Positions 1 through 64,000 of a DNA stretch of 64,000 bases are shown piece after piece. The number at the start of each line of letters is the position of its first letter. Position 1 is the stretch's first letter. The stretch is from contig JAKOVR010000209.1 of assembly GCA_029782025.1 (NCBI GenBank), forward strand, positions 1 to 64,000, read 5' to 3'. The DNA comes from Actinomycetes bacterium. GTDB lineage: Bacteria > Actinomycetota > Acidimicrobiia > Acidimicrobiales > Acidimicrobilacustridaceae. Below the pieces are notes generated by a model. That model saw only the letters and a list, made by a program, of their open reading frames with translations. It did no database searches and was not told the DNA's origin. A program made the translations under genes and the position numbers.

Positions 1-183
1 ATCACCCAGATGCGCTGCCACGACGACGCCCACGCCTACCTCGAACGACGCATCGCCAACGGCAACACCAAGACCGAAGCGCTGCGAGCCCTCAAGCGAC
101 GCCTCTCCGACGTCGTCTACCGCTCCCTGCTCGCAGACACCCAACCCGCAGCCTCAGCGACCCCGCTCGCCGAGGCCGCTTGA
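1..183 (+). CDS. IS110-family transposase, C-terminal end (5' part outside window)
   Basis: The frame is open from the window edge to TGA at 181-183 and encodes 60 residues. The segment is basic and helical, ending in ALRRLSDVVYRSLL-type sequence (residues about 29-40 of the visible part), which is the usual tail of IS110/IS116/IS902 transposases. The catalytic DEDD domain and the Ser domain must lie upstream of the window. The next gene begins 14 nt after the stop, so the insertion sequence ends almost at the start of the M20 peptidase. Family assignment rests on the tail only. Confidence 0.7.
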   Translation: MTQMRCHDDAHAYLERRIANGNTKTEALRALKRRLSDVVYRSLLADTQPAASATPLAEAA

Positions 184-186
184 CAT

Positions 187-191
187 AGGAG
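187..191 (+). promoter_or_regulatory. Ribosome-binding site of the M20 peptidase, within or touching the IS110 end
   Basis: AGGAG sits 6 nt before the ATG at 198. It lies directly behind the transposase stop, so the insertion sequence appears to supply the Shine-Dalgarno of the following host gene. Confidence 0.55.
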
Positions 192-197
192 CAAACC

Positions 198-1652
198 ATG
201 GCCTTCGATCCCTCCATCGCCCGGCGCGTGAGCGACGACGTGTGGGCCGGCACGATCCTGCCCACGCTCGAGGAGTACATCACCATCCCCAACGAGTCGC
301 CGGCGTTCGACCCCCACTGGGACGAGCACGGCCACATGGCCCGCGCCGTGGCCCTCCTGCGGGAGTGGTGCGCCTCCCGCCCGATCGACGGGATCACCAT
401 CGAGGTGGTGCAGCTCCCCGGCCGCACGCCCGTGCTCCTCGTGGAGGTGCCGGCCCACGGCGACGGCGCCGGCGGCGCGGGCGCCGATCCCGACGACACG
501 GTGCTCCTCTACGGGCACCTCGACAAGCAGCCCCCGATGGAGGGCTGGCGCGACGGCCTCGGCCCGTGGTCGCCGGTAGTCGACGGCGACCGCCTCTACG
601 GCCGGGGCGGCGCCGACGACGGCTACAGCGTGTTCGCCGCCCTCACCGCCATCGAGGCCGTGCGCGAAGCCGGCGGCGCCCACACCCGCTGCGTGGTCCT
701 CATCGAGGCCACCGAGGAGAGCGGGAGCCCCGACCTCCCCGCCTACGTCGAGCACCTCCTCCCCCGGCTCGGCGCCGTCTCCCTCGTCGTCACCCTCGAC
801 TCGGGCTGCGCCGACTACGAGCGGCTGTGGGTCACCACGTCGCTGCGCGGCCTGATCGACGCCACCCTCCGGGTCGACGTGCTCGAGGTCGGGGTGCACT
901 CGGGTATGAGCGGCGGCGCCCCCGACTCGTTCCGCATCGCCCGCAGCCTCCTGTCCCGCGTCGAGGACGAGACCACCGGCCGCATCCTCCTCGACGCCCT
1001 CCACGCCGCCGTGCCGGCCGAGCGGGCCGAGCAGATCACCGCCGCCGCCGCAGCCATCGGGGGCGAGCCCGGCGACGACATCCCGCTCGTGCCCGGCGCC
1101 CGGCCCATGGCCGGCTCCGTGGCCGACCTCATCACGCAGCGCACCTGGGAGCCGAGCCTCACCGTGATCGGCGCGTCGGGCCTCCCCGAGGTGGGCAAAG
1201 CCGGCAACGTGCTGCGGGCCGCCACCACCCTCGGCCTCTCGTTCCGCCTGCCCCCCACCGTCGACGCCAAGGCCGCGGCCGCCGCCCTCGGTGCCGCCCT
1301 CGAGGCCGACCCGCCCTACGGCGCCCGCGTGGTCTTCACGGCCAACCAGGCCGAATCAGGCTGGGACGCCCCCGCCACCGCGCCCTGGCTCACCGCCGCC
1401 TTCGACGCCGCCTCGGCCGAGACCTTCGGGGCCCCGGCCCGCGCCATCGGCATCGGCGGGTCGATCCCGTTCATGGCCATGCTCGGCGCCCGGTTCCCCG
1501 CCGCCCAGTTCGCCGTGATCGGGGTGCTCGGCCCCGGCAGCAACGCCCACGGTCCCAACGAGTTCCTCCACCTCCCCACCGCCCGGCACCTCACCGCCGG
1601 CGTGGCCCGCCTCCTCGACGCCCACGCCCGGCGAGGCGCGACCGCGTCGTAG
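198..1652 (+). CDS. M20-family metallopeptidase (dipeptidase/deacylase type)
   Basis: Predicted cytosolic di-zinc hydrolase of 484 aa, the usual length for M20 dipeptidases. Visible metal and catalytic motifs are His107-x-Asp109 in YGHLDKQP, Asp140 in GRGGADDG, and the Glu173-Glu174 pair in EATEESGSP. A lid/dimerisation domain occupies roughly residues 210-360, and a late metal-ligand region GPGSNAHGPNE is near the C terminus. ATG198 is supported by AGGAG 6 nt upstream. Its upstream DNA is an IS110 end, so native expression may have been replaced. Substrate is unknown; carnosinase-like, Xaa-His or amide hydrolase activity are all possible. Confidence 0.85.
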   Translation: MAFDPSIARRVSDDVWAGTILPTLEEYITIPNESPAFDPHWDEHGHMARAVALLREWCASRPIDGITIEVVQLPGRTPVLLVEVPAHGDGAGGAGADPDDTVLLYGHLDKQPPMEGWRDGLGPWSPVVDGDRLYGRGGADDGYSVFAALTAIEAVREAGGAHTRCVVLIEATEESGSPDLPAYVEHLLPRLGAVSLVVTLDSGCADYERLWVTTSLRGLIDATLRVDVLEVGVHSGMSGGAPDSFRIARSLLSRVEDETTGRILLDALHAAVPAERAEQITAAAAAIGGEPGDDIPLVPGARPMAGSVADLITQRTWEPSLTVIGASGLPEVGKAGNVLRAATTLGLSFRLPPTVDAKAAAAALGAALEADPPYGARVVFTANQAESGWDAPATAPWLTAAFDAASAETFGAPARAIGIGGSIPFMAMLGARFPAAQFAVIGVLGPGSNAHGPNEFLHLPTARHLTAGVARLLDAHARRGATAS

Positions 1653-1655
1653 GCC

Positions 1656-2492
1656 TCAGGACGGGGTGGCCGGCCGGTAGGCGCCGGCCTTGTCGGCCGT
1701 GAACAACCGGACCAGGGCCGATTGGCTGGCCGTGGCCATCAAGGTGCCGTCCTCGGACCAGAGGTAGACGTGGCCGTGCCCGAACCCCTGCTGGACGGTC
1801 TCCACCGAGATGTCGACCAGCACCCACTCGGTCTCCACCACCCGCGCCACCCGCAGGGTGTTGTCGAGGCTGTTGGACGTGACGTCGTGCTCGAGGGTGG
1901 CGCCGAGCCCGAGGGGCACGTAGTCGCCGAGCACGGCCAGCGCCGGGGCCGACATCGTGAGCAGCTCGGGGAGCCGGGTCCACACCGCGCACCGGCCGGG
2001 GACCGGGGAGGTGGCGGCACCCTCCATCGGCGCCGGCGTGAGGGCCCAGCGCTGGTCGAGGCGGGACAGGATCGAATCGCCCACGTTCCAGCGCGCCTCG
2101 CGGGCGGGGCAGTCGCCCGGGGCGGGCACCTCGGGGAAGGGCACCCACTGGCCCGACTCGGGGAACTCCCGCTGGCCGAGGGCGGCGTTGACGGTCAGGA
2201 TCTCGGTGCCGCCCACGTGGCCCACGGCGCGGGCCTGGGTGGTCTGCTTGCCCGCCACCGCCACCACCACGTCGATGTCCATGATCGACCCGGGCCGGGC
2301 GAACGAGAGGTACTGGGCCGTGGCCCACACGACGGGCCGACCGGTGGTGGCCTCGAGGGCGGCGATGGCCGCCCCGAGCCCGCACCCGCCGAACAGGAAG
2401 CCACCCCCGGTGGAGATGCCGGGCACCACCGGCAGGAACCACCGGTTGGGGTTGTGGGTGGGCTGGAGCCCGAGCCACTGCTTCGCGTCCAT
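1656..2492 (-). CDS. Acyl-CoA thioesterase-like protein (double hotdog)
   Basis: Protein of 278 aa with two hotdog-like halves. The N-terminal half has a Gly-rich segment followed by ALEATTGRPVVWATAQYLSF and RPGSIMDIDVVV. The second half carries LEHDVTSNSLDNTLRV and WVLVDISVETVQQGFGHGHV. This matches the 4HBT_3/TesB-like thioesterase superfamily, which hydrolyses acyl-CoA to free acid and CoA in the cytosol. It converges on the M20 gene with 3 nt between the stops. Several other lipid and CoA enzymes (thiolase, two crotonases, P450) are in the window. Chain-length preference cannot be read. Confidence 0.7.
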   Translation of the reverse strand: MDAKQWLGLQPTHNPNRWFLPVVPGISTGGGFLFGGCGLGAAIAALEATTGRPVVWATAQYLSFARPGSIMDIDVVVAVAGKQTTQARAVGHVGGTEILTVNAALGQREFPESGQWVPFPEVPAPGDCPAREARWNVGDSILSRLDQRWALTPAPMEGAATSPVPGRCAVWTRLPELLTMSAPALAVLGDYVPLGLGATLEHDVTSNSLDNTLRVARVVETEWVLVDISVETVQQGFGHGHVYLWSEDGTLMATASQSALVRLFTADKAGAYRPATPS

Positions 2493-2498
2493 CCCCGG

Positions 2499-2504
2499 AC
2501 GCTA
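2499..2504 (-). promoter_or_regulatory. -10 box TAGCGT, thioesterase gene
   Basis: Ends 6 nt before the ATG at 2492. No Shine-Dalgarno is visible, so a leaderless transcript is likely. Confidence 0.5.
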
Positions 2505-2522
2505 CCCCGCCCGGGGACGGCG

Positions 2523-3527
2523 TCAGGGCTTGGTGGTGGGCGTGGTGACCTGGGGCTTGCCGTTGCTGTCGATGTTGAGCAGCGGCGTGAGCTTCTGGTC
2601 GAACGGGAGGATGATCACCGAGTTGTTGGGGGCGTTGACGAGCTTGCTCAGCGAGTCGACGTAGTACCACTGGAGGTACTCGGGGGTGAGCTGGTTCTGA
2701 CACTCATCGCCCTGGAGCGGGGTGACGATGCTCTGCCCCTCGGCGTTGGTGGAGCTCTTGGCGCCGCACTTGATGATCTGCTGGGCGTCGCTCACCGCCT
2801 TGGCCTCGATGCGCTTGCGCTCGGCGTCCTGGCGGGCGGCCTGGAGCTCGAACTGCTTCTGCTCGGCGTTCTGCTGGGCCGCCACCTTGGAGTCGATCGC
2901 CCGCTGCACGGTGTCGTCGACGGCGATGCGGCGGAGCTGGAAGCTCTCGATGGTGAGGCCACGGGGCTCGATCCCCTTTCGGAGGCAGTCGGTGATCGCG
3001 GTCTGCACATCGCCCCGGGCGGTGGTGGCCGCTTCGATCATGTTGAAGCTCGTGAACCCGTCACGGATGCAGGTGCGGGTGGTGGTCCGGATGATCTTGT
3101 TGACGTAGTCGGTGCCCGTCTCCTTGAAGAGCCGGGTGGCATCGGGACCGTTGACCCGGAACAGCAGGGTGGCGTCCACCCGACCGGTGGCACCGTCGCG
3201 GCCCTTGACCTCGATCGAGTCGTCACCCCTGACGGCACCCTCCCCCTGCGTGCTCGTCATCGTGTACTCGTCGGTGCGCACCGAGATGCCCACGAGGTTG
3301 GTCCACGGCGGCACGAGCTGCACCCCGGCGTTGAGGGGATCGCCGGCCGAGCCGAAGGCCACGGGCACGGCCACCTCGCCGGGCTCGATGGTGCGCACCG
3401 AGCTGGCCACGAAGGCCAGGCCGGCGACGACCAAGGCCACGACACCGGCCCACCGGGCCTGCTTGGCCACGACGAGGGCTACCACCCCGCCCACGGCCAG
3501 GAACAGCGCCAACACGAACATGCCCAT
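2523..3527 (-). CDS. SPFH/Band 7 (prohibitin-like) membrane protein
   Basis: Start ATG3527 is chosen because GGGAGGT lies 4 nt upstream and the reading then opens on two hydrophobic helices (MGMFVLALFLAVGG and WAGVVALVVAGLAFVASS). Without it the frame extends further upstream with no ribosome site. The 334-aa product then has EPGEVAVPVAFG, the typical start of a Band 7 domain, an Arg/Ala/Gln-rich coiled coil (AAQQNAEQKQFELQAARQ region, about residues 215-250) and a C-terminal part with KLTPLLN. SPFH proteins form oligomeric scaffolds in membrane microdomains. Partner proteases are not adjacent. Confidence 0.85.
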   Translation of the reverse strand: MGMFVLALFLAVGGVVALVVAKQARWAGVVALVVAGLAFVASSVRTIEPGEVAVPVAFGSAGDPLNAGVQLVPPWTNLVGISVRTDEYTMTSTQGEGAVRGDDSIEVKGRDGATGRVDATLLFRVNGPDATRLFKETGTDYVNKIIRTTTRTCIRDGFTSFNMIEAATTARGDVQTAITDCLRKGIEPRGLTIESFQLRRIAVDDTVQRAIDSKVAAQQNAEQKQFELQAARQDAERKRIEAKAVSDAQQIIKCGAKSSTNAEGQSIVTPLQGDECQNQLTPEYLQWYYVDSLSKLVNAPNNSVIILPFDQKLTPLLNIDSNGKPQVTTPTTKP

Positions 3528-3666
3528 CGGGACCTCCCACGGAAACCGGACTGCGTCGGTGGCCATGTTCGCCGGGCCGGCCGGCGAGGGAGGGGATGCC
3601 CGGACCGATCCAGCGCGATCTTGACGCCGCACGCGGCCAAACTGAGCACCGCTCGTTTTTCTGTGC

Positions 3667-3672
3667 CAGACT
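3667..3672 (+). promoter_or_regulatory. -10 box CAGACT, amidase gene
   Basis: Ends 6 nt before ATG3679. The same TGTGCCAGACT string recurs ahead of the gene at 13071. Confidence 0.4.
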
Positions 3673-3678
3673 TCCCCC

Positions 3679-5103
3679 ATGGCTGACACCCCATGGCTCG
3701 GAGACACCTGTTCCCTCGTCGACGCCTTCCGCAGCGGCGACCGCTCGCCCGTGGAGGAGCTCGAAGCGACGCTGGCCGCCATCGACGCCAGCGAGCTGAA
3801 CTGCTTCAGTCACGTGGCGGCCGAAGAGGCCCTGGAACGGGCCCGCGTGGCCGACGTGTCCAAGCCCTTCGGGGGCGTGCCGGTCGGCATCAAGGAGCTC
3901 GACAAGGTGGCGGGATGGCCCGACACCGAAGCGTCGCTCATCTACAAGGACCGGGTGGCCGGCTACACGTCGACGATGGTCGAGCGCCTCACCGGGGACG
4001 GCGGCGCCAACGCCGTCGGCCTCACGACCGCCAGTGAGTTCGGCGGCCTCAACATCTCGATCACCAAGCTCAACGGCATCTGCCACAACCCCTGGGCCCA
4101 GGGCCGCACGGCCGGCGGCTCCTCGGGCGGCAGCGCGGCGGCGGTGGCCGGCGGCCTGGTGAGCATCGCCAGCGGCGGCGACGGCGGCGGCTCCATCCGC
4201 ATCCCCGGCGGCTTCAACGGCCTCGTCGGCATGAAGGGCACCGCCGGCCGCATCCCCCGCGGCCCCCACACCATGATCGCTCCGCTCACCGTGGTGGTCG
4301 GCTGCATGGCCCGCTCGGTGCGCGACGTGTGCCGTTGGTACGACGTCACCGCCGGCTACGACATGCGCGACCCCTACTCGCTGCCCAAGATCGACGGATG
4401 GGAGCGCGACCTCGGCTCGTTCCGCGACGCGCTGCGCGGCAAGAAGTTGGCCATCCTCCCCGACCTGTGCGGCTCGGCCGTCGTGCGGCCCGAAGTGGCC
4501 GACCTCGTGCGCGACGCCGGCGAGCTGCTGGCCAAGCTGGCCGGCCTCGAGCTGGTCGACGGCGTGTCGGTCGAGATCCCCGGCATGGGCGTGGAGTGGG
4601 CCTTCGGCAACCTGGCCGGCCTCGCCGCCGAGGTGGGCGACCTCTGGCCCGACTGCAAGGACGACCTCACCGCCGAGATCGCCTTCGGCATGCAGATGGC
4701 CAAGGAGTACTACAGCCTCGACATGGCCGGCTCGGCCGAGATCAAGCGCATGCACTGCAACGAGGCCATCGCCGCCATGTTCGACGACGCCGACTTCATC
4801 GTGTGCGCCACCAACCCCGACGTCGCCTTCCCGGCCGACGTCAGCATCAACACCCGCGTGGGTGATGTCACCGTCGGCATCGAGAACAACCTGGCCCTGA
4901 CCGGGCCGTTCAACCTCGTGGGCAACCCGTCGTGCTCCGTGCCCGTGGGGACGCTCCCCTCGGCCGACGGTGCCGTCGCCGCGCTCCCGGTGGGCATGCA
5001 GATCGTGAGCCGCCACCACGCCGACCAGCTCGTGCTGGACCTGGCCCACCTGCTCGAGCAGGAGCGGCCCTGGCCGCTGGTGGCGCCGTCGTCACCTCGC
5101 TGA
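3679..5103 (+). CDS. Amidase signature-family hydrolase
   Basis: Cytosolic amidase of 474 aa. The Ser-cisSer-Lys triad is recognisable: Lys in PVGIKELDK, the Gly/Ser-rich signature GGSSGGSAAAVAGG, and the nucleophile-bearing segment GGGSIRIPGGFNGLVG. The protein is full length for the family (about 450-500 aa). The nearby C-terminal sequence SCSVPVG...LPVGMQIV is the usual amidase ending. It is divergent from the SPFH gene with about 150 bp between starts and appears monocistronic. Substrate (acyl amide, carbamate or cyclic imide) is not deducible, and it is not GatA of the tRNA amidotransferase because gatB/gatC are absent. Confidence 0.88.
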   Translation: MADTPWLGDTCSLVDAFRSGDRSPVEELEATLAAIDASELNCFSHVAAEEALERARVADVSKPFGGVPVGIKELDKVAGWPDTEASLIYKDRVAGYTSTMVERLTGDGGANAVGLTTASEFGGLNISITKLNGICHNPWAQGRTAGGSSGGSAAAVAGGLVSIASGGDGGGSIRIPGGFNGLVGMKGTAGRIPRGPHTMIAPLTVVVGCMARSVRDVCRWYDVTAGYDMRDPYSLPKIDGWERDLGSFRDALRGKKLAILPDLCGSAVVRPEVADLVRDAGELLAKLAGLELVDGVSVEIPGMGVEWAFGNLAGLAAEVGDLWPDCKDDLTAEIAFGMQMAKEYYSLDMAGSAEIKRMHCNEAIAAMFDDADFIVCATNPDVAFPADVSINTRVGDVTVGIENNLALTGPFNLVGNPSCSVPVGTLPSADGAVAALPVGMQIVSRHHADQLVLDLAHLLEQERPWPLVAPSSPR

Positions 5104-5125
5104 CCGGCGAGCCCGGCTACGCCGG

Positions 5126-5293
5126 CTAGGCCGGGGGCTCGGGGTCGGTCTTGCGCCCGAAGATCGACCGCTTGGCCTTCGGCGCCGGCTCGTCCCCGCC
5201 GTCAGCCACCGCATCCGGCTTCGGCGCCGGCGGCTTGGGCGCATCAGGCTTCGGCGCCGGCGGCTTGGGCGCATCAGGCTTCGGCGCCAGCGG
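5126..5293 (-). other. Open extension of the propeller-protein frame beyond the internal TAG
   Basis: Translated in the same frame as the upstream gene, this gives 55 more codons: further Pro-Lys-Pro repeats, then a charged end containing APKAKRSIFGRK and a natural stop. It keeps normal high-GC third positions. It has no start signal of its own, so it is best read as the lost C terminus. Confidence 0.65.
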
Positions 5294-5330
5294 CTAGGGC
5301 GCATCAGGCTTCGGCGCCGGCGGCTTGGGC
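5211..5330. repeat. Four 30-bp tandem repeats in the tail of the propeller protein
   Basis: Units at 5211-5240, 5241-5270, 5271-5300 and 5301-5330 encode Pro-Lys-Pro/Ala/Asp decapeptides on the minus strand. The third unit alone carries two substitutions, one of which makes an in-frame TAG. Confidence 0.9.
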
Positions 5331-7321
5331 GCATCAGGCTTGGGCGCGTCCGGGGGCGGCGGCTTGGGGGCATCCGGCTTGGGGGCGTCCGGCTTGGGGG
5401 CGTCGGCCGAGGCGTCGTCGCCGAAGATGGCGGCGAAGTCCTCGCTGCGCAGCTGGAGGGCGGCCAGGGTGGCGGCGTCCTCCGCCTCCGCGAATACCTC
5501 GCGGAGATCGGTGGCGGCCTGGAGCTCGTCGGCCTTCTGGTCGCTCTGGCACTCGTCGAGCGCCTTCTTCATCTCCACCCGCTGGCGCTTCACCTGGGTC
5601 TCGCGCTCGTCGAGACGGTTGAGATCGGCGGCGGCCTCCTCGGCGTCGCGCTCGGCGTGGAGACGCTCCTCCTTGGCGGCGTTGAGCTCCTCGGCCGCAG
5701 CCCGCTCGGCCGGCTTCATGGCCTTGCCGCCGCCGAGCACGGCGGAGATCGCTTCGCGCTCGCCAAGGGACTCCCACCGCTTGCGCAGCTCGACCGCGCT
5801 GATCTCCTTCTTGCCGAAGGCCCGCAGCGCGGCCCACCCTTCCTCGGTCTGGAGGTTCAGGTCGTCGAGGGAGATGCGCGGGGTGGCGGCGTCCTTCTCG
5901 GCCTCGCCCTCGGCCTCGAGCTTGGCCCGCACCTCGGCCAGCGCCTCGCGGGCCTTGGCCTCGCGCTCCTTGGCCGACACGGCCTTGGTGGTCGCCTCCT
6001 GGCGTCGCCGCTCGGCTGCGGCGCGCTGGTCCTGGATGCCCCGGATGGCCTGATCGACCTCAGCCAGCCGGGCCTCGATCGCCGCGCACGGGCCGACGGC
6101 GTGCGACAGGTGCACTCCGGCGTCGACCGTGCCCCAACCCTCCATGTCGTCCTCGAAGTCCTCGGTCTGGCGGCGTGAGAACAGCACGTAGGCGGCGATT
6201 CCCCCACCGGCGAGCAGCAGCAGCACCGCGCCGAGCACGGCCAGGCCCGTGGTGTTGTTGTTGGCGCCCCCGCCCCCGCCGGTGGGCGGCGCCGTGGTGA
6301 CGGGCGAGACGGAGCTGGGGGTCTCCCCGGGCAGGGTGCTGCCCGGGGCGCGGGACGTGGTGGGGCTCGCCACCGGCGGACCGCCGGGCACGGTGCTCAG
6401 CCCGACCGCGCTGCTGGGCGGGAACGTGACCTGCTTGCCGAACGGCTGGCCGTTGGAGTCGAACTGCTTGACGCCGTCCTTGAACGACACGGCGAGCGAC
6501 CACGGCTCGCCGGGGCGGGGCACCGACGGGATCAGCGAGAGGTAGGCCGGCGAGTCGACCCCGTTGGGGCCGGGGTCACCGGCGCCGGGCGTGGCCGACG
6601 CCCGGCCGGCGAACACCGACACCACCCGGGGCTCGTCGCCGGTGATGCGCAGGATCCGGCTGCCGGTGAAGTCGGCGACGTAGATGGCCTTGTCGGGCCC
6701 GATGACGAGCCCGGTGATGGCACCGAGGCGATCGGCGACGAGCTCCTTGCGGCCATCGGCGATGCTGACCCGCACCACCTGCTGCTCGCCGGCGTCGGCC
6801 ACGTACACCCAGCCGGCCTGGACGGCCAGGCCCAGGGGCCGGGCGAAGTTGTCGGCGAACTTGACCACGGCACGGGTCTTGACGTCGAGCTGGAAGATCG
6901 CACCGCTGAGCGAGGAGATGAACACCGTGCCCCCGTCGGCGCCGACGGCCATCGTGTCGGGCTGGGTCACGGTGGCGATGGGCGCCGGGCGGGAGCCGTA
7001 GGGCCCGAACAGCCCACTGATCTGGTTGCCGGTGCTCTCGGCGATCAGGACGGAGCCATCGTCGAGGACCAGGAGCCCACGGGGGCCCTCGAGGCCGCTG
7101 GCGATGGGCGACGGCTTGCCGTCGGCGTCGATGCGCACGAGCTGGCCGATGCGCTGCTGGCTGACGACCAGCTCGCCCGGCTTGAGGACGATCTGGTCCT
7201 GCGCCGCCGCGGGGGCGGCGGTGACGACGAAGAGCGCCACGACGGCGGCGAGGAGGGCGACCAGGCGGCGGGGGCGGCCGGGGCGCTGCTCGTTCGGGGC
7301 GGTGGGCCTGGCGGAAGACAT
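5294..7321 (-). CDS. Secreted NHL-type beta-propeller / single TM / cytoplasmic coiled-coil protein
   Basis: 675 aa to the first stop. Residues 1-41 are a signal peptide (Arg-rich start, hydrophobic VALLAAVVALFVV, then APAAAQ). Residues 45-310 contain repeated blades such as GLEGPRGLLVLDDGSVLIAE and GLVIGPDKAIYVADF. A Pro/Thr linker (310-350) leads to a TM helix at about 359-382 ending in FSRRQ. The rest is a long charged coiled coil (about 412-620) and a PKPDAPKPP tail. The TAG at 5294-5296 lies inside a tandem repeat. Beyond it the frame stays open for 55 codons to TAG at 5126, ending in KAKRSIFGRKTDPEPPA. The gene is probably a recent nonsense variant or a base-call error. Function is unknown; the layout suggests an outside binding domain joined to an inside scaffold. 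Confidence 0.7.
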   Translation of the reverse strand: MSSARPTAPNEQRPGRPRRLVALLAAVVALFVVTAAPAAAQDQIVLKPGELVVSQQRIGQLVRIDADGKPSPIASGLEGPRGLLVLDDGSVLIAESTGNQISGLFGPYGSRPAPIATVTQPDTMAVGADGGTVFISSLSGAIFQLDVKTRAVVKFADNFARPLGLAVQAGWVYVADAGEQQVVRVSIADGRKELVADRLGAITGLVIGPDKAIYVADFTGSRILRITGDEPRVVSVFAGRASATPGAGDPGPNGVDSPAYLSLIPSVPRPGEPWSLAVSFKDGVKQFDSNGQPFGKQVTFPPSSAVGLSTVPGGPPVASPTTSRAPGSTLPGETPSSVSPVTTAPPTGGGGGANNNTTGLAVLGAVLLLLAGGGIAAYVLFSRRQTEDFEDDMEGWGTVDAGVHLSHAVGPCAAIEARLAEVDQAIRGIQDQRAAAERRRQEATTKAVSAKEREAKAREALAEVRAKLEAEGEAEKDAATPRISLDDLNLQTEEGWAALRAFGKKEISAVELRKRWESLGEREAISAVLGGGKAMKPAERAAAEELNAAKEERLHAERDAEEAAADLNRLDERETQVKRQRVEMKKALDECQSDQKADELQAATDLREVFAEAEDAATLAALQLRSEDFAAIFGDDASADAPKPDAPKPDAPKPPPPDAPKPDAPKPPAPKPDAP

Positions 7322-7408
7322 GCCGGCGGGGGCTCCAGTTCTGCGGTGCGGGCCCGGGCGCGGGGTGGCGGCGAGACCCAGCGGGACATACCTGTCATAC
7401 CACCTGGG

Positions 7409-7414
7409 GATACT
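7409..7414 (+). promoter_or_regulatory. -10 box GATACT for the small ORF at 7421
   Basis: Ends 6 nt before ATG7421. An identical hexamer at identical spacing precedes the gene at 29188. Confidence 0.4.
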
Positions 7415-7420
7415 TCGGTC

Positions 7421-7684
7421 ATGGACACCCAGCTGCACCTGATCGACATCCCGGCGTCCGACGGATCGGTCACCGGGGACCCGGCGTCCGACACCTCCAC
7501 CCCTGGCCCGAAGCGGGACGGGGGTGGAGATGGTGGCACCCGGCAGCCGGCGCGCACCAGCCGGGCCTTTCGCCTGTCCGAGGAGGTGCGCCGCACCGGG
7601 AGGCAGGGCGTGGCCTCGGCCCGCGAGGCGTTGGCCTCGGCCCGGCGCCACCACGCCGACGACGAGCGGTCCACCGCGGCCTGA
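7421..7684 (+). CDS. Small hypothetical protein, 87 aa
   Basis: Not recognised. The N-terminal half is acidic and rich in Ser, Asp and Gly (residues 1-45, with two PASD-type repeats). The C-terminal half is basic and helical (RAFRLSEEVRRTGRQ, then SAREALASARRHH). ATG7421 follows a GATACT box at leaderless spacing. An alternative earlier start at 7346 has no support. It is divergent from the propeller gene, sharing a 99-bp region, and sits just before the thiolase. Codon use is like the neighbours. Confidence 0.5.
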   Translation: MDTQLHLIDIPASDGSVTGDPASDTSTPGPKRDGGGDGGTRQPARTSRAFRLSEEVRRTGRQGVASAREALASARRHHADDERSTAA

Positions 7685-7726
7685 CGTCGGTGTCAGGTTC
7701 AGGTGGTCGGCGACCCCCCTGTTGGG

Positions 7727-7732
7727 TAGGGT
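7727..7732 (+). promoter_or_regulatory. -10 box TAGGGT, thiolase gene
   Basis: Ends 6 nt before ATG7739, with no ribosome-binding site between. Confidence 0.55.
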
Positions 7733-7738
7733 GCGGCC

Positions 7739-8917
7739 ATGCGTGATGTCGTGATCGTCGAAGCCGTCCGTACCCCCATCGGCCGCCGCGGTGGTGGGCT
7801 GTCCACCATGCACGCGGCCGACCTGCTGGCCGTGCCGCTCAAGGAGCTCATGGCCCGGTCCGGGGTCGATCCGGCCGAGGTCGGTCAGGTCATCGGGGGC
7901 TGCGTCTCCCAGGTCGGCATGCAGGCGTTCAACGTCGCCCGCACCGCCTGGCTCACCGCCGGCCTCCCGATCTCGGCGCCGGCCACCACGGTCGACAGCC
8001 AGTGCGGCTCCTCGCAGCAGGCCATGAACCTGGCCACCGCCCTCGTGTCGTCCGGCGTGGTCGACGTGGCCGTGGCCTGCGGGGTCGAGGTGATGAGCCG
8101 GGTCCCCATGGGGTCGAGCCTGGCCCGCGGCCTCGACCTCGGCAAGGCGGTGCCGAAGTCCTACTTCTCCCGCTACGAGTTCACGAGCCAGTTCGAGGCG
8201 GCCGAGCGCATCGCCGACAAGTGGGGCATCACCCGTGACGACACCGACGCCTTCGGCCTCGAGTCCCAGCGGCGGGCGGCCCAGGCCTGGGCCGAGGATC
8301 GCTTCGGCACCCAGATCGTGCCCGTCGACGCCCCCGACCTCGACGAGGAGGGCAAGCCCACCGGCACCACCCACCAGGTCACCCGCGACGAGGGGCTGCG
8401 CGAGACCACGCTCGAGGGGCTGGCCAGCCTCAAGGCCGTCGCCCGGGAAGACGGCGTGCACACCGCCGGGAGCTCGTCGCAGATCTCCGACGGCGCCTCC
8501 GCCGTGCTGATCATGACGGCCGAGAAGGCCGCCGCGCTCGGCGCCACCCCCAAGGCCCGCATCGTCGACACCTGCCTCGTCGGCGTGGATCCGGTCCTCA
8601 TGCTCACCGGCCCGATCGACGCCAGCCACCACCTCTTCGAGCGCACCGGCCTGTCCATGGCCGACATCGACGTCGTGGAGATCAACGAGGCCTTCGCCTC
8701 GGTCGTGCTCTCCTGGGAGCGCGAGCTCCACCCCGACATGGCCACCGTGAACCCCAACGGTGGGGCCATCGCCATGGGCCACCCGCTCGGCGGCACCGGC
8801 TGCATCCTCACCACCAAGGCCGTCCACGAGCTGCACCGCACCGGGAAGGACCGCGCCCTCGTCACCATGTGCTGCGGTGGCGGGCTCGGCACCGGCACCA
8901 TCCTCGAGCGGATCTGA
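7739..8917 (+). CDS. Thiolase (acetyl-CoA C-acyltransferase)
   Basis: 392 aa, exact thiolase length. Acyl-accepting Cys89 lies in DSQCGSSQQAMN, His348 in GHPLGGTG, and the second Cys (about 379) in MCCGGGLGTG. NEAFASVV and NPNGGAIAMGHP complete the signature. The enzyme cleaves or forms beta-ketoacyl-CoA in the cytosol. The CGSS loop and overall look are closer to actinobacterial steroid or long-chain beta-ketoacyl thiolases than to acetoacetyl-CoA thiolase, but this is weak. No beta-oxidation partners are adjacent. Confidence 0.9.
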   Translation: MRDVVIVEAVRTPIGRRGGGLSTMHAADLLAVPLKELMARSGVDPAEVGQVIGGCVSQVGMQAFNVARTAWLTAGLPISAPATTVDSQCGSSQQAMNLATALVSSGVVDVAVACGVEVMSRVPMGSSLARGLDLGKAVPKSYFSRYEFTSQFEAAERIADKWGITRDDTDAFGLESQRRAAQAWAEDRFGTQIVPVDAPDLDEEGKPTGTTHQVTRDEGLRETTLEGLASLKAVAREDGVHTAGSSSQISDGASAVLIMTAEKAAALGATPKARIVDTCLVGVDPVLMLTGPIDASHHLFERTGLSMADIDVVEINEAFASVVLSWERELHPDMATVNPNGGAIAMGHPLGGTGCILTTKAVHELHRTGKDRALVTMCCGGGLGTGTILERI

Positions 8918-8928
8918 CGCGGTCGCCC

Positions 8929-9549
8929 ATGGCTCGCCCCGCCCTGGCCCGGCGAGCCGTCGGCCCCATCCCCGTCCTCACCGCGGTCGTCCTGGCCGCC
9001 GTCGCCCTGGCCGGCTGCGCCCCGGCCACCCCGGCCGCGTCCACCGGCACCACGGCCGCGTCCACCGGCGCCAGCGCCGGTGCCGGTGCCGGTCCGGGCG
9101 GGGCCACGGTCACCAAGATCACCGACGGCGACACCATCCACGTGCGCATCGACGGCGCGGCCAAGGACACCACCGTCCGGCTCATCGGCATCGACACGCC
9201 CGAGACCAAGCGCCCCAACACCCCTGTCGAGTGCTTCGGCACCGAAGCCAGCGCCCACATGCGCGAGCTGCTCCCGGTCGGCACCCGTGTGCGCCTCGAA
9301 CCCGACGTCGAGCCCACCGACCGCTACGGCCGCACCCTGGCCTACGTCTTTCGCGCCGACGACGACCTGTTCGTGAACCGGGCCCAGGTGGAGGACGGGT
9401 ACGCCGCCCCCTACCGCTACCCGCCCAACGTCGCCCACGCCGACGAGCTGAGCGAGGCGGGGCGCCGGGCCCGGGAGCGGGGCGCCGGCTTGTGGGGCGC
9501 CTGCGACGGCCCCCACACCACCGCGTCGAGGCCACCGCCCACCCGGTAG
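8929..9549 (+). CDS. Thermonuclease-like (SNase) lipoprotein
   Basis: 206 aa. The N terminus has a hydrophobic stretch VLTAVVLAAVALAGC with a lipobox, then a Thr/Ala/Gly linker. The SNase domain (about residues 60-190) contains ITDGDTIHV, VRLIGIDTPET (catalytic Arg and Glu) and DRYGRTLAYV (second Arg), so the active site is intact. It should be a Ca-dependent extracytoplasmic nuclease tethered to the membrane. It begins 11 nt after the thiolase stop, so co-transcription is possible. Confidence 0.85.
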   Translation: MARPALARRAVGPIPVLTAVVLAAVALAGCAPATPAASTGTTAASTGASAGAGAGPGGATVTKITDGDTIHVRIDGAAKDTTVRLIGIDTPETKRPNTPVECFGTEASAHMRELLPVGTRVRLEPDVEPTDRYGRTLAYVFRADDDLFVNRAQVEDGYAAPYRYPPNVAHADELSEAGRRARERGAGLWGACDGPHTTASRPPPTR

Positions 9550-9552
9550 CGT
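9547..9552 (+). promoter_or_regulatory. -10 box TAGCGT overlapping the nuclease stop codon
   Basis: The TAG stop of the nuclease forms the first half of the box. It ends 6 nt before GTG9559. Confidence 0.45.
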
Positions 9553-9558
9553 GTCGGC

Positions 9559-10398
9559 GTGACCACCCTGGCCGAGCGGCTCGGCTACCCCGCCGACGCC
9601 CGCCTGCTCATCATCAACTGCGACGACCTCGGCTCGAGCCACGCCGCCAACGTCGGGGTGTACGAGGCCATGCGCCGCGGCCTGGCCACCTCCGCCACGC
9701 TCATGGTGCCGTGCCCGTGGGCCCGGCAAGCGGCCAAGGAGTACCTGGGGGAGGACGTCGGCGTCCACCTCACCCTCAACGCCGAGTACGACCTCTACCG
9801 GTGGGGGCCGATCACCACGGCGCCGAGCCTGCTCGACGGCGACGGCGGCTTCCCCCGCACCATCACCGACGTGTGGGACCACGCCGACCTCGACGAGGTG
9901 CGTCGGGAGCTGCGGGCCCAGATCGAGCGGGCCATCCTCTGGGGCTTCGACGTCAGCCACCTCGACTCCCACATGGGCACGCTCCAGCTGCGCCCCGAGT
10001 TCTTCGACGTCTACCTGGAGCTGGCGGTCGACTTCCAGCTGCCGCTGCGCATGGCCGGCCGGTCGGCCGAGCAGTACGTCGGGTTCCCGTTCCGGTCGCT
10101 GGCGGCGGAGGAGGGCGTGGTCTTCCCCGACCACTTCGTCCTGGTCACCAACGGGGTGGGGAGCCGGCGGTCGATCGAGAAGGCCATCTTCGATCTGCGC
10201 CCCGGCGTCACCGAGGTCTACGTGCACCCGGCGGCCGACACCCCCGAGCTGCGGGCCTTCGCCCCCGATTGGGCCGGCCGCGTCGACGACCACCACTTCG
10301 TCACCCACGACGCCGGGCTCAAGGCCCTGGTCGACCGGGCCGGCGTCGAGCTCATCGGCTTCCGCCCCCTGCGCGACCTCATGCGGGCCGGCGGCTGA
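9559..10398 (+). CDS. ChbG/YdjC-family carbohydrate deacetylase
   Basis: 279 aa. The YdjC fold is marked by LLIINCDDLGSSHAAN (metal-binding Asp pair), VGVHLTLNAE (His) and DVSHLDSHMG (His). The C-terminal strand GVTEVYVHPA is also typical. The family removes acetyl groups from chitobiose-type oligosaccharides in the cytosol. GTG9559 lacks a ribosome site and follows a TAGCGT box, fitting a leaderless start. It runs towards the minus-strand GxGYxYP gene (15 nt between stops), which may also act on sugars. Confidence 0.85.
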   Translation: MTTLAERLGYPADARLLIINCDDLGSSHAANVGVYEAMRRGLATSATLMVPCPWARQAAKEYLGEDVGVHLTLNAEYDLYRWGPITTAPSLLDGDGGFPRTITDVWDHADLDEVRRELRAQIERAILWGFDVSHLDSHMGTLQLRPEFFDVYLELAVDFQLPLRMAGRSAEQYVGFPFRSLAAEEGVVFPDHFVLVTNGVGSRRSIEKAIFDLRPGVTEVYVHPAADTPELRAFAPDWAGRVDDHHFVTHDAGLKALVDRAGVELIGFRPLRDLMRAGG

Positions 10399-10413
10399 CC
10401 GACCCGTCCCCGA

Positions 10414-12108
10414 TCAACCGGTGAAGGCCGGGGTCACGACCGGGACGGGAACGGTCGTCGAGGTCGAGGTGGTGGGCGGCGGAGCGGGAAGACAGGCGGC
10501 AGCCTGGGCCGGGGTGAGGAAGCGAACGCCCTGCGCCGAGAACGGCGCCATCGCGGCCACGATGCCGTCGTAGCTCACCCTCCACACGGTGAGGGGGAGG
10601 AACGTCACCAGCGGCCGTTGCGCCGGCGGGAGGTCGACGAGGGCCTGGACCTGGGCCGCCACCTGGGCCGGTCCGTCGTCGTAGGACACCTGGCGCGACT
10701 CGAGCACCGCCATCCCGTCGGGCCGCACGAACCAGTTCGGCCCCCCGAAGTCGGCGTAGTTGAGGAGGAACGTGCGGGGCCGGTGGCCGGAGGCCCCGAT
10801 GGCGGCCTGCACCATCGTCCACGACGGGGCGCCGGGGTCCGACAGGAGGGCGTCGAGGGACCAGTGGCTGGCCACGCCGAGCTCCTGGTCGAGGGTGAAG
10901 CCGTCGGCCAGGACCGACGCCCCGTGGGGCATGAGCGAGGGCAGGCCGTAGCCCACCCCCATCATCCCAACGATCTCGTCGTTCGGCGTGGCCGAGGCAG
11001 CGAAGTGGTCCCAGATCGCCGGCATCAGCACCGACGCGCTCTCCCCGATGCTCCACCCCATCGGGAGCGTGCCCCGCTGCCCGCTCGGCCAGTACCCGCC
11101 CCGGGTGTAGACCCCGGCGGGCAGGGCCAGGTTGTCGCCGTCGGTGATGGCCAGCACGACGTTGACCTGGTCGGTGGTGCACGGGGCCGTCCCCGCCGTC
11201 GACGGGGGATCCACCCGCCGGCGAGGGCGGTCGGCCCCCACGGCGAGGTGGAACGACAGGTTGTCGTTGCCGTCGGTGGGGACGAGGAAGCGGTCGGCCT
11301 GGGCCAGCCGCACCAGGGCCTGCACCTCCTCGACCCCGGTGTCGGAGATGTAGCCGTAGACCGGGTGGCCGGGCGGGTAGGCGTCGAGCAGGGCGTAGAC
11401 CCGGTCGTAGTCGGGAGCGCTCGGGCGGGTGTACACGGCCATGATCCCCTGCTGCACGAACAGGTCGCGGGGCGCGTGCTGCGTGGGCTGCTCGATGGCC
11501 AGCCCCTGGTAGGGCAGGGCTGCCCGGTAGGTGGCCGCCGCGCCCTCGTAGGCCGTGGCGGCGTCGGGCCAGCGCCCGCGGTGGTCGTCGAGCTGGGTGA
11601 GGCCGTGGCTCTGGGCCAGCCCGATGAGGTCCGGGGTGACGACCACCCCGCCGAGGGCCGCCGCCGCGGTCGTGGCGGTGTTGATGGTCCAGGGCTCGGC
11701 CTCGGAGGCCACGACGTAGCCGGCGGCCTCGGAGGCGAAGGCGGTGAGGGCGCCGGCGAGGTCGACGTCGGCGACGACGGTGATCAGCCCGTCGGCGGCG
11801 TAGTGGTCGAGCCAGTACTGGTCCTCGGCCGGCGGGCGGGCCCCCACCAGGTAGACCCGCGCCGTCGTGCGGTTGACGATGCCCTGCAGGGTGGCGGCCA
11901 ACAGCCGCTCGCCCCCCGTCGCCCCCTCGATGTGCACCACCGTGACGGGGCCGACCGCCGGTCGGCGGGTCAGGTACCGGTCGACGATGCCGCCGGGGAT
12001 CGCCGCACCGGCGGGCGCCGACCCGCCACCGAGGCCGAGCGCGAGAGCGCAGGTGGCCAGGGCCACCGCGAGTGCGAGCTGTCCACGGGACCGGCGTCGA
12101 CCGCTCAT
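10414..12108 (-). CDS. Secreted GxGYxYP-type putative glycoside hydrolase
   Basis: 564 aa. A signal peptide (residues 1-36, ending ApAGAA) precedes an N-terminal alpha/beta region (about 40-250: VTVVHIEGATGGERLLAATLQG, RVYLVG). A C-terminal domain contains VVLAITDGDNLALP and MMGVGYGLPSLMPHG, the motif region that names the GxGYxYP family. The tail is a Pro/Thr linker. ATG12108 has GGAAGGAG upstream and overlaps the stop of the acetyltransferase gene as ATGA, so the two are translationally coupled. Enzymatic activity in this family is predicted, not proven. Confidence 0.7.
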   Translation of the reverse strand: MSGRRRSRGQLALAVALATCALALGLGGGSAPAGAAIPGGIVDRYLTRRPAVGPVTVVHIEGATGGERLLAATLQGIVNRTTARVYLVGARPPAEDQYWLDHYAADGLITVVADVDLAGALTAFASEAAGYVVASEAEPWTINTATTAAAALGGVVVTPDLIGLAQSHGLTQLDDHRGRWPDAATAYEGAAATYRAALPYQGLAIEQPTQHAPRDLFVQQGIMAVYTRPSAPDYDRVYALLDAYPPGHPVYGYISDTGVEEVQALVRLAQADRFLVPTDGNDNLSFHLAVGADRPRRRVDPPSTAGTAPCTTDQVNVVLAITDGDNLALPAGVYTRGGYWPSGQRGTLPMGWSIGESASVLMPAIWDHFAASATPNDEIVGMMGVGYGLPSLMPHGASVLADGFTLDQELGVASHWSLDALLSDPGAPSWTMVQAAIGASGHRPRTFLLNYADFGGPNWFVRPDGMAVLESRQVSYDDGPAQVAAQVQALVDLPPAQRPLVTFLPLTVWRVSYDGIVAAMAPFSAQGVRFLTPAQAAACLPAPPPTTSTSTTVPVPVVTPAFTG

Positions 12109-13016
12109 CTCGCTCCTTCCGATGACGGGAAGCGCTTCCGGTAGGTCCGGAACACGCGGTGGACCGTCGCTCCCAGCTTGGCGTAGAACGCGACCGGACC
12201 CACCCAGCAGACCTCCACCTCGGACACCCCGGCCGCCATCATGTCCTTGGCCACCTCGGCCACGAGGGCACCCCCCACGCCGCCGCCCTGGCGGTCGGGA
12301 TCGGTGCCCATCGGCCCGAGCAACCCGAGGTGCGACACGGAGTGGCAGACGAACCCCAGCGGCTCGGGGCCGGCGCCGGGCGGCGGGTCGACGAACGCGC
12401 CGATGGCGGTCCCCGATTCGAGGGCGCGGTCGTACTCGTCGAGCCACCAGGGCCAGTGCCGGGTGACGAGGGCGCGCATGGCGTCGTCGTCGGCGTCGTC
12501 GAGGATGCGGCGCAGCGCCACCCCGGGCGGGGTCGGGACCCGCACGGTGCTCGGGAGCACCATGTTGAACTCACAGGTGCGGGGCTCGTAGCCGAGGGCC
12601 TCGGCCAGGCACAGCGCCGGGGTCATGGCCGCCACGTCGATCCCCGGCCACAGGTAGACGGGTGCCGTCCCGGCCAGGTGCACCTCGGTGGCGCCCTCGG
12701 CGCGGCACCAGGCCTCCAGCGCCGACAGCACCGCCCGCCCGAGACCGGCCCGCCGGTGATCGGGATCGACCACCACCAGCTTCACGTAGCCGACCACCGT
12801 GTCGCCGAAGCGCCGCACCGTGGCCCCGCCGGCGGCGACCGGTCCGGCCGGATCCGTCGTCCCCAGCACCACCCCCGGGTCGTCCCACAGCACCGACTCG
12901 AGCTCCTCGGCCGTGAACCCCTCGCCCGGCAGGCTGCGTTCGAGCAGGTCGGCCAGGGCCTCGGCCCGGTCGCGACCCCACGGTGCGACGGTCGGAGGCG
13001 TCGGATCGGCCGGCAT
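12105..13016 (-). CDS. Tandem-GNAT N-acetyltransferase
   Basis: 303 aa with two GNAT folds. The first (about residues 60-150) has VVDPDHRRAGLGRAVLSALE, the acetyl-CoA pyrophosphate-binding loop. The second (about 220-290) has GTDPDRQGGGVGGALVAEVA. Two-domain arrangements like this occur in MshD-type and other acetyltransferases, but MshD identity cannot be claimed. It overlaps the secreted GxGYxYP gene by 4 nt, an unusual pairing of a cytosolic acetyltransferase with a secreted glycosidase. Confidence 0.8.
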   Translation of the reverse strand: MPADPTPPTVAPWGRDRAEALADLLERSLPGEGFTAEELESVLWDDPGVVLGTTDPAGPVAAGGATVRRFGDTVVGYVKLVVVDPDHRRAGLGRAVLSALEAWCRAEGATEVHLAGTAPVYLWPGIDVAAMTPALCLAEALGYEPRTCEFNMVLPSTVRVPTPPGVALRRILDDADDDAMRALVTRHWPWWLDEYDRALESGTAIGAFVDPPPGAGPEPLGFVCHSVSHLGLLGPMGTDPDRQGGGVGGALVAEVAKDMMAAGVSEVEVCWVGPVAFYAKLGATVHRVFRTYRKRFPSSEGAR

Positions 13017-13022
13017 CGCCGG

Positions 13023-13028
13023 AGCGTA
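13023..13028 (-). promoter_or_regulatory. -10 box TACGCT, acetyltransferase gene
   Basis: Ends 6 nt before ATG13016 on the minus strand. Confidence 0.45.
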
Positions 13029-13058
13029 CCGGGGCCGGGGCGGCGCGGCCGACTGTGC

Positions 13059-13064
13059 CAGACT
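13059..13064 (+). promoter_or_regulatory. -10 box CAGACT for the gene at 13071
   Basis: Ends 6 nt before GTG13071 and lies in the same TGTGCCAGACT context as the amidase promoter. Confidence 0.4.
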
Positions 13065-13070
13065 CGCCCG

Positions 13071-13559
13071 GTGCGCCGCCCGCGCCTCCTGCCCCGTGCG
13101 ACCCGAGCCGCCCGCGCCGCCGGGTTGGGCCGCGCTGCCCGGCTCGCCGTCGCCGTTCTCGCCGTCGCCGGCGCCACCGGGGCCACGGCCGGATGCGGCG
13201 GGCCACCGGCCGGGGGCTACGAACCCACGCTCCCGTCGGTGAACTTCACCCCGAAGCTGGTGGTCACCGTCGACGACGACGCCGTGCGGATCACCGCCGG
13301 GCCGCGGGCCGACGACCGGGTGTCGGTCGATCCGCCCCGGGCGGCCCAGGGCACGGTGATCGAGCTGGTGAACGCCGGCCGTCGCCCCCACCGACTGCGG
13401 GCCACCAACCTCTTCGACAGCGGGGTGCTCCAACCCGGCGACAAGGTCACGGTGGCCCTCACCAAGGAGACGGCCGCCGACACCGCCTACGACATCACCG
13501 ACCTCGAGGCACCCGACCGCCGCGTGTCCCTCACGCTCACCCCCCGCCCCACCCCCTGA
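13071..13559 (+). CDS. Cupredoxin-like secreted or lipoprotein, 162 aa
   Basis: GTG start at leaderless distance from CAGACT. Arg-rich N terminus, hydrophobic AVLAVAGATGATAGC ending in a possible lipobox Cys, then a beta-rich domain. VIELVNAGRRPHRLRA and VLQPGDKVTVAL resemble the strand pair around the first His of cupredoxins. The Cys-His-Met copper cluster is missing, so copper binding is unlikely. Short intergenic distance (54 bp) to the divergent acetyltransferase. Function unknown. Confidence 0.6.
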   Translation: MRRPRLLPRATRAARAAGLGRAARLAVAVLAVAGATGATAGCGGPPAGGYEPTLPSVNFTPKLVVTVDDDAVRITAGPRADDRVSVDPPRAAQGTVIELVNAGRRPHRLRATNLFDSGVLQPGDKVTVALTKETAADTAYDITDLEAPDRRVSLTLTPRPTP

Positions 13560-13563
13560 GCAT

Positions 13564-13610
13564 CCTTGGGTGCGTAAGGGTGCGCTATACGCGCCCTTAC
13601 GCACCCAAGG
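13564..13610. repeat. 47-bp palindromic intergenic element, copy 1
   Basis: Perfect 17-nt arms (CCTTGGGTGCGTAAGGG and its complement) around a 13-nt centre. It fills the gap between two convergent genes, 4 nt after the stop at 13559. The same element recurs at 43869 and, split, at 30970/32281. Confidence 0.9.
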
Positions 13611-13612
13611 GA

Positions 13613-14467
13613 TCAGCGCAGGCCGGCGAAGAGGTCGGTCTCGGGGATCGAGGTCGGCACCCGCGAGTCGGCCAGCACGTACTCCTCGACGGGGTGGATC
13701 GTGGCCGCCACGTCGTCGGGGAGGCCGAACCAGAACGGCGAGGTCGGGTCGACCTGGGTGGCGTGGGCCAGGAGGGCCTGCTTGCGCACGTGGTAGTAGC
13801 CGTCGACGGCGACGGCGCTGGTGATGCGGTCGTCCTGGTTGGGACGCTCGAACCACTCCTGGGTGAAGGGCGACTCGACCCCGAGCTCGAGCATGGTGTT
13901 GTGGATCTTGTGGAGCCGGGCCATCGACCAGACCGTGTAGTAGAGCTTCGACGGCGTCCACGGCTCCCCCAGCTCCGGGTACCAGGCCGGGTCGCCGGCG
14001 CGGGCGAAGGCCAGCACCGAGATGTCGTGGACCATCAGGTGGTCGGGATGGGGGTAGCCGGTCTGGTCGTCGTTGTAGGTGAGGATGACCTGGGGCCTGG
14101 TGCGCCGGATGACCTCGACCAACTTCCCCGTGGACTCCACCGGCGGCACGTTGGCGAAGGCCTCGGGGTGGCGGTTGTGCTCGCTGTCGGGCATCCCCGA
14201 GTCGCGGTAGCCGAGCAGCACCACGTCGTCGTAGCCGATGATCTCGGCCGAGCGGGCCAGCTCCTGCCGACGCACGGCGGCGAGGTCGGCCCGCGCCTCG
14301 GGCGTGTCGACGGCGGGGTTGAGGATGTCGCCGGCCTCCCCGCCGGTGGCGGTGACGAGGACGGTGCGCACCCCCTCGGCGTGGTAGCGGGCGATGGTGC
14401 CCGCCCCCTTGGAGGCCTCGTCATCGGGGTGGGCGTGGACGCTCAGGATGCACAGCGGCTCGGTCAC
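13613..14467 (-). CDS. mca: Mycothiol S-conjugate amidase
   Basis: 284 aa. Cleaves mycothiol S-conjugates into a mercapturic acid and GlcN-Ins during detoxification in the cytosol. The zinc site is visible as HAHPDDEASKGAGT (residues 11-24) and HPDH (near 150). The SKGAGT variant after HPDDE and the long C-terminal lobe favour Mca over the deacetylase MshB, which is its paralogue. GTG14467 follows TAGCCT by 6 nt. Presence of this enzyme marks the host as an actinobacterium using mycothiol. The stop lies next to palindrome copy 1. Confidence 0.8.
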   Translation of the reverse strand: MTEPLCILSVHAHPDDEASKGAGTIARYHAEGVRTVLVTATGGEAGDILNPAVDTPEARADLAAVRRQELARSAEIIGYDDVVLLGYRDSGMPDSEHNRHPEAFANVPPVESTGKLVEVIRRTRPQVILTYNDDQTGYPHPDHLMVHDISVLAFARAGDPAWYPELGEPWTPSKLYYTVWSMARLHKIHNTMLELGVESPFTQEWFERPNQDDRITSAVAVDGYYHVRKQALLAHATQVDPTSPFWFGLPDDVAATIHPVEEYVLADSRVPTSIPETDLFAGLR

Positions 14468-14473
14468 CCCTGC

Positions 14474-14479
14474 AGGCTA
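14474..14479 (-). promoter_or_regulatory. -10 box TAGCCT, mca gene
   Basis: Ends 6 nt before GTG14467. It lies in the 25-bp gap after the PhoU/TrkA-C gene, so mca has its own promoter. Confidence 0.5.
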
Positions 14480-14492
14480 CCGAGCGATCGGG

Positions 14493-15758
14493 TCAGCTGA
14501 CCCGGCTGACGTCCCACTCCCGCATGGCGGCGGGGTGGTCGAGCGGCGACAGCTCGATCTCGCCCGTGTCGGGATCGGCCCGCAGCTGCCAGCCGAGGAT
14601 CTCGGCCAGGCGGGCCCGGCCCTCGTCGGGCCCGGTGGCGATGATCTGGTCGCCGGCGCGGAGCTGCACGCTGCCGCGGGGCCGGTAGAAGTAGCGCCCG
14701 CCCCGCTCGACCGCCAGCACGGAGAACCCGGGTTCGATGCTCAGCGACAGCTGCGCCAGGGTGGCCCCCGCCGCCCGCGACCCCTCGCCCACCGGCAGCT
14801 TGACCGCCACCTCGTCGCTCTCGCCGAGGGCGATGGAGAGGATGGGGTGCAGGGCCTCGTGCTGCTCGATCAGCCACACCATCTGCTGGGCCGCGTCCCC
14901 GATGTCCTCGGCGGCCTGGGACAGGTGCAGGAGACCCCGCAGCGGTGACGGGTCGAGGTCGTCGGCCCCGGCCCGCAGCACCCACAGCTCGAGCCGGTCC
15001 TTCATCTCGTCGAGCCGGTCCTCGAGGTGGCGCACCTCAGCGGCCAGGCCGAGGTCGCGGAACACCAGGGCGGAGTAGGCGAGGCCGACCGCCACCTCGG
15101 AGATGTTCTTCATCTCGACCAGCACGTCGACGGCCCGGTCGAGGTCGGAGAGGGTGCCGTCCTCCGGCGGTTGGGGCGGCTCCCACAGCGGCGCCGCCGC
15201 CAGCTCCCGCAGCCGCACGATGCCGGCCGACGGGCCCTCGAGGAAGAGCACGTCGCCGGGCACGAGGATGTGATCGCCCTCCACGTCGGTGATCCAGTCG
15301 CGGTCGCGCCGGATGGCCATCACCCGCATGCCGGTGGCGACCGGGAGCTCGAGGGCGCTGAGGGGCCGGTGGGCCATGTGCGATCCTTCGCGCACGAGGA
15401 CGCGGTGCGACACCTCCTCGGCGTCGGACAGGTCGGCGACCAGCTCCCGGGGGATGCCCAGGCGGTGGGTGACGATCCGGGCGATGTCGACGGCGTCGCC
15501 GGCGATGCGCTCGATGGCCCCGACCACCTGCAGGACCGACGCCATGGCCTCGGCCTCGCGCGGGTTGCGGGCCCCGAGGATGCACACGGCCCGCATGTCG
15601 TGGACGAGGTCGTTCATGCGACCCTCGAGCTCGCGCACCTCCTCCGCCATGTCGGGATCGCCGAAGTAGAGCGCGGCATACGCCAGATCGACCATCAGCT
15701 CGGAGGTGTCCTTCGCCTCCGAGAGCATCGTCTTGAGGTTGCGTGGTTTGTCGTCCAT
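14493..15758 (-). CDS. Duplicated PhoU - TrkA-C domain protein (ion transport regulator)
   Basis: 421 aa built as two copies of PhoU-like helices plus an RCK C-terminal domain. Copy 1: helices 1-105 (LMVDLAYAALYFGD), TrkA-C about 120-200 (ATGMRVMAIRR, DHILVPGDVLFLEG). Copy 2: helices 215-310 (VAVGLAYSALVFRD), TrkA-C about 315-395 (GFSVLAVERGG, LRAGDQIIATGPDEG). Such proteins are thought to gate potassium channels or transporters through ligand-bound TrkA-C domains. No membrane segments are present, so a channel partner is needed. The ion-channel-like genes at 19435 and 38435 are candidates. Confidence 0.75.
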   Translation of the reverse strand: MDDKPRNLKTMLSEAKDTSELMVDLAYAALYFGDPDMAEEVRELEGRMNDLVHDMRAVCILGARNPREAEAMASVLQVVGAIERIAGDAVDIARIVTHRLGIPRELVADLSDAEEVSHRVLVREGSHMAHRPLSALELPVATGMRVMAIRRDRDWITDVEGDHILVPGDVLFLEGPSAGIVRLRELAAAPLWEPPQPPEDGTLSDLDRAVDVLVEMKNISEVAVGLAYSALVFRDLGLAAEVRHLEDRLDEMKDRLELWVLRAGADDLDPSPLRGLLHLSQAAEDIGDAAQQMVWLIEQHEALHPILSIALGESDEVAVKLPVGEGSRAAGATLAQLSLSIEPGFSVLAVERGGRYFYRPRGSVQLRAGDQIIATGPDEGRARLAEILGWQLRADPDTGEIELSPLDHPAAMREWDVSRVS

Positions 15759-15831
15759 GCGGGCGTCCCGAGTGTAGGCCCCGCCGATGGCTCCGCCCCC
15801 GAAAACCCGCCCCGCCCTCCGAATCTGAGTA

Positions 15832-15870
15832 ATCGTTGCTCATGTTCCCCCGGCGCCGATGAGCAACGAT
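15832..15870. promoter_or_regulatory. Inverted repeat between PhoU/TrkA-C gene and LuxR regulator
   Basis: Perfect 12-nt arms ATCGTTGCTCAT (15832-15843) and ATGAGCAACGAT (15859-15870) with a 15-nt spacer. It ends 16 nt before the start of the LuxR-type regulator, just ahead of its AGGAG. AT-richer than its surroundings. It could be an operator, including an autoregulatory one, or a leader hairpin. Confidence 0.7.
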
Positions 15871-15886
15871 CAGGGCAGGAGCACCG

Positions 15887-18616
15887 ATGACCCCAACCGC
15901 GACCAGCCCCGACGACCGGATCGGACCAGACCCGGCGACCCCCGACGGGCCCGGGCGCGCCCGCGGCCCCCACGGCACCTGGCCGCTCATCGGCCGCCGC
16001 GGCGAGCTGGGACGGATCGCCTCGGCCCTGCGTCGGGAGCCCTCGAGCGGCGTGGCCCTCACGGGCGAGGCGGGGATGGGCAAGTCCCGGCTCGCCTCCG
16101 AGGCCCTCGACCTGGCCGAACAGATCGGCTTCACGGCACGGCGGGCCGTCGCTAGCCGCGCCGCCGCCGGCATCCCCCTCGGCGCCCTCGCCCCGTTCCT
16201 CCCGGTGATGCCGCCGGGCTCGGTGCAGGGCGACCTCCTGCGCTGGGCCGCCGCCACCATCGTCGGGGCCGTCGACGGCCCGCTGCTGCTCGCCATCGAC
16301 GACGCCCACCTCCTCGACGACGCGTCGGCCACCGTCGTCCAGCAGCTGGCCACCGAGGCGCAGGCCTTCGTGGTGCTGACCGTCCGCACCGGCGAGCCCT
16401 GCCCCGACGCCATCAGCGCGCTGTGGAAGACCGGCGGCGTCGACCGCATCGAGGTCGGCCCGCTCACCCTCCCCGAGATCGAGTCGATGCTGCAGCAGGT
16501 GCTGGGGCGCGCCATCGATGGGGGCACCATGCACGCCCTCTGGACGGCCAGCCACGGCAACCCCCTGTACCTCCGGGAGGCCGTCCTCGGGGCCATCGAC
16601 GACGGCACCCTGGTGGAGGCCGGCGACGTGTGGCGCCTCACCGGGCCGCTCGGCGCCAACCAGCGTTTGGCCGAGCTGGTGGAGGACCGCCTGGCCGGCC
16701 TGGCCCGCCGGGAACGGACCATCCTCGAGGTCCTCGCCGTCGGGGAGCCGCTGGGGCCCGACCTGCTGCGGGCCGCCGGGCTCGACGTGAGCGACACCGT
16801 GCTGTCGCGGCTCGAGGACCGCGGCCTGCTCACCGTGCGGCTCGACGGCAAGCGGCGGGTCGTGCGGCTGGCCCACCCCCTCCACGGCGAGGTGCTGCGC
16901 ACCCGCATGTCGAGCATCCGGTCCATCGAGGCCAACCGCGCGCTCGCCGACGCGGTGGAGGCGCTCGGGGCCCGCCGCCGGGAGGACGTGCTGCGGGTGG
17001 CGGTGTGGCGCCTCGACGGCGGCGGTGACCTCGACCCCGCCCTCATGCTCGAGGCCGCCCGCCGTGCCGCCTTCGCCCTCGACCACCCGTTGGCCGAGCG
17101 GCTGGCCCGCGCCGCCCGCGACGCCGGGGCCGGCATCGGGGCGGGCTTCGTGCTGGCCGAGGTGCTGATGCACCAGGGGAAGGTGGTCGAGGGCGACCGG
17201 GTGCTCGCCGCCCTCCAGAAGGAGGCCACCACCGACGAGGAGCGGGCGTTGGCGGGGATGTCGCGCAGCTCGCTCCAGTTCTGGGCCCTCGGCCTGGTCG
17301 ACGCCGCCCTCGAGGTGCTGACCGACGCCGAGGCGCAGGTCGCGCCGGGCGGGTGGCGCAACGAGCTCGTCGGCGTGCGGGCCGTCACCACCATGCTGGC
17401 CGGCCGCCCCCGCGACGCCATCGCGCTCGCCACGCCCATCGTCGAGGCCGACACCAGCCGCGCCCTGATCCAGGCGTCGATCGCGGCGGGGACGTCGCTC
17501 GCGATGGCCGGCCGCACCACCGACGCGCTGGCCGTGATCGACCGCGGGTTGGCCCAGCACGAGGCGCTGGGCGAGCAGACCATGCTGACCCGGCCCTACA
17601 TCCTCGAGAACGCCCGGGCCACGGCCCTGTTCGAGCGGGGCGACCTCCCCGGGGCCCTCGCCCTGGCGGACGACGGCTACCGCGCCAGCGTGGCCGGGCG
17701 AGACGCGGCCGCCCAGGCCTGGTTCGCCATGATCCTCGGCAAGGTGCACCTGATGACCGGCCACCTGACCACGGCCGACCGACTCTTCGCCGAGGGGGCC
17801 AACCTCTACGCCGACCTGCACCACATGGGACCGCGCCGCTGGTGCCTGTCGGGTCGGGTGATCGCCAACGCCTGGCTCGGACGGCCCCGGTTGGTCCGTT
17901 CAGTGATGGACGAGCTGGCGGCCACCCCGTCACCCATGCACTTCCTCGAGGGCGAGGTGTACCGGGCCCGGGCCTGGGCCGAGTGGTCGCACGGACAGCC
18001 GGAACGGGCCCGGGAGCTGCTGCGGGAAGGGGTGGCGTACGCCCGCGAGCAGGGCCTCGGGGCCCTGGTCCTGTCGGCGCTGCACGACCTGGCCCGGCTC
18101 GGCGCCGTGGCCGAGGCGGCCAAGGACATGGCCGAGGTGGCGGCCGACGTCGACGGGGACCTGGCCCCGTTGCGGGCGGCGTTCGCCGACGCCCTGCACC
18201 GCCAGGACGGCGACGACCTCGACCGGTGCGCGGTCGGGTTCGAGGCCATGGGCGCCCTGCTGCCCGCGGCCGAGGCCTCGGCCTACGCCGCCACCGCCCA
18301 CGTCCAGCGCCAGCGGCGCCGCCTCGCCGCCCTTTCCGAGCGCAACGCCAGCCGGCTGCTCGACGGGTGTGACCGCGTCCGGACCCCGGCGCTGGCCTCC
18401 CTCGGGCGATCCACCGACCTCACCGGCCGCCAGCTCGAGATCGCCCGCCTCGCCGCCAGCGGCCTGTCGAGCAAGACGATCGCCCAGCGCCTCGGCCTGT
18501 CGCCCCGGACGGTCGACAACCACCTGCAGCGGGTGTACCAGCGCCTCGGGGTGTCGAGCCGCGACGACCTGGTCGACGCCCTCGACGACGCCACCAGCGG
18601 TGGCGGCGGGATCTGA
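15887..18616 (+). CDS. LuxR-family regulator with AAA ATPase domain (LAL type)
   Basis: 909 aa. The ATPase begins with GRRGELGRIASAL, Walker A GEAGMGKS at 60-67 and Walker B LLLAIDDAH at about 133-141. The middle (about 350-820) is Ala/Leu-rich helical, like the TPR-like repeats of MalT/LAL regulators. The C-terminal HTH (about 845-905) reads LTGRQLEIARLAASGLSSK then LSPRTVDNHLQRVYQRLGV. These large regulators switch on target promoters when ATP and an inducer are bound. ATG15887 has AGGAG upstream and a conspicuous inverted repeat ahead. Target genes are unknown. Confidence 0.9.
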   Translation: MTPTATSPDDRIGPDPATPDGPGRARGPHGTWPLIGRRGELGRIASALRREPSSGVALTGEAGMGKSRLASEALDLAEQIGFTARRAVASRAAAGIPLGALAPFLPVMPPGSVQGDLLRWAAATIVGAVDGPLLLAIDDAHLLDDASATVVQQLATEAQAFVVLTVRTGEPCPDAISALWKTGGVDRIEVGPLTLPEIESMLQQVLGRAIDGGTMHALWTASHGNPLYLREAVLGAIDDGTLVEAGDVWRLTGPLGANQRLAELVEDRLAGLARRERTILEVLAVGEPLGPDLLRAAGLDVSDTVLSRLEDRGLLTVRLDGKRRVVRLAHPLHGEVLRTRMSSIRSIEANRALADAVEALGARRREDVLRVAVWRLDGGGDLDPALMLEAARRAAFALDHPLAERLARAARDAGAGIGAGFVLAEVLMHQGKVVEGDRVLAALQKEATTDEERALAGMSRSSLQFWALGLVDAALEVLTDAEAQVAPGGWRNELVGVRAVTTMLAGRPRDAIALATPIVEADTSRALIQASIAAGTSLAMAGRTTDALAVIDRGLAQHEALGEQTMLTRPYILENARATALFERGDLPGALALADDGYRASVAGRDAAAQAWFAMILGKVHLMTGHLTTADRLFAEGANLYADLHHMGPRRWCLSGRVIANAWLGRPRLVRSVMDELAATPSPMHFLEGEVYRARAWAEWSHGQPERARELLREGVAYAREQGLGALVLSALHDLARLGAVAEAAKDMAEVAADVDGDLAPLRAAFADALHRQDGDDLDRCAVGFEAMGALLPAAEASAYAATAHVQRQRRRLAALSERNASRLLDGCDRVRTPALASLGRSTDLTGRQLEIARLAASGLSSKTIAQRLGLSPRTVDNHLQRVYQRLGVSSRDDLVDALDDATSGGGGI

Positions 18617-18655
18617 CCGTCCCCGCCGCGATCGGGCCGGCCGGCCGGCCCCGGA

Positions 18656-18661
18656 TAGGGT
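18656..18661 (+). promoter_or_regulatory. -10 box TAGGGT, PEBP lipoprotein gene
   Basis: Ends 8 nt before GTG18670. Confidence 0.5.
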
Positions 18662-18669
18662 GACCCCCC

Positions 18670-19419
18670 GTGCCGGACCGCCGCCGCCCGCCCACCCCGC
18701 CATCCCGTCCCGCCCGCCGGCCCCGCCGCGCCCTCTCGCCGACCGTCGGGCTGGTGCTGGCGTGCGGCGTCGTGGCTGGCGTGCTGCTGGCCGCCTGCGG
18801 GAGCAGCGGACGGGACATGGCCAGCCCCAAGGCCGGCGTCACCGCCCCGCCCCGGGCCACGTCGTCGACGATCACGCAGACCTCGTACCGGCCGGCCCCG
18901 GTGCTGAGCTCCAGCGCCTTCCGGCCCGGCGAGGAGCTGCCCGAGCCGTTCCAGTGCGGGTCGACCGCACCGCCGCCGCTGACCTGGGGGTCGCTACCCA
19001 AGGGCACCGTGGAGGTGGCGCTGGCCATGTTCGCCCTCAAGCCCAGCGCCGAGGTGCATTGGCTCGTGGTCGGCATCCCGGCCAGCGTGAGCACCTACAC
19101 CGGCACCGATCCGCCTGGGGCCATGGCGCTGGCCAACAGCTTCGGCACCAACGGCTGGAGCGGGCCGTGCGTGCCCGAGGGCGAGACGCAGAGCTTCGAG
19201 TTCGAGGTGCTGGCCCTGCCCGCCCCCGCCCACATCAGCCCCGGCCAGACCCCGACCGGGGTGCTGCAGGAGCTCGAGACCCAGGCCGCCGACGGCCGGG
19301 GCTACCTGCCGGTCACCGTCCACCCGGGCGCCGCCGCCGGCACCGGCACCGGCGGCACGGCGCTCACCGGGGGCAGCGTGCTCAGCGGGGGCACCGCCGT
19401 CACGGGCGGCGCGGGCTGA
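18670..19419 (+). CDS. PEBP-like (YbhB/YbcL) lipoprotein
   Basis: 249 aa. Residues 1-43 form a long Arg/Pro N terminus and a hydrophobic helix ending VAGVLLAAC, a lipobox. The PEBP domain (about 75-215) shows PPLTWGSLPKGTVEVAL, VHWLVVGIPASV and TNGWSGPCVPEG. The family includes Raf-kinase-inhibitor-like small-ligand binders of unclear bacterial role. The tail is a Gly/Thr repeat (TALTGGSVLSGGTAVTGG). GTG start fits the TAGGGT box. Confidence 0.8.
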   Translation: MPDRRRPPTPPSRPARRPRRALSPTVGLVLACGVVAGVLLAACGSSGRDMASPKAGVTAPPRATSSTITQTSYRPAPVLSSSAFRPGEELPEPFQCGSTAPPPLTWGSLPKGTVEVALAMFALKPSAEVHWLVVGIPASVSTYTGTDPPGAMALANSFGTNGWSGPCVPEGETQSFEFEVLALPAPAHISPGQTPTGVLQELETQAADGRGYLPVTVHPGAAAGTGTGGTALTGGSVLSGGTAVTGGAG

Positions 19420-19434
19420 CGCCGCGACCGGCCC

Positions 19435-20547
19435 TCACCACGACGGCGGGGTGTCGGGCGGGTCGATGACCCACCCCCGCCGCCCGAGCCGCGGGGGGTG
19501 GATGCGCTCGACCCGGTCCGACGACCACGGCGTGGACGGCGCCCCCACCAGCTTGCACAGGGCGAGGAGGGGCAGGTCGTAGTTGACCCGCCAGCCGGCG
19601 AAGTCGCGCCAGGCCTGCTCCCGGTCGGCCACCAGGGCGATGCCCTGGGCCTCGAGCTCGCCGCACAGCAGCTCGAACTCCTGGCGGTGGATGGCGATGG
19701 GGGCGTTCGGGGCCGGCGCCTCGTCGACGGGCACGCCGAAGAACCGGCAGATCGAGCGCAGCGCCATCGAACCGGCCCGGATCATGACCGCGGCCTCGGG
19801 GCGCATGGGCTGGTCGAGCACGGCCAGGGTGATGGCGGCGGTGTCGAGCACGCACCCGGCGGCGGTGATCCAGGAGCTGTTCGGGCGCTGCGACCGGAAG
19901 AACACCAGCGCCGGGTGCGAGGTGTGGCTCTCCTCCAGCTCGGTGAACCAGTCCTCCCAGCCGGCCCAGTCCTGATGGATGTCGCCGAGCCACCCGATCC
20001 GGTGGAATCGCGACAGCATCTCGAGCGCGCTCGGCGGGCTGCCGGCCCGCACGTCGAGCTTCACCACCGCCGTCTCCCGCCGCGAGAACAGCGAGTAGAT
20101 GGTGGGCAGGAAGCTGATGAGCAGGGCGACCAGACCCAGGCCGATGAGCGCCTCCATGACCGACACCGCGGTGTCGACCGAGGCCTTCGGTGCGTGGAAG
20201 CCGAGGGTGGTGATGGCCGACCCGCTGAGCGAGAGGGCCGAGCGCCAGGTGCGCCCGCCCAGCGCCCAGAAGATCATGGCGAAGCCGATGATCGTGCCGG
20301 TGGCCCACGTGAGGGTGAGCAGGAGGAGGCTGGTCGGCGCGTAGCGGGCGAAGACCCGCTCCCGCCCCTCGGCCGACCGCTGTCCCTTGCTGATGAGCAC
20401 GTACACCGCCCGGGTCACCTTGTAGGTGACGGTGGTGAGGAAGGTCGACTCGCCCCGCGGCACCACCACGGTGCGGACGGCCGACCGCAGCACGGCCTGG
20501 ACGGTGAACAGCCCGAGCAGGCCGACGACGATGCGAGCGGCCAGCAC
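19435..20547 (-). CDS. Two-TM ion-channel-like membrane protein
   Basis: 370 aa. GTG20547 is chosen because the preceding gene stops at 20552 and the first residues are hydrophobic (VVGLLGLFTVQAVL). TM-like segments are at about 5-22, 72-98 (LLLLTLTWATGTIIGFAMIFWAL) and 125-155. Between the last two, SLSGSAITTLGFHAP occupies the place of a K-channel pore loop, with TTLGF rather than TVGYG. A 200-residue cytosolic C-terminal part follows. Ion selectivity is uncertain. It lies in a minus-strand run with the DUF480 gene, 4 nt apart. Confidence 0.6.
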   Translation of the reverse strand: MLAARIVVGLLGLFTVQAVLRSAVRTVVVPRGESTFLTTVTYKVTRAVYVLISKGQRSAEGRERVFARYAPTSLLLLTLTWATGTIIGFAMIFWALGGRTWRSALSLSGSAITTLGFHAPKASVDTAVSVMEALIGLGLVALLISFLPTIYSLFSRRETAVVKLDVRAGSPPSALEMLSRFHRIGWLGDIHQDWAGWEDWFTELEESHTSHPALVFFRSQRPNSSWITAAGCVLDTAAITLAVLDQPMRPEAAVMIRAGSMALRSICRFFGVPVDEAPAPNAPIAIHRQEFELLCGELEAQGIALVADREQAWRDFAGWRVNYDLPLLALCKLVGAPSTPWSSDRVERIHPPRLGRRGWVIDPPDTPPSW

Positions 20548-20551
20548 CGGC

Positions 20552-21229
20552 TCAGCTCCAGAGGTCGCGCACGGCGGCGAGGTCGGCCCGGAGCTCGACG
20601 ACCTCGGCCCGCAGCGCCGCCACCTCGGCTTCGAGCGCGGCGAGCCGGTCCGGGGCGGGGGCGGGGGCGGGGGCGGGGGCGGGGGCGCTAGCGGGGGCGG
20701 GCGGGGGCGCCGGGTCGGGCTCGCCGGTGGGCCCGGCCGCGCCGGCGAGGAGATGGATCCAGCGGGGGTCCTTCTGGCCCGGCTGGCGGGGCAGCAGCCG
20801 CACGAGCGGGTCGGGGCGGTCGGCCAGCGCATGGAGGACGGCTTCGACCTCGGCCAGCGACCCGAGGTCGGCTAGGCGGTCGAGCCGGCCCCGCACCTCG
20901 CCCACGGTCTGGGCCCCGCGCAGGAGGAGGACGGCCAGCACCGCCTCCTCGGCCGTCGAGAGGCCCCAGGCCTCGCCGAGGACGTGCCGGTACTTCGTGG
21001 CCCGGTTGCTGGTGCTGTAGACGTTGCGGGTGAGACCGAGCTCGCGCAGATGGGTCAGCGCCCCGTCGATCTCGGCCTCGCCGTAGTCGACGACCGGGTC
21101 GCGGTTGGTGCTCTGGTTGCAGGCGAGGCGCAGCGCGTTGAGGGTGAGCGGGTAGTTCTGCGGGGTGGCCTTCTCCTTCTCGAGGAGACAGCCGAGGACC
21201 CGCACCTCGACATCGGTGAAGGGATCCAC
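20552..21229 (-). CDS. DUF480 (YceH-like) winged-helix protein
   Basis: 225 aa. Residues 1-165 match the YceH family: EVRVLGCLLEKEKATPQNYP, then LNALRLACNQSTNRDPV and a second winged-helix-like half with LSTAEEAVLAVLLLRG. A Pro-Ala linker encoded by a run of GGGGGC hexamers (about 20655-20690) leads to a C-terminal coiled coil (RLAALEAEVAALRAEVVEL). The coiled coil is an addition also seen in other homologues. Function of the family is not established. The hexamer run is prone to length change. Confidence 0.8.
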   Translation of the reverse strand: MDPFTDVEVRVLGCLLEKEKATPQNYPLTLNALRLACNQSTNRDPVVDYGEAEIDGALTHLRELGLTRNVYSTSNRATKYRHVLGEAWGLSTAEEAVLAVLLLRGAQTVGEVRGRLDRLADLGSLAEVEAVLHALADRPDPLVRLLPRQPGQKDPRWIHLLAGAAGPTGEPDPAPPPAPASAPAPAPAPAPAPDRLAALEAEVAALRAEVVELRADLAAVRDLWS

Positions 21230-21245
21230 GCCAGCGCCGTGCGGA

Positions 21246-21899
21246 TCAGCCGTCGGCCGGCTCGGTCGGCTCGTCGACCGGCTCCTCGGCGGGCTCCTCG
21301 GCGGGCGCTTCCGCGTCGTTCCCTTCCGCGTCGTCGTTCCCTTCCGCTTCGTCGGCGTCGTCGGCGTCGTCGGCCGCGTCGGCCACCGGGGCGGCGTCGC
21401 CCCGCTTGGCCGCGTCGAGCGCGGCCAGCGCCTCCCGGTAGGCCGCCTCGGCGGCCGCCTTCTCCTCGGCCGATCCCTTGCCGGCCTCGAGGGCCCGCAC
21501 CCGGGCCGCCGCTTCGTCCTTGACCGCTTCGGCCTTCTTCACCGCCCGCTCGGTGGCGGCGACGGCCTCGGCCGCGTCCTGGTAGGCGTTGAACCGGGCC
21601 AGCTCGGCCTCCTGCTCGGGCGTGAGCCGCGGCGCGCTCAGCGCCGGCCCCGACAGCGACGGCCGCGGCGTGGCCTTGCTCTTCGGCGCCCCCGACGACA
21701 CCACCGCCGAAGCGGGCGTGGGCGGCGCCACCGCCGGCGCCGCATCCTCGGTCGGCGCCGCGTCCTCGGTCGGCGCCGCATCCTCGGTCGGCGCCGCGTC
21801 CTCGGTCGGCGCCGCGTCCTCGGTCGGCGCGTCCGCCGCGGGCTCGGCGGGGGCGGCGGGGGCGGGCTCGTCGACGGTTGGCTCAGGATCGGTGGTCAC
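21246..21899 (-). CDS. Acidic repeat/coiled-coil protein, 217 aa
   Basis: Not recognised. Residues 1-60 are Pro/Ala/Glu-rich with five perfect TEDAAP repeats. Residues 95-165 are a helical Ala/Glu/Lys segment (LARFNAYQDAAEAVAATERA), likely coiled coil. The end is strongly acidic (DDADDADEAEGNDDAEG). No signal peptide or TM. GTG21899 has AAGGA upstream. Ala/Glu/Pro composition follows local GC but low complexity makes homology searches unreliable. Confidence 0.55.
   Translation of the reverse strand: MTTDPEPTVDEPAPAAPAEPAADAPTEDAAPTEDAAPTEDAAPTEDAAPTEDAAPAVAPPTPASAVVSSGAPKSKATPRPSLSGPALSAPRLTPEQEAELARFNAYQDAAEAVAATERAVKKAEAVKDEAAARVRALEAGKGSAEEKAAAEAAYREALAALDAAKRGDAAPVADAADDADDADEAEGNDDAEGNDAEAPAEEPAEEPVDEPTEPADG
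21741..21830. repeat. Five 18-bp tandem repeats encoding TEDAAP
   Basis: Five 18-bp units differ only at a single position (GCATCC or GCGTCC). They sit in the N-terminal part of the acidic protein. Confidence 0.85.
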
Positions 21900-21962
21900 G
21901 GCGCCATCCTTGCAAACGCGGCCCGGCGCCGACGAAGCGAGGGCCCCGACACCGCGGCCCGA

Positions 21963-22493
21963 TCAGCCGTCGGCCGGCTTCTTGTCCGGTCGCCAGAACC
22001 CGGCGAGGAGGGCCAGGCCGCCGCCGATGCCGGCGACGGCGCTGATGGCGAGGCCGGTGGTGCCGTGGAGGGAGACGCCGGCCACGGCGTAGCCGAGCGC
22101 CTTGTCGACCGACCAGTCGCCGGCACCCAGGCCTCCCAGCGCCACGCTGGCCACAGCGAGGTTGAGGACGTACTCGTAGCCCTCGCCGGGCCGGAAGATG
22201 AAGAACCCGTTGGGCCGGTGGTTGATGACGAAGGCCACCGTCATGACGCCGGCCACCCCGGCCGCGGCCAGCGGGGTGAAGGCACCGGCGATGAGCATGG
22301 CGCCGGCGCCGAGCTCCACCAGGCTGGCCAGCCAGGCGTGCAGGATGCCCGGCTTCATGCCGAGGCTGCCGAACCAGCGGGCCGTCCCCTCGATCTTCCC
22401 GCCGCCCCAGATGTGGTTGTAGCCGTGGAGGATCACCGTGATCCCGATCACGGTGCGCAGCAGCAACAACCCCAGGTTCATCCCGGCGTCCAT
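21963..22493 (-). CDS. DoxX-family membrane protein
   Basis: 176 aa with four hydrophobic helices (about 7-22, 55-75, 78-92, 145-165). LRTVIGITVILHGYNHIWGGG and AWLASLVELGAGAMLIAGAFTPLAA are characteristic of DoxX/SURF4-like proteins. The loop HRPNGFFIFRPGEGYEYVL is also typical. Members are linked to redox functions at the membrane in actinobacteria. ATG22493 is preceded by GGAGG and, further up, by a TAGGCT box. Confidence 0.8.
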   Translation of the reverse strand: MDAGMNLGLLLLRTVIGITVILHGYNHIWGGGKIEGTARWFGSLGMKPGILHAWLASLVELGAGAMLIAGAFTPLAAAGVAGVMTVAFVINHRPNGFFIFRPGEGYEYVLNLAVASVALGGLGAGDWSVDKALGYAVAGVSLHGTTGLAISAVAGIGGGLALLAGFWRPDKKPADG

Positions 22494-22523
22494 CCTCGAC
22501 CTCCACGTCCGGCGGGCAGTTGC

Positions 22524-22529
22524 AGCCTA
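22524..22529 (-). promoter_or_regulatory. -10 box TAGGCT, DoxX gene
   Basis: Lies about 30 nt before ATG22493, leaving a short leader that contains GGAGG. This gene is therefore leadered, unlike most neighbours. Confidence 0.45.
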
Positions 22530-22575
22530 CGGGCCGCCGCTCCGGTAGAACGAGTTCTCGCCGGCGACCGGCGGA

Positions 22576-23097
22576 TCAGGCCGGGAGCTGGCTGCGTCCG
22601 CCCGTGCCCCACCAGCTCGCCGTGAGCTTCAGGCCGGCCACCGAGGCCCGGGGGACGAGCTGCTCGAAGCTGCGCCGGTACCCGGTGTGGGCGATCCACC
22701 AGCGACCGTCGTCGTCCCGCTCGTAGCGGTCCTCGTAGAACCCGGCCCCGTGGACGATGAGGTCCCACTCGCCGATGATCACCGTGTCGTCGAAGGCCCA
22801 GATGCCCTCGGCGGTGGTCGGCGAGGTGAGCGCGATCTCGGGGTGGTGACAGCGGTGGCTCGACAGGAAGTCCTCCCGGCCCATGCCCTTCTGGAGGAAG
22901 GCCAGCACGGCGTCGAGACCGTCGCAGGGGTAGGCACCGCCGCCATAGCTGGCGGTGACGTCCGGTCGCAGCACCTCGGCCATGCGGTCCCACTGCTTCT
23001 GGTCGAGGAACCGGAGGTAGCGGTACTTGACCTGGCGGATGGCTTCGAGGGCGAGGAGGTCGTCGATCGTGGTGGGCACGGTGGCGTCGGCGGGCAT
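22576..23097 (-). CDS. SnoaL-like/NTF2-fold protein
   Basis: 173 aa. The start IDDLLALEAIRQVKYRYLRFLD and WDRMAEVLRPDVTASYGGG match the SnoaL_4-type cone fold used by ring hydroxylases' small subunits, dehydratases and isomerases. SHRCHHPEIALTSPTTAEGIWAF carries His residues found at the active pocket of related enzymes. WWIAHTGYRRSFEQL is near the end. Substrate unknown; steroid or aromatic degradation is possible given the thiolase and P450 in the window. Confidence 0.75.
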   Translation of the reverse strand: MPADATVPTTIDDLLALEAIRQVKYRYLRFLDQKQWDRMAEVLRPDVTASYGGGAYPCDGLDAVLAFLQKGMGREDFLSSHRCHHPEIALTSPTTAEGIWAFDDTVIIGEWDLIVHGAGFYEDRYERDDDGRWWIAHTGYRRSFEQLVPRASVAGLKLTASWWGTGGRSQLPA

Positions 23098-23104
23098 GGT
23101 CGGG

Positions 23105-23110
23105 ACCGTA
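23105..23110 (-). promoter_or_regulatory. -10 box TACGGT, SnoaL-like gene
   Basis: Ends 7 nt before ATG23097, in the 34-nt gap behind the small upstream gene. Confidence 0.4.
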
Positions 23111-23131
23111 GCGCCGGCCCCGACCGTGCGC

Positions 23132-23314
23132 TCACGACTCGGCGTTGGCCGCGGCCGGGGCCTCCTCCGGCTCGGCGAAGAGCACGTCGGAGCTCCAGGC
23201 TGACAGCGGCTCCGGTTCGGCCGGTTGGGTGAGGTCGATGCGGGACCCGCTGCGCAGGCTCTCCCGCCATGCGGCGTACCGGGCTTGGCGATCGCTGAAC
23301 GGACGGTCGGTCAT
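23132..23314 (-). CDS. Small acidic hypothetical protein, 60 aa
   Basis: Not recognised. ATG23314 is preceded by AGGGGGG, which decides the start over a longer frame reaching 23449. The product begins MTDRPFSDRQARYAAWRES and ends in an Ala/Glu-rich stretch. It precedes the SnoaL-like gene on the same strand and may be co-transcribed. Confidence 0.5.
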   Translation of the reverse strand: MTDRPFSDRQARYAAWRESLRSGSRIDLTQPAEPEPLSAWSSDVLFAEPEEAPAAANAES

Positions 23315-23469
23315 GGTGGGCGTCCCCCCTGACTCGTTCGGTGGACAGGTTGTGTGGCAGCCGCCTGTCGGTCTCCGGAAGGTGCAGAACCGGGTGGATG
23401 ACGTGGGCCATTCGGACCATCGACACCGAGGGCGGCGAACTGAAGTCATCCGTGGTGGATTCCCGGCTC

Positions 23470-23475
23470 TAGCGT
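23470..23475 (+). promoter_or_regulatory. -10 box TAGCGT, murT gene
   Basis: Ends 6 nt before GTG23482. Confidence 0.5.
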
Positions 23476-23481
23476 TGGGAC

Positions 23482-24741
23482 GTGGCCCCCTCCGCCCCGC
23501 TCCCCCTGCGCAGCCGTGCCGCCGTCGCGGCCGGGCGGGCCGTGGCCGGCGCGTCGAAGGTGGCGCGCCTCGGCACCGGCAGCGTCGTCGGCGGCAACGT
23601 GGCCCTGCGGCTCGACCCCGGGCTGCTGCGCCGCCTCACGGCGGGCCGGCGCATCGTGATCGTGTCGGGCACGAACGGCAAGACCACCACCACGGCGCTG
23701 CTCCGCGCCGCCCTCGCCACCGCCGGACCGGTCGCGTCCAACGCCCTCGGCGCCAACATGCCGCCCGGCATCGTGGCGGCGCTCGGGCGGGCCGAGCCGG
23801 GCGCGGCCGCCGCCCTCGAGGTCGACGAGCGGTGGGTGCCGGCGGTGCTGGAGGCCGTCGACTCGGCCACGCTGGTGCTGCTCAACCTCAGCCGCGACCA
23901 GCTCGACCGCAGCCACGAGGTCCGCAAGATCGCCGAGACCTGGCGCGCCGCCTGCGCCGCGCCGGCCGTGCAACGGGTGATCGCCAACGCCGACGACCCG
24001 CTCGTGGCGTGGGCGGCGGGGGACGCGGCCGAGGTGGTGTGGGTCGGCACCGGCGGGTGGTGGACGCTCGACGCCAGCGGGTGCCCGGCCTGCGGCGGGC
24101 GCATCGTCTTCGACGCCGACGGGTGGGCCTGCACGGCCTGCGGGTTCTCCCGGCCCGAGCCGTCCTGGGCCCTGGCGCCGGGCCACGAGGTCGTCGTCCA
24201 CGGCGAGGAGCGCATCGAGCTCGACCTGGGGCTGCCCGGGCGGGCCAACGCCGCCAACGCGGCGATGGTGCTGGCCGCGGCCGACGGCTACGGGATCGCC
24301 CCGGCCCATGCGCTGCCGGCCATGCGCACCGTGCAGAGCGTGGCCGGCCGCTACCGCACCGCGGACATCGACGGTGTGTCGGTGCGGATGCTGCTGGCCA
24401 AGAACCCGGCCGGCTGGCAGGAGGCCATCGACATGCTGGCGCCGCCGCCCCGCCCGGTGGTGGCCGCCATCAACGCCCGCATCGCCGACGGCCGCGATCC
24501 GTCGTGGCTGTGGGACGTGCCCTACGAGCGGCTGGCCGGGCGCTACGTCGTGGCCACCGGCGAGCGGCGCCACGACCTGGCCGTGCGCCTGCGCTACGCC
24601 CAGGTCGACCACGGCGTGGCCGAGTCGCTCGACGGGGCGGTGGCGATGGCCGCGGCCGAGGGCGACGACGACGCCGTCGACCTCATCGCCAACTACACCG
24701 CGTTCCAGGACTACCTCGACCAGGTGGGGCGGGAGCCGTGA
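23482..24741 (+). CDS. murT: Lipid II isoglutaminyl synthase, Mur-ligase subunit MurT
   Basis: 419 aa. The Mur ligase P-loop is IVSGTNGKTTTTALL (about residues 55-69). A four-Cys zinc ribbon follows (CPACGG...CTACGF, about 196-217), which separates MurT from MurC-F. The C-terminal domain (DUF1727) has PVVAAINARIADGRDPSWLWD. With GatD it amidates the alpha-carboxyl of D-Glu in lipid II at the cytosolic face of the membrane. GTG start fits TAGCGT. The stop overlaps the gatD start by 4 nt. Confidence 0.9.
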   Translation: MAPSAPLPLRSRAAVAAGRAVAGASKVARLGTGSVVGGNVALRLDPGLLRRLTAGRRIVIVSGTNGKTTTTALLRAALATAGPVASNALGANMPPGIVAALGRAEPGAAAALEVDERWVPAVLEAVDSATLVLLNLSRDQLDRSHEVRKIAETWRAACAAPAVQRVIANADDPLVAWAAGDAAEVVWVGTGGWWTLDASGCPACGGRIVFDADGWACTACGFSRPEPSWALAPGHEVVVHGEERIELDLGLPGRANAANAAMVLAAADGYGIAPAHALPAMRTVQSVAGRYRTADIDGVSVRMLLAKNPAGWQEAIDMLAPPPRPVVAAINARIADGRDPSWLWDVPYERLAGRYVVATGERRHDLAVRLRYAQVDHGVAESLDGAVAMAAAEGDDDAVDLIANYTAFQDYLDQVGREP

Positions 24742-25547
24742 CCGATCGTTCCTCCACCGTGGCCGTGGTCGTGCTGTTCCCCGATCTGCTCGGCACCTAC
24801 GGCGACGGCGGCAACGGGCTGGTGCTCCACCGCCGGCTGCAGTGGCGGGGCATCGCCAGCGACCTGCTCGAGGTGCCGAGCGGCTCGCCGGTGCCGGAGA
24901 CGGCACAGCTCTACCTGCTCGGCGGCGGCGAGGACGCCCCCCAGACCGAGGCCGCCCGCGAGCTCGGCACCGACGGCCCGCTGCATCGGGCGGTGGAGGC
25001 GGGCGCCGTGGTGCTGGCGGTGTGCGCCGGCATGCAGATCTGCGGCGTGTCGTTCCCCGACAACCAGGGCCGTCCCCAGGAGGGGCTCGGCCTGCTCGAC
25101 TGCGTCACCGTGAAGACCGACGAGCCCCGGGCGGTGGGCGAGCTGCTCGTCGACGCCGACGACCGCTTCGGGCTCCCGCCGCTCACCGGGTTCGAGAACC
25201 ACGGCGGGCGCACCCGGCCCGGGCCGAGCGCCACCACCCTCGGCGGCGTGCGGGCCGGGGTGGGCAACGGCGACGGCACCGAGGGTGTGCTGGCCGACCA
25301 CGGCGACGGCCGGGGCAAGGTGCTCGGCACCTATCTCCACGGCCCGGCCCTCGCCCGCAACCCGGCCCTCGCCGACGTGCTGCTGGCCTGGGCCCTCGGG
25401 ATGGCGCCGGCCGACCTGGCCCCCCTCCCCGAGGCCGACGCCGAAGCCGACGCCCTGCGGGCCGTGCGGTTGTCCGCCGCCACCCGCGGCAACCTCGACG
25501 GCGTCGCCCACCGCACCTGGCGCGACCGTCTCACGAGGCGCTCATGA
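24738..25547 (+). CDS. gatD: Lipid II isoglutaminyl synthase, glutaminase subunit GatD
   Basis: 269 aa. A class I glutamine amidotransferase: LYLLGGGEDAPQ, catalytic Cys in VLAVCAGMQICG, GFENHGGRT, and His in LGTYLHGPALARNP. It frees ammonia from glutamine and passes it to MurT. GTG24738 overlaps murT's TGA (GTGA), the standard tight coupling for this heterodimer. The C terminus has an added Ala/Asp-rich helix. Confidence 0.9.
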   Translation: MTDRSSTVAVVVLFPDLLGTYGDGGNGLVLHRRLQWRGIASDLLEVPSGSPVPETAQLYLLGGGEDAPQTEAARELGTDGPLHRAVEAGAVVLAVCAGMQICGVSFPDNQGRPQEGLGLLDCVTVKTDEPRAVGELLVDADDRFGLPPLTGFENHGGRTRPGPSATTLGGVRAGVGNGDGTEGVLADHGDGRGKVLGTYLHGPALARNPALADVLLAWALGMAPADLAPLPEADAEADALRAVRLSAATRGNLDGVAHRTWRDRLTRRS

Positions 25548-25572
25548 TCTGACGGGCCGTCAGGGATGTGTC

Positions 25573-25578
25573 TAGGCT
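25573..25578 (+). promoter_or_regulatory. -10 box TAGGCT for the crotonase gene at 25585
   Basis: Ends 6 nt before ATG25585, within the 37-bp gap after gatD. Confidence 0.5.
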
Positions 25579-25584
25579 GCCGGC

Positions 25585-26394
25585 ATGAGCGAGCCTGCAG
25601 TCCTGGTGGAACGAGACGGCCACGTCGTGACCGTCACCCTGAACCGGCCCGACAAGCGCAACGCCTTCAACGCCGAGGTGCTCTGCCGCCTGTGCGACGC
25701 CTGGGACATGATCGACGGCGACCCCGACGTGCGCGTCGCCATCCTCACCGGCGCCGGCGGCCACTTCAGCGCCGGGGCCGACCTCGACCGCCTCGTGGGC
25801 GCCATGCTGAGCGGCAAGCCCACCGAGAACGAGTTCGAGGAGCGGATCAAGAACGACTTCGGCCTCATCTTCAAGGGCTTCCTCAAGGAGTACCGCACCA
25901 AGAAGCCGCTGATCGCCGCCATCGAGGGCTACTGCTACGCCGGGGGCACCGAGATCCTGCAGGCCACCGACCTCCGGGTGGCGGGCCGCAGCGCCGAGAT
26001 CGCCATCAGCGAGGTGCGCCGGGGCCTGTTCCCCATGAGCGCGTCGACCATCCGCCTGCCCCGCCAGATCGGCTACGCCCGGGCCATGGAGCTGCTCCTC
26101 GTGGGCGACGCCATCACCCCCGACCAGGCCCTCGACTGGGGCCTCATCAACTACGTGGTCGACGACGGGCAGGCCCTGGCCAAGGCCCGCGAGCTGGCCG
26201 ACCGGCTGGCCGCCAACGGTCCCCTCGCCGTGCAGGGCATCAAGGCCGCGGTCCTCGCCGCCGAGGCGATGCCCGAGGCCGACGCCTTCGCCAAGGAGAT
26301 GGAGATCGGCATGACCGTCATGGCCTCCAAGGACGCCAAGGAGGGCCCGAAGGCCTTCCTGGAGAAGCGTCCGGCCAACTTCACCGGCGCGTAG
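25585..26394 (+). CDS. Enoyl-CoA hydratase/isomerase (crotonase) family protein
   Basis: 269 aa, full crotonase length. Oxyanion-hole segments are seen: RPDKRNAFNAEVL with ILTGAGGHFSAGADLDR, then IEGYCYAGGTEILQATDLRVAG. The second catalytic segment is RRGLFPMSASTIRLPRQIGYARAMELLL. Glu/Asp at the classic positions appear partly replaced, so the reaction (hydration, isomerisation or hydrolysis) is uncertain. It is monocistronic from its own promoter. It converges on the LLM oxidoreductase gene. Confidence 0.85.
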   Translation: MSEPAVLVERDGHVVTVTLNRPDKRNAFNAEVLCRLCDAWDMIDGDPDVRVAILTGAGGHFSAGADLDRLVGAMLSGKPTENEFEERIKNDFGLIFKGFLKEYRTKKPLIAAIEGYCYAGGTEILQATDLRVAGRSAEIAISEVRRGLFPMSASTIRLPRQIGYARAMELLLVGDAITPDQALDWGLINYVVDDGQALAKARELADRLAANGPLAVQGIKAAVLAAEAMPEADAFAKEMEIGMTVMASKDAKEGPKAFLEKRPANFTGA

Positions 26395-26421
26395 CGGGCC
26401 CTCGGGCCCGGAGCCCGACGG

Positions 26422-27444
26422 TCAGCCGAGCACCAGCTCGGCGATCTCGTGGACCTTCTCCACCGAGCCCGGGGAGTAGACGAGCAGGGTCGACACCGGG
26501 CTGTCCTCCCAGGCCTGGAGGCGCTCCTTGATGCGCTCCTTGGGGCCCACCAGCGCGATCGAGTCGGCGAACTCGTCGGGCACGAGGCGGATGGCCTCGT
26601 CGCGGCGGCCCTCGAAGAAGGCCTCCTGGATGGCGAGGGCTTCCTCCTCGAAGCCGAACCGGCCCATCAGCTTGGTGTGGAAGTTCTGGCCCTTGGCCCC
26701 CATCCCACCGATGTAGAAGGCCAGCATCATCTTGACCGGGGCCAGGCCCTCTTCGACCGAGTCGGTGATGTTGACCTGGGCGCCGGCCACGATGTCGAAG
26801 TCCGGCGAGGCGCCGGTGAGGTGCTCGTTGTAGACGTCCTGGTGGAACGGCGAGTAGTAGAGCGGCAGCCAGCCGTCGGCGATCTCGGCCGTCTGGGCCA
26901 CGTTCTTCGGCCCTTCGGCGCCGAGGTAGATCGGGATGCGGCGGCGCAACGGGTGCACGATCGACTTCAGCGGCTTGCCCAGCCCCACCGACCCGGGGCC
27001 GTGGTAGGGGTGCTGGTAGAACTCGCCCTGGAAGTCGAGCGGCTCCTCGCGGGCCATCACCCGCCTGATGATCTCGACGTACTCCCGGGTGCGGGCCAGC
27101 GGCTTGTTGGACGGCTGGCCGTACCAGCCCTCCACCACCTGCGGGCCGCTCACGCCGAGGCCGAGCATGAACCGGCCGTTGCTGATGTGGTCGAGGGTGA
27201 TGGCGGCCATCGCCGTAGCGGTCGGGGTGCGGGCCGAGAGCTGCACCACCGACGTGCCGAGCTTGATGCGGCTCGTCTGGCCGGCGATCCATCCGAGGGG
27301 CGTGAAGGCGTCGGACCCCCAGGCTTCAGCTGTCCACACCGAGTCGAACCCGGCGTCCTCGGCCGCCTTGGTCACCTCGATCACGTTGGGCGGCGGGAGC
27401 TGCCCCCAGTATCCCCACATCAGGCCGAGCTTCATGCCCGGCAC
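26422..27444 (-). CDS. LLM-class F420-dependent oxidoreductase
   Basis: 340 aa TIM-barrel enzyme. KLGLMWGYWGQ begins strand 1; DAGFDSVWTAEAWGSDAF, IKLGTSVVQLSARTPTATA and SNGRFMLGLGVSGPQVVEGWYG are diagnostic of luciferase-like F420 enzymes. GTG27444 has GGAGG seven nt upstream, favouring it over the in-frame ATG three codons later. The C-terminal IALVGPKERIKERLQ is usual. Works in the cytosol with reduced or oxidised F420; substrate unknown. Confidence 0.88.
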   Translation of the reverse strand: MPGMKLGLMWGYWGQLPPPNVIEVTKAAEDAGFDSVWTAEAWGSDAFTPLGWIAGQTSRIKLGTSVVQLSARTPTATAMAAITLDHISNGRFMLGLGVSGPQVVEGWYGQPSNKPLARTREYVEIIRRVMAREEPLDFQGEFYQHPYHGPGSVGLGKPLKSIVHPLRRRIPIYLGAEGPKNVAQTAEIADGWLPLYYSPFHQDVYNEHLTGASPDFDIVAGAQVNITDSVEEGLAPVKMMLAFYIGGMGAKGQNFHTKLMGRFGFEEEALAIQEAFFEGRRDEAIRLVPDEFADSIALVGPKERIKERLQAWEDSPVSTLLVYSPGSVEKVHEIAELVLG

Positions 27445-27481
27445 GGTACGACCTCCGCCGATCCCGTCGCCAGAATCGTCG

Positions 27482-29086
27482 TCAGCGTCCGGGCACGGTG
27501 GTGGTGGGCGGGAGGAACGAGGGCGGGGAGATCGAGAGGCACTCGGGGGGCAGGTCGGCGGGCGAGGTGATGTTGGGTCCCGCCGCGGTCAGGGCATCGG
27601 CGCACTTCTGGAGTTCGGGGGGCACGCTCTCGACGGGTCGGCTGCCGGCCGCGGTTCCCGGCGCCAGTGGCCCGGTCCCCGACAACAGGATCTGCTCACA
27701 GCCGGGCGGGAGGTCCGGGCTGCCGAAGACGACCGTCGAGCCGGGCGTGCCCGGTGCGGCCCCGGCCGGTGGCGCGAAGGTCTTGCTGAACGCGTCGAGG
27801 CACTCCCGGACCTTCGGATCGTTGGGGTCGAGCCCGAGGGTGGGCGCGAGATCGCCAGGGGCGAAGCCGGGCAGCTGGCACCGTGACGAGGCGTCCGGGA
27901 AGAGGGCTTCGCGGTCGCGGCGCAGCACCTGGTCGCGGTACTGGCGCCAGCTCAACCCTGCCGCCTTCTCGCGCCGCTCGGCCTCGACGCAGTCGCGATA
28001 CGCCATCCCTGCGTCGCCGGGAACCCCCGGCCCCGACGAGGGCACGGCCGGGCGGGTCGGATCGCATCCGGTGGCGAGCACGGCCGAAGCGGGGAGGTCA
28101 CCCAGGTCCTGGATCTCGGTGTCGGCCGGGACATGGACGGGCAGCGGCTCGTCGTAGTGGGAGAAGCGCATGTCTGCCTCGTACCGAGACCGTTCCGGCC
28201 ATCCCTCGGGGGCGGTGCCGAGCGGCCCGCCCTGCCGGCCGGCGGCGCCGGCGGCGAAGAAGTCGGGGAACTCCGTGGTCGTCGTGATCGACAACCGCCG
28301 GACCCGGTCCTGGGCGTCGACCCAGACCTCGGCCGTGGCCGAGCCGTGCACCGCCAGCGCCGGGTCGGTCGTCGTGCTGTCCGAGCCCGGCGGCCCGCCG
28401 AAGAGCCGCTCCGGGTCGAGCTCGAGGCGGAGGTGGCGGGTGGCCACCCCGTCGACGTCGGCCATGTCGGTGGCGGTGACGGAGCGGGCATGGTCCCGCA
28501 AGCGGCGGAGCTGACTCGCCGGATCGAAGCTGTCCTGTTGGCCGCCACCGCTCGACATGGCGAAGGCCGGTGGGTCGAGCTCCTTGCCCAACACGAGCGA
28601 GCCAAGCCCGAGGTCCTTCAGGTCGAACCGGAGCCACGGCCGGTCGCCCGGGAAGGAGGGCGGGAGCGCGGCCCGGGCGGCGAGGAAGGTCGCCGATTCG
28701 GGCCGGCCGGTACCGACGGCGACCATGGTGACCACCCCGGCGCGGGGCCCGGAGTAGCTGAACCCGGCTTCGTTGTCGATGCCCCCCACGGTGGTGGTCT
28801 CCCCAGCCATCGCCGCCACCGGCGATCCGCACCCTCCGGTGCCGGCCAGCAGCGACGACGATGGCGACGGCTCCACCGACGCCCGCGCCGACATCGAGTA
28901 CTGCACCGTCTTGACCTTGGCGGCGTTGTCGACGCCCCGGAACAGCAGCGCCTTGGCCTCTTCCGGCGACACCACCCCGACGGTGGCGCCCGGATCGCCC
29001 TTGCCGCAGGCCAGCGGCCCGGCCAGGACCAGCAGCGCAGCGATCGACAGGCCGAACCTCCGGTGGTGGTTGGTGTGCCTTCCCAT
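27482..29086 (-). CDS. Large lipoprotein of unknown function, 534 aa
   Basis: Not recognised. GGGAGGG precedes ATG29086. A hydrophobic segment LSIAALLVLAGPLAC ends in a lipobox. Residues 40-320 look like a LolA/LppX-type beta domain (KVKTVQYSMSARASVE; HLRLELDPERLFGG; ATAEVWVDAQDRVRRLSIT), as in actinobacterial LppX/LprG-like lipoproteins; this is a tentative likeness. The second half (about 340-534) is Cys- and Pro-rich with paired Cys (ATGCDP, YRDCVEAE, SRCQLPG, RECLDAF), so it may form disulfides. Strand-isolated gene. Confidence 0.6.
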   Translation of the reverse strand: MGRHTNHHRRFGLSIAALLVLAGPLACGKGDPGATVGVVSPEEAKALLFRGVDNAAKVKTVQYSMSARASVEPSPSSSLLAGTGGCGSPVAAMAGETTTVGGIDNEAGFSYSGPRAGVVTMVAVGTGRPESATFLAARAALPPSFPGDRPWLRFDLKDLGLGSLVLGKELDPPAFAMSSGGGQQDSFDPASQLRRLRDHARSVTATDMADVDGVATRHLRLELDPERLFGGPPGSDSTTTDPALAVHGSATAEVWVDAQDRVRRLSITTTTEFPDFFAAGAAGRQGGPLGTAPEGWPERSRYEADMRFSHYDEPLPVHVPADTEIQDLGDLPASAVLATGCDPTRPAVPSSGPGVPGDAGMAYRDCVEAERREKAAGLSWRQYRDQVLRRDREALFPDASSRCQLPGFAPGDLAPTLGLDPNDPKVRECLDAFSKTFAPPAGAAPGTPGSTVVFGSPDLPPGCEQILLSGTGPLAPGTAAGSRPVESVPPELQKCADALTAAGPNITSPADLPPECLSISPPSFLPPTTTVPGR

Positions 29087-29175
29087 GGTCCCTCCCGTGG
29101 CTGCGCGCTGTTCGGCCCGGCCTCGTCGGGGAGATCCTCCCACAGCCGCACGGCCGCGGGGAGGCCCATGGACGC

Positions 29176-29181
29176 GATACT
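29176..29181 (+). promoter_or_regulatory. -10 box GATACT for the gene at 29188
   Basis: Ends 6 nt before ATG29188. The leader region is shared with the divergent lipoprotein gene. Confidence 0.4.
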
Positions 29182-29187
29182 GACGCC

Positions 29188-29571
29188 ATGGAGGACGTGC
29201 CGGCCCGCGAGCTGACCGACGACTTCGTGTACCTGACCACCACCGGCCGGCGTTCGGGGCGGCCCCACGAGATCGAGATCTGGTACGCCCGCCATGGCGA
29301 CACGCTCTACCTCCTGGCCGGCGGCGGGCGCCGCTCGGACTGGGTGGCCAACCTGGCGGCCGAGCCCCGGTGTCGCCTGCGCCTCCAGGGCGTGGGCCTC
29401 GATGGCACGGCCCGGATCCTCGACGGCCCCGACGTCGACCCGGCCGAGGAGCGCCGGGCCCGCGACCTCGTGTTCGAGAAGTACGACCCCGGCTACGACG
29501 GATCGCTGGCCGGTTGGCGGGAAGCCGCCCTGCCCGTGGCGATCGACGTGCGGCCGTCCGGTCAGGCGTAG
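29188..29571 (+). CDS. Deazaflavin (F420)-dependent nitroreductase-like protein
   Basis: 127 aa, the size of Ddn/FDOR-A split-barrel proteins. VYLTTTGRRSGRPHEIEIWYARHGDTLYLLAGG is the typical core, where GRRSG and following strands bind F420, and SDWVANLAAEPRCRLR follows. Likely a cytosolic or membrane-associated F420H2-dependent reductase. Its end overlaps the convergent fructosamine-kinase-like gene by 10 bp. Confidence 0.85.
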   Translation: MEDVPARELTDDFVYLTTTGRRSGRPHEIEIWYARHGDTLYLLAGGGRRSDWVANLAAEPRCRLRLQGVGLDGTARILDGPDVDPAEERRARDLVFEKYDPGYDGSLAGWREAALPVAIDVRPSGQA

Positions 29572-30434
29572 CGGCGCAGGACGTTCACCACGGTGGTGCC
29601 GTAGCCGCCCCCGAAGAGCACGGCGTGCACGAGCAGGGGCGGGAGCTGGTAGAGCCGCACCCGCTCTTCATGGCCGTCGGCCAGCGGGGCCGCCTCCTGG
29701 TAGGCGGCGAACACGCGGGCGGAGAACCCGCCGAAGAGCCGCATCATGGCCAGGTCGATCTCGCGGTGACCGCCGTGGACGGCGGGGTCGATCAGCACCG
29801 GGAGACCGTCCGCTCCGACCATGGCGTTGCCGCCCCACAGGTCGCCGTGGAGGAGCGAGGGAGGCTCGGGCGGGCCGCACCGCTCGTCGAGGCGGTCGAT
29901 CACCCGCTCGAGCAGGGGCTCGATCGTCTTGGCGCCGCCGGGCAGCGCGCCCCGGGCGAGGGCGGCGGCGACGAGGGGGCGGAGCCGGCGCTCGGCGAAG
30001 AAGGCGGGCCAGGTGGGCGCCGGCCCGTTGTCCTGGGGGACGGTGCCGATGTAGTTGGACCGCTCGAGCCCGAAGCCGGCGCAGGGGGCGCGGTGCAGGT
30101 CGGCGAGGGCCCGGCCGAGGGTCTCGTCGTGGGTCGCGGCGGGGCGGCCCGGTTCGATCCACTCGAGCACGAGGAAGGCCGGGTCCACGGCAACCACCAC
30201 CGGGACGGTGACGGTGCCGGTGGCGGCGAGGCGGGCCAGGCCGTCGGCTTCGGCGGCGAAGAAGTCGGCCGGCACCCCGGCGCGGGCCTTGGCGAACACG
30301 GTCCGGCCGTCGGCCAGGCCGACCCGGTAGGCGTCGTTGATGTCGCCGCCGGGCACCGGGGTCAACGCCACCACCTCGGCGGCGAGGGCCGGGCCGAGCG
30401 CGGCCCGGAGGCGGTCGGCGTCGGGCCCGGTCAC
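29562..30434 (-). CDS. Fructosamine kinase/ketosamine-3-kinase family protein
   Basis: 290 aa. Kinase-like fold: PVPGGDINDAYRV (nucleotide loop), VFAKARAG (Lys), LHGDLWGGNAMVG (catalytic loop with HGD and Asn) and LIDPAVHGGHREIDLAMMRLFGGF (metal-binding DPA). All key residues are present. The family phosphorylates ketoamines so that glycated proteins break down. GTG30434 overlaps the stop of the tyrosine phosphatase gene (GTGA). The pairing of fructosamine kinase with a low-molecular-weight phosphatase is common, and the phosphatase partner may act in the same repair route. Confidence 0.88.
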   Translation of the reverse strand: MTGPDADRLRAALGPALAAEVVALTPVPGGDINDAYRVGLADGRTVFAKARAGVPADFFAAEADGLARLAATGTVTVPVVVAVDPAFLVLEWIEPGRPAATHDETLGRALADLHRAPCAGFGLERSNYIGTVPQDNGPAPTWPAFFAERRLRPLVAAALARGALPGGAKTIEPLLERVIDRLDERCGPPEPPSLLHGDLWGGNAMVGADGLPVLIDPAVHGGHREIDLAMMRLFGGFSARVFAAYQEAAPLADGHEERVRLYQLPPLLVHAVLFGGGYGTTVVNVLRRYA

Positions 30435-30955
30435 GAGCCGGCGGCGGGCAGCCCGTGCCGGGCCACCAGCTGGGCCAGGAGGTTCCGGCACGACCGCTCG
30501 ACCATGTCGAACACGTCGGCGAAGCCGTCGGGCCCGCCGTAGTAGGGGTCGGGCACGTCGAGGTCGTGGACGCCCCGCGCCGCCGGGTCCCACTCCCGGA
30601 GGAGGTGGACCTTGGCCTTCTGGTCGGGGGAAGAGGCCAGGTCGGTGAGGTCGCTGTGGTTCCACTGGTCCATGGCCAGCACCAGGTCGAACAGCTCGAA
30701 GTCGCCCCGCTGGAACTGGCGGCCCCGGCTGACCATGGCGATGCCGCGGCGGCGGGCTTCGGCGGTGGCGCGGTGATCCGGTGGGTCGCCCACGTGGTAG
30801 GCCGCGGTGCCGGCCGAGTCGATCTCGACGTGGTCCTCGAGGCCGGCCTCCCGCACGAGGTGCACCATCACGGCCTCGGCCGTGGGCGACCGGCAGATGT
30901 TCCCCAGACACACGAAGCAGAGCCGCACGGCCGGTTCCGGGGGTTCGCTACCCAT
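30431..30955 (-). CDS. Low-molecular-weight protein tyrosine phosphatase
   Basis: 174 aa. P-loop CLGNICRSPTAEAV (CX5R) near the N terminus, the general-acid loop DPYYGGPDGFADVFDMVE near the C terminus. RGRQFQRGDFELFDLVLAMD is standard. Removes phosphate from tyrosine or, when paired with fructosamine kinase, perhaps from ketosamine phosphates. ATG30955 follows TAGGTT by 6 nt. That promoter lies beside palindrome copy 2, now separated from the crotonase gene by the IS481-type element. Confidence 0.9.
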   Translation of the reverse strand: MGSEPPEPAVRLCFVCLGNICRSPTAEAVMVHLVREAGLEDHVEIDSAGTAAYHVGDPPDHRATAEARRRGIAMVSRGRQFQRGDFELFDLVLAMDQWNHSDLTDLASSPDQKAKVHLLREWDPAARGVHDLDVPDPYYGGPDGFADVFDMVERSCRNLLAQLVARHGLPAAGS

Positions 30956-30961
30956 CCCGGG

Positions 30962-30967
30962 AACCTA
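30962..30967 (-). promoter_or_regulatory. -10 box TAGGTT, tyrosine phosphatase gene
   Basis: Ends 6 nt before ATG30955 and begins 2 bp from palindrome copy 2. The insertion sequence now supplies everything upstream of about position 31000. Confidence 0.5.
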
Positions 30968-30969
30968 TC

Positions 30970-31000
30970 CCTTGGGTGCGTAAGGGCGCGCATAGCGCAC
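30970..31000. repeat. 47-bp palindrome, copy 2, left part (split by insertion)
   Basis: 31 nt from CCTTGGGTGCG onward, matching the complement of copy 3 exactly. Its last 16 nt are repeated at 32281-32296. Confidence 0.9.
30985..31000. repeat. Target-site duplication, left copy
   Basis: GGCGCGCATAGCGCAC, identical to 32281-32296, flanks the IS481-type element. Confidence 0.85.
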
Positions 31001-31005
31001 GTGTT

Positions 31006-31051
31006 GTGTCGCGGGTCATCCCTCACGGGTGTCGCGGGTCATCCCTCACGG
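31006..31051. repeat. Tandem 23-bp repeat at the IS left end
   Basis: Two perfect copies (31006-31028, 31029-31051) starting GTGTCGCGGGTCATCCC. The right end has the same paired arrangement in inverse (32230-32263) with more divergence. Likely paired transposase-binding sites. Confidence 0.8.
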
Positions 31052-32179
31052 TGCGGCGTGGGATGGGCGGACGGTTCGGTTGTAGAGAGTCTGGTTCTTG
31101 CGGGTGGGGTCGAGCGTGAGTTGGCGTGCGAGGTGACCGTTGATGAAAACGTGGCAGGCCGTGCCCGTGATGACGATGAGCGCGGGTTGTCCGTTGTACT
31201 TGGCTCCGACGGTGATGCGGTAGCGCCGGCCGGCGAGCACGGTGCTGTTTGCCACGACGTAGTTGTAGAACTGGGTGGGGGTGCCGAGGGGGTGATCGGC
31301 GGGGCCGTCTTTGGGGGCTTGTTCCCACGCGGCGGCTGGAGTGCGCCGGTCGATGCCGCGGTTGGGGCGTTGGTGGTTGTAGATGAAGCGGAACAGGTCG
31401 AGCTGGGCCTGGAGCTCCTCGAGGGTGTGGGCGGGCGGTTGTTGGGCGAGCCACCGTTTGAGGGTCTGGTGGAACCGTTCGACCTTGCCGTTGGTCTGGG
31501 GGTGATTCGGTCGGGACCTTGCTGACGCGACGCCGAGCTCGGCGAGGGCTGGGGCAAGCACTTCGCGGAAGGCCTTGGCGTTGTCGGACTGGAACCGGGC
31601 AGGCCAGCCCAAGACCGTGGCGACAGCGGCAAGAACGGCCAGGGTGGCGGCACCGGTGCAGGTGTTCATGGCTACCGAGGCGACCAGGAGGCGGCTGTGG
31701 TCGTCGATGACGTTGAGGATCTTCACGTCGGTGCCATCAGGCAGGACCCAGGGGGTGTCGTCGAGCTGCCAGCTCTGGTTCGCTCGTGCGGCGTTGAACC
31801 GCCGGTACGTTGGCTTGGGTGCCTTCGACGGGTCCGCGGTGATGAACCCTCGTTGCTTGAGAATTCGCCAGATCGTCGACGGTGACGGCAGTCCTGGGAC
31901 GTCGCGGAGGTGGTACGCGATCGTTTCGGCACCGGCATCGAGACCGGCGTCGAGCAGCTCTTTGCGCTTGGCCACGATGAGGTCCTCGATCTCGGGTGCT
32001 GTCTTGTTCGCGACTGTGTGCGGCGCTCGAGACCGGGGCTCGATCGCGTCATAGCCGCCGGCCACGAACCGCCGCCTCAGGTCGTAGAAGAACCAGGTAC
32101 TGATCCCGTGCTGGGCACAGAACTTGGTGACGTTCAGATCGTCGAGATCGATCTCGACGATGGTTCGCCGAAGGTTCAT
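31046..32179 (-). CDS. IS481-family transposase (DDE integrase fold)
   Basis: 377 aa from ATG32179, which has GAGGAAG 5 nt upstream; a GTG 12 codons earlier lacks a ribosome site. N-terminal HTH with VTKFCAQHGISTWFFYDLRRRF, then a second HTH near SPSTIWRILKQRG. The catalytic core shows Asp in WQLDDTPW, Asp in VIDDHSR/QSDNAKAF and Glu in NGKVERFHQTLKRWL, so the triad is intact. The stop lies inside the inner left-end repeat. Catalyses cut-and-paste or copy-out movement of its element. Confidence 0.92.
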   Translation of the reverse strand: MNLRRTIVEIDLDDLNVTKFCAQHGISTWFFYDLRRRFVAGGYDAIEPRSRAPHTVANKTAPEIEDLIVAKRKELLDAGLDAGAETIAYHLRDVPGLPSPSTIWRILKQRGFITADPSKAPKPTYRRFNAARANQSWQLDDTPWVLPDGTDVKILNVIDDHSRLLVASVAMNTCTGAATLAVLAAVATVLGWPARFQSDNAKAFREVLAPALAELGVASARSRPNHPQTNGKVERFHQTLKRWLAQQPPAHTLEELQAQLDLFRFIYNHQRPNRGIDRRTPAAAWEQAPKDGPADHPLGTPTQFYNYVVANSTVLAGRRYRITVGAKYNGQPALIVITGTACHVFINGHLARQLTLDPTRKNQTLYNRTVRPSHAAP

Positions 32180-32280
32180 AGGGACTTCCTCTTGGGCCAT
32201 GAGCTCAAGGCTCACGGGGGTCAGGTCAGACCGTGAGGGATGTCCCGCGACATGTGTGAGGGATGTGCTGCAAGATCACA

Positions 32281-32312
32281 GGCGCGCATAGCGCACCCTT
32301 GCGCACCCAAGG
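32281..32312. repeat. 47-bp palindrome, copy 2, right part
   Basis: 32 nt ending CCCAAGG, beginning with the duplicated 16 nt. It lies 10 nt beyond the stop of the crotonase gene at 32323. 31 + 32 - 16 = 47 nt. Confidence 0.9.
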
Positions 32313-32322
32313 ACCTTCGGGG

Positions 32323-33000
32323 CTACAGGTCGAGGGTGCCGCCGTCGAGGGCGACGGCGGCCCGCCGGAGGGCTTTGGCCTTGGTGCGGCGGAGGGCGTC
32401 GGCGGGGGCCTCGGCCACCCGCACGGCCATGGCCAGCGCGGCGTCGGCCAGATCGGCGTCGGGCACCACCTCGGACACCAGGTGGAGGGCGAGGGCATCG
32501 GCCGCTCCCACCTCCCGGCCCGTCATCACCAGATCGCGGGCCACCGCCCCGCCGACCAGATCGTGGAGCGGCCCGTAGACCACGTCGCCGAAGGTGCGTT
32601 CCGGGTGGGCGAAGCGGGCCGAGGCGGCGGCGATGCGCAGATCGCACAGCACGGCCAGGTCGAACCCGCCGGCCAGGGCCGGCCCGTTGACCGCAGCGAT
32701 GGTGACGAGCGGGCAGCGCAGCACCGCCCCGTGGTAGCGGTCGCTGGTGGCCCAGAGCTGCTCGGAAAGGGCGGGATCGCCGAGCGACGCCTGGAGCTCG
32801 GTGAGGTCGAACCCGGCGGAGAACACCGGCCCCGCGCCCGTGATGATCACCACCTTCACGGCATCGTCGGCGGCGAGCGCCTCGAGCCCGTCGGCGATCC
32901 CGGCCTGCACCTCGATGGACAGGGCGTTGCGCTTGGCCTCACGGCGCAACGTGAGCCGAGCCACCCCGTCTGCCGGTCGGTCCACCTCCACGAGCGTCAT
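32323..33000 (-). CDS. Enoyl-CoA hydratase/isomerase family protein (short)
   Basis: 225 aa, about 30 residues shorter than typical crotonases, missing part of the C-terminal helical domain. Core segments are present: RREAKRNALSIEVQAGI, VVIITGAGPVFSAGFDLTEL and VNGPALAGGFDLAVLCDLRIA. ATG33000 follows TACCGT by 6 nt. Its stop is next to palindrome copy 2, where the IS481-type element has inserted, but the reading frame is not affected. Confidence 0.85.
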   Translation of the reverse strand: MTLVEVDRPADGVARLTLRREAKRNALSIEVQAGIADGLEALAADDAVKVVIITGAGPVFSAGFDLTELQASLGDPALSEQLWATSDRYHGAVLRCPLVTIAAVNGPALAGGFDLAVLCDLRIAAASARFAHPERTFGDVVYGPLHDLVGGAVARDLVMTGREVGAADALALHLVSEVVPDADLADAALAMAVRVAEAPADALRRTKAKALRRAAVALDGGTLDL

Positions 33001-33006
33001 GCCGCG

Positions 33007-33012
33007 ACGGTA
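33007..33012 (-). promoter_or_regulatory. -10 box TACCGT for the crotonase gene at 33000
   Basis: Ends 6 nt before ATG33000, between this gene and the stop at 33016. Confidence 0.4.
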
Positions 33013-33015
33013 CCG

Positions 33016-34404
33016 CTAGGGCGAGACCTGGGTGGTGGTGTAGGTCCCGCCCTGGAGCAGCCAGGTGGTGGCCAGGTAGCGCTCGTAGGCGACGCTCTGC
33101 ACCTGGTCGACCGTGTCGGGGTCGGCGTCGTCGATGGCGTAGTCCTCGCCGTCGACGTTGATGGCGAGGTCGTCGCCCACGAACCGGCACCACGACACGT
33201 CGAAGCGACCGAGGAGGGAATCGGCGGCGGTGGTGAGGAAGTCGATCGGGCCGGGCTGGAGGCGGTGCTCCCGCAACCGCCAGTAGACCGCCCGGGCCTG
33301 CTCGTGGGCGGCGCGGATGCGGTCCTCCCCCACCAGCGTGGCGTGGGCGACGAGGTCGGTGCTGGCCTCGACGTCGAGGAACCCGACGGCGGCGTTGAGC
33401 GCGTCGGTGTCGGCCAGCGCGTCGTAGGCGGGCAGGTCGACCCGCCCGAGGGCCCAGGCCAGCACGGCCAACCCCTCGACCCGCCAGGCCGCGTCGACCG
33501 ACGCCCGCTCCTCGATCATCTCGATGCCGGCCTGGAGCAGGCGCCACTCGTCGGGCTCGAGCTCGTCGTCGAGGCCCTGGACCTCCACGGCCCACCGCTC
33601 GATGCGCTGGCGCTCCCCCTCCTGGTCGACCTCCTCGGGATCGTCCTGCTCGAGGAAGGCCCGGCCGCACACGGCGGCCAGCGCCAGCGCCCGCAGGGCC
33701 ACCCGTCGCGGCGGCGGGCCCGGCGCCCGCAGGTCGACGACGGCGGCCAGCGGGCTCGCCGGCTCCGGCTCCGGCTCCGGCTCGATGATCGGCTCGGGAT
33801 CGGGCGCCGGCGCCGGCTCGACGATCGGTTCCATGACCGGCTCGGGCGCAGGCGCCGGCGGCGCGGGACGCAGGCGGGTGCCCGGCACCACGGCGTTGGG
33901 GTGCATGGGCGTGGCCCCGATCAGCACCCGCCCCTTCCGGTCGCGGAGGGCCGACGGGGTGAACAGCACGCCGTCGACCCGAGCCGCCAGCGCGTAGAGC
34001 ACCGCCAGGCGCGGGTCGTCGGCCGCAGCCACGTCGAGGTTGAGCTGGCAGGCCAGGCCGATCCCGTAGGCCGACCGCATGGCGCCGAGGGCCTCGAGCA
34101 CTGCCGCGGTGCCGTCGTGGCGCGGGAACCGGCCGAAGTAGGCGACCAGCCCCCGCAGCTGGGCCGACCAGTCGGGCTCGGCGTAGTAGCCCGGGTCGTG
34201 GGTCAGGCGCAGGGGGAAACGGTCGCCCGGTCCGCCGGTGGACGGCACCGTGGCCGACCGCCAGCCCACGCCGTCGGGGCCGACATCCACCACCACCTCG
34301 CCTGCGCCCTCCCCCGCGGCGTGGGCGGCCGCCTCCCGGAGCGCGTCGAGGACGGCCGCGGGATCGGCGACGGCGGTGAAGAGGGAGACGGGTTCGGCAG
34401 CCAT
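33016..34404 (-). CDS. Hypothetical protein, DUF4272-like, 462 aa
   Basis: Two parts joined by a Pro/Glu/Ile linker (about residues 190-225, encoded by GGCTCC repeats). The N-terminal 180 aa contain FPLRLTHDPGYY and RVDGVLFTPSALRDRKGRVLIG. The C-terminal part (RVALRALALAAVCGRAFLEQD, WRVEGLAVLAWALGRVDLPAYD, DFLTTAADSLLGRFDVSW) resembles DUF4272 proteins, of unknown function. It starts 10 nt after the AarF-like gene's stop, so the two are one operon. Confidence 0.55.
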   Translation of the reverse strand: MAAEPVSLFTAVADPAAVLDALREAAAHAAGEGAGEVVVDVGPDGVGWRSATVPSTGGPGDRFPLRLTHDPGYYAEPDWSAQLRGLVAYFGRFPRHDGTAAVLEALGAMRSAYGIGLACQLNLDVAAADDPRLAVLYALAARVDGVLFTPSALRDRKGRVLIGATPMHPNAVVPGTRLRPAPPAPAPEPVMEPIVEPAPAPDPEPIIEPEPEPEPASPLAAVVDLRAPGPPPRRVALRALALAAVCGRAFLEQDDPEEVDQEGERQRIERWAVEVQGLDDELEPDEWRLLQAGIEMIEERASVDAAWRVEGLAVLAWALGRVDLPAYDALADTDALNAAVGFLDVEASTDLVAHATLVGEDRIRAAHEQARAVYWRLREHRLQPGPIDFLTTAADSLLGRFDVSWCRFVGDDLAINVDGEDYAIDDADPDTVDQVQSVAYERYLATTWLLQGGTYTTTQVSP

Positions 34405-34414
34405 CGCTCCCGGC

Positions 34415-35884
34415 TCAGCCCTCGTCCTGCTCGGCCGTGACCGCGGCGAGCAGGGCCGGCAGCTTGGGCAGGAGCCCCATCAGGGCGGCGAGGAAGCCCC
34501 CGCCCTCGGGCACGAGCAGGTCGGACAGGCGACCGACCGCGAACACGGTGCGGAGCAGCAGCACGACCTCCACCGGGGGGGCGAGCTTGTGCTTGAGCAT
34601 GAGGCGCACCGCCTCGTTGACGGCGCCGAGGAGGGCGTCCTCCCCGCCCATCATGATGGTGCCGAAGTCGAGGGCCTTGGCCCCGGCCAGCTCGGCCACG
34701 AGGGCGTCGACGTCGAGATCGGGCGGCACCGCGCCGGCGATGCGCATGGCCTCCACCTGCCCCGCCGGCTCGCCCGAGAAGAGCGACTTGAGGAAGGTGA
34801 TGCCGGCCGCCCGCAGCTGGGGCCCGAGCCGGCCGACCACGCTGGCCCGGCTGATCACCAGCCCGCCCTCGGGGGTGATGAACAGGTGCTCGGGCGAGGG
34901 GTCGGCCCAGAAGGTGCCGTGGACGAGCGCGGCCTCGAGGGTGAGGGCGGTGATGGCCCCGATGATGGCGGTGGCGTCGGCGACGGGCTCGGCCAGGTCG
35001 GGCAACGGCGTGCCGGCGGCCCGGCTCGTGACCAGCACCCGCTCGCTCACGTACCCGGGGAGCGGGCACACCACCTCGACGTGCTCGAGCCCGAGGTCCT
35101 CGGCGATGAGCCCGAGCTCGATGAGATCGAGGGCCTCGATCCGCAGGTCGACGGCCTCGAGGCCCATCCGTCCGATCAGCTCGACGAACCCCATGGGGCC
35201 CATGCCCATGCCGCCGCCGTCGGGGGCCATCCGCTGGCCGGCGGCGGCCAGCGTCGCCATCATGCGCACGTCGGCGGCGAGGTCGCCGGCCACGCCCGGC
35301 CGGCGCAACCGCACGTCGACCGGCCGCCCCTCGGGGAGCGTGGCGTGGTGCATCTGGGTGACGGGGCCGGAGGTGACCGGCGCGAAGTCGAACTCCGCCA
35401 GCGCCCCGACCGAGCGGCGCACGATCCCCTTCACCGTGACCGGCATGAGGTTGGCCGGCCCGATCGAGCGGAGGGCGAGCTCGTCGGTGAGCAGCGACGG
35501 GAACAGCGACCCGCTCCCCTGGATGACCCGGGCGACCTCGGCCGACGCCGGCCCGCCCAGGGCGAGCTGGTCGACGAAGCCCTCGACGGCGGCGTCGACC
35601 ACGAGGTGTCGCGGGTCGCGCCCGCCGAGCACGTCGGACACCATCCCGGGGAGCCGGGTGACGGTGCGCACCGCCCGGGACAGCCCGGCCGCCACCGCGT
35701 GCTGACCGAGGCGGTGGGGCGGGATCGGCCCGGCCTGGGCCAGCTGGCGGGCCTGGTCGGGCAGGCTGGCCCGGCGGGCCCCGTGATCGGCCTCCCACTT
35801 GGCGACGGCCTCGGCCAGCCCGGCCTCGCGGGCCACCCAGGCCGACCCGGCGGCCCGTTCGGTGAGGGTTGGGTGCTGCTCCAA
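34415..35884 (-). CDS. Degenerate AarF/UbiB (ABC1)-family protein, predicted pseudokinase
   Basis: 489 aa from TTG35884, chosen because GGGGGA lies just upstream; GTG35932 is an alternative without ribosome site. The UbiB fold is traceable: FDFAPVTSGPVTQMHHATLPEGRPVDVRLRRPGV (positions 165-198) aligns with the Ala-rich loop and Lys strand, but Lys is Arg192. The catalytic loop HADPHPGN is WADPSPEH (326-333) and DFG is SRA (345-347). Kinase/ATPase activity therefore looks lost. UbiB proteins handle lipids at membranes. A C-terminal hydrophobic helix (LLLRTVFAVGRLSDLL; AALMGLLPKLPALLAAV) is present. Confidence 0.7.
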   Translation of the reverse strand: MEQHPTLTERAAGSAWVAREAGLAEAVAKWEADHGARRASLPDQARQLAQAGPIPPHRLGQHAVAAGLSRAVRTVTRLPGMVSDVLGGRDPRHLVVDAAVEGFVDQLALGGPASAEVARVIQGSGSLFPSLLTDELALRSIGPANLMPVTVKGIVRRSVGALAEFDFAPVTSGPVTQMHHATLPEGRPVDVRLRRPGVAGDLAADVRMMATLAAAGQRMAPDGGGMGMGPMGFVELIGRMGLEAVDLRIEALDLIELGLIAEDLGLEHVEVVCPLPGYVSERVLVTSRAAGTPLPDLAEPVADATAIIGAITALTLEAALVHGTFWADPSPEHLFITPEGGLVISRASVVGRLGPQLRAAGITFLKSLFSGEPAGQVEAMRIAGAVPPDLDVDALVAELAGAKALDFGTIMMGGEDALLGAVNEAVRLMLKHKLAPPVEVVLLLRTVFAVGRLSDLLVPEGGGFLAALMGLLPKLPALLAAVTAEQDEG

Positions 35885-36002
35885 CGGTCCCCCTTGGATG
35901 CGATGTGGCCGTGGTCCGGCTGATTGTCGCACCCGGCGGGGACCCCCGCCGCACCGGACCCCCGACCGGGGGGAGGTGACGCCCCGTCAGGAAGTTGGCA
36001 GG

Positions 36003-37235
36003 ATGGCGACGATGAGCGACCAGCGCGGCACCCACCCGGTCCATCCCGACGTCCGGCTCACCGAGGGGGCGTTCTACGCCGACCACCCGGAGCGCCACTA
36101 CGCCTGGATGCGGGCCAACGCCCCCGTCTACTGGGACGCCGGCGGCAACGTGTGGGGCATCAGCCGCTACGACGACCTGAAGGCGGTCAGCAAGGACCCG
36201 AGGACCTTCAGCAACGCCGGGGGCATCCGGCCCGGGTTCGGCCCCCTGCCGATGATGATCGACATGGACGACCCGGAGCACTGGCACCGGCGCAAGCTCG
36301 TCAACCGCGGCTTCACCCCCAAGCGGGTGCGGGACCAGGAGGACCGCATCCGCGAGGTGTGCGACGACATCATCGACGCCGTGTGCGAGCGGGGGTCGTG
36401 CGACCTCGTGGCCGACATCGCCGCCCCGCTGCCGATGATCATGATCGGTGACGCCCTCGGCGTCGCCCCCGAGCATCGTGCTGACCTGCTGCGGTGGAGC
36501 GACGACATGGTGAAGGGCCAGGACGCCAACGCCACCGACGACATGATCCTCACCGCCGCGGTGGCCTTCGCCGACTACACCGGCTACGCCGCCCAGGTGA
36601 TCGCCGACCGGCGGGCCGCACCCCGAGACGACCTCATGAGCGTCCTGGTGCACGCCGAGGTCGACGGCGACCGACTCGACGACGACGAGCTGGTGCACGA
36701 GTCGCTCCTCATCCTCGTCGGGGGCGACGAGACCACCCGCCACGTCCTCAGCGAGGGGATCTACCAGCTCCTCCGGCACCCCGAGCAGCTGGAGCGATTG
36801 CGGGCCGACCGGTCGCTCGTCCCGTCGGCGGTGGAGGAGATGCTGCGCTGGGTGTCGCCCATCAAGAACATGGCCCGGACCGTGACCACCGACACCGAGC
36901 TCGGGGGCCAGCGCCTGCACGCCGGCGACGAGCTGCTCCTCCTCTACGCCTCGGCCAACCGCGACGAGGCGGTGTTCAACGACCCCGAGACCTTCGACAT
37001 CGCCCGCACGCCCAACGAGCACGTCGCCTTCGGCTTCGGGGCCCACTACTGCCTGGGCAACAGCCTCGCCCGGCTCGAGATCCGGGTGATGCTCGAGCAG
37101 ATCCTCGACCGGCTGCCCGGCCTGGCCCTCGCCTTCCCGCCCGGGATGGACGAGCCCCCGATGCGGCCGGCCAACTTCATCTCGGGCCCCGAGCAGCTCC
37201 CGGTCACCTTCACCCCCGGCCCGCCGGCCCGCTGA
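36003..37235 (+). CDS. Cytochrome P450
   Basis: 410 aa. Heme-binding FGFGAHYCLGNSLARLE with Cys350; I-helix LLILVGGDETTRH with Thr-Thr; ExxR in AVEEMLRWVSP (Glu..Arg). DDPEHWHRRKLVNRGFTPKRV is the usual C-helix region. Overall close in look to actinobacterial CYP125/CYP142/CYP124-type sterol or fatty-acid hydroxylases, not provable here. ATG36003 has AGGAAG 8 nt upstream; ATG36012 is an alternative. Needs a ferredoxin and reductase that are not adjacent. Confidence 0.9.
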   Translation: MATMSDQRGTHPVHPDVRLTEGAFYADHPERHYAWMRANAPVYWDAGGNVWGISRYDDLKAVSKDPRTFSNAGGIRPGFGPLPMMIDMDDPEHWHRRKLVNRGFTPKRVRDQEDRIREVCDDIIDAVCERGSCDLVADIAAPLPMIMIGDALGVAPEHRADLLRWSDDMVKGQDANATDDMILTAAVAFADYTGYAAQVIADRRAAPRDDLMSVLVHAEVDGDRLDDDELVHESLLILVGGDETTRHVLSEGIYQLLRHPEQLERLRADRSLVPSAVEEMLRWVSPIKNMARTVTTDTELGGQRLHAGDELLLLYASANRDEAVFNDPETFDIARTPNEHVAFGFGAHYCLGNSLARLEIRVMLEQILDRLPGLALAFPPGMDEPPMRPANFISGPEQLPVTFTPGPPAR

Positions 37236-37259
37236 CCCCGGGCCCGAACCGCCGGTCAC

Positions 37260-37265
37260 TAGCCT
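37260..37265 (+). promoter_or_regulatory. -10 box TAGCCT for the gene at 37274
   Basis: Ends 8 nt before ATG37274, in the gap after the P450 gene. Confidence 0.45.
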
Positions 37266-37273
37266 CGGCGGCC

Positions 37274-38416
37274 ATGGTCCGCCCGGCTGCCGTCGCGCTC
37301 GCCGCGCTGCTCACCGCCACCTCGGCCGCCTGCGCCGGGACCGGCGCCGACGCGGGAGCGGGCGCGGGCGCGGACGCGGACGGCGAGGGCCGCCCGGCCG
37401 GCACCGCCGCCCCGACCCCGGCCACCGGCGGCCCGGCCGGAACGGCCCCGGGGACCACCGCCCGTCGCTACGGCACCATCCCGATCACGCCGGCGGGCGA
37501 CGGCCAGTTCACGGTGACGCCCGGGGGGTCGTCGCCCTCGACCCGGCCCCCTCGCCCGACCACCACCCCGCCCCCGCCCCTCCCGGCCGTGGCCCGGCCC
37601 TTCGGCGTCGGCGGCATCCAGGTCAGCTTCACCGACACCGGCCGGCCCGCCGGCGACAAGCCGGTGCGCCTGCTGCGCACCACCGTGTGGTACCCGGCGG
37701 CGGCACCGGCGACGCAGCGGGGCGGGCAGCTCCCCGCCGCCAACGGCGTCTTCCCGGTGGTGGTGTTCGCCCATGGCTGGGCGGTGAGCGCCGCCGACTA
37801 CGCCCGCCTCCTCCAGGAGGTGGCCGCCGCCGGCTACATCGTCGTGGCGCCGGACTTCCCCCTCACCAGCCGGGTCAACGGCGCCGTCGACGAGCGCGAC
37901 ACGTTCAACGAACCGCTCGACCTGAGCTTCCTCATCGGGCAGGTGCAGTCGCAGCTCAACACCACCGGCGTGCTCGCCGGCCGGGTGTGGAGCGGCCCGG
38001 TGGGGGCCATGGGCCAGTCCGACGGCGCCACCGTGGTGATGGCCCTCGGCATGAACGACTGCTGCATCGACGCCCGCGTGGCCAGCATCGTCGCCCTCTC
38101 GGGCAAGGCGTCGGGATGGGTCAACGGCTGGTTCCCGGCCGACAGCACCCCGGTGCTCGACATCCACGGCGACAACGACACCATCAACCCGATCGCCAAC
38201 GGGCGGTCGGTGCTGCAGCGGGCCGCCGCCGGCAGCGCGCTGGTGACCGTGGCCGGGGGCGACCACGCCAAGATCTTCACCAGCGGCGAGGCCGTCCCCG
38301 CCGTGGCCAAGATCGCCATCGACTGGCTCGACCTCACGCTGCGCAAGGACAGCAGCGCCCGGGCCCGGTTCGAGGCCGACGCCACGGCCAAGGGCTACGC
38401 GCTGCAGCGCTCCTGA
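37274..38416 (+). CDS. Alpha/beta-hydrolase lipoprotein (PAF-acetylhydrolase/chlorophyllase-like)
   Basis: 380 aa. N-terminal hydrophobic segment with lipobox (ALLTATSAAC), a 90-residue Ala/Gly/Pro/Thr linker, then the hydrolase domain: VVVFAHGWAVSAADYARLLQ (oxyanion), nucleophile elbow GAMGQSDGAT, acid region VLDIHGDNDTINP and His in VAGGDHAKIF. The catalytic triad is intact. Paired Cys (DCCID) is near the nucleophile. Extracytoplasmic esterase; substrate unknown. Confidence 0.8.
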   Translation: MVRPAAVALAALLTATSAACAGTGADAGAGAGADADGEGRPAGTAAPTPATGGPAGTAPGTTARRYGTIPITPAGDGQFTVTPGGSSPSTRPPRPTTTPPPPLPAVARPFGVGGIQVSFTDTGRPAGDKPVRLLRTTVWYPAAAPATQRGGQLPAANGVFPVVVFAHGWAVSAADYARLLQEVAAAGYIVVAPDFPLTSRVNGAVDERDTFNEPLDLSFLIGQVQSQLNTTGVLAGRVWSGPVGAMGQSDGATVVMALGMNDCCIDARVASIVALSGKASGWVNGWFPADSTPVLDIHGDNDTINPIANGRSVLQRAAAGSALVTVAGGDHAKIFTSGEAVPAVAKIAIDWLDLTLRKDSSARARFEADATAKGYALQRS

Positions 38417-38434
38417 CCCGGCCGCCCGAGCGGG

Positions 38435-40165
38435 TCACTCGAGCTCGGCGGCGAAGGACCGCACGACCGTCGCCGGCCCGATGACCACGGCCTCGTCGCC
38501 GGCGATGAGCGGACCCGTGGCCGCCGCCCCCGCCGACACCGTGCCGTCGTGCTCCACGGCGAGGACCTGCAGGCCGCGGCTCCGCCAGTCGGCCAACGTC
38601 GTCTCGTCGACGGGCCGGTCGGGCGTGAACCGGTAGGCCAGGAGCGACAGGCCGTCGAGCTCGACGGGACGCATGGCGAACTCGTCGATCGCCGCCCCGA
38701 TGAAGGCCCGGGAGGCGACGGTGGCCGAGCTGATCGTGGCGTCGATGCGGAAGGCCGTGGCCAGCCGGCCGCTCACCGTCTCGTCGAAGGCCCGCAACAC
38801 GGTGCGGATCTCGGGGTGGAGGCGGCGGGCCTCCCGGCAGGCCGCCAGGTTGGCCAGGTCGTTGTTGGTGCAGGCGATGATGCAGCGGGCCCGTTCGATG
38901 CCGCACCGCACGAGGTTCTCCCGCAGCTGGCCGTCGCCCCGGACGACCGGCAGCTCGGCGGCCACGGCGTCGACGAAGTGGGAGTCGGGCTCCTCCTCGA
39001 TCACCGCCGCGGGGATGCCGAGGTCGGCCAGGGTGCGGGCCACGCGGTACCCGACCCGGCCCAGCCCCACGAGCACCACGTGGTCCCGCATCCGGCGGGC
39101 CCGGCGGGCCATGCGCAGCTCGAGCCGCTCGGCCAGCACGATCGCCGTGATGTACGACAGGAGGATCCAGGGCAGCACCACGCCCGACACGATGGCGAGC
39201 AGGTCGAGGATCTTCACCGCCCGGCGGTCGGTCTGGGGCGGGAGGTTGCCCACGCTGATGCCCACGGCGGTGCGGACGGCGTCGAGCGTGCCCTCGTGCT
39301 CGAGGCCGCGGCGCACGGCGAAGTTGGCGAGGACGCTGAGGGCGAAGAGCACGGCGGCCACCCGGAGCAGCGTCGGTCGGGCGAGCCGGCGCAGCGTGGC
39401 GCCCACCGAGGCACCGGCCCGAGGCGGCGCCGCGTCCCACTCCGCCTCGTCGTTGCGACGGGCCAGATCGAGCACGTCGACGAGCCGGCCGCCGAGCAGG
39501 ACGCGGTCGCCCACGCCGAGCGGACCCTCGGCCGCGGTGGCGGGACGCCACGGCCCGGCCGGAGCCGCCACCGCGATCACCACGCCGCCGAGGTCGGCGC
39601 CGACGGATCCCGGCCGCCGGCCCGCCAAAGGGGAACCATCGTGGACGTCGAGGATGCAGATCGGCACCTCCTCGTCGCCCAGACGGAGGGTCTGGACCAC
39701 CTCTTCCCCGAACGCCGCGGCGACGAAGCTCGGCGCCGCCAGCGCGGCCACCGAGAAGGCCCGCCGGATGTTGAGCTCGGCGGCCACCTCGTCGACCAGA
39801 TCGGGTTGGAACGTGCGCAGGACCACCGGGACGTGGGGGGCGATGGCGTGGGCCGCGGCCGCCGTCCGCAGGCTCTCGAGGTCGTCGTCGGCGAGGAGGA
39901 GGAGGGCGGCGGCACCGTCGAGCCCGGCGGTGCGCAGGGCCGCCTCGCGGTCGTAGCCGGGATCGATGATGCGGCAGGTGTCGCCGATGCGGTCGGCCGC
40001 TTCGCGGGCCGCGTCGTCGGCCTCGGGATCGCCGACGACCACCACCTCGGCCCCCTCGGCCTGCAGGCCCTGCACCACCCGGTCGGCCAGGTGGGTGAGC
40101 CCCGCCACCACGAACCGGCGTCCCGTCAGCACGCCGCCATCGTGCCACGGCGGCGCCGCGGCCAT
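38435..40165 (-). CDS. RCK - two TM - RCK potassium-channel-like protein
   Basis: 576 aa. An N-terminal TrkA_N-like domain (RRFVVAGLTHLADRVVQGLQ, about 17-36) lacks the full GxGxxG. Two TM helices are at about 265-285 (LLRVAAVLFALSVLANFAV) and 320-348 (ILDLLAIVSGVVLPWILLSYITAIVLAERL). Between them GISVGNLP stands where a TVGYGD filter would be. A full RCK domain follows (VVLVGLGRVGYRVARTLADLG, about 362), with DGQLRENL and IIACTNNDLANLAACREARRLHP. Similar to CASTOR/POLLUX-like or actinobacterial NAD-binding channel proteins. Start could instead be GTG40132. Confidence 0.75.
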   Translation of the reverse strand: MAAAPPWHDGGVLTGRRFVVAGLTHLADRVVQGLQAEGAEVVVVGDPEADDAAREAADRIGDTCRIIDPGYDREAALRTAGLDGAAALLLLADDDLESLRTAAAAHAIAPHVPVVLRTFQPDLVDEVAAELNIRRAFSVAALAAPSFVAAAFGEEVVQTLRLGDEEVPICILDVHDGSPLAGRRPGSVGADLGGVVIAVAAPAGPWRPATAAEGPLGVGDRVLLGGRLVDVLDLARRNDEAEWDAAPPRAGASVGATLRRLARPTLLRVAAVLFALSVLANFAVRRGLEHEGTLDAVRTAVGISVGNLPPQTDRRAVKILDLLAIVSGVVLPWILLSYITAIVLAERLELRMARRARRMRDHVVLVGLGRVGYRVARTLADLGIPAAVIEEEPDSHFVDAVAAELPVVRGDGQLRENLVRCGIERARCIIACTNNDLANLAACREARRLHPEIRTVLRAFDETVSGRLATAFRIDATISSATVASRAFIGAAIDEFAMRPVELDGLSLLAYRFTPDRPVDETTLADWRSRGLQVLAVEHDGTVSAGAAATGPLIAGDEAVVIGPATVVRSFAAELE

Positions 40166-40211
40166 CTGCTAGCAAGGACCGGTCGGTCGACCAGGCAGAG
40201 GAGGGTGACGG

Positions 40212-40523
40212 GTGAGCGACAGCGACGGGCCGCAACCGGCGCCCGGGTTCTACCCCGACCCGGCCGGGTTGTACGCGGCGCGGTACTGGGACGGCACCCG
40301 CTGGACCGAGCAGGTCGACGGGCCGCCCACGGCCGCCACCGGCGTTCCCGGCAGCCCCTTCGGTCCTGCGCCGCCACTCCCACCCCAGAAGAAGACCTGG
40401 ACCGACAAGTCGGCCGGCGAGAAGTTCGGCACGGTGGTGATCTGGGGGTTGTTCATCGGCATGATCCTGGCCGTGGTCGCCGTGGGCACCTGTTTCGCCA
40501 TCATCGCCGCGGGCAGCCGGTGA
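40212..40523 (+). CDS. DUF2510 small membrane protein, 103 aa
   Basis: The N-terminal motif PGFYPDPAGLYAARYWDGTRWTEQV is a DUF2510 domain, a Trp-rich module of actinobacterial membrane proteins. One TM helix is near the C terminus (GTVVIWGLFIGMILAVVAVGTCFAIIA). GTG40212 follows GAGGAGGGTGA. It ends 18 nt before the Lgt-like gene and could be the first gene of that operon. Confidence 0.75.
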   Translation: MSDSDGPQPAPGFYPDPAGLYAARYWDGTRWTEQVDGPPTAATGVPGSPFGPAPPLPPQKKTWTDKSAGEKFGTVVIWGLFIGMILAVVAVGTCFAIIAAGSR

Positions 40524-40541
40524 GCCGGCAGGAGCGCTGAG

Positions 40542-41369
40542 GTGTACCCGGTCGCCTTCCACCTCGGCTCCTGGGCCGTCCCCACCCACGACCTGTTCAT
40601 CGCCGTCGGGCTGCTGGCCGCCACGCTGTGGTTCCTCCACGAAGCCCGGGTGCAGCAGGTGCACGACCCCCGCATCTGGTGGATCGTGGCCGGCGCGCTG
40701 ATCAGCGGGGGGCTCTTCGCCCGGACCTCGGCGGTGGTGCACTGGGCCGACGACCCCGAGCGCAGCAACCTGGCCGAGCTGTTCGTGCACGGCGGTCGCA
40801 GCATCCTCGGGGGGTTGGCCGGCGCCTACGCCGGGGTGCTCGTCACCAAGCGCCTGGTGGGCTACCGGTCCTCGACCGGCGACCAGTTCGCCCCGGCGGT
40901 GGCCCTCGGCATGGCCGTCGGGCGCATCGGCTGCCTCCTCACCGAGCAGATCGGCACCCCGACGTCGTTGCCGTGGGGCTACACGCCGCCGGCCGACCTG
41001 GCCGCGGGCATCCCCGAGTGCCCACCGTGCACGCTCGGGGTGCCGCTGCACCCGTCGTTCCTGTACGAGGTCCTGTTCCAGCTCGGTGTCTTCGTGGTGC
41101 TCGTCCGCTGGCGGCGGCGGCCCCACCACGCCGGTGACCTGTTCCTCGGGTATCTCGCCGCCTACGGCGCCTTCCGGTTCGCGGTCGAGTTCGTGCGCGG
41201 CAACCGGGTGCTCTGGTTCGGCCTGTCCGGCCCGCAGGTCTTCCTGCTCGTGACCCTGCCCCTGCTCTACACCCGCATCGCCCTGCTCGTGCGCCGACGC
41301 CGGTCGGCCCCGGTCGCCGAGCTCGACCTGTCGCGGTTCCCCCCACCCCTCGTCGAGGTACCGGCATGA
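40542..41369 (+). CDS. Diverged Lgt-like prolipoprotein diacylglyceryl transferase homologue
   Basis: 275 aa polytopic membrane protein. The Lgt fold is clear: VHGGRSILGGLAGAYAG, AVGRIGCLLTE, HPSFLYEVLFQ, GAFRFAVEFVRGN and a final GPQ...L helix. Compared with the E. coli enzyme, the essential His of HGGL is Leu89 and the conserved Asn after GRIG is Cys131, while Arg128 and the late Arg are kept. So it may not act as a standard Lgt. It is translationally coupled (ATGA) to the radical SAM gene, which suggests a dedicated lipid role. Confidence 0.75.
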   Translation: MYPVAFHLGSWAVPTHDLFIAVGLLAATLWFLHEARVQQVHDPRIWWIVAGALISGGLFARTSAVVHWADDPERSNLAELFVHGGRSILGGLAGAYAGVLVTKRLVGYRSSTGDQFAPAVALGMAVGRIGCLLTEQIGTPTSLPWGYTPPADLAAGIPECPPCTLGVPLHPSFLYEVLFQLGVFVVLVRWRRRPHHAGDLFLGYLAAYGAFRFAVEFVRGNRVLWFGLSGPQVFLLVTLPLLYTRIALLVRRRRSAPVAELDLSRFPPPLVEVPA

Positions 41370-42958
41370 CCGCCACGCTCGAACCCGGCACCGGCATGCC
41401 GCTGCGCGACCACCGCATCCGACGCTACGTCCACGCCTTCTGCCCGACCTGCCACCACGCCGGGGCCGACCTCCCGACCGTGCGCTCGCTCCCCGGCTAC
41501 CTGGCCGAGGCGGAGGGCGCGGTGTGGCTCGTGCGGTCCTGCCCGATCCACGGCCGGATCGTGACGCTCTACGACGAGCACCCCGAGATCCTCACCTACC
41601 TCGAGCAGTGGACCGCGCCCACCAAGCACCACGGCCCCGACACCCCCGGCAACTTCGATCCGATCCCGGGTGGCTACCTGCGCGGCCTCGGTGAGCTGCA
41701 GACCCAGCACACCTGCATCCTCCTCGAGGACATCACCGAGGTGTGCGACCTGCACTGCCCGACCTGCTTCGCCGACGCCGGGCCCCGCCGGCAGGGCGTG
41801 GTCCCGATGGCCGAGGTGCTGGCCAACGTCGACCAGCGACTGGCCCGCGAGAACGGCCGGCTCGACGTGCTGATGCTGAGCGGCGGCGAGCCCACGCTGC
41901 ACCCCGACTTCGCCGAGCTCCTCGACCGCCTGATCGAGCGCGACATCGTGCGCATCCTCGTCAACACCAACGGGGTTCGGGTCGCCCGCGACGACGCCGT
42001 GCTCGCCGCCCTCGCCCGCCACCGCCGGCGGGTCGAGGTCTACCTGCAGTTCGACGGCTTCCGGGCCGAGACCCACCGCCACCACCGCGGCGCCGACCTC
42101 GGCGGGCTGAAGGCACGGGCCATCGAGCGACTCACCGGGGCCGGCGTGTTCGTCACCCTCACCATGACCATCGCCCTCGGCATCAACGACGACGAGATCG
42201 GCGACGTGGTGAACCTGGCCATCGACACCCCCTACGTCGGGGGCGTGGCCCTGCAGCCGGTGTTCGGGTCGGGCCGGTCCGAGGCCATCGACCCGCTCGA
42301 CCGGCTCACCCACACGGGCACGCTGGCCCGGCTCGGGCCCCAGACCGGCGGGCGGGTGACGTGGCGCGACCTGACGGCGTTGCCGTGCTCGCACCCGCAC
42401 TGCTCGAGTGTCGGGTACATGCTGCGCACCGACCGCGGCGACTGGCGGTCGCTGGTGGACCTGATCGGCCACGACACGATGCTGGCCCACCTCGACCTGG
42501 TCAGCAACCGCGTGGTCGACCCCGGGCTGCCGCCGGCCCTGCGGGCGCTGGTCAAGGAGTCGCTCCTCGGCCTGCTGTCGAACCAGTCGTCGCTGTCCAA
42601 CCCGGGGATGGCCGAGCTGTGGCGCAACGTGTGCACGAGCTGCGACCTCGGCGTGGGGTCGCTGCTGCGCTTGCTCGGATCGTCGATGGGCAACGGCGAG
42701 CGCCTCCGCCGCGAGCTCGCCCACCGCGTCACCCGGATCACGGTGAAGCCCTTCATGGACCTGCACACCATGATCGAGGAGCGCCTGCTGCAGTGCTGCG
42801 TGCACGTCGGCACCCGGTCCGACGAGCAGGACCAGTGCGCCCCGTTCTGTGCCGTGCAGGCCTGGTCGGCGCTCGGCGAGCAGAAGCCGTCCAGCCGGGC
42901 CGGGGCCTCGGCCGAGGCACCGGTGGCGTTCCTGACGGGGATCGGCGGGCGGGGATGA
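41366..42958 (+). CDS. Radical SAM protein, MJ0619/tetraether-synthase-like
   Basis: 530 aa. N-terminal zinc-ribbon-like Cys: FCPTC (Cys26, Cys29) and SCPIHG (Cys59). The SAM [4Fe-4S] motif CX3CX2C is Cys127/131/134 in CDLHCPTCFA, followed by LSGGEPT (172-177) and VNTNGV. The C-terminal half has more Cys: PCSHPHC, CTSC and QCCVHVG...CAPFC. Order and spacing match the archaeal MJ0619/Tes family, which joins lipid tails, and its class D methyltransferase annotation. Unlike those, the extra GCPxDCGxC cluster before the SAM motif appears absent. Function is inferred; lipid C-C bond formation or methylation are both open. Confidence 0.72.
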   Translation: MTATLEPGTGMPLRDHRIRRYVHAFCPTCHHAGADLPTVRSLPGYLAEAEGAVWLVRSCPIHGRIVTLYDEHPEILTYLEQWTAPTKHHGPDTPGNFDPIPGGYLRGLGELQTQHTCILLEDITEVCDLHCPTCFADAGPRRQGVVPMAEVLANVDQRLARENGRLDVLMLSGGEPTLHPDFAELLDRLIERDIVRILVNTNGVRVARDDAVLAALARHRRRVEVYLQFDGFRAETHRHHRGADLGGLKARAIERLTGAGVFVTLTMTIALGINDDEIGDVVNLAIDTPYVGGVALQPVFGSGRSEAIDPLDRLTHTGTLARLGPQTGGRVTWRDLTALPCSHPHCSSVGYMLRTDRGDWRSLVDLIGHDTMLAHLDLVSNRVVDPGLPPALRALVKESLLGLLSNQSSLSNPGMAELWRNVCTSCDLGVGSLLRLLGSSMGNGERLRRELAHRVTRITVKPFMDLHTMIEERLLQCCVHVGTRSDEQDQCAPFCAVQAWSALGEQKPSSRAGASAEAPVAFLTGIGGRG

Positions 42959-43272
42959 GGACCCGGCCCGAGTCGTTCGACCCGCCGGCGGTCGGTGGGC
43001 CGGGACGGCCGGGCGTGACCGGCTTCGATCCGCTGCACCTGTGCATCTACACCACCATCTGCCTCATCGCCTGGCTGGTCACCCCGCCGGCCGCGGCGAT
43101 GGTGTTCAGCGCCATCGCCCTGCGGGGCTACGGGCGGGCCCGGCGGGCCGGCCTGCTGTCCAGCCGCTGCCTCCTCGGCGACACCCGGCTGGTGCTGGCC
43201 TACCTCGCCGTCGTCTTCGTCGCCTCCACCGCCGTGACCGTCGTGACCGTGGCCCACGCCCTCGGACGATGA
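42955..43272 (+). CDS. Small two-TM membrane protein in the radical SAM operon
   Basis: 105 aa, not recognised. Pro/Gly-rich N terminus (1-25), TM helix 1 about 28-58 (LCIYTTICLIAWLVTPPAAAMVFSAIAL, written here from the sequence in two parts: LCIYTTICLIAWLV and PPAAAMVFSAIAL), a basic loop GYGRARRAGLLSSR and TM helix 2 about 78-100 (LVLAYLAVVFVASTAVTVV). ATG42955 overlaps the radical SAM stop (ATGA). Confidence 0.65.
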   Translation: MRTRPESFDPPAVGGPGRPGVTGFDPLHLCIYTTICLIAWLVTPPAAAMVFSAIALRGYGRARRAGLLSSRCLLGDTRLVLAYLAVVFVASTAVTVVTVAHALGR

Positions 43273-43865
43273 CCACGCCCGTTCCCGCTGGCCCCGATCC
43301 CCGACCGGCGCCGCCGACGCTGACCCTGCCCGCCCGCAGGGTCCCGCTGCTGTGGGCCGGGGCCATGGCCGTGCTGGTCGGCGGGGCCGGCCTCGAAGCC
43401 GTCAGCCCGGCGGCGTTGCACGAGGTGGTCGGTGGCCTCTGGGCCGCCGCGCTCGGCGTGCTCGTGGTGGCCGCGAACCGATGGCGGTCCACCGTCGACG
43501 ACGACGGCATCTCCCTCGCCGGCGTCGTGACCCACCGTCAGCTCCCGTGGTCGACGATCCGGCTCGTCACGGTCCGACGGGTCGAGCCCCCCCGACGGTC
43601 GGCCCGGCTCCGCCAGCTGCCCCAGGCCCTCCCCACCCAGGACCGCTACGCGTTGATCGCGGTGCGCACCGACGGCTCCGAGGTGCAGCTCACCCCGGCC
43701 GACTCGTGGGAGTCGATCGAACGCCGGAACTACCCGCAGCTGGCCGTGGCGATGCAGGCCCGGGCCGACGCCGCCCGGGCCCTCACCTCGGATCGCCGGC
43801 CCGCTCCGCCGGCCCTCCCGCCCAACCCCTGGTCCCCGCCCCCGCTCCCCCCCGCCGCGCCCTGA
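43269..43865 (+). CDS. PH-domain-like membrane protein, last gene of the operon
   Basis: 198 aa. Two TM helices (about 27-45 and 52-68) are followed by a beta-rich domain with WRSTVDDDGISLAG and HRQLPWSTIRLVTVRR, the pattern of short bacterial PH-like (bPH) domains attached to membrane anchors. The tail is Pro-rich. ATG43269 overlaps the preceding stop (ATGA). It ends 3 nt before palindrome copy 3. Confidence 0.65.
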   Translation: MTTPVPAGPDPRPAPPTLTLPARRVPLLWAGAMAVLVGGAGLEAVSPAALHEVVGGLWAAALGVLVVAANRWRSTVDDDGISLAGVVTHRQLPWSTIRLVTVRRVEPPRRSARLRQLPQALPTQDRYALIAVRTDGSEVQLTPADSWESIERRNYPQLAVAMQARADAARALTSDRRPAPPALPPNPWSPPPLPPAAP

Positions 43866-43868
43866 CCC

Positions 43869-43915
43869 CCTTGGGTGCGTAAGGGTGCGCTATGCGCGCC
43901 CTTACGCACCCAAGG
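43869..43915. repeat. 47-bp palindromic intergenic element, copy 3
   Basis: Same 17-nt arms as copy 1; the 13-nt centre differs by one base. It lies between convergent genes and contains the TAA stop (43902-43904) and final codons of the histidine kinase. Confidence 0.9.
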
Positions 43916-45170
43916 GATGGTGGAGCGGGAGGCGGAGGCGGAACTCGGCGCCGGGACCGTCGGTGCGGTTGGCCGCGGTGACCGAGCCGCCGTGACGCGT
44001 GGCGATCTCGTGCACGATGGCCATGCCGAGACCCGAGCCGGTGGAGCGCCGGCCGGTCACGAACCGGTCGAAGATCGTGTCGAGCACCGAGGGCTCGATC
44101 CCCGAACCCCGGTCCGCCACCACCACCCGGGCGCACCCGGGGGCGTCGGGATCGACGCTCACCGTGACCACGACGTCGAGGCCGCCGCCGTGCCGGAAGG
44201 CGTTGCCGACGAGGTTGCGGACGGCCCGGCGCACCAGCGGGACGTCGGCCTCGACGACCACCTCGTCGCTGGCCGTCCTCGCCTCGGGGAAGTCGAGCAG
44301 CACCTCGTCGACGAGGAGGTCGAGCCGCACCCTCTCCGGTTGACGCAGATCGGCCCCCGCATCCATCCGGGCCAGGAGCAGGAGATCGTCGACGGTGGCG
44401 CTCGTCTCGGCCGCGATCGCCTCCGCCCGCGCCAGCGACGCCGCCCGGTCGGCACCCTCCAGACGGCCGGCCTCGATGGTCGTGCGCAGGGCGGCCAGCG
44501 GGGTGCGCAGCTCGTGGGCGGCATCGGCCAGGAACCGCTCCTGCTGGTGGAGCGACGCCAGCGAGGGACGCAGGCTCCGCCCCGCCAACCAGGCGCCGAG
44601 GCCGACGCCGAGCAGGGCCAGGGCGGCGACGCCGCCCCAGACGGTCACCAGCAGGCGGCGGTGCTCGTCGAAGGACGGCCGGGCGTCGAGCACCACCAGC
44701 ACCGAACCGAGCGGATCGTCGGATCCCTCCACGATCTGGGGGAACCCGCTGACGTACACCGGGCGGCCGCCGTCGGCCCCGGCGTCGAAGTCGTCGTGGT
44801 TGTATCCGGCCAGGCTGTCGGCGGCGTAGACCACCAGCCGGTCGTCGCTCACCGGGACCAGCGGCGCGTTCGAGCTCCGGTACACGACCGTCGGGGCCTT
44901 GCCCCCCGAGCCGGCGGCCACGACGTAGACGTCGGCCTCGTCGAGGACCCCGGATCCTTCCACCCCGCTGGTGTCGAACGAGCCGTCGTCGTTGATGTCC
45001 ACGGCCCGGTCGGCGATGGTGCCGAGCCGGTCGACGTCGGCCAGCAGCGCGTCCTCCCGCAACCGGCTGTCGGTCACGGTGACGACGCCGGCCAGCACCA
45101 CGAGGCCCACCGCCGACGAGACGGCGTAGGCGAGGGCCAGGCGCCACCGCAGGCGACGCAGGCCGGCCAT
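43902..45170 (-). CDS. Sensor histidine kinase
   Basis: 422 aa from ATG45170. TM1 about 8-28, an extracytoplasmic sensor (about 30-165), TM2 about 172-195 (VTVWGGVAALALLGVGLGAWLAG). HisKA: FLADAAHELRTPLAALRTTIE with the phospho-His. HATPase: VRRAVRNLVGNAFRHGG (N box), VVADRGSGIE (G1) and GSGLGMAIVHEIATRHGG (G2). There is no HAMP domain. The last residues HHPLGA and TAA are encoded by a repeated palindrome. It is 38 nt behind its response regulator. Confidence 0.92.
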   Translation of the reverse strand: MAGLRRLRWRLALAYAVSSAVGLVVLAGVVTVTDSRLREDALLADVDRLGTIADRAVDINDDGSFDTSGVEGSGVLDEADVYVVAAGSGGKAPTVVYRSSNAPLVPVSDDRLVVYAADSLAGYNHDDFDAGADGGRPVYVSGFPQIVEGSDDPLGSVLVVLDARPSFDEHRRLLVTVWGGVAALALLGVGLGAWLAGRSLRPSLASLHQQERFLADAAHELRTPLAALRTTIEAGRLEGADRAASLARAEAIAAETSATVDDLLLLARMDAGADLRQPERVRLDLLVDEVLLDFPEARTASDEVVVEADVPLVRRAVRNLVGNAFRHGGGLDVVVTVSVDPDAPGCARVVVADRGSGIEPSVLDTIFDRFVTGRRSTGSGLGMAIVHEIATRHGGSVTAANRTDGPGAEFRLRLPLHHPLGA

Positions 45171-45208
45171 GGCCGGCGTGTCGCTCGACCGCGCCGGGCC
45201 GGCCACGC

Positions 45209-45886
45209 TCAGGACGCCCCGTCGGGGGCGGTCCCGAGGAGGTACCCGATCCCCCGCACGGTGTGGATCAACGGCGGGCTCCCGAGCTTGCGCCGCAGCT
45301 CCTTGATGTGGACGTCGATCACGTTGGACATCGGGTTGACCAGCTCGTCCCAGCACCGCTCGATGAGCTCGGTGCGCGACACGACGGTGTCGGCCTGGGT
45401 GGCGAGGACCTCGAGCAGCCGGTACTCCTTCCGGGCCAGGGGGAGCAGCACGCCGTCCCGGCGCACCTCGCACCGGGCGGTGTCGACCACGAGGTCGCCC
45501 ACGGTGACGAGCGGCGGGCGGGCATCGCGGGCCCGGCGACAGAGCGACCCCACCCGCACCACCAGCTCGTCGAGGGCGAACGGCTTGACGAGGTAGTCGT
45601 CGCCGCCGGCGTGGAACCCCTCGACCCGGTCGGCCACGGCGTCGCGGGCGGTGAGGAACAGCGCCGGCACGGCGTCGCCCCGCTCACGGCGCTGGGCCAG
45701 GAGGGCGAGCGAGTCGCCCGACGGCAGCATGCGGTCGAGGACGACGCAGTCGTAGCGGTTGAGATCGAGGGCCATCTCGGCCTCGGGCAGGTCGTCGGCG
45801 ACGTCGACGGCGAAGCCGGCGGCCTCCAGCCCGGCCTTCACGCCGTCGCGCAGCGCGGCATCGTCTTCCACCACGAGGACCCGCAT
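45209..45886 (-). CDS. OmpR/PhoB-family response regulator
   Basis: 225 aa. Receiver domain: MRVLVVEDDAALRDGV (acidic pair), phospho-acceptor Asp in CVVLDRMLP, Thr in LFLTARD and Lys in DYLVKPFALDEL. The winged helix (about 125-220) has LPLARKEYRLLEVLATQADTVVSR and VIDVHIKELRRKLG then TVRGIGYLL. ATG45886 is chosen because MRVLVVED is the canonical start and a TACGTT box sits 8 nt upstream. The target may include the genes around it. Confidence 0.93.
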   Translation of the reverse strand: MRVLVVEDDAALRDGVKAGLEAAGFAVDVADDLPEAEMALDLNRYDCVVLDRMLPSGDSLALLAQRRERGDAVPALFLTARDAVADRVEGFHAGGDDYLVKPFALDELVVRVGSLCRRARDARPPLVTVGDLVVDTARCEVRRDGVLLPLARKEYRLLEVLATQADTVVSRTELIERCWDELVNPMSNVIDVHIKELRRKLGSPPLIHTVRGIGYLLGTAPDGAS

Positions 45887-45894
45887 CGAGGCCC

Positions 45895-45900
45895 AACGTA
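45895..45900 (-). promoter_or_regulatory. -10 box TACGTT, two-component operon
   Basis: Ends 8 nt before ATG45886 on the minus strand. Confidence 0.5.
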
Positions 45901-46004
45901 CTCCGGCCCTCGATCGTCCGTGCTCCACCGCTGGCATGCCGGCATCCTGGCCGGCCCCGCATGAAGCCCCGGTGAACCGGGCCTCCCCGCCGCCGCGGCC
46001 CGGG

Positions 46005-50466
<4,462 letters not shown>

Positions 50467-50490
50467 ACCAGCCCGGCCCGGGGGTGGCCC

Positions 50491-50496
50491 TACACT
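50491..50496 (+). promoter_or_regulatory. -10 box TACACT for the propeller lipoprotein gene
   Basis: Ends 8 nt before GTG50505. Confidence 0.5.
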
Positions 50497-50504
50497 CGCC
50501 GGCC

Positions 50505-51857
50505 GTGACCACCCGACCCCGCCCCCGCCGCCGTTCCCGACGGCACGGTCCGCTCGCCGGGGTGGCAGCGATCGTGGCCACCGCCACGCTGGCCGCCTGT
50601 GGGGGCCCGGCCCCGAGCGTGGCCGCCGGCGGGCCGACCACCACCGCCGCGACCGGCGTCACCGTCGACCCGGGACCGTCCGACGACGGGGCCGGTACGA
50701 GCACGGTCACCGCCCCGGCGCCGGCCATCGGCACCACCTCCATCGTCACCGGCGGCAAGGCCCTCCCGCCGAGCAACCCGGCCGGGCCGGCCACCACCGC
50801 CCCGGCCCGCGCCAACATCTACGCCGGCAGCGGCACCCCCAACCCCGCCACGGCCGGCGCCCGCTACCTGGTGTACGTGCCCCACGAGGTGGGCAACATC
50901 ACCATGGTGATCGACCCCACCACCTTCCGCGTGGTGGACCGGTTCACGACCGGCGCGGAGAGCCAGCACGTGATCCCGTCGTGGGACATGCGCACGCTGT
51001 ACGTCGCCGCCAGCCGCGGCGACCTGCTCACCCCCATCGATCCCACCACGGGGAAGGCCGGCCCCGGGATCAAGGTGGAGGACCCGTACAACCTCTACTT
51101 CCTCCCCGACGGCTCCGAGGCCATCGTGGTGGAGGAGGGCAACAAGACCCTCACCTTCACCGACCCGCACACCTTCGCCGTCCACAGCCGCATCCCGACC
51201 ACCTGTGCCGGGATCAACCACCTCGACTTCAGTGCCGACGCCACCTTCCTCGTCGCCACCTGCGAGTTCGACGGGTCGCTCATCAAGGTCGACCTCGTGA
51301 AGCGCGCGGTGGCGGGCAAGATCCAGATCGACACCGGCCCGTCGGGCGTCGCCTCACCCAAGGGCCGGGCCCAACCCCAGGACCTCCGCCTCTCCGCCGA
51401 CGGCACCACGTTCTACGTGGCCGACCTCGAGACCGAGGGCGTCTACCTCATCGACGCCGCCACCTTCCGCCAGACCGGCTATGTGCGCACCGGCATGGGG
51501 GCCCACGGCCTCTACCCGAGCCGCGACGGCACGAAGCTCTACGTCGTCAACCGCGGCACGCCGATCGTGGGTGGACCGCCCCGCGGCAAGGGCAGCGTGG
51601 CCGTGCTCGACATGGCCACCAACACCGTGACCGCCACCTGGGACATCCCCGGCGGCGGGAGCCCCGACATGGGCAACCTCACCCCCGACGGCACCCAGCT
51701 GTGGCTCGGTGGGCGCTACGACAGCGAGGTCTACGTGTTCGACACGGCCGCCGGGAAGCTGCTGGCCCGCATCCCCGTGGGCTCCCACCCCCACGGGCTC
51801 ACGGTGTGGCCCCAGCCCGGGCGCTTCTCGCTCGGGCACACGGGCAACATGCGCTGA
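50505..51857 (+). CDS. YncE-like beta-propeller lipoprotein
   Basis: 450 aa. Arg-rich start, hydrophobic LAGVAAIVATATLAAC lipobox, a Thr/Ala/Pro linker (about 30-115), then a seven-bladed propeller with repeats such as NITMVIDPTTFRVVDRFTTG, QDLRLSADGTTFYVADLE and YVFDTAAGKLLARIPVGSHPHGL. YncE-type proteins bind DNA or metal-linked partners outside the cytosol, but the role in actinobacteria is unknown. It converges on the cNMP gene (4 nt). Confidence 0.82.
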   Translation: MTTRPRPRRRSRRHGPLAGVAAIVATATLAACGGPAPSVAAGGPTTTAATGVTVDPGPSDDGAGTSTVTAPAPAIGTTSIVTGGKALPPSNPAGPATTAPARANIYAGSGTPNPATAGARYLVYVPHEVGNITMVIDPTTFRVVDRFTTGAESQHVIPSWDMRTLYVAASRGDLLTPIDPTTGKAGPGIKVEDPYNLYFLPDGSEAIVVEEGNKTLTFTDPHTFAVHSRIPTTCAGINHLDFSADATFLVATCEFDGSLIKVDLVKRAVAGKIQIDTGPSGVASPKGRAQPQDLRLSADGTTFYVADLETEGVYLIDAATFRQTGYVRTGMGAHGLYPSRDGTKLYVVNRGTPIVGGPPRGKGSVAVLDMATNTVTATWDIPGGGSPDMGNLTPDGTQLWLGGRYDSEVYVFDTAAGKLLARIPVGSHPHGLTVWPQPGRFSLGHTGNMR

Positions 51858-51861
51858 GCCG

Positions 51862-52383
51862 TTACTCCTCGGCGTCGCCCTCGGCCTCGGCCTCGGCCGG
51901 CGCGTCGCTCTCGGCCGGCGCGTCGTCGGCGCTGGCCGCGGCCAGGTCGGCGTTCATCTTGAGCCGGGCGGCGAGGGTCTCGATGACCCGACGGTTGACC
52001 TCGGGCATCTCCGAGAGGAGCTGACGGAAGGCCTTGGTGTCGAAGGCCACGAGCTTGAGCGGCGAGGAGGCGATGACGGTGGCGTTGCGGGGCCGGTGCT
52101 CCACCAGCGCCATCTCGCCCACCATGCTCCCGGCGCCGACGGTGTTGACGTGCTCGCCGGCCATGTAGACGTCGACCTCGCCGTCCATGATCACGTAGCA
52201 CTCCTGGCCGACGCGGCCCTGGTCGATGAGCACCACGCCGGGCTCGGCCTCGACCTCTTCGGCCAGCTGCGCGACGTGCCGGAGCTGCTCGTGGGAGAAG
52301 CCGGCGAAGAACGACACGCCGGCGAGGTGACGGGCGAGGGCGTCGATCTTCTCGGTGTCGACCTTCTTGCGCTTGCCGAACAT
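51862..52383 (-). CDS. Stand-alone cyclic-nucleotide-binding domain protein
   Basis: 173 aa. CAP-like beta roll: LAGVSFFAGFSHEQLRHVAQLAEE, GVVLIDQGRVGQECYVIMDGEVDVY, and the phosphate-binding cassette GSMVGEMALVEHRPRNATVIA. There is no DNA-binding domain; the end is acidic Ala/Glu-rich (DDAPAESDAPAEAEAEG). ATG52383 is chosen by GGAG 5 nt upstream. It may sense cAMP and pass the signal by protein contact. Confidence 0.82.
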   Translation of the reverse strand: MFGKRKKVDTEKIDALARHLAGVSFFAGFSHEQLRHVAQLAEEVEAEPGVVLIDQGRVGQECYVIMDGEVDVYMAGEHVNTVGAGSMVGEMALVEHRPRNATVIASSPLKLVAFDTKAFRQLLSEMPEVNRRVIETLAARLKMNADLAAASADDAPAESDAPAEAEAEGDAEE

Positions 52384-52513
52384 GGCCACTCCTTCGGTCG
52401 GGGAACGGGCCCGGCACGGACGTCGACCGACCGGGCTGGGGCGGCATCGTAGATCAGCGCCGCACCCGGTGCGCCGGGTCGCATCGCCCGGGTGGAGCCG
52501 ACGCGGGGTCCGG

Positions 52514-52519
52514 TAAGGT
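52514..52519 (+). promoter_or_regulatory. -10 box TAAGGT, zinc dehydrogenase gene
   Basis: Lies 28 nt before ATG52548; the leader carries GGGGGAG, so this gene uses a normal ribosome site. Confidence 0.5.
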
Positions 52520-52547
52520 CCGCCCAGCCGAACGTGAAGGGGGAGCC

Positions 52548-53585
52548 ATGAAGGCAGCGGTGATGCGGGGCGGGGCGCTGGTGGTCGACGACATCCCCGA
52601 ACCGCGCCCGCAGGCCGGCCAGGTCGTGGCCCGAACGCTGGCCTGTGGCATCTGCGGGAGCGATCTCCACACGCTGCACCACGCCGACAAGATGGTCGAG
52701 ATGTCCTCGCTGGGGGGCAGCCCCATGCCCGGCATCGAGGCCGAGGTGATGGACCTGGCCCGGGACGTCGTGATGGGGCACGAGTTCTGCGCCGAGGTCG
52801 TCGAGGTGGGCCCCAACGTCGGCAACTGCCAGGTCGGCGACATCGTGGTGTCGATGCCCATCGCCCTCGACCCGGCCGGGATCCATCCCATCGGCTACTC
52901 GAACGAGTACCCGGGTGGCTACGCCGAGTACCTGGCCCTGAGCGACATGCTGGCCCTCAAGGTCCCCAACGGCCTCGACCCCCACCGGGCCGCCCTCACC
53001 GAACCGATGGCCGTCGGGCACCACGCCGTGGAGCGGAGCTGGGCCGGCCCGGGCGACGCCGCCATCGTGCTCGGCTGCGGTCCGGTCGGGTTGGCCATCG
53101 TCGCCGCCCTCCGCCTGAAGGGCGTCGAGGTCATCGTCGCCGCCGACTTCTCCCCCGCCCGCCGGGCCCTGGCCGCCACCATGGGGGCGACCGAGGTCGT
53201 CGATCCGCGCCACGAGCCGGCGATCGAGGCGTGGCGCCGGGTCGACGGCCGGCGCCGGCTCGTGCTCTTCGAGGCCATCGGCGTGCCGGGCATCCTCGAT
53301 GCGGCCATGGCCGACGCCCCCCGCGGGGCGCAGGTGCTGGTGGCCGGGGTGTGCATGGAAGCCGACACGGTCCGACCCATGGTGGGGATCATGAAGGAGC
53401 TCAACGTCCAGTTCGTGCTGGGCTACGACCCGGCCGAGTTCGCCACCTCGCTGCGGCGGATCGCCGAGGGCGAGGTCGACGTCACGCCGCTCATCACCGG
53501 GCGGGTCGGCATCGACGGCATCCCGCAGGCCTTCGCCGACCTCGCCGATCCCGAGGCCCACGCCAAGATCCTCGTCACCCCCTGA
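52548..53585 (+). CDS. Zinc-binding alcohol dehydrogenase family protein
   Basis: 345 aa MDR fold. Catalytic zinc ligand Cys in ACGICGSDLH, then GHEFCAEVVEVG; the Rossmann part has VLGCGPVGLAIVAALRLKG. The structural-zinc Cys cluster is absent, replaced by a shorter loop with MVEMSSLGGSPMPG. Resembles threonine/sorbitol/(R,R)-butanediol dehydrogenases; cofactor NAD(P)H. Substrate unknown. Confidence 0.85.
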   Translation: MKAAVMRGGALVVDDIPEPRPQAGQVVARTLACGICGSDLHTLHHADKMVEMSSLGGSPMPGIEAEVMDLARDVVMGHEFCAEVVEVGPNVGNCQVGDIVVSMPIALDPAGIHPIGYSNEYPGGYAEYLALSDMLALKVPNGLDPHRAALTEPMAVGHHAVERSWAGPGDAAIVLGCGPVGLAIVAALRLKGVEVIVAADFSPARRALAATMGATEVVDPRHEPAIEAWRRVDGRRRLVLFEAIGVPGILDAAMADAPRGAQVLVAGVCMEADTVRPMVGIMKELNVQFVLGYDPAEFATSLRRIAEGEVDVTPLITGRVGIDGIPQAFADLADPEAHAKILVTP

Positions 53586-53618
53586 GCGTCACGAACGGGC
53601 CGGGAACGGCGCGCGCAC

Positions 53619-53624
53619 TACGAT
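53619..53624 (+). promoter_or_regulatory. -10 box TACGAT for the gene at 53705
   Basis: Lies about 80 nt before ATG53705, leaving a leader that contains AGGAGC. Confidence 0.4.
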
Positions 53625-53704
53625 GCGCCGCACCGGGTCCGCCGTCCCGTTTGCGTCGCCGACGTGCGGCGCGATGGTCCCCCGCCGCAGGAGGAGCACC
53701 AACG

Positions 53705-54496
53705 ATGCCCAAGTACCGCTGCCCCGTGTGTGGCGCGACCCACCGCGAGATGCCCGACTTCTGCCGGCTCTGCGGCCAACAGATGGGCGAGGAGGTCTCC
53801 GTCGGCGACTTCAAGGGCGCGCGCACGGTGGTGGTGCAGAAGAAGGGCCTGGGCGGCATCATGTTCATGGCCATCGGTCTGGTGGTCCTGATCGCCGTCG
53901 GGCTGGCCGTCCTCGGCATCGGCCCGGGGGGCACCCAGATCGACAAGCTCACCTCCAAGCTCCCGGGGGTCAGCCGGCCGACCGGCTGGACCGAGCTCCG
54001 CGACGAGGACGGCAAGTTCGTCGTCAACTTCCCTTCCAACGGCCGCAAGCAGAACAAGGACGCCACCAACCCGATCACCGGCGAGAAGGGGACGAGCTGG
54101 TCGGTGCTGCTGAGCGAGGAGACGCTCATCACCGTCACCTACGCCAAGACCGCGGGTGCCGGTACCACCACCACGACCGCGGCGCCCGCCGGGTCGGCGG
54201 CGCCTCGCGACCCTGCCCTCGTGCGCATCCGGGGCATCGGCGAGACCTATGCCGAGAAGCTCAAGACCGACAGCGGTCTGGTCTCCAAGCGCGACGATCA
54301 GAACGCCTTCGGCTTCGCCGCCCAGTACATCGAGGCGGCGAACCAGACCGACCCGGCCATCAAGAACCGCGTGAACCTCCGCTCCATGTTCTGGATCCGG
54401 GACGACACGATGTACGTCATCGAGGTGCGGTCGGTCTACTCGATCGACAAGATGACCCAGTTCGACAACGTCCTGCAGAGCTTCCAGCCCCTCTGA
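53705..54496 (+). CDS. Zinc-ribbon membrane protein, 263 aa
   Basis: Not recognised as a family. N-terminal zinc ribbon with two Cys pairs (CPVCGA, CRLCGQ), then a basic segment, one TM helix at about 50-72 (GIMFMAIGLVVLIAVGLAVLGIG) and an extracytoplasmic domain with WTELRDEDGKFVVNFPSNGRKQ and MFWIRDDTMYVIEVRS. The domain pattern (a value kept in a window, then TM, then a beta domain) resembles proteins with a FHA-less DUF-like stalk. It ends 5 nt before the convergent prmC stop. Confidence 0.6.
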   Translation: MPKYRCPVCGATHREMPDFCRLCGQQMGEEVSVGDFKGARTVVVQKKGLGGIMFMAIGLVVLIAVGLAVLGIGPGGTQIDKLTSKLPGVSRPTGWTELRDEDGKFVVNFPSNGRKQNKDATNPITGEKGTSWSVLLSEETLITVTYAKTAGAGTTTTTAAPAGSAAPRDPALVRIRGIGETYAEKLKTDSGLVSKRDDQNAFGFAAQYIEAANQTDPAIKNRVNLRSMFWIRDDTMYVIEVRSVYSIDKMTQFDNVLQSFQPL

Positions 54497-54501
54497 GTCG
54501 G

Positions 54502-55431
54502 TCAGGTCGTCCAGCGGGCCGCCACCCAGCGCGCCCGGCCGGCCAGGTCCTCGCCACCGCCGACCTCGGCGCCGGCCGCCGAGAACAGGTCGGCCACGGC
54601 CTCGACCTGATGGGGGGCGATCTCCACCACGAGCACCCCGGGACGGGCCAGCCACGACGGGGCCTCGGCTGCCAGCTCGGCGTAGCTCTCGAGCCCGCTC
54701 GGCCCGGAGCGCAGCGCCGTCGCCGGCTCCCAGCGGTCGACCACGTCGTCGAGGGTCTCGCCGTCGGCGATGTAGGGCGGGTTGCTCACGGCCACCGCGA
54801 CCCGGCCTCGGAGCGCCTCGGGGAGCGCGGCGAACCACGAGCCGACGGCCAGGCGCACCCGGGTGGCGGCGTAGCCGAGCCCGGCCAGGTTGGCGCCGGC
54901 CACGGCGAGGGCATCGGCGGACCGGTCGGTGCACCAGACCTCGACCCCGGGCACCTCGACCGCGATCGAGAGCCCGATGGCGCCGGAACCGGTACCGAGG
55001 TCCACGGCGACGACCGGTGCCCCCGACGGGGACGACCGGTCGACGGCCGCCCGCACCGCGTCGATGGCGACGCCGGCCACCACCTCGGTCTCGGGTCGGG
55101 GGATGAGCACCCGGGCGTCGACGGCGAGGTCGAGCGACCGGAAGGCCCAGTGGCCGAGCACGTACTGCAGCGGCTCGCCGGCCCGGCGACGGGTGAGCAT
55201 GCGCTGGACGGCGGCCGCGCCGGCGGTGCGGACGGTGTGGTCGAGCACGGCCAGCAGGTCGGCCCCTTCCGCCCCCGACGCCTCCTCCACGATCCAGCGG
55301 GCCTCGGCCCCCGGGCTGGCCACCCCGTAGGCCCGGAGCCGATCCTCGGCGTGGCGGAGCAGCACCCGCCAGGTGAGCCCGCCGGGACCGGGCTCGGGGA
55401 GGTCGACCGGTGCCTCGGGCGATGCCGGCAC
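54502..55431 (-). CDS. prmC: Peptide chain release factor N5-glutamine methyltransferase
   Basis: 309 aa. Methylates the Gln of the GGQ motif in release factors. N-terminal helical domain with GEPLQYVLGHWAFRSLDL, class I methyltransferase domain with AVDLGTGSGAIGLSIA and the substrate motif SNPPYIADGE. GTG55431 lies 3 nt after the prfA stop, the usual operon order. Confidence 0.93.
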   Translation of the reverse strand: MPASPEAPVDLPEPGPGGLTWRVLLRHAEDRLRAYGVASPGAEARWIVEEASGAEGADLLAVLDHTVRTAGAAAVQRMLTRRRAGEPLQYVLGHWAFRSLDLAVDARVLIPRPETEVVAGVAIDAVRAAVDRSSPSGAPVVAVDLGTGSGAIGLSIAVEVPGVEVWCTDRSADALAVAGANLAGLGYAATRVRLAVGSWFAALPEALRGRVAVAVSNPPYIADGETLDDVVDRWEPATALRSGPSGLESYAELAAEAPSWLARPGVLVVEIAPHQVEAVADLFSAAGAEVGGGEDLAGRARWVAARWTT

Positions 55432-55434
55432 GGC

Positions 55435-56523
55435 TCAGCCCAACCCGTCGGCCTCGGCCGCCGCCAGCTGCCGGCTGCGCTCGTCGGCCACGAGGGCGTC
55501 GATCACGTCGTCGAGCTCACCCTGGAGCACCTTGTCGAGCTTGTAGAGGGTGAGGCCGATCCGGTGGTCGGTGACCCGGTTCTCCTTGAAGTTGTAGGTG
55601 CGGATCTTCTCCGACCGGCCGCCGCCGCCGATCTGGCCCAACCGCTCGGCCGAGGCTTCGGCCCGCTGGCGGTCGGATTCGAGCTGGAGGAGGCGGGCCC
55701 GCAGCACCTGCAGCGCCTTGGCCTTGTTCTGGAGCTGGCTCTTCTGGTCCTGCATCGCCACCACCAGCCCGGTGGGGAGGTGGGTGATCCGCACCGCCGA
55801 GTCGGTGGTGTTGACCGACTGGCCCCCCGGTCCCGACGACCGGTACACGTCGACCTTCAGGTCCTTCTCGTCGATGTCGACCTCGATGTCGTCGGCTTCG
55901 GGCAGCACGGTGACCGTGGCCGACGACGTGTGGATCCGGCCCTGCGACTCGGTGACCGGCACCCGCTGCACCCGGTGCGGCCCGCCCTCGTGCTTCATCT
56001 TGGTCCACACGTTGTCGCCCCGCAGCAGGAAGGTGACCTCGCTGTAGCCGCCGAGGTCCGAGGGGTTGGCGCCCAGCACCTCGAACTTCCAGTGCTGGCG
56101 GTCGGCGTAGCCCCGGTACATCTCGTAGAGGTCGCGGGCGAAGAGGTTGGCCTCCTCGCCGCCCTCGGCGCCGCGGATCTCGACGATGACGTTGCGGCCG
56201 GCGTTGGGGTCGGCCGGGAGCAGCAGGACCTTCAGCTCCTCCTCCAGCGCCACGATGGAGGCCTCGGCCTGCTCGACCTCGTCCCGGAGCAGCTCGCGCT
56301 CGTCGGCGGCGGCGTCGGCCACCATCTCCCGGGCCGCGGCCAGGTCGTCGTGGGCCGACCGCCAGGCCCGGTAGGCGACGACGATGGGTTCGAGCTCGCG
56401 GTAACGGCGGGCGACGGTCGTGTAGGTGGCCTGGTCGCCCGTGACCTTCGGGTCGGCCATGCGGGCCTCGGTGTCGAGGTACTCCCGCTCGAGGCCGGCC
56501 AGCCGGTCGAACATCGTGCTCAC
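55435..56523 (-). CDS. prfA: Peptide chain release factor 1
   Basis: 362 aa from GTG56523, supported by GGGAG upstream and a GTGA overlap with the previous gene; this start puts GGQ at residues 233-235, as in E. coli RF1. The stop-codon reading tripeptide is PVT in RVPVTESQGRIHTSS, so it should read UAA and UAG. GPGGQSVNTTDSAVRITHLPTG is the peptidyl-hydrolysis loop. Part of rho - unknown - prfA - prmC. ATG56514 is a less likely start. Confidence 0.95.
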   Translation of the reverse strand: MSTMFDRLAGLEREYLDTEARMADPKVTGDQATYTTVARRYRELEPIVVAYRAWRSAHDDLAAAREMVADAAADERELLRDEVEQAEASIVALEEELKVLLLPADPNAGRNVIVEIRGAEGGEEANLFARDLYEMYRGYADRQHWKFEVLGANPSDLGGYSEVTFLLRGDNVWTKMKHEGGPHRVQRVPVTESQGRIHTSSATVTVLPEADDIEVDIDEKDLKVDVYRSSGPGGQSVNTTDSAVRITHLPTGLVVAMQDQKSQLQNKAKALQVLRARLLQLESDRQRAEASAERLGQIGGGGRSEKIRTYNFKENRVTDHRIGLTLYKLDKVLQGELDDVIDALVADERSRQLAAAEADGLG

Positions 56524-57551
56524 GTCTGCTCCCACGGCACCGGCACGGCCCGCACCTCGGCCGGGTCGCGCAGCGCCGCCGCCAGCTCGTCGACGGCCGG
56601 GTGGCGGTCGCGGGCGGGCACCGCGACGACCAGCTCGGCGTCGGGGGCGTAGGCCAGGCGGGCGTCGGCCCCGGCCGGGACGGCGCCCGGGTCGATGCCC
56701 ACCGCCGCGGTCACCACGATGGGGCGGCCGTCGGCGTCCTCACCGACGGCGCTGACGGCGAGGGAGTCCTTCACCCCGGCCGGCGTCACGGTGGGCTCGA
56801 CGGGTACCAGCCGGGCCGCGCCCACGAGCTCGGGCCGGTCGACGAGATGGGTCCGGAGCCAGCGGGCCCGGGCCAACCGCCCGAACGGCGAGTCCGGCCG
56901 GGTCGGCGAGCGTTGCTCCCGCACGGCGTCGATCACCTTGGCGAGCGCCTCCGGCGCCGGGAGCTGTCCGTGCACGAGGGCGAAGGCCTCACGGTCGTGC
57001 GGACCGACACCGACCTCGAGCCGGGCGTCGTCGCCCACCACGACGCGGGCGATCTCCAGCCCCCGCCAGGCGCCGACGATCGAGCCGTGCTCGAGCAGGA
57101 CCTCGACCCCGTTGGCCTCGAGCAGGGCGATCAGCGAGTCGACCCCGGCGGGCCCCGGGGCCGGGACGTGGGGCGGCGCCGGGACGGCCGGATGCAGCGT
57201 CGCGCCATCGACGGCCCACACCGACGGTGGCCGATGGAACAGCGCCGCCTGCCGGGCCACGACGGCGGCGGCGTCGACGTCGGCGAGGATCACGTGGACC
57301 TCGGCCGCGGCGGCACCGGGCAGGGCGCGGGCCGACCACAGGAGCGCGCCACCGAGCGCCCGGTCGCCGTGCTCCTCGGCCAGGACCCAAACCCGTTCAC
57401 TGGCGGCCTCCACCAGGGCTGCGCCGCCGGGGAAGCGGCCCGCGGTCCGATCGGCCTCGCCCCACCGACCGGCGACCAGCCCGCGCAGGCGGGCGCCGAG
57501 CAGGGTGGCGCGACGCTCGGGGTCGACGGCAGCCGCGACGGGGCCGGGCAC
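56520..57551 (-). CDS. Conserved-looking unknown protein between rho and prfA, 343 aa
   Basis: Not recognised. GTG57551 is preceded by GGAG. No signal peptide or TM. The N-terminal half has RALGGALLWSARALPGAAAAEVHVILADVDAAAVVARQAALF, then LHPAVPAPP and GVEVLLEHGSIVGAWRGLEIARVVV. The C-terminal half has GPHDREAFALVHGQLPAPEALAKVIDAVREQR and a beta-rich end. It sits 17 nt after rho and overlaps prfA by 4 nt (GTGA), so it is co-translated with release-factor genes and may act in translation or termination. Written here only in short stretches. Confidence 0.55.
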   Translation of the reverse strand: MPGPVAAAVDPERRATLLGARLRGLVAGRWGEADRTAGRFPGGAALVEAASERVWVLAEEHGDRALGGALLWSARALPGAAAAEVHVILADVDAAAVVARQAALFHRPPSVWAVDGATLHPAVPAPPHVPAPGPAGVDSLIALLEANGVEVLLEHGSIVGAWRGLEIARVVVGDDARLEVGVGPHDREAFALVHGQLPAPEALAKVIDAVREQRSPTRPDSPFGRLARARWLRTHLVDRPELVGAARLVPVEPTVTPAGVKDSLAVSAVGEDADGRPIVVTAAVGIDPGAVPAGADARLAYAPDAELVVAVPARDRHPAVDELAAALRDPAEVRAVPVPWEQT

Positions 57552-57568
57552 GACGGGCTCCGGGCCCT

Positions 57569-59308
<1,740 letters not shown>

Positions 59309-59619
59309 GGTTTCCTCGGTTCTCGGGACGCCATGGTCCGTTGACGGTGGGACGGGGCGTCGGAGGGGATTCGGGTCACCCAGGGGACCCGGGGGGCGAA
59401 CGTCGCCGTGACAGCGGGGATCGGGACGGTTGGCGATTCCAGCGGAGGGGAAGCACCGGCTGGGCCTGGTGCATCGGGCCGTGGGATCGGGGCCGGGTCG
59501 ATACCAGCAGCCCCCGTTCGACGACGGCGGCATGCTAACGGGTGCCACCCCCGAGGGCAACCTGCACCGCGACCCCGGTGTTGCGCGCGCCGCCACCGGC
59601 TGGCCTACGGTGAGGCGCA
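59309..59619. promoter_or_regulatory. Divergent regulatory region rho / flavodoxin-like gene (311 bp)
   Basis: No gene is supported here. On the minus strand a TAGCAT box at 59532-59537 would start rho about 220 nt before its ATG, a long leader as expected for an autoregulated rho mRNA. On the plus strand TACGGT serves the gene at 59620. Confidence 0.5.
59606..59611 (+). promoter_or_regulatory. -10 box TACGGT for the flavodoxin-like gene
   Basis: Ends 8 nt before ATG59620. Confidence 0.5.
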
Positions 59620-60057
59620 ATGGACGTCGCCATCATCTTCGAGAGCATGACCGGCACCACCGAGCGGGCGGCTTTCCTCATCGCCGACGAGCTCTTCCGC
59701 CGTGGCATCGCCAGCCGGGTGTTCCCCACCAACGCGGTCGACGCGGACTACGTCGCCGGGGCCGATCTCGTCATCATCGGCACCTGGGTCGACGGGCTCA
59801 TCGCCCTCGGCCAGCGCCCGGGCCGGAAGGGGAAGCTCGTGGCCCTGCCCCGGCTCGACGGCAAGCCCACCGCGGTGTTCTGCACCTACGCCGTCAACCC
59901 GGGCAAGGTCCTCCAGAAGATGGAACGCCTGGTGGGCGAGCTCGGGGGCACGTCGCTCGGCGGCATGGCCTTCCACCGCAAGCGCCTCGATCCGGCGGTG
60001 CGTGACTTCACCGGCCGCGTGATCGCCGCCCGGGCCGAGGCCACCGCCAGCGCCTGA
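59620..60057 (+). CDS. Flavodoxin-like protein
   Basis: 145 aa, flavodoxin size. The FMN phosphate loop is FESMTGTTERAAF; GADLVIIGTWVDGL and TAVFCTYAVNPGKVLQKME follow the flavodoxin strand order. Cytosolic one- or two-electron carrier, or a flavin-binding protein of unknown partner. Could donate electrons to the P450 or the radical SAM enzyme in the window, which is only a suggestion. Confidence 0.8.
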   Translation: MDVAIIFESMTGTTERAAFLIADELFRRGIASRVFPTNAVDADYVAGADLVIIGTWVDGLIALGQRPGRKGKLVALPRLDGKPTAVFCTYAVNPGKVLQKMERLVGELGGTSLGGMAFHRKRLDPAVRDFTGRVIAARAEATASA

Positions 60058-60107
60058 CCGCCCCGGGCCGCGTGCAACCTCACGAAGCCCGTCGGGCATC
60101 CCATCCG

Positions 60108-60737
60108 ATGCGGTGGCCTCGTGCCCGCATCGGCCTCGCCGCCCTCACCATCGCGGCCGCGACCGCGTGCGCGAAGGACGTGAACGGCATCACCGCCGGC
60201 GCACCGGGGACGCCAGCGGGGCCAGTGGCGACGAGCCAGATCTCGTGCGAGCGACCGCGCGTCACGGGCACCGCCGATGCCGTGCGGTACGCCTCCACCC
60301 TCGAGGAGATGGTCACGAGCGCCGACGTCGTCGCCGAAGCCCGCATCGTGGGTGACGCCGGCGCCGCAACCGAAGCCAGCCAACCGATGGAGGTCGAGGT
60401 GGTGACGCGCTACCGGGGCACCATCGGTGCCCGCCTGACGGTCCAGCGGTACCAGACCCACTACTCCGTGACCGGGACACCCGGCACCTTCATCGGTTCG
60501 TGGAACGGCGAGCCCTGGTACTGCCCCGGCCAGATCTACATGCTGTTCCTCCAGCGGGATGCGGACGGCGGCTACCACGCCCTGCCCCGCGTCGGTGCCA
60601 TCCCGATCGAGCCCCACCTCGACGCCGCCACGGCCGGCACGGCGCAGGCTCCGCAACCCTTCGCGTCGCTTGCCACCCTCGACGCCGACACCCTGCGGGC
60701 GAGCGTCCGAGCGGCGGCGGACCGGGCCGGCGGCTGA
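60108..60737 (+). CDS. Secreted or lipoprotein of unknown function, 209 aa
   Basis: ATG60108 is chosen because the signal-like segment MRWPRARIGLAALTIAAATAC starts there; an in-frame GTG at 60072 adds 12 residues. The possible lipobox Cys is at residue 21. The body (about 45-180) has TLEEMVTSADVVAEARIVGD and VEVVTRYRGTIGARLTV, then YCPGQIYMLFLQRD, a pattern seen in small secreted proteins with a bound-calcium or OB-like strand set. No family assigned. Confidence 0.6.
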   Translation: MRWPRARIGLAALTIAAATACAKDVNGITAGAPGTPAGPVATSQISCERPRVTGTADAVRYASTLEEMVTSADVVAEARIVGDAGAATEASQPMEVEVVTRYRGTIGARLTVQRYQTHYSVTGTPGTFIGSWNGEPWYCPGQIYMLFLQRDADGGYHALPRVGAIPIEPHLDAATAGTAQAPQPFASLATLDADTLRASVRAAADRAGG

Positions 60738-60761
60738 ACCGCCAGGGGCGGCCGAACCGCG

Positions 60762-61913
60762 TCAGGCGGTGAGGCGGGCCATCAGCTCGTGGCCCGGCAC
60801 GGCGGGGAGCCCGGCCACGCCCGGCTCGGTATAGGGGCGGGGATCGGGATCGATCCCGTCGCCCACCAGGAGGTAGGGCACGGGGTCGGGGGTGTGGGTC
60901 TTCAGCCGCAACGGGGTGGCATGGTCCGGGAGGAGCAGGAGCCGCCACGGGCCCATGGCATCGAGGCCCGCCACGAGGTCGGCGAGGATCAGCGAGTCCC
61001 ACCGTTCGAGCGACCGCACCTTCTCCTCGGCGTTGCCGGCGTGCCCGGCCTCGTCGGTGGCCTCGACGTGGATGATGAACAGGTCGGACCCGTCGGCCAG
61101 GGCGGCCAGGGCGGCGTCGCGCTGGGCGGCGTAGTCGGTGTCGAACCCGGCGCTCATGCCCGCCACGTCGACCCGGTCGATGTCGGTCAGGACGCCGAGG
61201 CCCCGCACCAGGTCGACGGCGGAGCACAGGGCGGCGTCGAGGCCGTAGGTGGACCGGAAGCTCGGCATCTGGGGCTGGAACCCCTGGCCCCACAGCCAGA
61301 TCTGGTTGGCGTCGAGATCGAACCGTGACAGCACCGCCCGCGACGCATCCATGAGGGCCTGGACCTTCGGCGCCGCCGACCCGGCCGGCCACACCGCCGG
61401 CTTGTCGGTCAGGTCGTGGGGCGGGGTGCAGTCGGCGTCGGCCCAGTCGGCCGGGGCCACCACGATGTGGCGGTACTCCACGCCGGGATGGAACGACACC
61501 TCGCCGCCGAGCTCGGCCTGGAGCGCCTCGAGGACGGGGACGGCGGCCTCGGTGGTGGGGTGCCCGCCGGCGAAGTCGACCATCGTGCCGTCGTCGCCGA
61601 CGGTGACGAGGTTGCACCGGTAGGCCAGCTCGTCGGGCCCGAGCTTGAGGCCGAGGGCGGCGGCTTCGATCGGCGCCCGGCCGGTGTGGTAGCGGGCGGG
61701 GTCGTACCCGAAGATCGACATGTTGCCCACGTCGCTTCCCGGCGGGAGCCCCTCGGGGATGACGGCGGCCCGGCCCACCTGGCCCCGAGCGGCGAGACCG
61801 GCCAACACCGGCATGGCCGCCACCTCGAGCGGTGTGCGGCCGCCGAGGGCCTCGACCGGCTCGTCGGCGCACCCGTCGGGGACGCAGACCACGTACTTCA
61901 TCCCGCTGCTCAT
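60762..61913 (-). CDS. Cofactor-independent PGM-like protein, candidate homoserine kinase
   Basis: 383 aa, alkaline-phosphatase superfamily. Metal and nucleophile motifs: VVCVPDGCADEP, the Ser loop PPGSDVGNMSIFGYDPARYH, HVEATDEAGHAGN and LLPDHATP. The family is archaeal-type phosphoglycerate mutase (ApgM). A bacterial branch located beside threonine genes is annotated as proposed homoserine kinase, and this gene follows hom and thrC with no thrB visible. So a role in homoserine phosphorylation is plausible; glycolytic mutase activity is the alternative. Confidence 0.78.
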   Translation of the reverse strand: MSSGMKYVVCVPDGCADEPVEALGGRTPLEVAAMPVLAGLAARGQVGRAAVIPEGLPPGSDVGNMSIFGYDPARYHTGRAPIEAAALGLKLGPDELAYRCNLVTVGDDGTMVDFAGGHPTTEAAVPVLEALQAELGGEVSFHPGVEYRHIVVAPADWADADCTPPHDLTDKPAVWPAGSAAPKVQALMDASRAVLSRFDLDANQIWLWGQGFQPQMPSFRSTYGLDAALCSAVDLVRGLGVLTDIDRVDVAGMSAGFDTDYAAQRDAALAALADGSDLFIIHVEATDEAGHAGNAEEKVRSLERWDSLILADLVAGLDAMGPWRLLLLPDHATPLRLKTHTPDPVPYLLVGDGIDPDPRPYTEPGVAGLPAVPGHELMARLTA

Positions 61914-61961
61914 CGGGCCATCATGCCAGCCGGCGGCGCCGGTCCCACAGGCCGGCCGCCG

Positions 61962-63365
61962 TCACGGGCGCAGGAGACCGTCGATGTGGTTGCGCACGGC
62001 GTCGAGCGAGTTGGGCAGCACGTCGTAGCGCTCCTCCCGCTCGAGCAGGTCGGCGAGCCGGGCCGGGAGCGGCGGGCGGATGCCGGTGGCGGCCTCCACC
62101 GCGTCGGGGAACTTGGCCGGATGGGCCGTGGCCAGGCTCACCATCGGCACCGACGGATCCCGCCGGCATCGCTCGGCTGCACCGACGCCCACGGCCGAGT
62201 GGGGATCGAGCAGGACGCCGGCCCGCCGGTGGAACGCCTTGATGATGGCGACGGTCTCCTCGTCGTCGACCCGGGCGCCGGCCCACTGCTCGTGGAGCAC
62301 GGCGAGGTGCTCCGGGTCGACGCTCATCACGCCGTCGGAGCGGAAGGCGAGCATCAGCTCGCTGACGCGGTCGGCGTCCCGCCCGTAGAGCTCGAACAGC
62401 AGGCGCTCGAAGTTGCTCGACACCTGGATGTCCATGCTCGGGCTGAGGGTGGGCTCGACGCCCTCCTGGACCATCGTGCCGCTCTCGAGGAACCGGGTGA
62501 GGATGTCGTTGCGGTTCGATCCGATCACGAACTGGCTGATCGGGACCCCCATCCGCTGCGCCCCGTAGCCGGCGAACACGTTGCCGAAGTTGCCGGTGGG
62601 CACGCTGAACGCCACCGGGGTACCGGCCCCGGCGCCGAGGCGGGCGGCCGCCACCGCGTAGTAGACGATCTGGGCCATCACCCGGGCCCAGTTGATGGAG
62701 TTCACGGCCGAGAGCCGGACCCGGTCGCGGAAGGGCTCGTCGGCGAAGAGGGCCTTCACCAGGTCCTGGCAGTCGTCGAAGGTGCCCTCGACGGCGAGGT
62801 TGTGCACGTTGCCCGACAGGACCGTGGTCATCTGGCGCCGCTGCACCTCGCTCACCCGCCCGTGGGGGTGGAGGATGAAGATCTCGATGGCGGCGCGGTC
62901 GCGACAGGCCTCGATGGCGGCCGAGCCCGTGTCGCCGGAGGTGGCGCCGACGATGGTCACCTTCTCCCCCCGGCGGCTGAGCTCGTGGTCGAAGAGCCGG
63001 CCCACGAGCTGGAGGGCGACGTCCTTGAAGGCGAGGGTGGGCCCGTGGAACAGCTCGAGCAGCGACAGCCCGCCGCCGAGGTCGCGCAGCGGCGTGACGT
63101 CGGGGTGGTCGAAGGTGGCGTAGGCATCGGCCACCATCGCCGCGAAGTCGGCCTCGTCGATGCTCCCGGCGACGAACGGCCACATCACCTCGGTGGCGAT
63201 CTCGGCGTAGGGCATCGTGGCGTAGCGGGCCAGCGCCCCCGGCGCCAGGGTGGGCCAGGCGTCGGGCACGTACAGCCCGCCGTCGCGGGCCAGCCCGGCG
63301 AGGAGCACGTCGGCGAAGTCGAGCACGGGGGCCGCCCCGCGGGTGCTGACGTAGTGGACGGCCAT
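61962..63365 (-). CDS. thrC: Threonine synthase
   Basis: 467 aa, the long bacterial/yeast type. PLP Lys in PTLAFKDVALQLVGRLFDHEL, glycine-rich phosphate loop GATSGDTGSAAIEA, and NSINWARVMAQIVYY. Converts O-phosphohomoserine to threonine. Starts 20 nt after hom, and a GGGAGACCTCC ribosome site precedes ATG63365. Needs phosphohomoserine, whose maker may be the neighbouring PGM-like protein. Confidence 0.95.
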   Translation of the reverse strand: MAVHYVSTRGAAPVLDFADVLLAGLARDGGLYVPDAWPTLAPGALARYATMPYAEIATEVMWPFVAGSIDEADFAAMVADAYATFDHPDVTPLRDLGGGLSLLELFHGPTLAFKDVALQLVGRLFDHELSRRGEKVTIVGATSGDTGSAAIEACRDRAAIEIFILHPHGRVSEVQRRQMTTVLSGNVHNLAVEGTFDDCQDLVKALFADEPFRDRVRLSAVNSINWARVMAQIVYYAVAAARLGAGAGTPVAFSVPTGNFGNVFAGYGAQRMGVPISQFVIGSNRNDILTRFLESGTMVQEGVEPTLSPSMDIQVSSNFERLLFELYGRDADRVSELMLAFRSDGVMSVDPEHLAVLHEQWAGARVDDEETVAIIKAFHRRAGVLLDPHSAVGVGAAERCRRDPSVPMVSLATAHPAKFPDAVEAATGIRPPLPARLADLLEREERYDVLPNSLDAVRNHIDGLLRP

Positions 63366-63385
63366 GGGGAGGTCTCCCGGGTGGA

Positions 63386-64000
63386 TCAGAGGTCGTCGAG
63401 GACGCGCAGCACGCTGCCGATGTCGCGCACGACGTCGAGGTCGCCGAGCTCGGCCAGCGTGGCGCGCACGTTGGCTTCGACGGCGCTGTGGGTGATGAAC
63501 ACGAGGTCGGCCCGCTCCGCCCGGCCCGTCTGCTCGACCGAGCTGATCGACACGCCGTGGCGCCCGAACACGCCGGCCACCGCGGCGAGCACGCCGGGCC
63601 GGTCGGCCACCTCGAGGCAGATGTAGAAGGGCGAGGAGAGCTGGTCGAGCGGCCGCAACCGGGCCGGCCGCAGCTCGCCGATCGACCCGTGGGTGTGGTG
63701 CTGGCGGTTGACGGCGGCGTCGATCAGGTCGCCGAGGACGGCGCTGGCCGTGGGCCCGCCGCCGGCGCCCCGGCCGTAGAACATGAGGTCACCGACGGCC
63801 TCGCCCTCCACGAAGACGGCGTTGAAGCTCTCGCGCACGGCGGCGAGGGGGTGGGTGGCGGGCACGAAGGCGGGGTGGACCCGGGCCGAGATGTCGTGCC
63901 CGCCGTCGGCCGCGGGGAGGAGCTCGGCCACGGCCAGCAGCTTCACCACGTAGCCCTTGCGCGCCGCGTAGGCGATGTCGGCGGCGGTGATGCGGGAGAT
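63386..64000 (-). CDS. hom: Homoserine dehydrogenase, C-terminal part (5' end outside window)
   Basis: 204 residues visible, open to the window edge. The segment begins ISRITAADIAYAARKGYVVKLLA, a hallmark of homoserine dehydrogenase, then continues through NAVFVEGEAVGDLMFYGRGAGGGPTASAV and ends with an ACT domain (FYICLEVADRPGVLAAVAGVF) that allows threonine feedback. The NAD(P)-binding N terminus lies beyond 64000. First visible gene of hom - thrC - PGM-like. Confidence 0.93.
   Translation of the reverse strand: MSRITAADIAYAARKGYVVKLLAVAELLPAADGGHDISARVHPAFVPATHPLAAVRESFNAVFVEGEAVGDLMFYGRGAGGGPTASAVLGDLIDAAVNRQHHTHGSIGELRPARLRPLDQLSSPFYICLEVADRPGVLAAVAGVFGRHGVSISSVEQTGRAERADLVFITHSAVEANVRATLAELGDLDVVRDIGSVLRVLDDL

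Follow-up and report, generated by a model that had tools for sequence, protein, structure and literature searches.

The window, meaning here the whole 64-kb stretch of DNA that was analysed, carries an operon whose core is conserved as a module in many other bacteria. This core is formed by a radical SAM enzyme (rSAM) with the fold of Tes, the archaeal synthase of membrane-spanning tetraether lipids; a paralog (LgtL) with the fold of Lgt, the prolipoprotein diacylglyceryl transferase; and one to three membrane proteins with a G-x-C motif at the end of the last transmembrane (TM) helix, all inherited as a unit, and a small protein, p105, is an optional fourth part. Judging from sequence and predicted structure, the module looks like an undescribed route by which an unusual lipid is built and probably fixed to the G-x-C protein. 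The explanation that we consider best, with a probability of roughly 45%, is that LgtL lipidates the G-x-C cysteine without cleavage, while the Tes-like enzyme couples or modifies lipid tails.

Operon layout and inheritance of the module

The first-pass annotation had described four genes that overlap by ATGA and are made together. The three overlaps, at 41366, 42955 and 43269, are confirmed by the ORF coordinates, all on the plus strand (Table 1), but the limits of the unit have to be revised, as it starts one gene earlier. The gene of the G-x-C protein lies 18 nt before that of LgtL on the same strand, and this key part of the core was missing from the initial list. At the other end, the inverted repeat is likely a bidirectional terminator that closes the transcription unit.

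Table 1. Features of the operon in the window (positions are those of the whole stretch).
Feature	Position	Strand	Basis or remark
DUF2510 + single-TM G-x-C acceptor-type protein, 103 aa	40212..40523	+	ORF call, Pfam
LgtL, Lgt paralog, 275 aa	40542..41369	+	PF01790, AF2 model, residue comparison
rSAM, Tes-like radical SAM enzyme, 530 aa	41366..42958	+	Pfam, NCBIfam, AF2 model
p105, small protein, optional core partner	42955..43272	+	~3 predicted TM segments
p198, fourth overlapping gene, 198 aa	43269..43865	+	hydrophobic N-terminal half + soluble part
Inverted repeat, 23-nt arms, 3-nt loop	43868..43916	.	between operon and convergent downstream gene

The same list counted two small membrane proteins, of which p105 is retained as a core part and the fourth gene is not conserved. 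In a blastp search, no homologue of p198 was found in any of 80 related loci, the sole match being the window's own locus (L001), which rules it out as a core part; from this comparison, it is probably incidental and outside the module.

Regarding the two enzymes, LgtL adjoins rSAM in all of the 77 related loci that could be evaluated, the other three of the 80 ending at a contig boundary, and these loci are spread over about ten phyla. Thus, the pairing extends far beyond this genome. Moreover, among 296 actinobacterial genomes, rSAM and LgtL are present in the identical nine, and p105 occurs in six of those nine and in none of the others. Because of the 77/77 loci and of this identical presence and absence, the arrangement is not due to chance. 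The pairwise distances of both enzymes are also correlated (Mantel r 0.92), and the functional coupling that was first supposed can be regarded as strict. A second complete operon, with the order LgtL-GxC-GxC-rSAM-p105, was found in one genome with a Chloroflexota G-x-C profile alone. The hosts include the culturable genera Mycolicibacterium, Nocardia, Janibacter, Agromyces and Massilia, and the module is also present on mycobacterial plasmids; therefore, it is directly testable. Janibacter limosus NBRC 16128 and a soil Massilia are among the strains with the locus.

The Tes-like enzyme and the Lgt paralog

The rSAM protein contains a Radical_SAM domain (Pfam, E 2e-21) preceded by an N-terminal HMPTM zinc ribbon (PF23545). 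Among proteins of known structure, only Tes/GDGT-MAS is related to it over the full length (7TOL, E 1e-32), and its AF2 model (pLDDT 82) gives a full-length match only to 7TOL/7TOM (Foldseek E 7e-32, TMt 0.78), with other folds at a TMq of 0.36 or lower. Besides this whole-length fold (TM 0.72–0.78), it has in common with Tes (MJ0619) the rubredoxin-type C/C/C/H site (C9/C12/C33/H36 in Tes) and the CX3CX2C motif of the RS cluster. The cysteine layout that was read from the sequence at first is indeed present, with C26/C29, C59/H62, C127-x3-C131-x2-C134 and a Cys-rich C-terminus. C26/C29/C59/H62 and C127/C131/C134 are invariant in 81 members. The Cys-rich C-terminus comprises C346, C423, C426, C477, C478, C491 and C495, and it includes cysteines that align with C338, C455, C456 and C470 of MJ0619. 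Differences from Tes are the extra cysteines C117, invariant in the family, and C341, near-invariant (79/81), as well as the links to LgtL and G-x-C genes.

The likeness to Tes that the first-pass annotation had described holds for the whole fold of the AF2 model, but the enzyme is not Tes itself. The score of rSAM against the NCBIfam Tes model NF045702 is 156.3 bits, below the equivalog cut-off of 450, and the window has G/R/G/Q at the positions of the [4Fe-4S]N ligands C73/C77/C80/His of MJ0619, Lys instead of Met439 and Val instead of Tyr459. The ligands of the N-cluster are found in none of the actinobacterial rSAM set and in 22 of the 37 other members. Tes acts on the tails of bound lipids; Met439 is the ligand of its labile cluster, and both Met439 and Tyr459 are held to matter (PMC9433317). 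Since rSAM lacks both residues and the N-cluster ligands, its homology to Tes does not by itself imply that it couples tails.

The best NCBIfam score is that of TrsS (NF045646, E 6e-61), but membership of this family was rejected at 206.4 bits against a cut-off of 490. Homologues from haloarchaea and M. vanbaalenii that are 28–30% identical adjoin a methyltransferase and, unlike the rSAM of the module, are found without LgtL or G-x-C genes. In the tree, these methyltransferase-linked sequences fall outside the core clade; they and Tes are interspersed with the deeper groups linked to LgtL, where branches are long and support is weak. No phage match was obtained for rSAM.

LgtL is assigned to the Pfam family LGT (PF01790, E 6e-35, 121 bits for a cut-off of 24.9), and the only match of its AF2 model (pLDDT 89) is E. 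coli Lgt (5AZB). Hence, the membrane lipid-transferase fold initially proposed is upheld, but not a regular Lgt: the score against the TIGR00544 equivalog is 77.8 bits (cut-off 118.9), and in the window Asn146, Tyr26 and Glu151 of the E. coli enzyme are changed into Cys, His and Gln. The cysteine at the Asn146 position (Cys131, codon 40932–40934) is found in 74/74 LgtL proteins, Tyr26 is His or Gly in 69/74, and Asn149 and Glu151 are mostly lost. Shared with Lgt are R143 and R239 (72/74 and 74/74, both in the window), G154, the H-P-S/T-x-x-Y block, Y201 and, mostly, E243. Lgt uses PG as diacylglyceryl donor and has its active site facing the periplasm; mutants of Y26 and E151 in the E. coli enzyme are inactive, both residues being in the PG-binding network with Asn146 (PMC4728403). 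LgtL lacks these two residues and, therefore, may not transfer diacylglycerol. A canonical Lgt is present besides LgtL in 12/12 other genomes checked; being additional, LgtL should thus have its own acceptor or donor. Loss of His103 of the E. coli HGGL motif (Leu in the window) is a doubtful mark of an unusual Lgt, as most other sampled LGT proteins also lack it (His in 3/19).

The G-x-C proteins and p105

The product of the first gene of the operon has a DUF2510 domain (E 7e-9) and one TM helix, followed by ...VVAVGTCFAIIAAGSR. Its G-x-C, with Cys94 (codon 40491–40493), is placed at the end of the last TM helix, at the predicted outer face, and we propose this protein as the lipid acceptor. 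A G-x-C profile built without the window matches this ORF (E 7e-5) and no other in the 64 kb significantly, the next-best E-value being 0.37. By profile or motif, G-x-C proteins are found in 73 of the 81 loci, with no strict motif in L089, L090, L092 and L102. S/T-x-C-like variants are carried by L089. The motif is present at the TM end of 51/140 TM ORFs near rSAM and of 4/217 far away (p 2e-19), a count made in the same loci in which it was found, the independent tests being the second operon and the profile match in the window.

The motif can be written as [A/V/L]-G-x-C and in most cases follows the last TM helix close to the C-terminus, with Gly at −2 in 52 of 54 proteins, a variable and often bulky residue at −1 and a median of 10 residues after the Cys. 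The net charge is higher before the TM helix than after the Cys in 43 out of 53 proteins, with the reverse in three. The N-terminal parts differ (DUF2510, Pro-rich, zinc ribbon), and in two loci (L073 and L076) a soluble domain follows the Cys. Conservation of the TM-GxC part while the N-terminal parts vary is what is expected for a modification site.

Lipoboxes and C-terminal sorting signals such as MYXO-CTERM are also short TM-plus-Cys signals read by a dedicated membrane enzyme, but the G-x-C signal is dedicated to one locus and not to many proteins. The lipobox pattern [LVI]-[ASTVI]-[GAS]-C of N-terminal signal peptides does not apply, the G-x-C being at the last TM end instead. Its use as a genome-wide sorting signal was rejected, because it is detected at the locus only in 12/12 actinobacterial genomes, each counted once and with close neighbours perhaps merged. 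Chloroflexota-type G-x-C proteins were detected only at LgtL-rSAM loci, and the mycobacterial type appears in only 3 records among 72,556 plasmids, those with a >60%-identical rSAM. A phage origin was also dismissed: the Pfam match to PF24191 is weak and does not reach the cut-off (E 6e-4), and tblastn gave no phage match.

Regarding p105, it matches no Pfam or NCBIfam family and has two invariant cysteines (D-P-L-x-L-C ... S/T-R/K-C-x-L), both predicted on the cytoplasmic side.

Possible routes and their meaning

In the lipidation route that we favour, the G-x-C protein would be inserted with its cysteine at the position of a lipobox Cys, that is, at the outer TM-helix end with the positive charges inside before the TM helix. 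LgtL would then place a glycerolipid unit onto this cysteine by means of an active site in which the two substrate-side arginines (R143, R239) are kept and the residues for headgroup selection and H-bonding (Y26, N146, E151) are changed. As the residue before the Cys is often bulky, cleavage by LspA is not expected and the protein would stay whole. The Tes-like enzyme would act from the cytoplasmic side on the lipid-tail ends mid-bilayer, joining or otherwise functionalising the tails, either after the transfer or before it, in which case it would make the donor. This would finally yield a protein with an unusual, possibly membrane-spanning, lipid anchor, and p105 might dock or serve the radical enzyme at the membrane. 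Among the options first raised (tail joining, tail methylation or protein attachment), protein attachment together with tail chemistry would seem the best fit. A more specific version is possible but doubtful: a tail-coupled (membrane-spanning or macrocyclic) lipid would be built by the Tes-like rSAM and the Lgt paralog in many phyla, including a thioether to the outer-end TM cysteine of a dedicated uncleaved protein, a new kind of modification. The G-x-C proteins could also be structural subunits and not substrates.

We think it unlikely that the lipid remains free, which was the main idea of the first-pass annotation, with the Tes-like enzyme coupling or methylating phospholipid tails, LgtL moving or remodelling a glycerolipid, no protein lipidated, and the G-x-C protein and p105 as membrane anchors or chaperones. 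Tes and Mss do yield free membrane-spanning lipids, the Tes fold is conserved in rSAM, and both p105 and the G-x-C proteins are small and membrane-bound. However, the acceptor of a regular Lgt has to be a thiol, and a well-placed thiol is the only feature that the variable partner keeps strictly. Mss, the bacterial membrane-spanning lipid synthase, is reported to have a Tes-like catalytic architecture and to couple the tails of bacterial glycerolipids, and it is reported together with Ger/PlsA ether-lipid genes in Bacillota but with no Lgt paralog (PMC13274423); no recurring ether-lipid or acyltransferase family emerged for our module from neighbour clustering across loci, in which not all families are annotated.

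Less probable still is a RiPP-like peptide maturation, in which rSAM would modify cysteines of the G-x-C protein or p105 (e.g., by a thioether) and LgtL would lipidate or anchor the product. The small dedicated partner genes beside rSAM, sometimes tandem-duplicated and with a conserved C-terminal segment, are precursor-like, and after Tes the rSAM model comes closest in fold to the peptide maturases SkfB and SuiB, but with a TMq of about 0.33 against the full-length match to Tes. Moreover, prediction places the invariant Cys of G-x-C on the outer face, apart from the cytoplasmic enzyme, and the same incompletely annotated clustering gave no recurring exporter or protease family. A redox or metal relay formed by the cysteines of LgtL, G-x-C protein, p105 and rSAM, with a non-lipidating Lgt fold, would suit the invariant Cys in all four parts and the loss of Tyr26, Asn146 and Glu151, but is very improbable in view of the kept R143, R239, H-P-S/T-x-x-Y block and Lgt fold, and of the absence of a recurring redox partner gene in the neighbour clustering across loci. 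Finally, ordinary lipoprotein processing, in which LgtL would serve as an extra Lgt for some lipoproteins encoded nearby and rSAM would be adjacent by chance, is hardly credible: it would agree with the PF01790 assignment, the lipoprotein-like genes beside some loci (including family F46) and the absence of another Lgt in the window's genome (a 96% complete MAG; most relatives have one), but a chance neighbour is strongly disfavoured by the shared presence and absence in 296 genomes, and the canonical Lgt alongside LgtL and the invariant active-site Cys (74/74) also argue against it.

No description of this set was found in the literature searched, in line with what had been supposed. What the many bacterial Tes homologues do has been a question; Zeng et al. 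reported 456 of them, for which synthesis of membrane-spanning lipids (brGDGT) was proposed (PMC8941075). One large group of these homologues has different and constant partners, namely an Lgt paralog, a G-x-C protein and often p105, and from this constant set follow the prediction of a specific protein as substrate and an easy way to test it by mass spectrometry. Without a lipid on the G-x-C cysteine, the module would nonetheless amount to a lipid pathway not yet described; if the lipid does sit there, it would represent a new branch of protein lipidation.

The operon and its conserved partnership

The four ORFs of the first-pass annotation were confirmed, with ATGA overlaps at 41366, 42955 and 43269, but the operon begins one gene earlier and is ended by an inverted repeat. 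Product 1 belongs to the LGT family (PF01790, 121 bits), product 2 is a radical SAM protein whose N-terminus carries an HMPTM-type zinc ribbon, and product 3 (p105) has no Pfam family.

Positions of the features in the window and in related loci (L-numbers)
Feature	Position	Strand	Remark
DUF2510 protein, 103 aa, one TM helix	40212-40523	+	18 nt upstream of the four ORFs
Lgt-like protein (paralog, LgtL)	40542-41369	+	product 1
Radical SAM enzyme	41366-42958	+	product 2
p105	42955-43272	+	product 3
Gene 4	43269-43865	+	no counterpart in related loci
Inverted repeat, 23-nt	43868-43916		before convergent downstream gene
Two-component regulator pair	43902-45937	-
Long ORF resembling beta-galactosidase (LacZ type)	46005-49670	-	past the regulator pair
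Second module copy	L161:3210-7071		Rubrobacter MAG, G373:C24; other copy L074
ICMT/phospholipid-methyltransferase-type membrane methyltransferase	L068:2235-2948, L093:9281-9880, L102:5573-6547, L108:10532-11509, L110:6853-7419		Cys-rich tail at end in L102 and L108
Radical SAM protein with methyltransferase	L142:3977-6345, L143:3887-6165, L145:3965-6128		~28-30% identical; M. vanbaalenii, haloarchaea

A genome-collection scan yielded 80 related loci from Actinomycetota (Mycobacterium/Mycolicibacterium, Nocardia, Janibacter, Agromyces and others), Chloroflexota, Armatimonadota, Gemmatimonadota, Acidobacteriota, Planctomycetota, Pseudomonadota, Omnitrophota, Moraniibacteriota and UBP7, and one further locus lies on a Bacteroidota plasmid. 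The paralog adjoins the radical SAM gene in 77 of the 80, contig ends cutting the remaining three, and this pairing is not confined to the present genome. Of the four genes, the last has no counterpart in the other loci. p105 is a conserved partner, matched by its profile in 43 loci from Actinomycetota, Chloroflexota, Armatimonadota, Planctomycetales and UBP7; Cys8, Gly44 and Cys50 are invariant within the alignment. By profile search it is absent from mycobacteria, Massilia and Alphaproteobacteria, a single weak match aside.

Among 296 actinobacterial genomes, the radical SAM enzyme (E <= 1e-80) occurs in nine, the paralog (E <= 1e-60) in the identical nine and p105 in six of these, none of them elsewhere. 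Distances of enzyme and paralog are correlated (Mantel r 0.92 over 74 loci; 0.87 inside the actinobacterial core, 0/2000 permutations). The module is plasmid-borne in Mycobacterium avium (pS2b) and in M. branderi (L140, L141; two tandem G-x-C genes each, see below), and its patchy occurrence in Actinomycetota (nine of 296 genomes) suggests horizontal spread. In six mycobacterial loci (L034, L043, L045, L046, L048, L052) the module is flanked by repeated gene blocks (families F2, F8, F13, F15, F22), one family resembling a peptide-type substrate-binding protein in L045.

The radical SAM enzyme and the Lgt paralog

The sole full-length relative of known structure is the tetraether-lipid enzyme Tes/GDGT-MAS (MJ0619, 7TOL), both by sequence (E 1e-32) and with the AlphaFold2 model (pLDDT 82; Foldseek E 7e-32, TM 0.72/0.78), whereas other folds reach TMq <= 0.36. 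The enzyme has the architectural frame of Tes, yet it is not a Tes by the tests applied, MJ0619 comparison included, scoring 156 bits against a curated cut-off of 450. As TrsS it was likewise rejected (206 bits, cut-off 490). In the tree, a core clade of 45 rows is split with full support from Tes and the methyltransferase-linked homologues; the deeper groups branch with weak support. The methyltransferase-paired proteins listed in the table are a different constant pairing in the same superfamily.

E. coli Lgt (5AZB) is the only match of the AlphaFold2 model of the paralog (pLDDT 89). We compared 74 paralogs with E. coli Lgt and a set of 19 further LGT proteins, almost all of them canonical. 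The paralogs retain R143, G154, the H-P-S/T-x-x-Y block and R239, whereas Asn146 is Cys in 74/74, His usually replaces Tyr26, and most have lost Asn149 and Glu151. Since Y26 and E151 mutants of E. coli Lgt are inactive and E151 touches the donor PG in the first binding site (PMC4728403), the donor or mechanism of the paralog may differ. Cys146 also occurs in one of the 19 proteins taken as canonical, and this form may be the main Lgt of some bacteria.

A second, stronger LGT match accompanies the paralog in 12/12 other genomes checked. In the MAG from which the window comes (96% complete), no LGT protein but the paralog was found, and LspA is present; most relatives have a canonical Lgt, and a missing stretch is the simplest reason for not finding one here.

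Small membrane proteins with a TM helix ending in G-x-C

The original parts list missed a small membrane protein, present in one to three copies in nearly every locus, whose TM helix terminates in [A/V/L]-G-x-C (Mycobacterium, ...GWALLSITSVGFCTGLNPEMY; Chloroflexota, ...VIVAGLCTALTGAP; Armatimonadota, ...LLGFGTCLSS; Massilia, ...LAGFGLCGA; Omnitrophota, ...LVLLGTC). About ten residues follow the motif in Actinomycetota, and a soluble domain in L073 and L076 (Chloroflexota). Positive charge precedes the helix in 43/53, with 3 the reverse, which would place the Cys on the outer side of the membrane. G.C stands at the TM end in 51/140 TM ORFs near the radical SAM gene versus 4/217 far away. In the window they are represented by the DUF2510 protein, which is the sole significant match within the 64 kb to a profile built without the window.

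These proteins are dedicated to the locus: they were detected solely there in 12/12 genomes, and on plasmids only in the three records that carry a closely related radical SAM gene. In an independent test, the Chloroflexota profile was run by itself against ten genomes and gave one extra place, a second complete operon (LgtL-GxC-GxC-rSAM-p105; L161 in the table).

A putative protein-lipidation module

The literature searched, with subscription journals and preprints outside its scope, treats bacterial Tes homologues solely as possible makers of membrane-spanning lipids (PMC8941075, PMC13274423), and no account of an Lgt paralog working alongside a radical SAM enzyme was found in it. Existing annotations do not go beyond 'prolipoprotein diacylglyceryl transferase family protein', 'hypothetical protein' and 'radical SAM protein'.

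One rival is a free-lipid pathway with the small proteins as structural helpers; another is peptide maturation carried out by the radical SAM enzyme. Given the observed gene set, co-inheritance, motif, fold and residue changes, we think that the parts taken together are most simply read as a dedicated module for protein lipidation, its lipid made or altered by radical chemistry. An Lgt-fold enzyme that retains the substrate-side arginines would require a thiol on the outer side of the membrane, which the G-x-C protein, with little else conserved, would provide. The radical SAM enzyme, having the fold of an enzyme that couples membrane-lipid tails, would make or alter the lipid; the order of steps and a part for p105 are likewise putative. 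The ICMT-type methyltransferase inside the module of five divergent loci is a possible accessory step.
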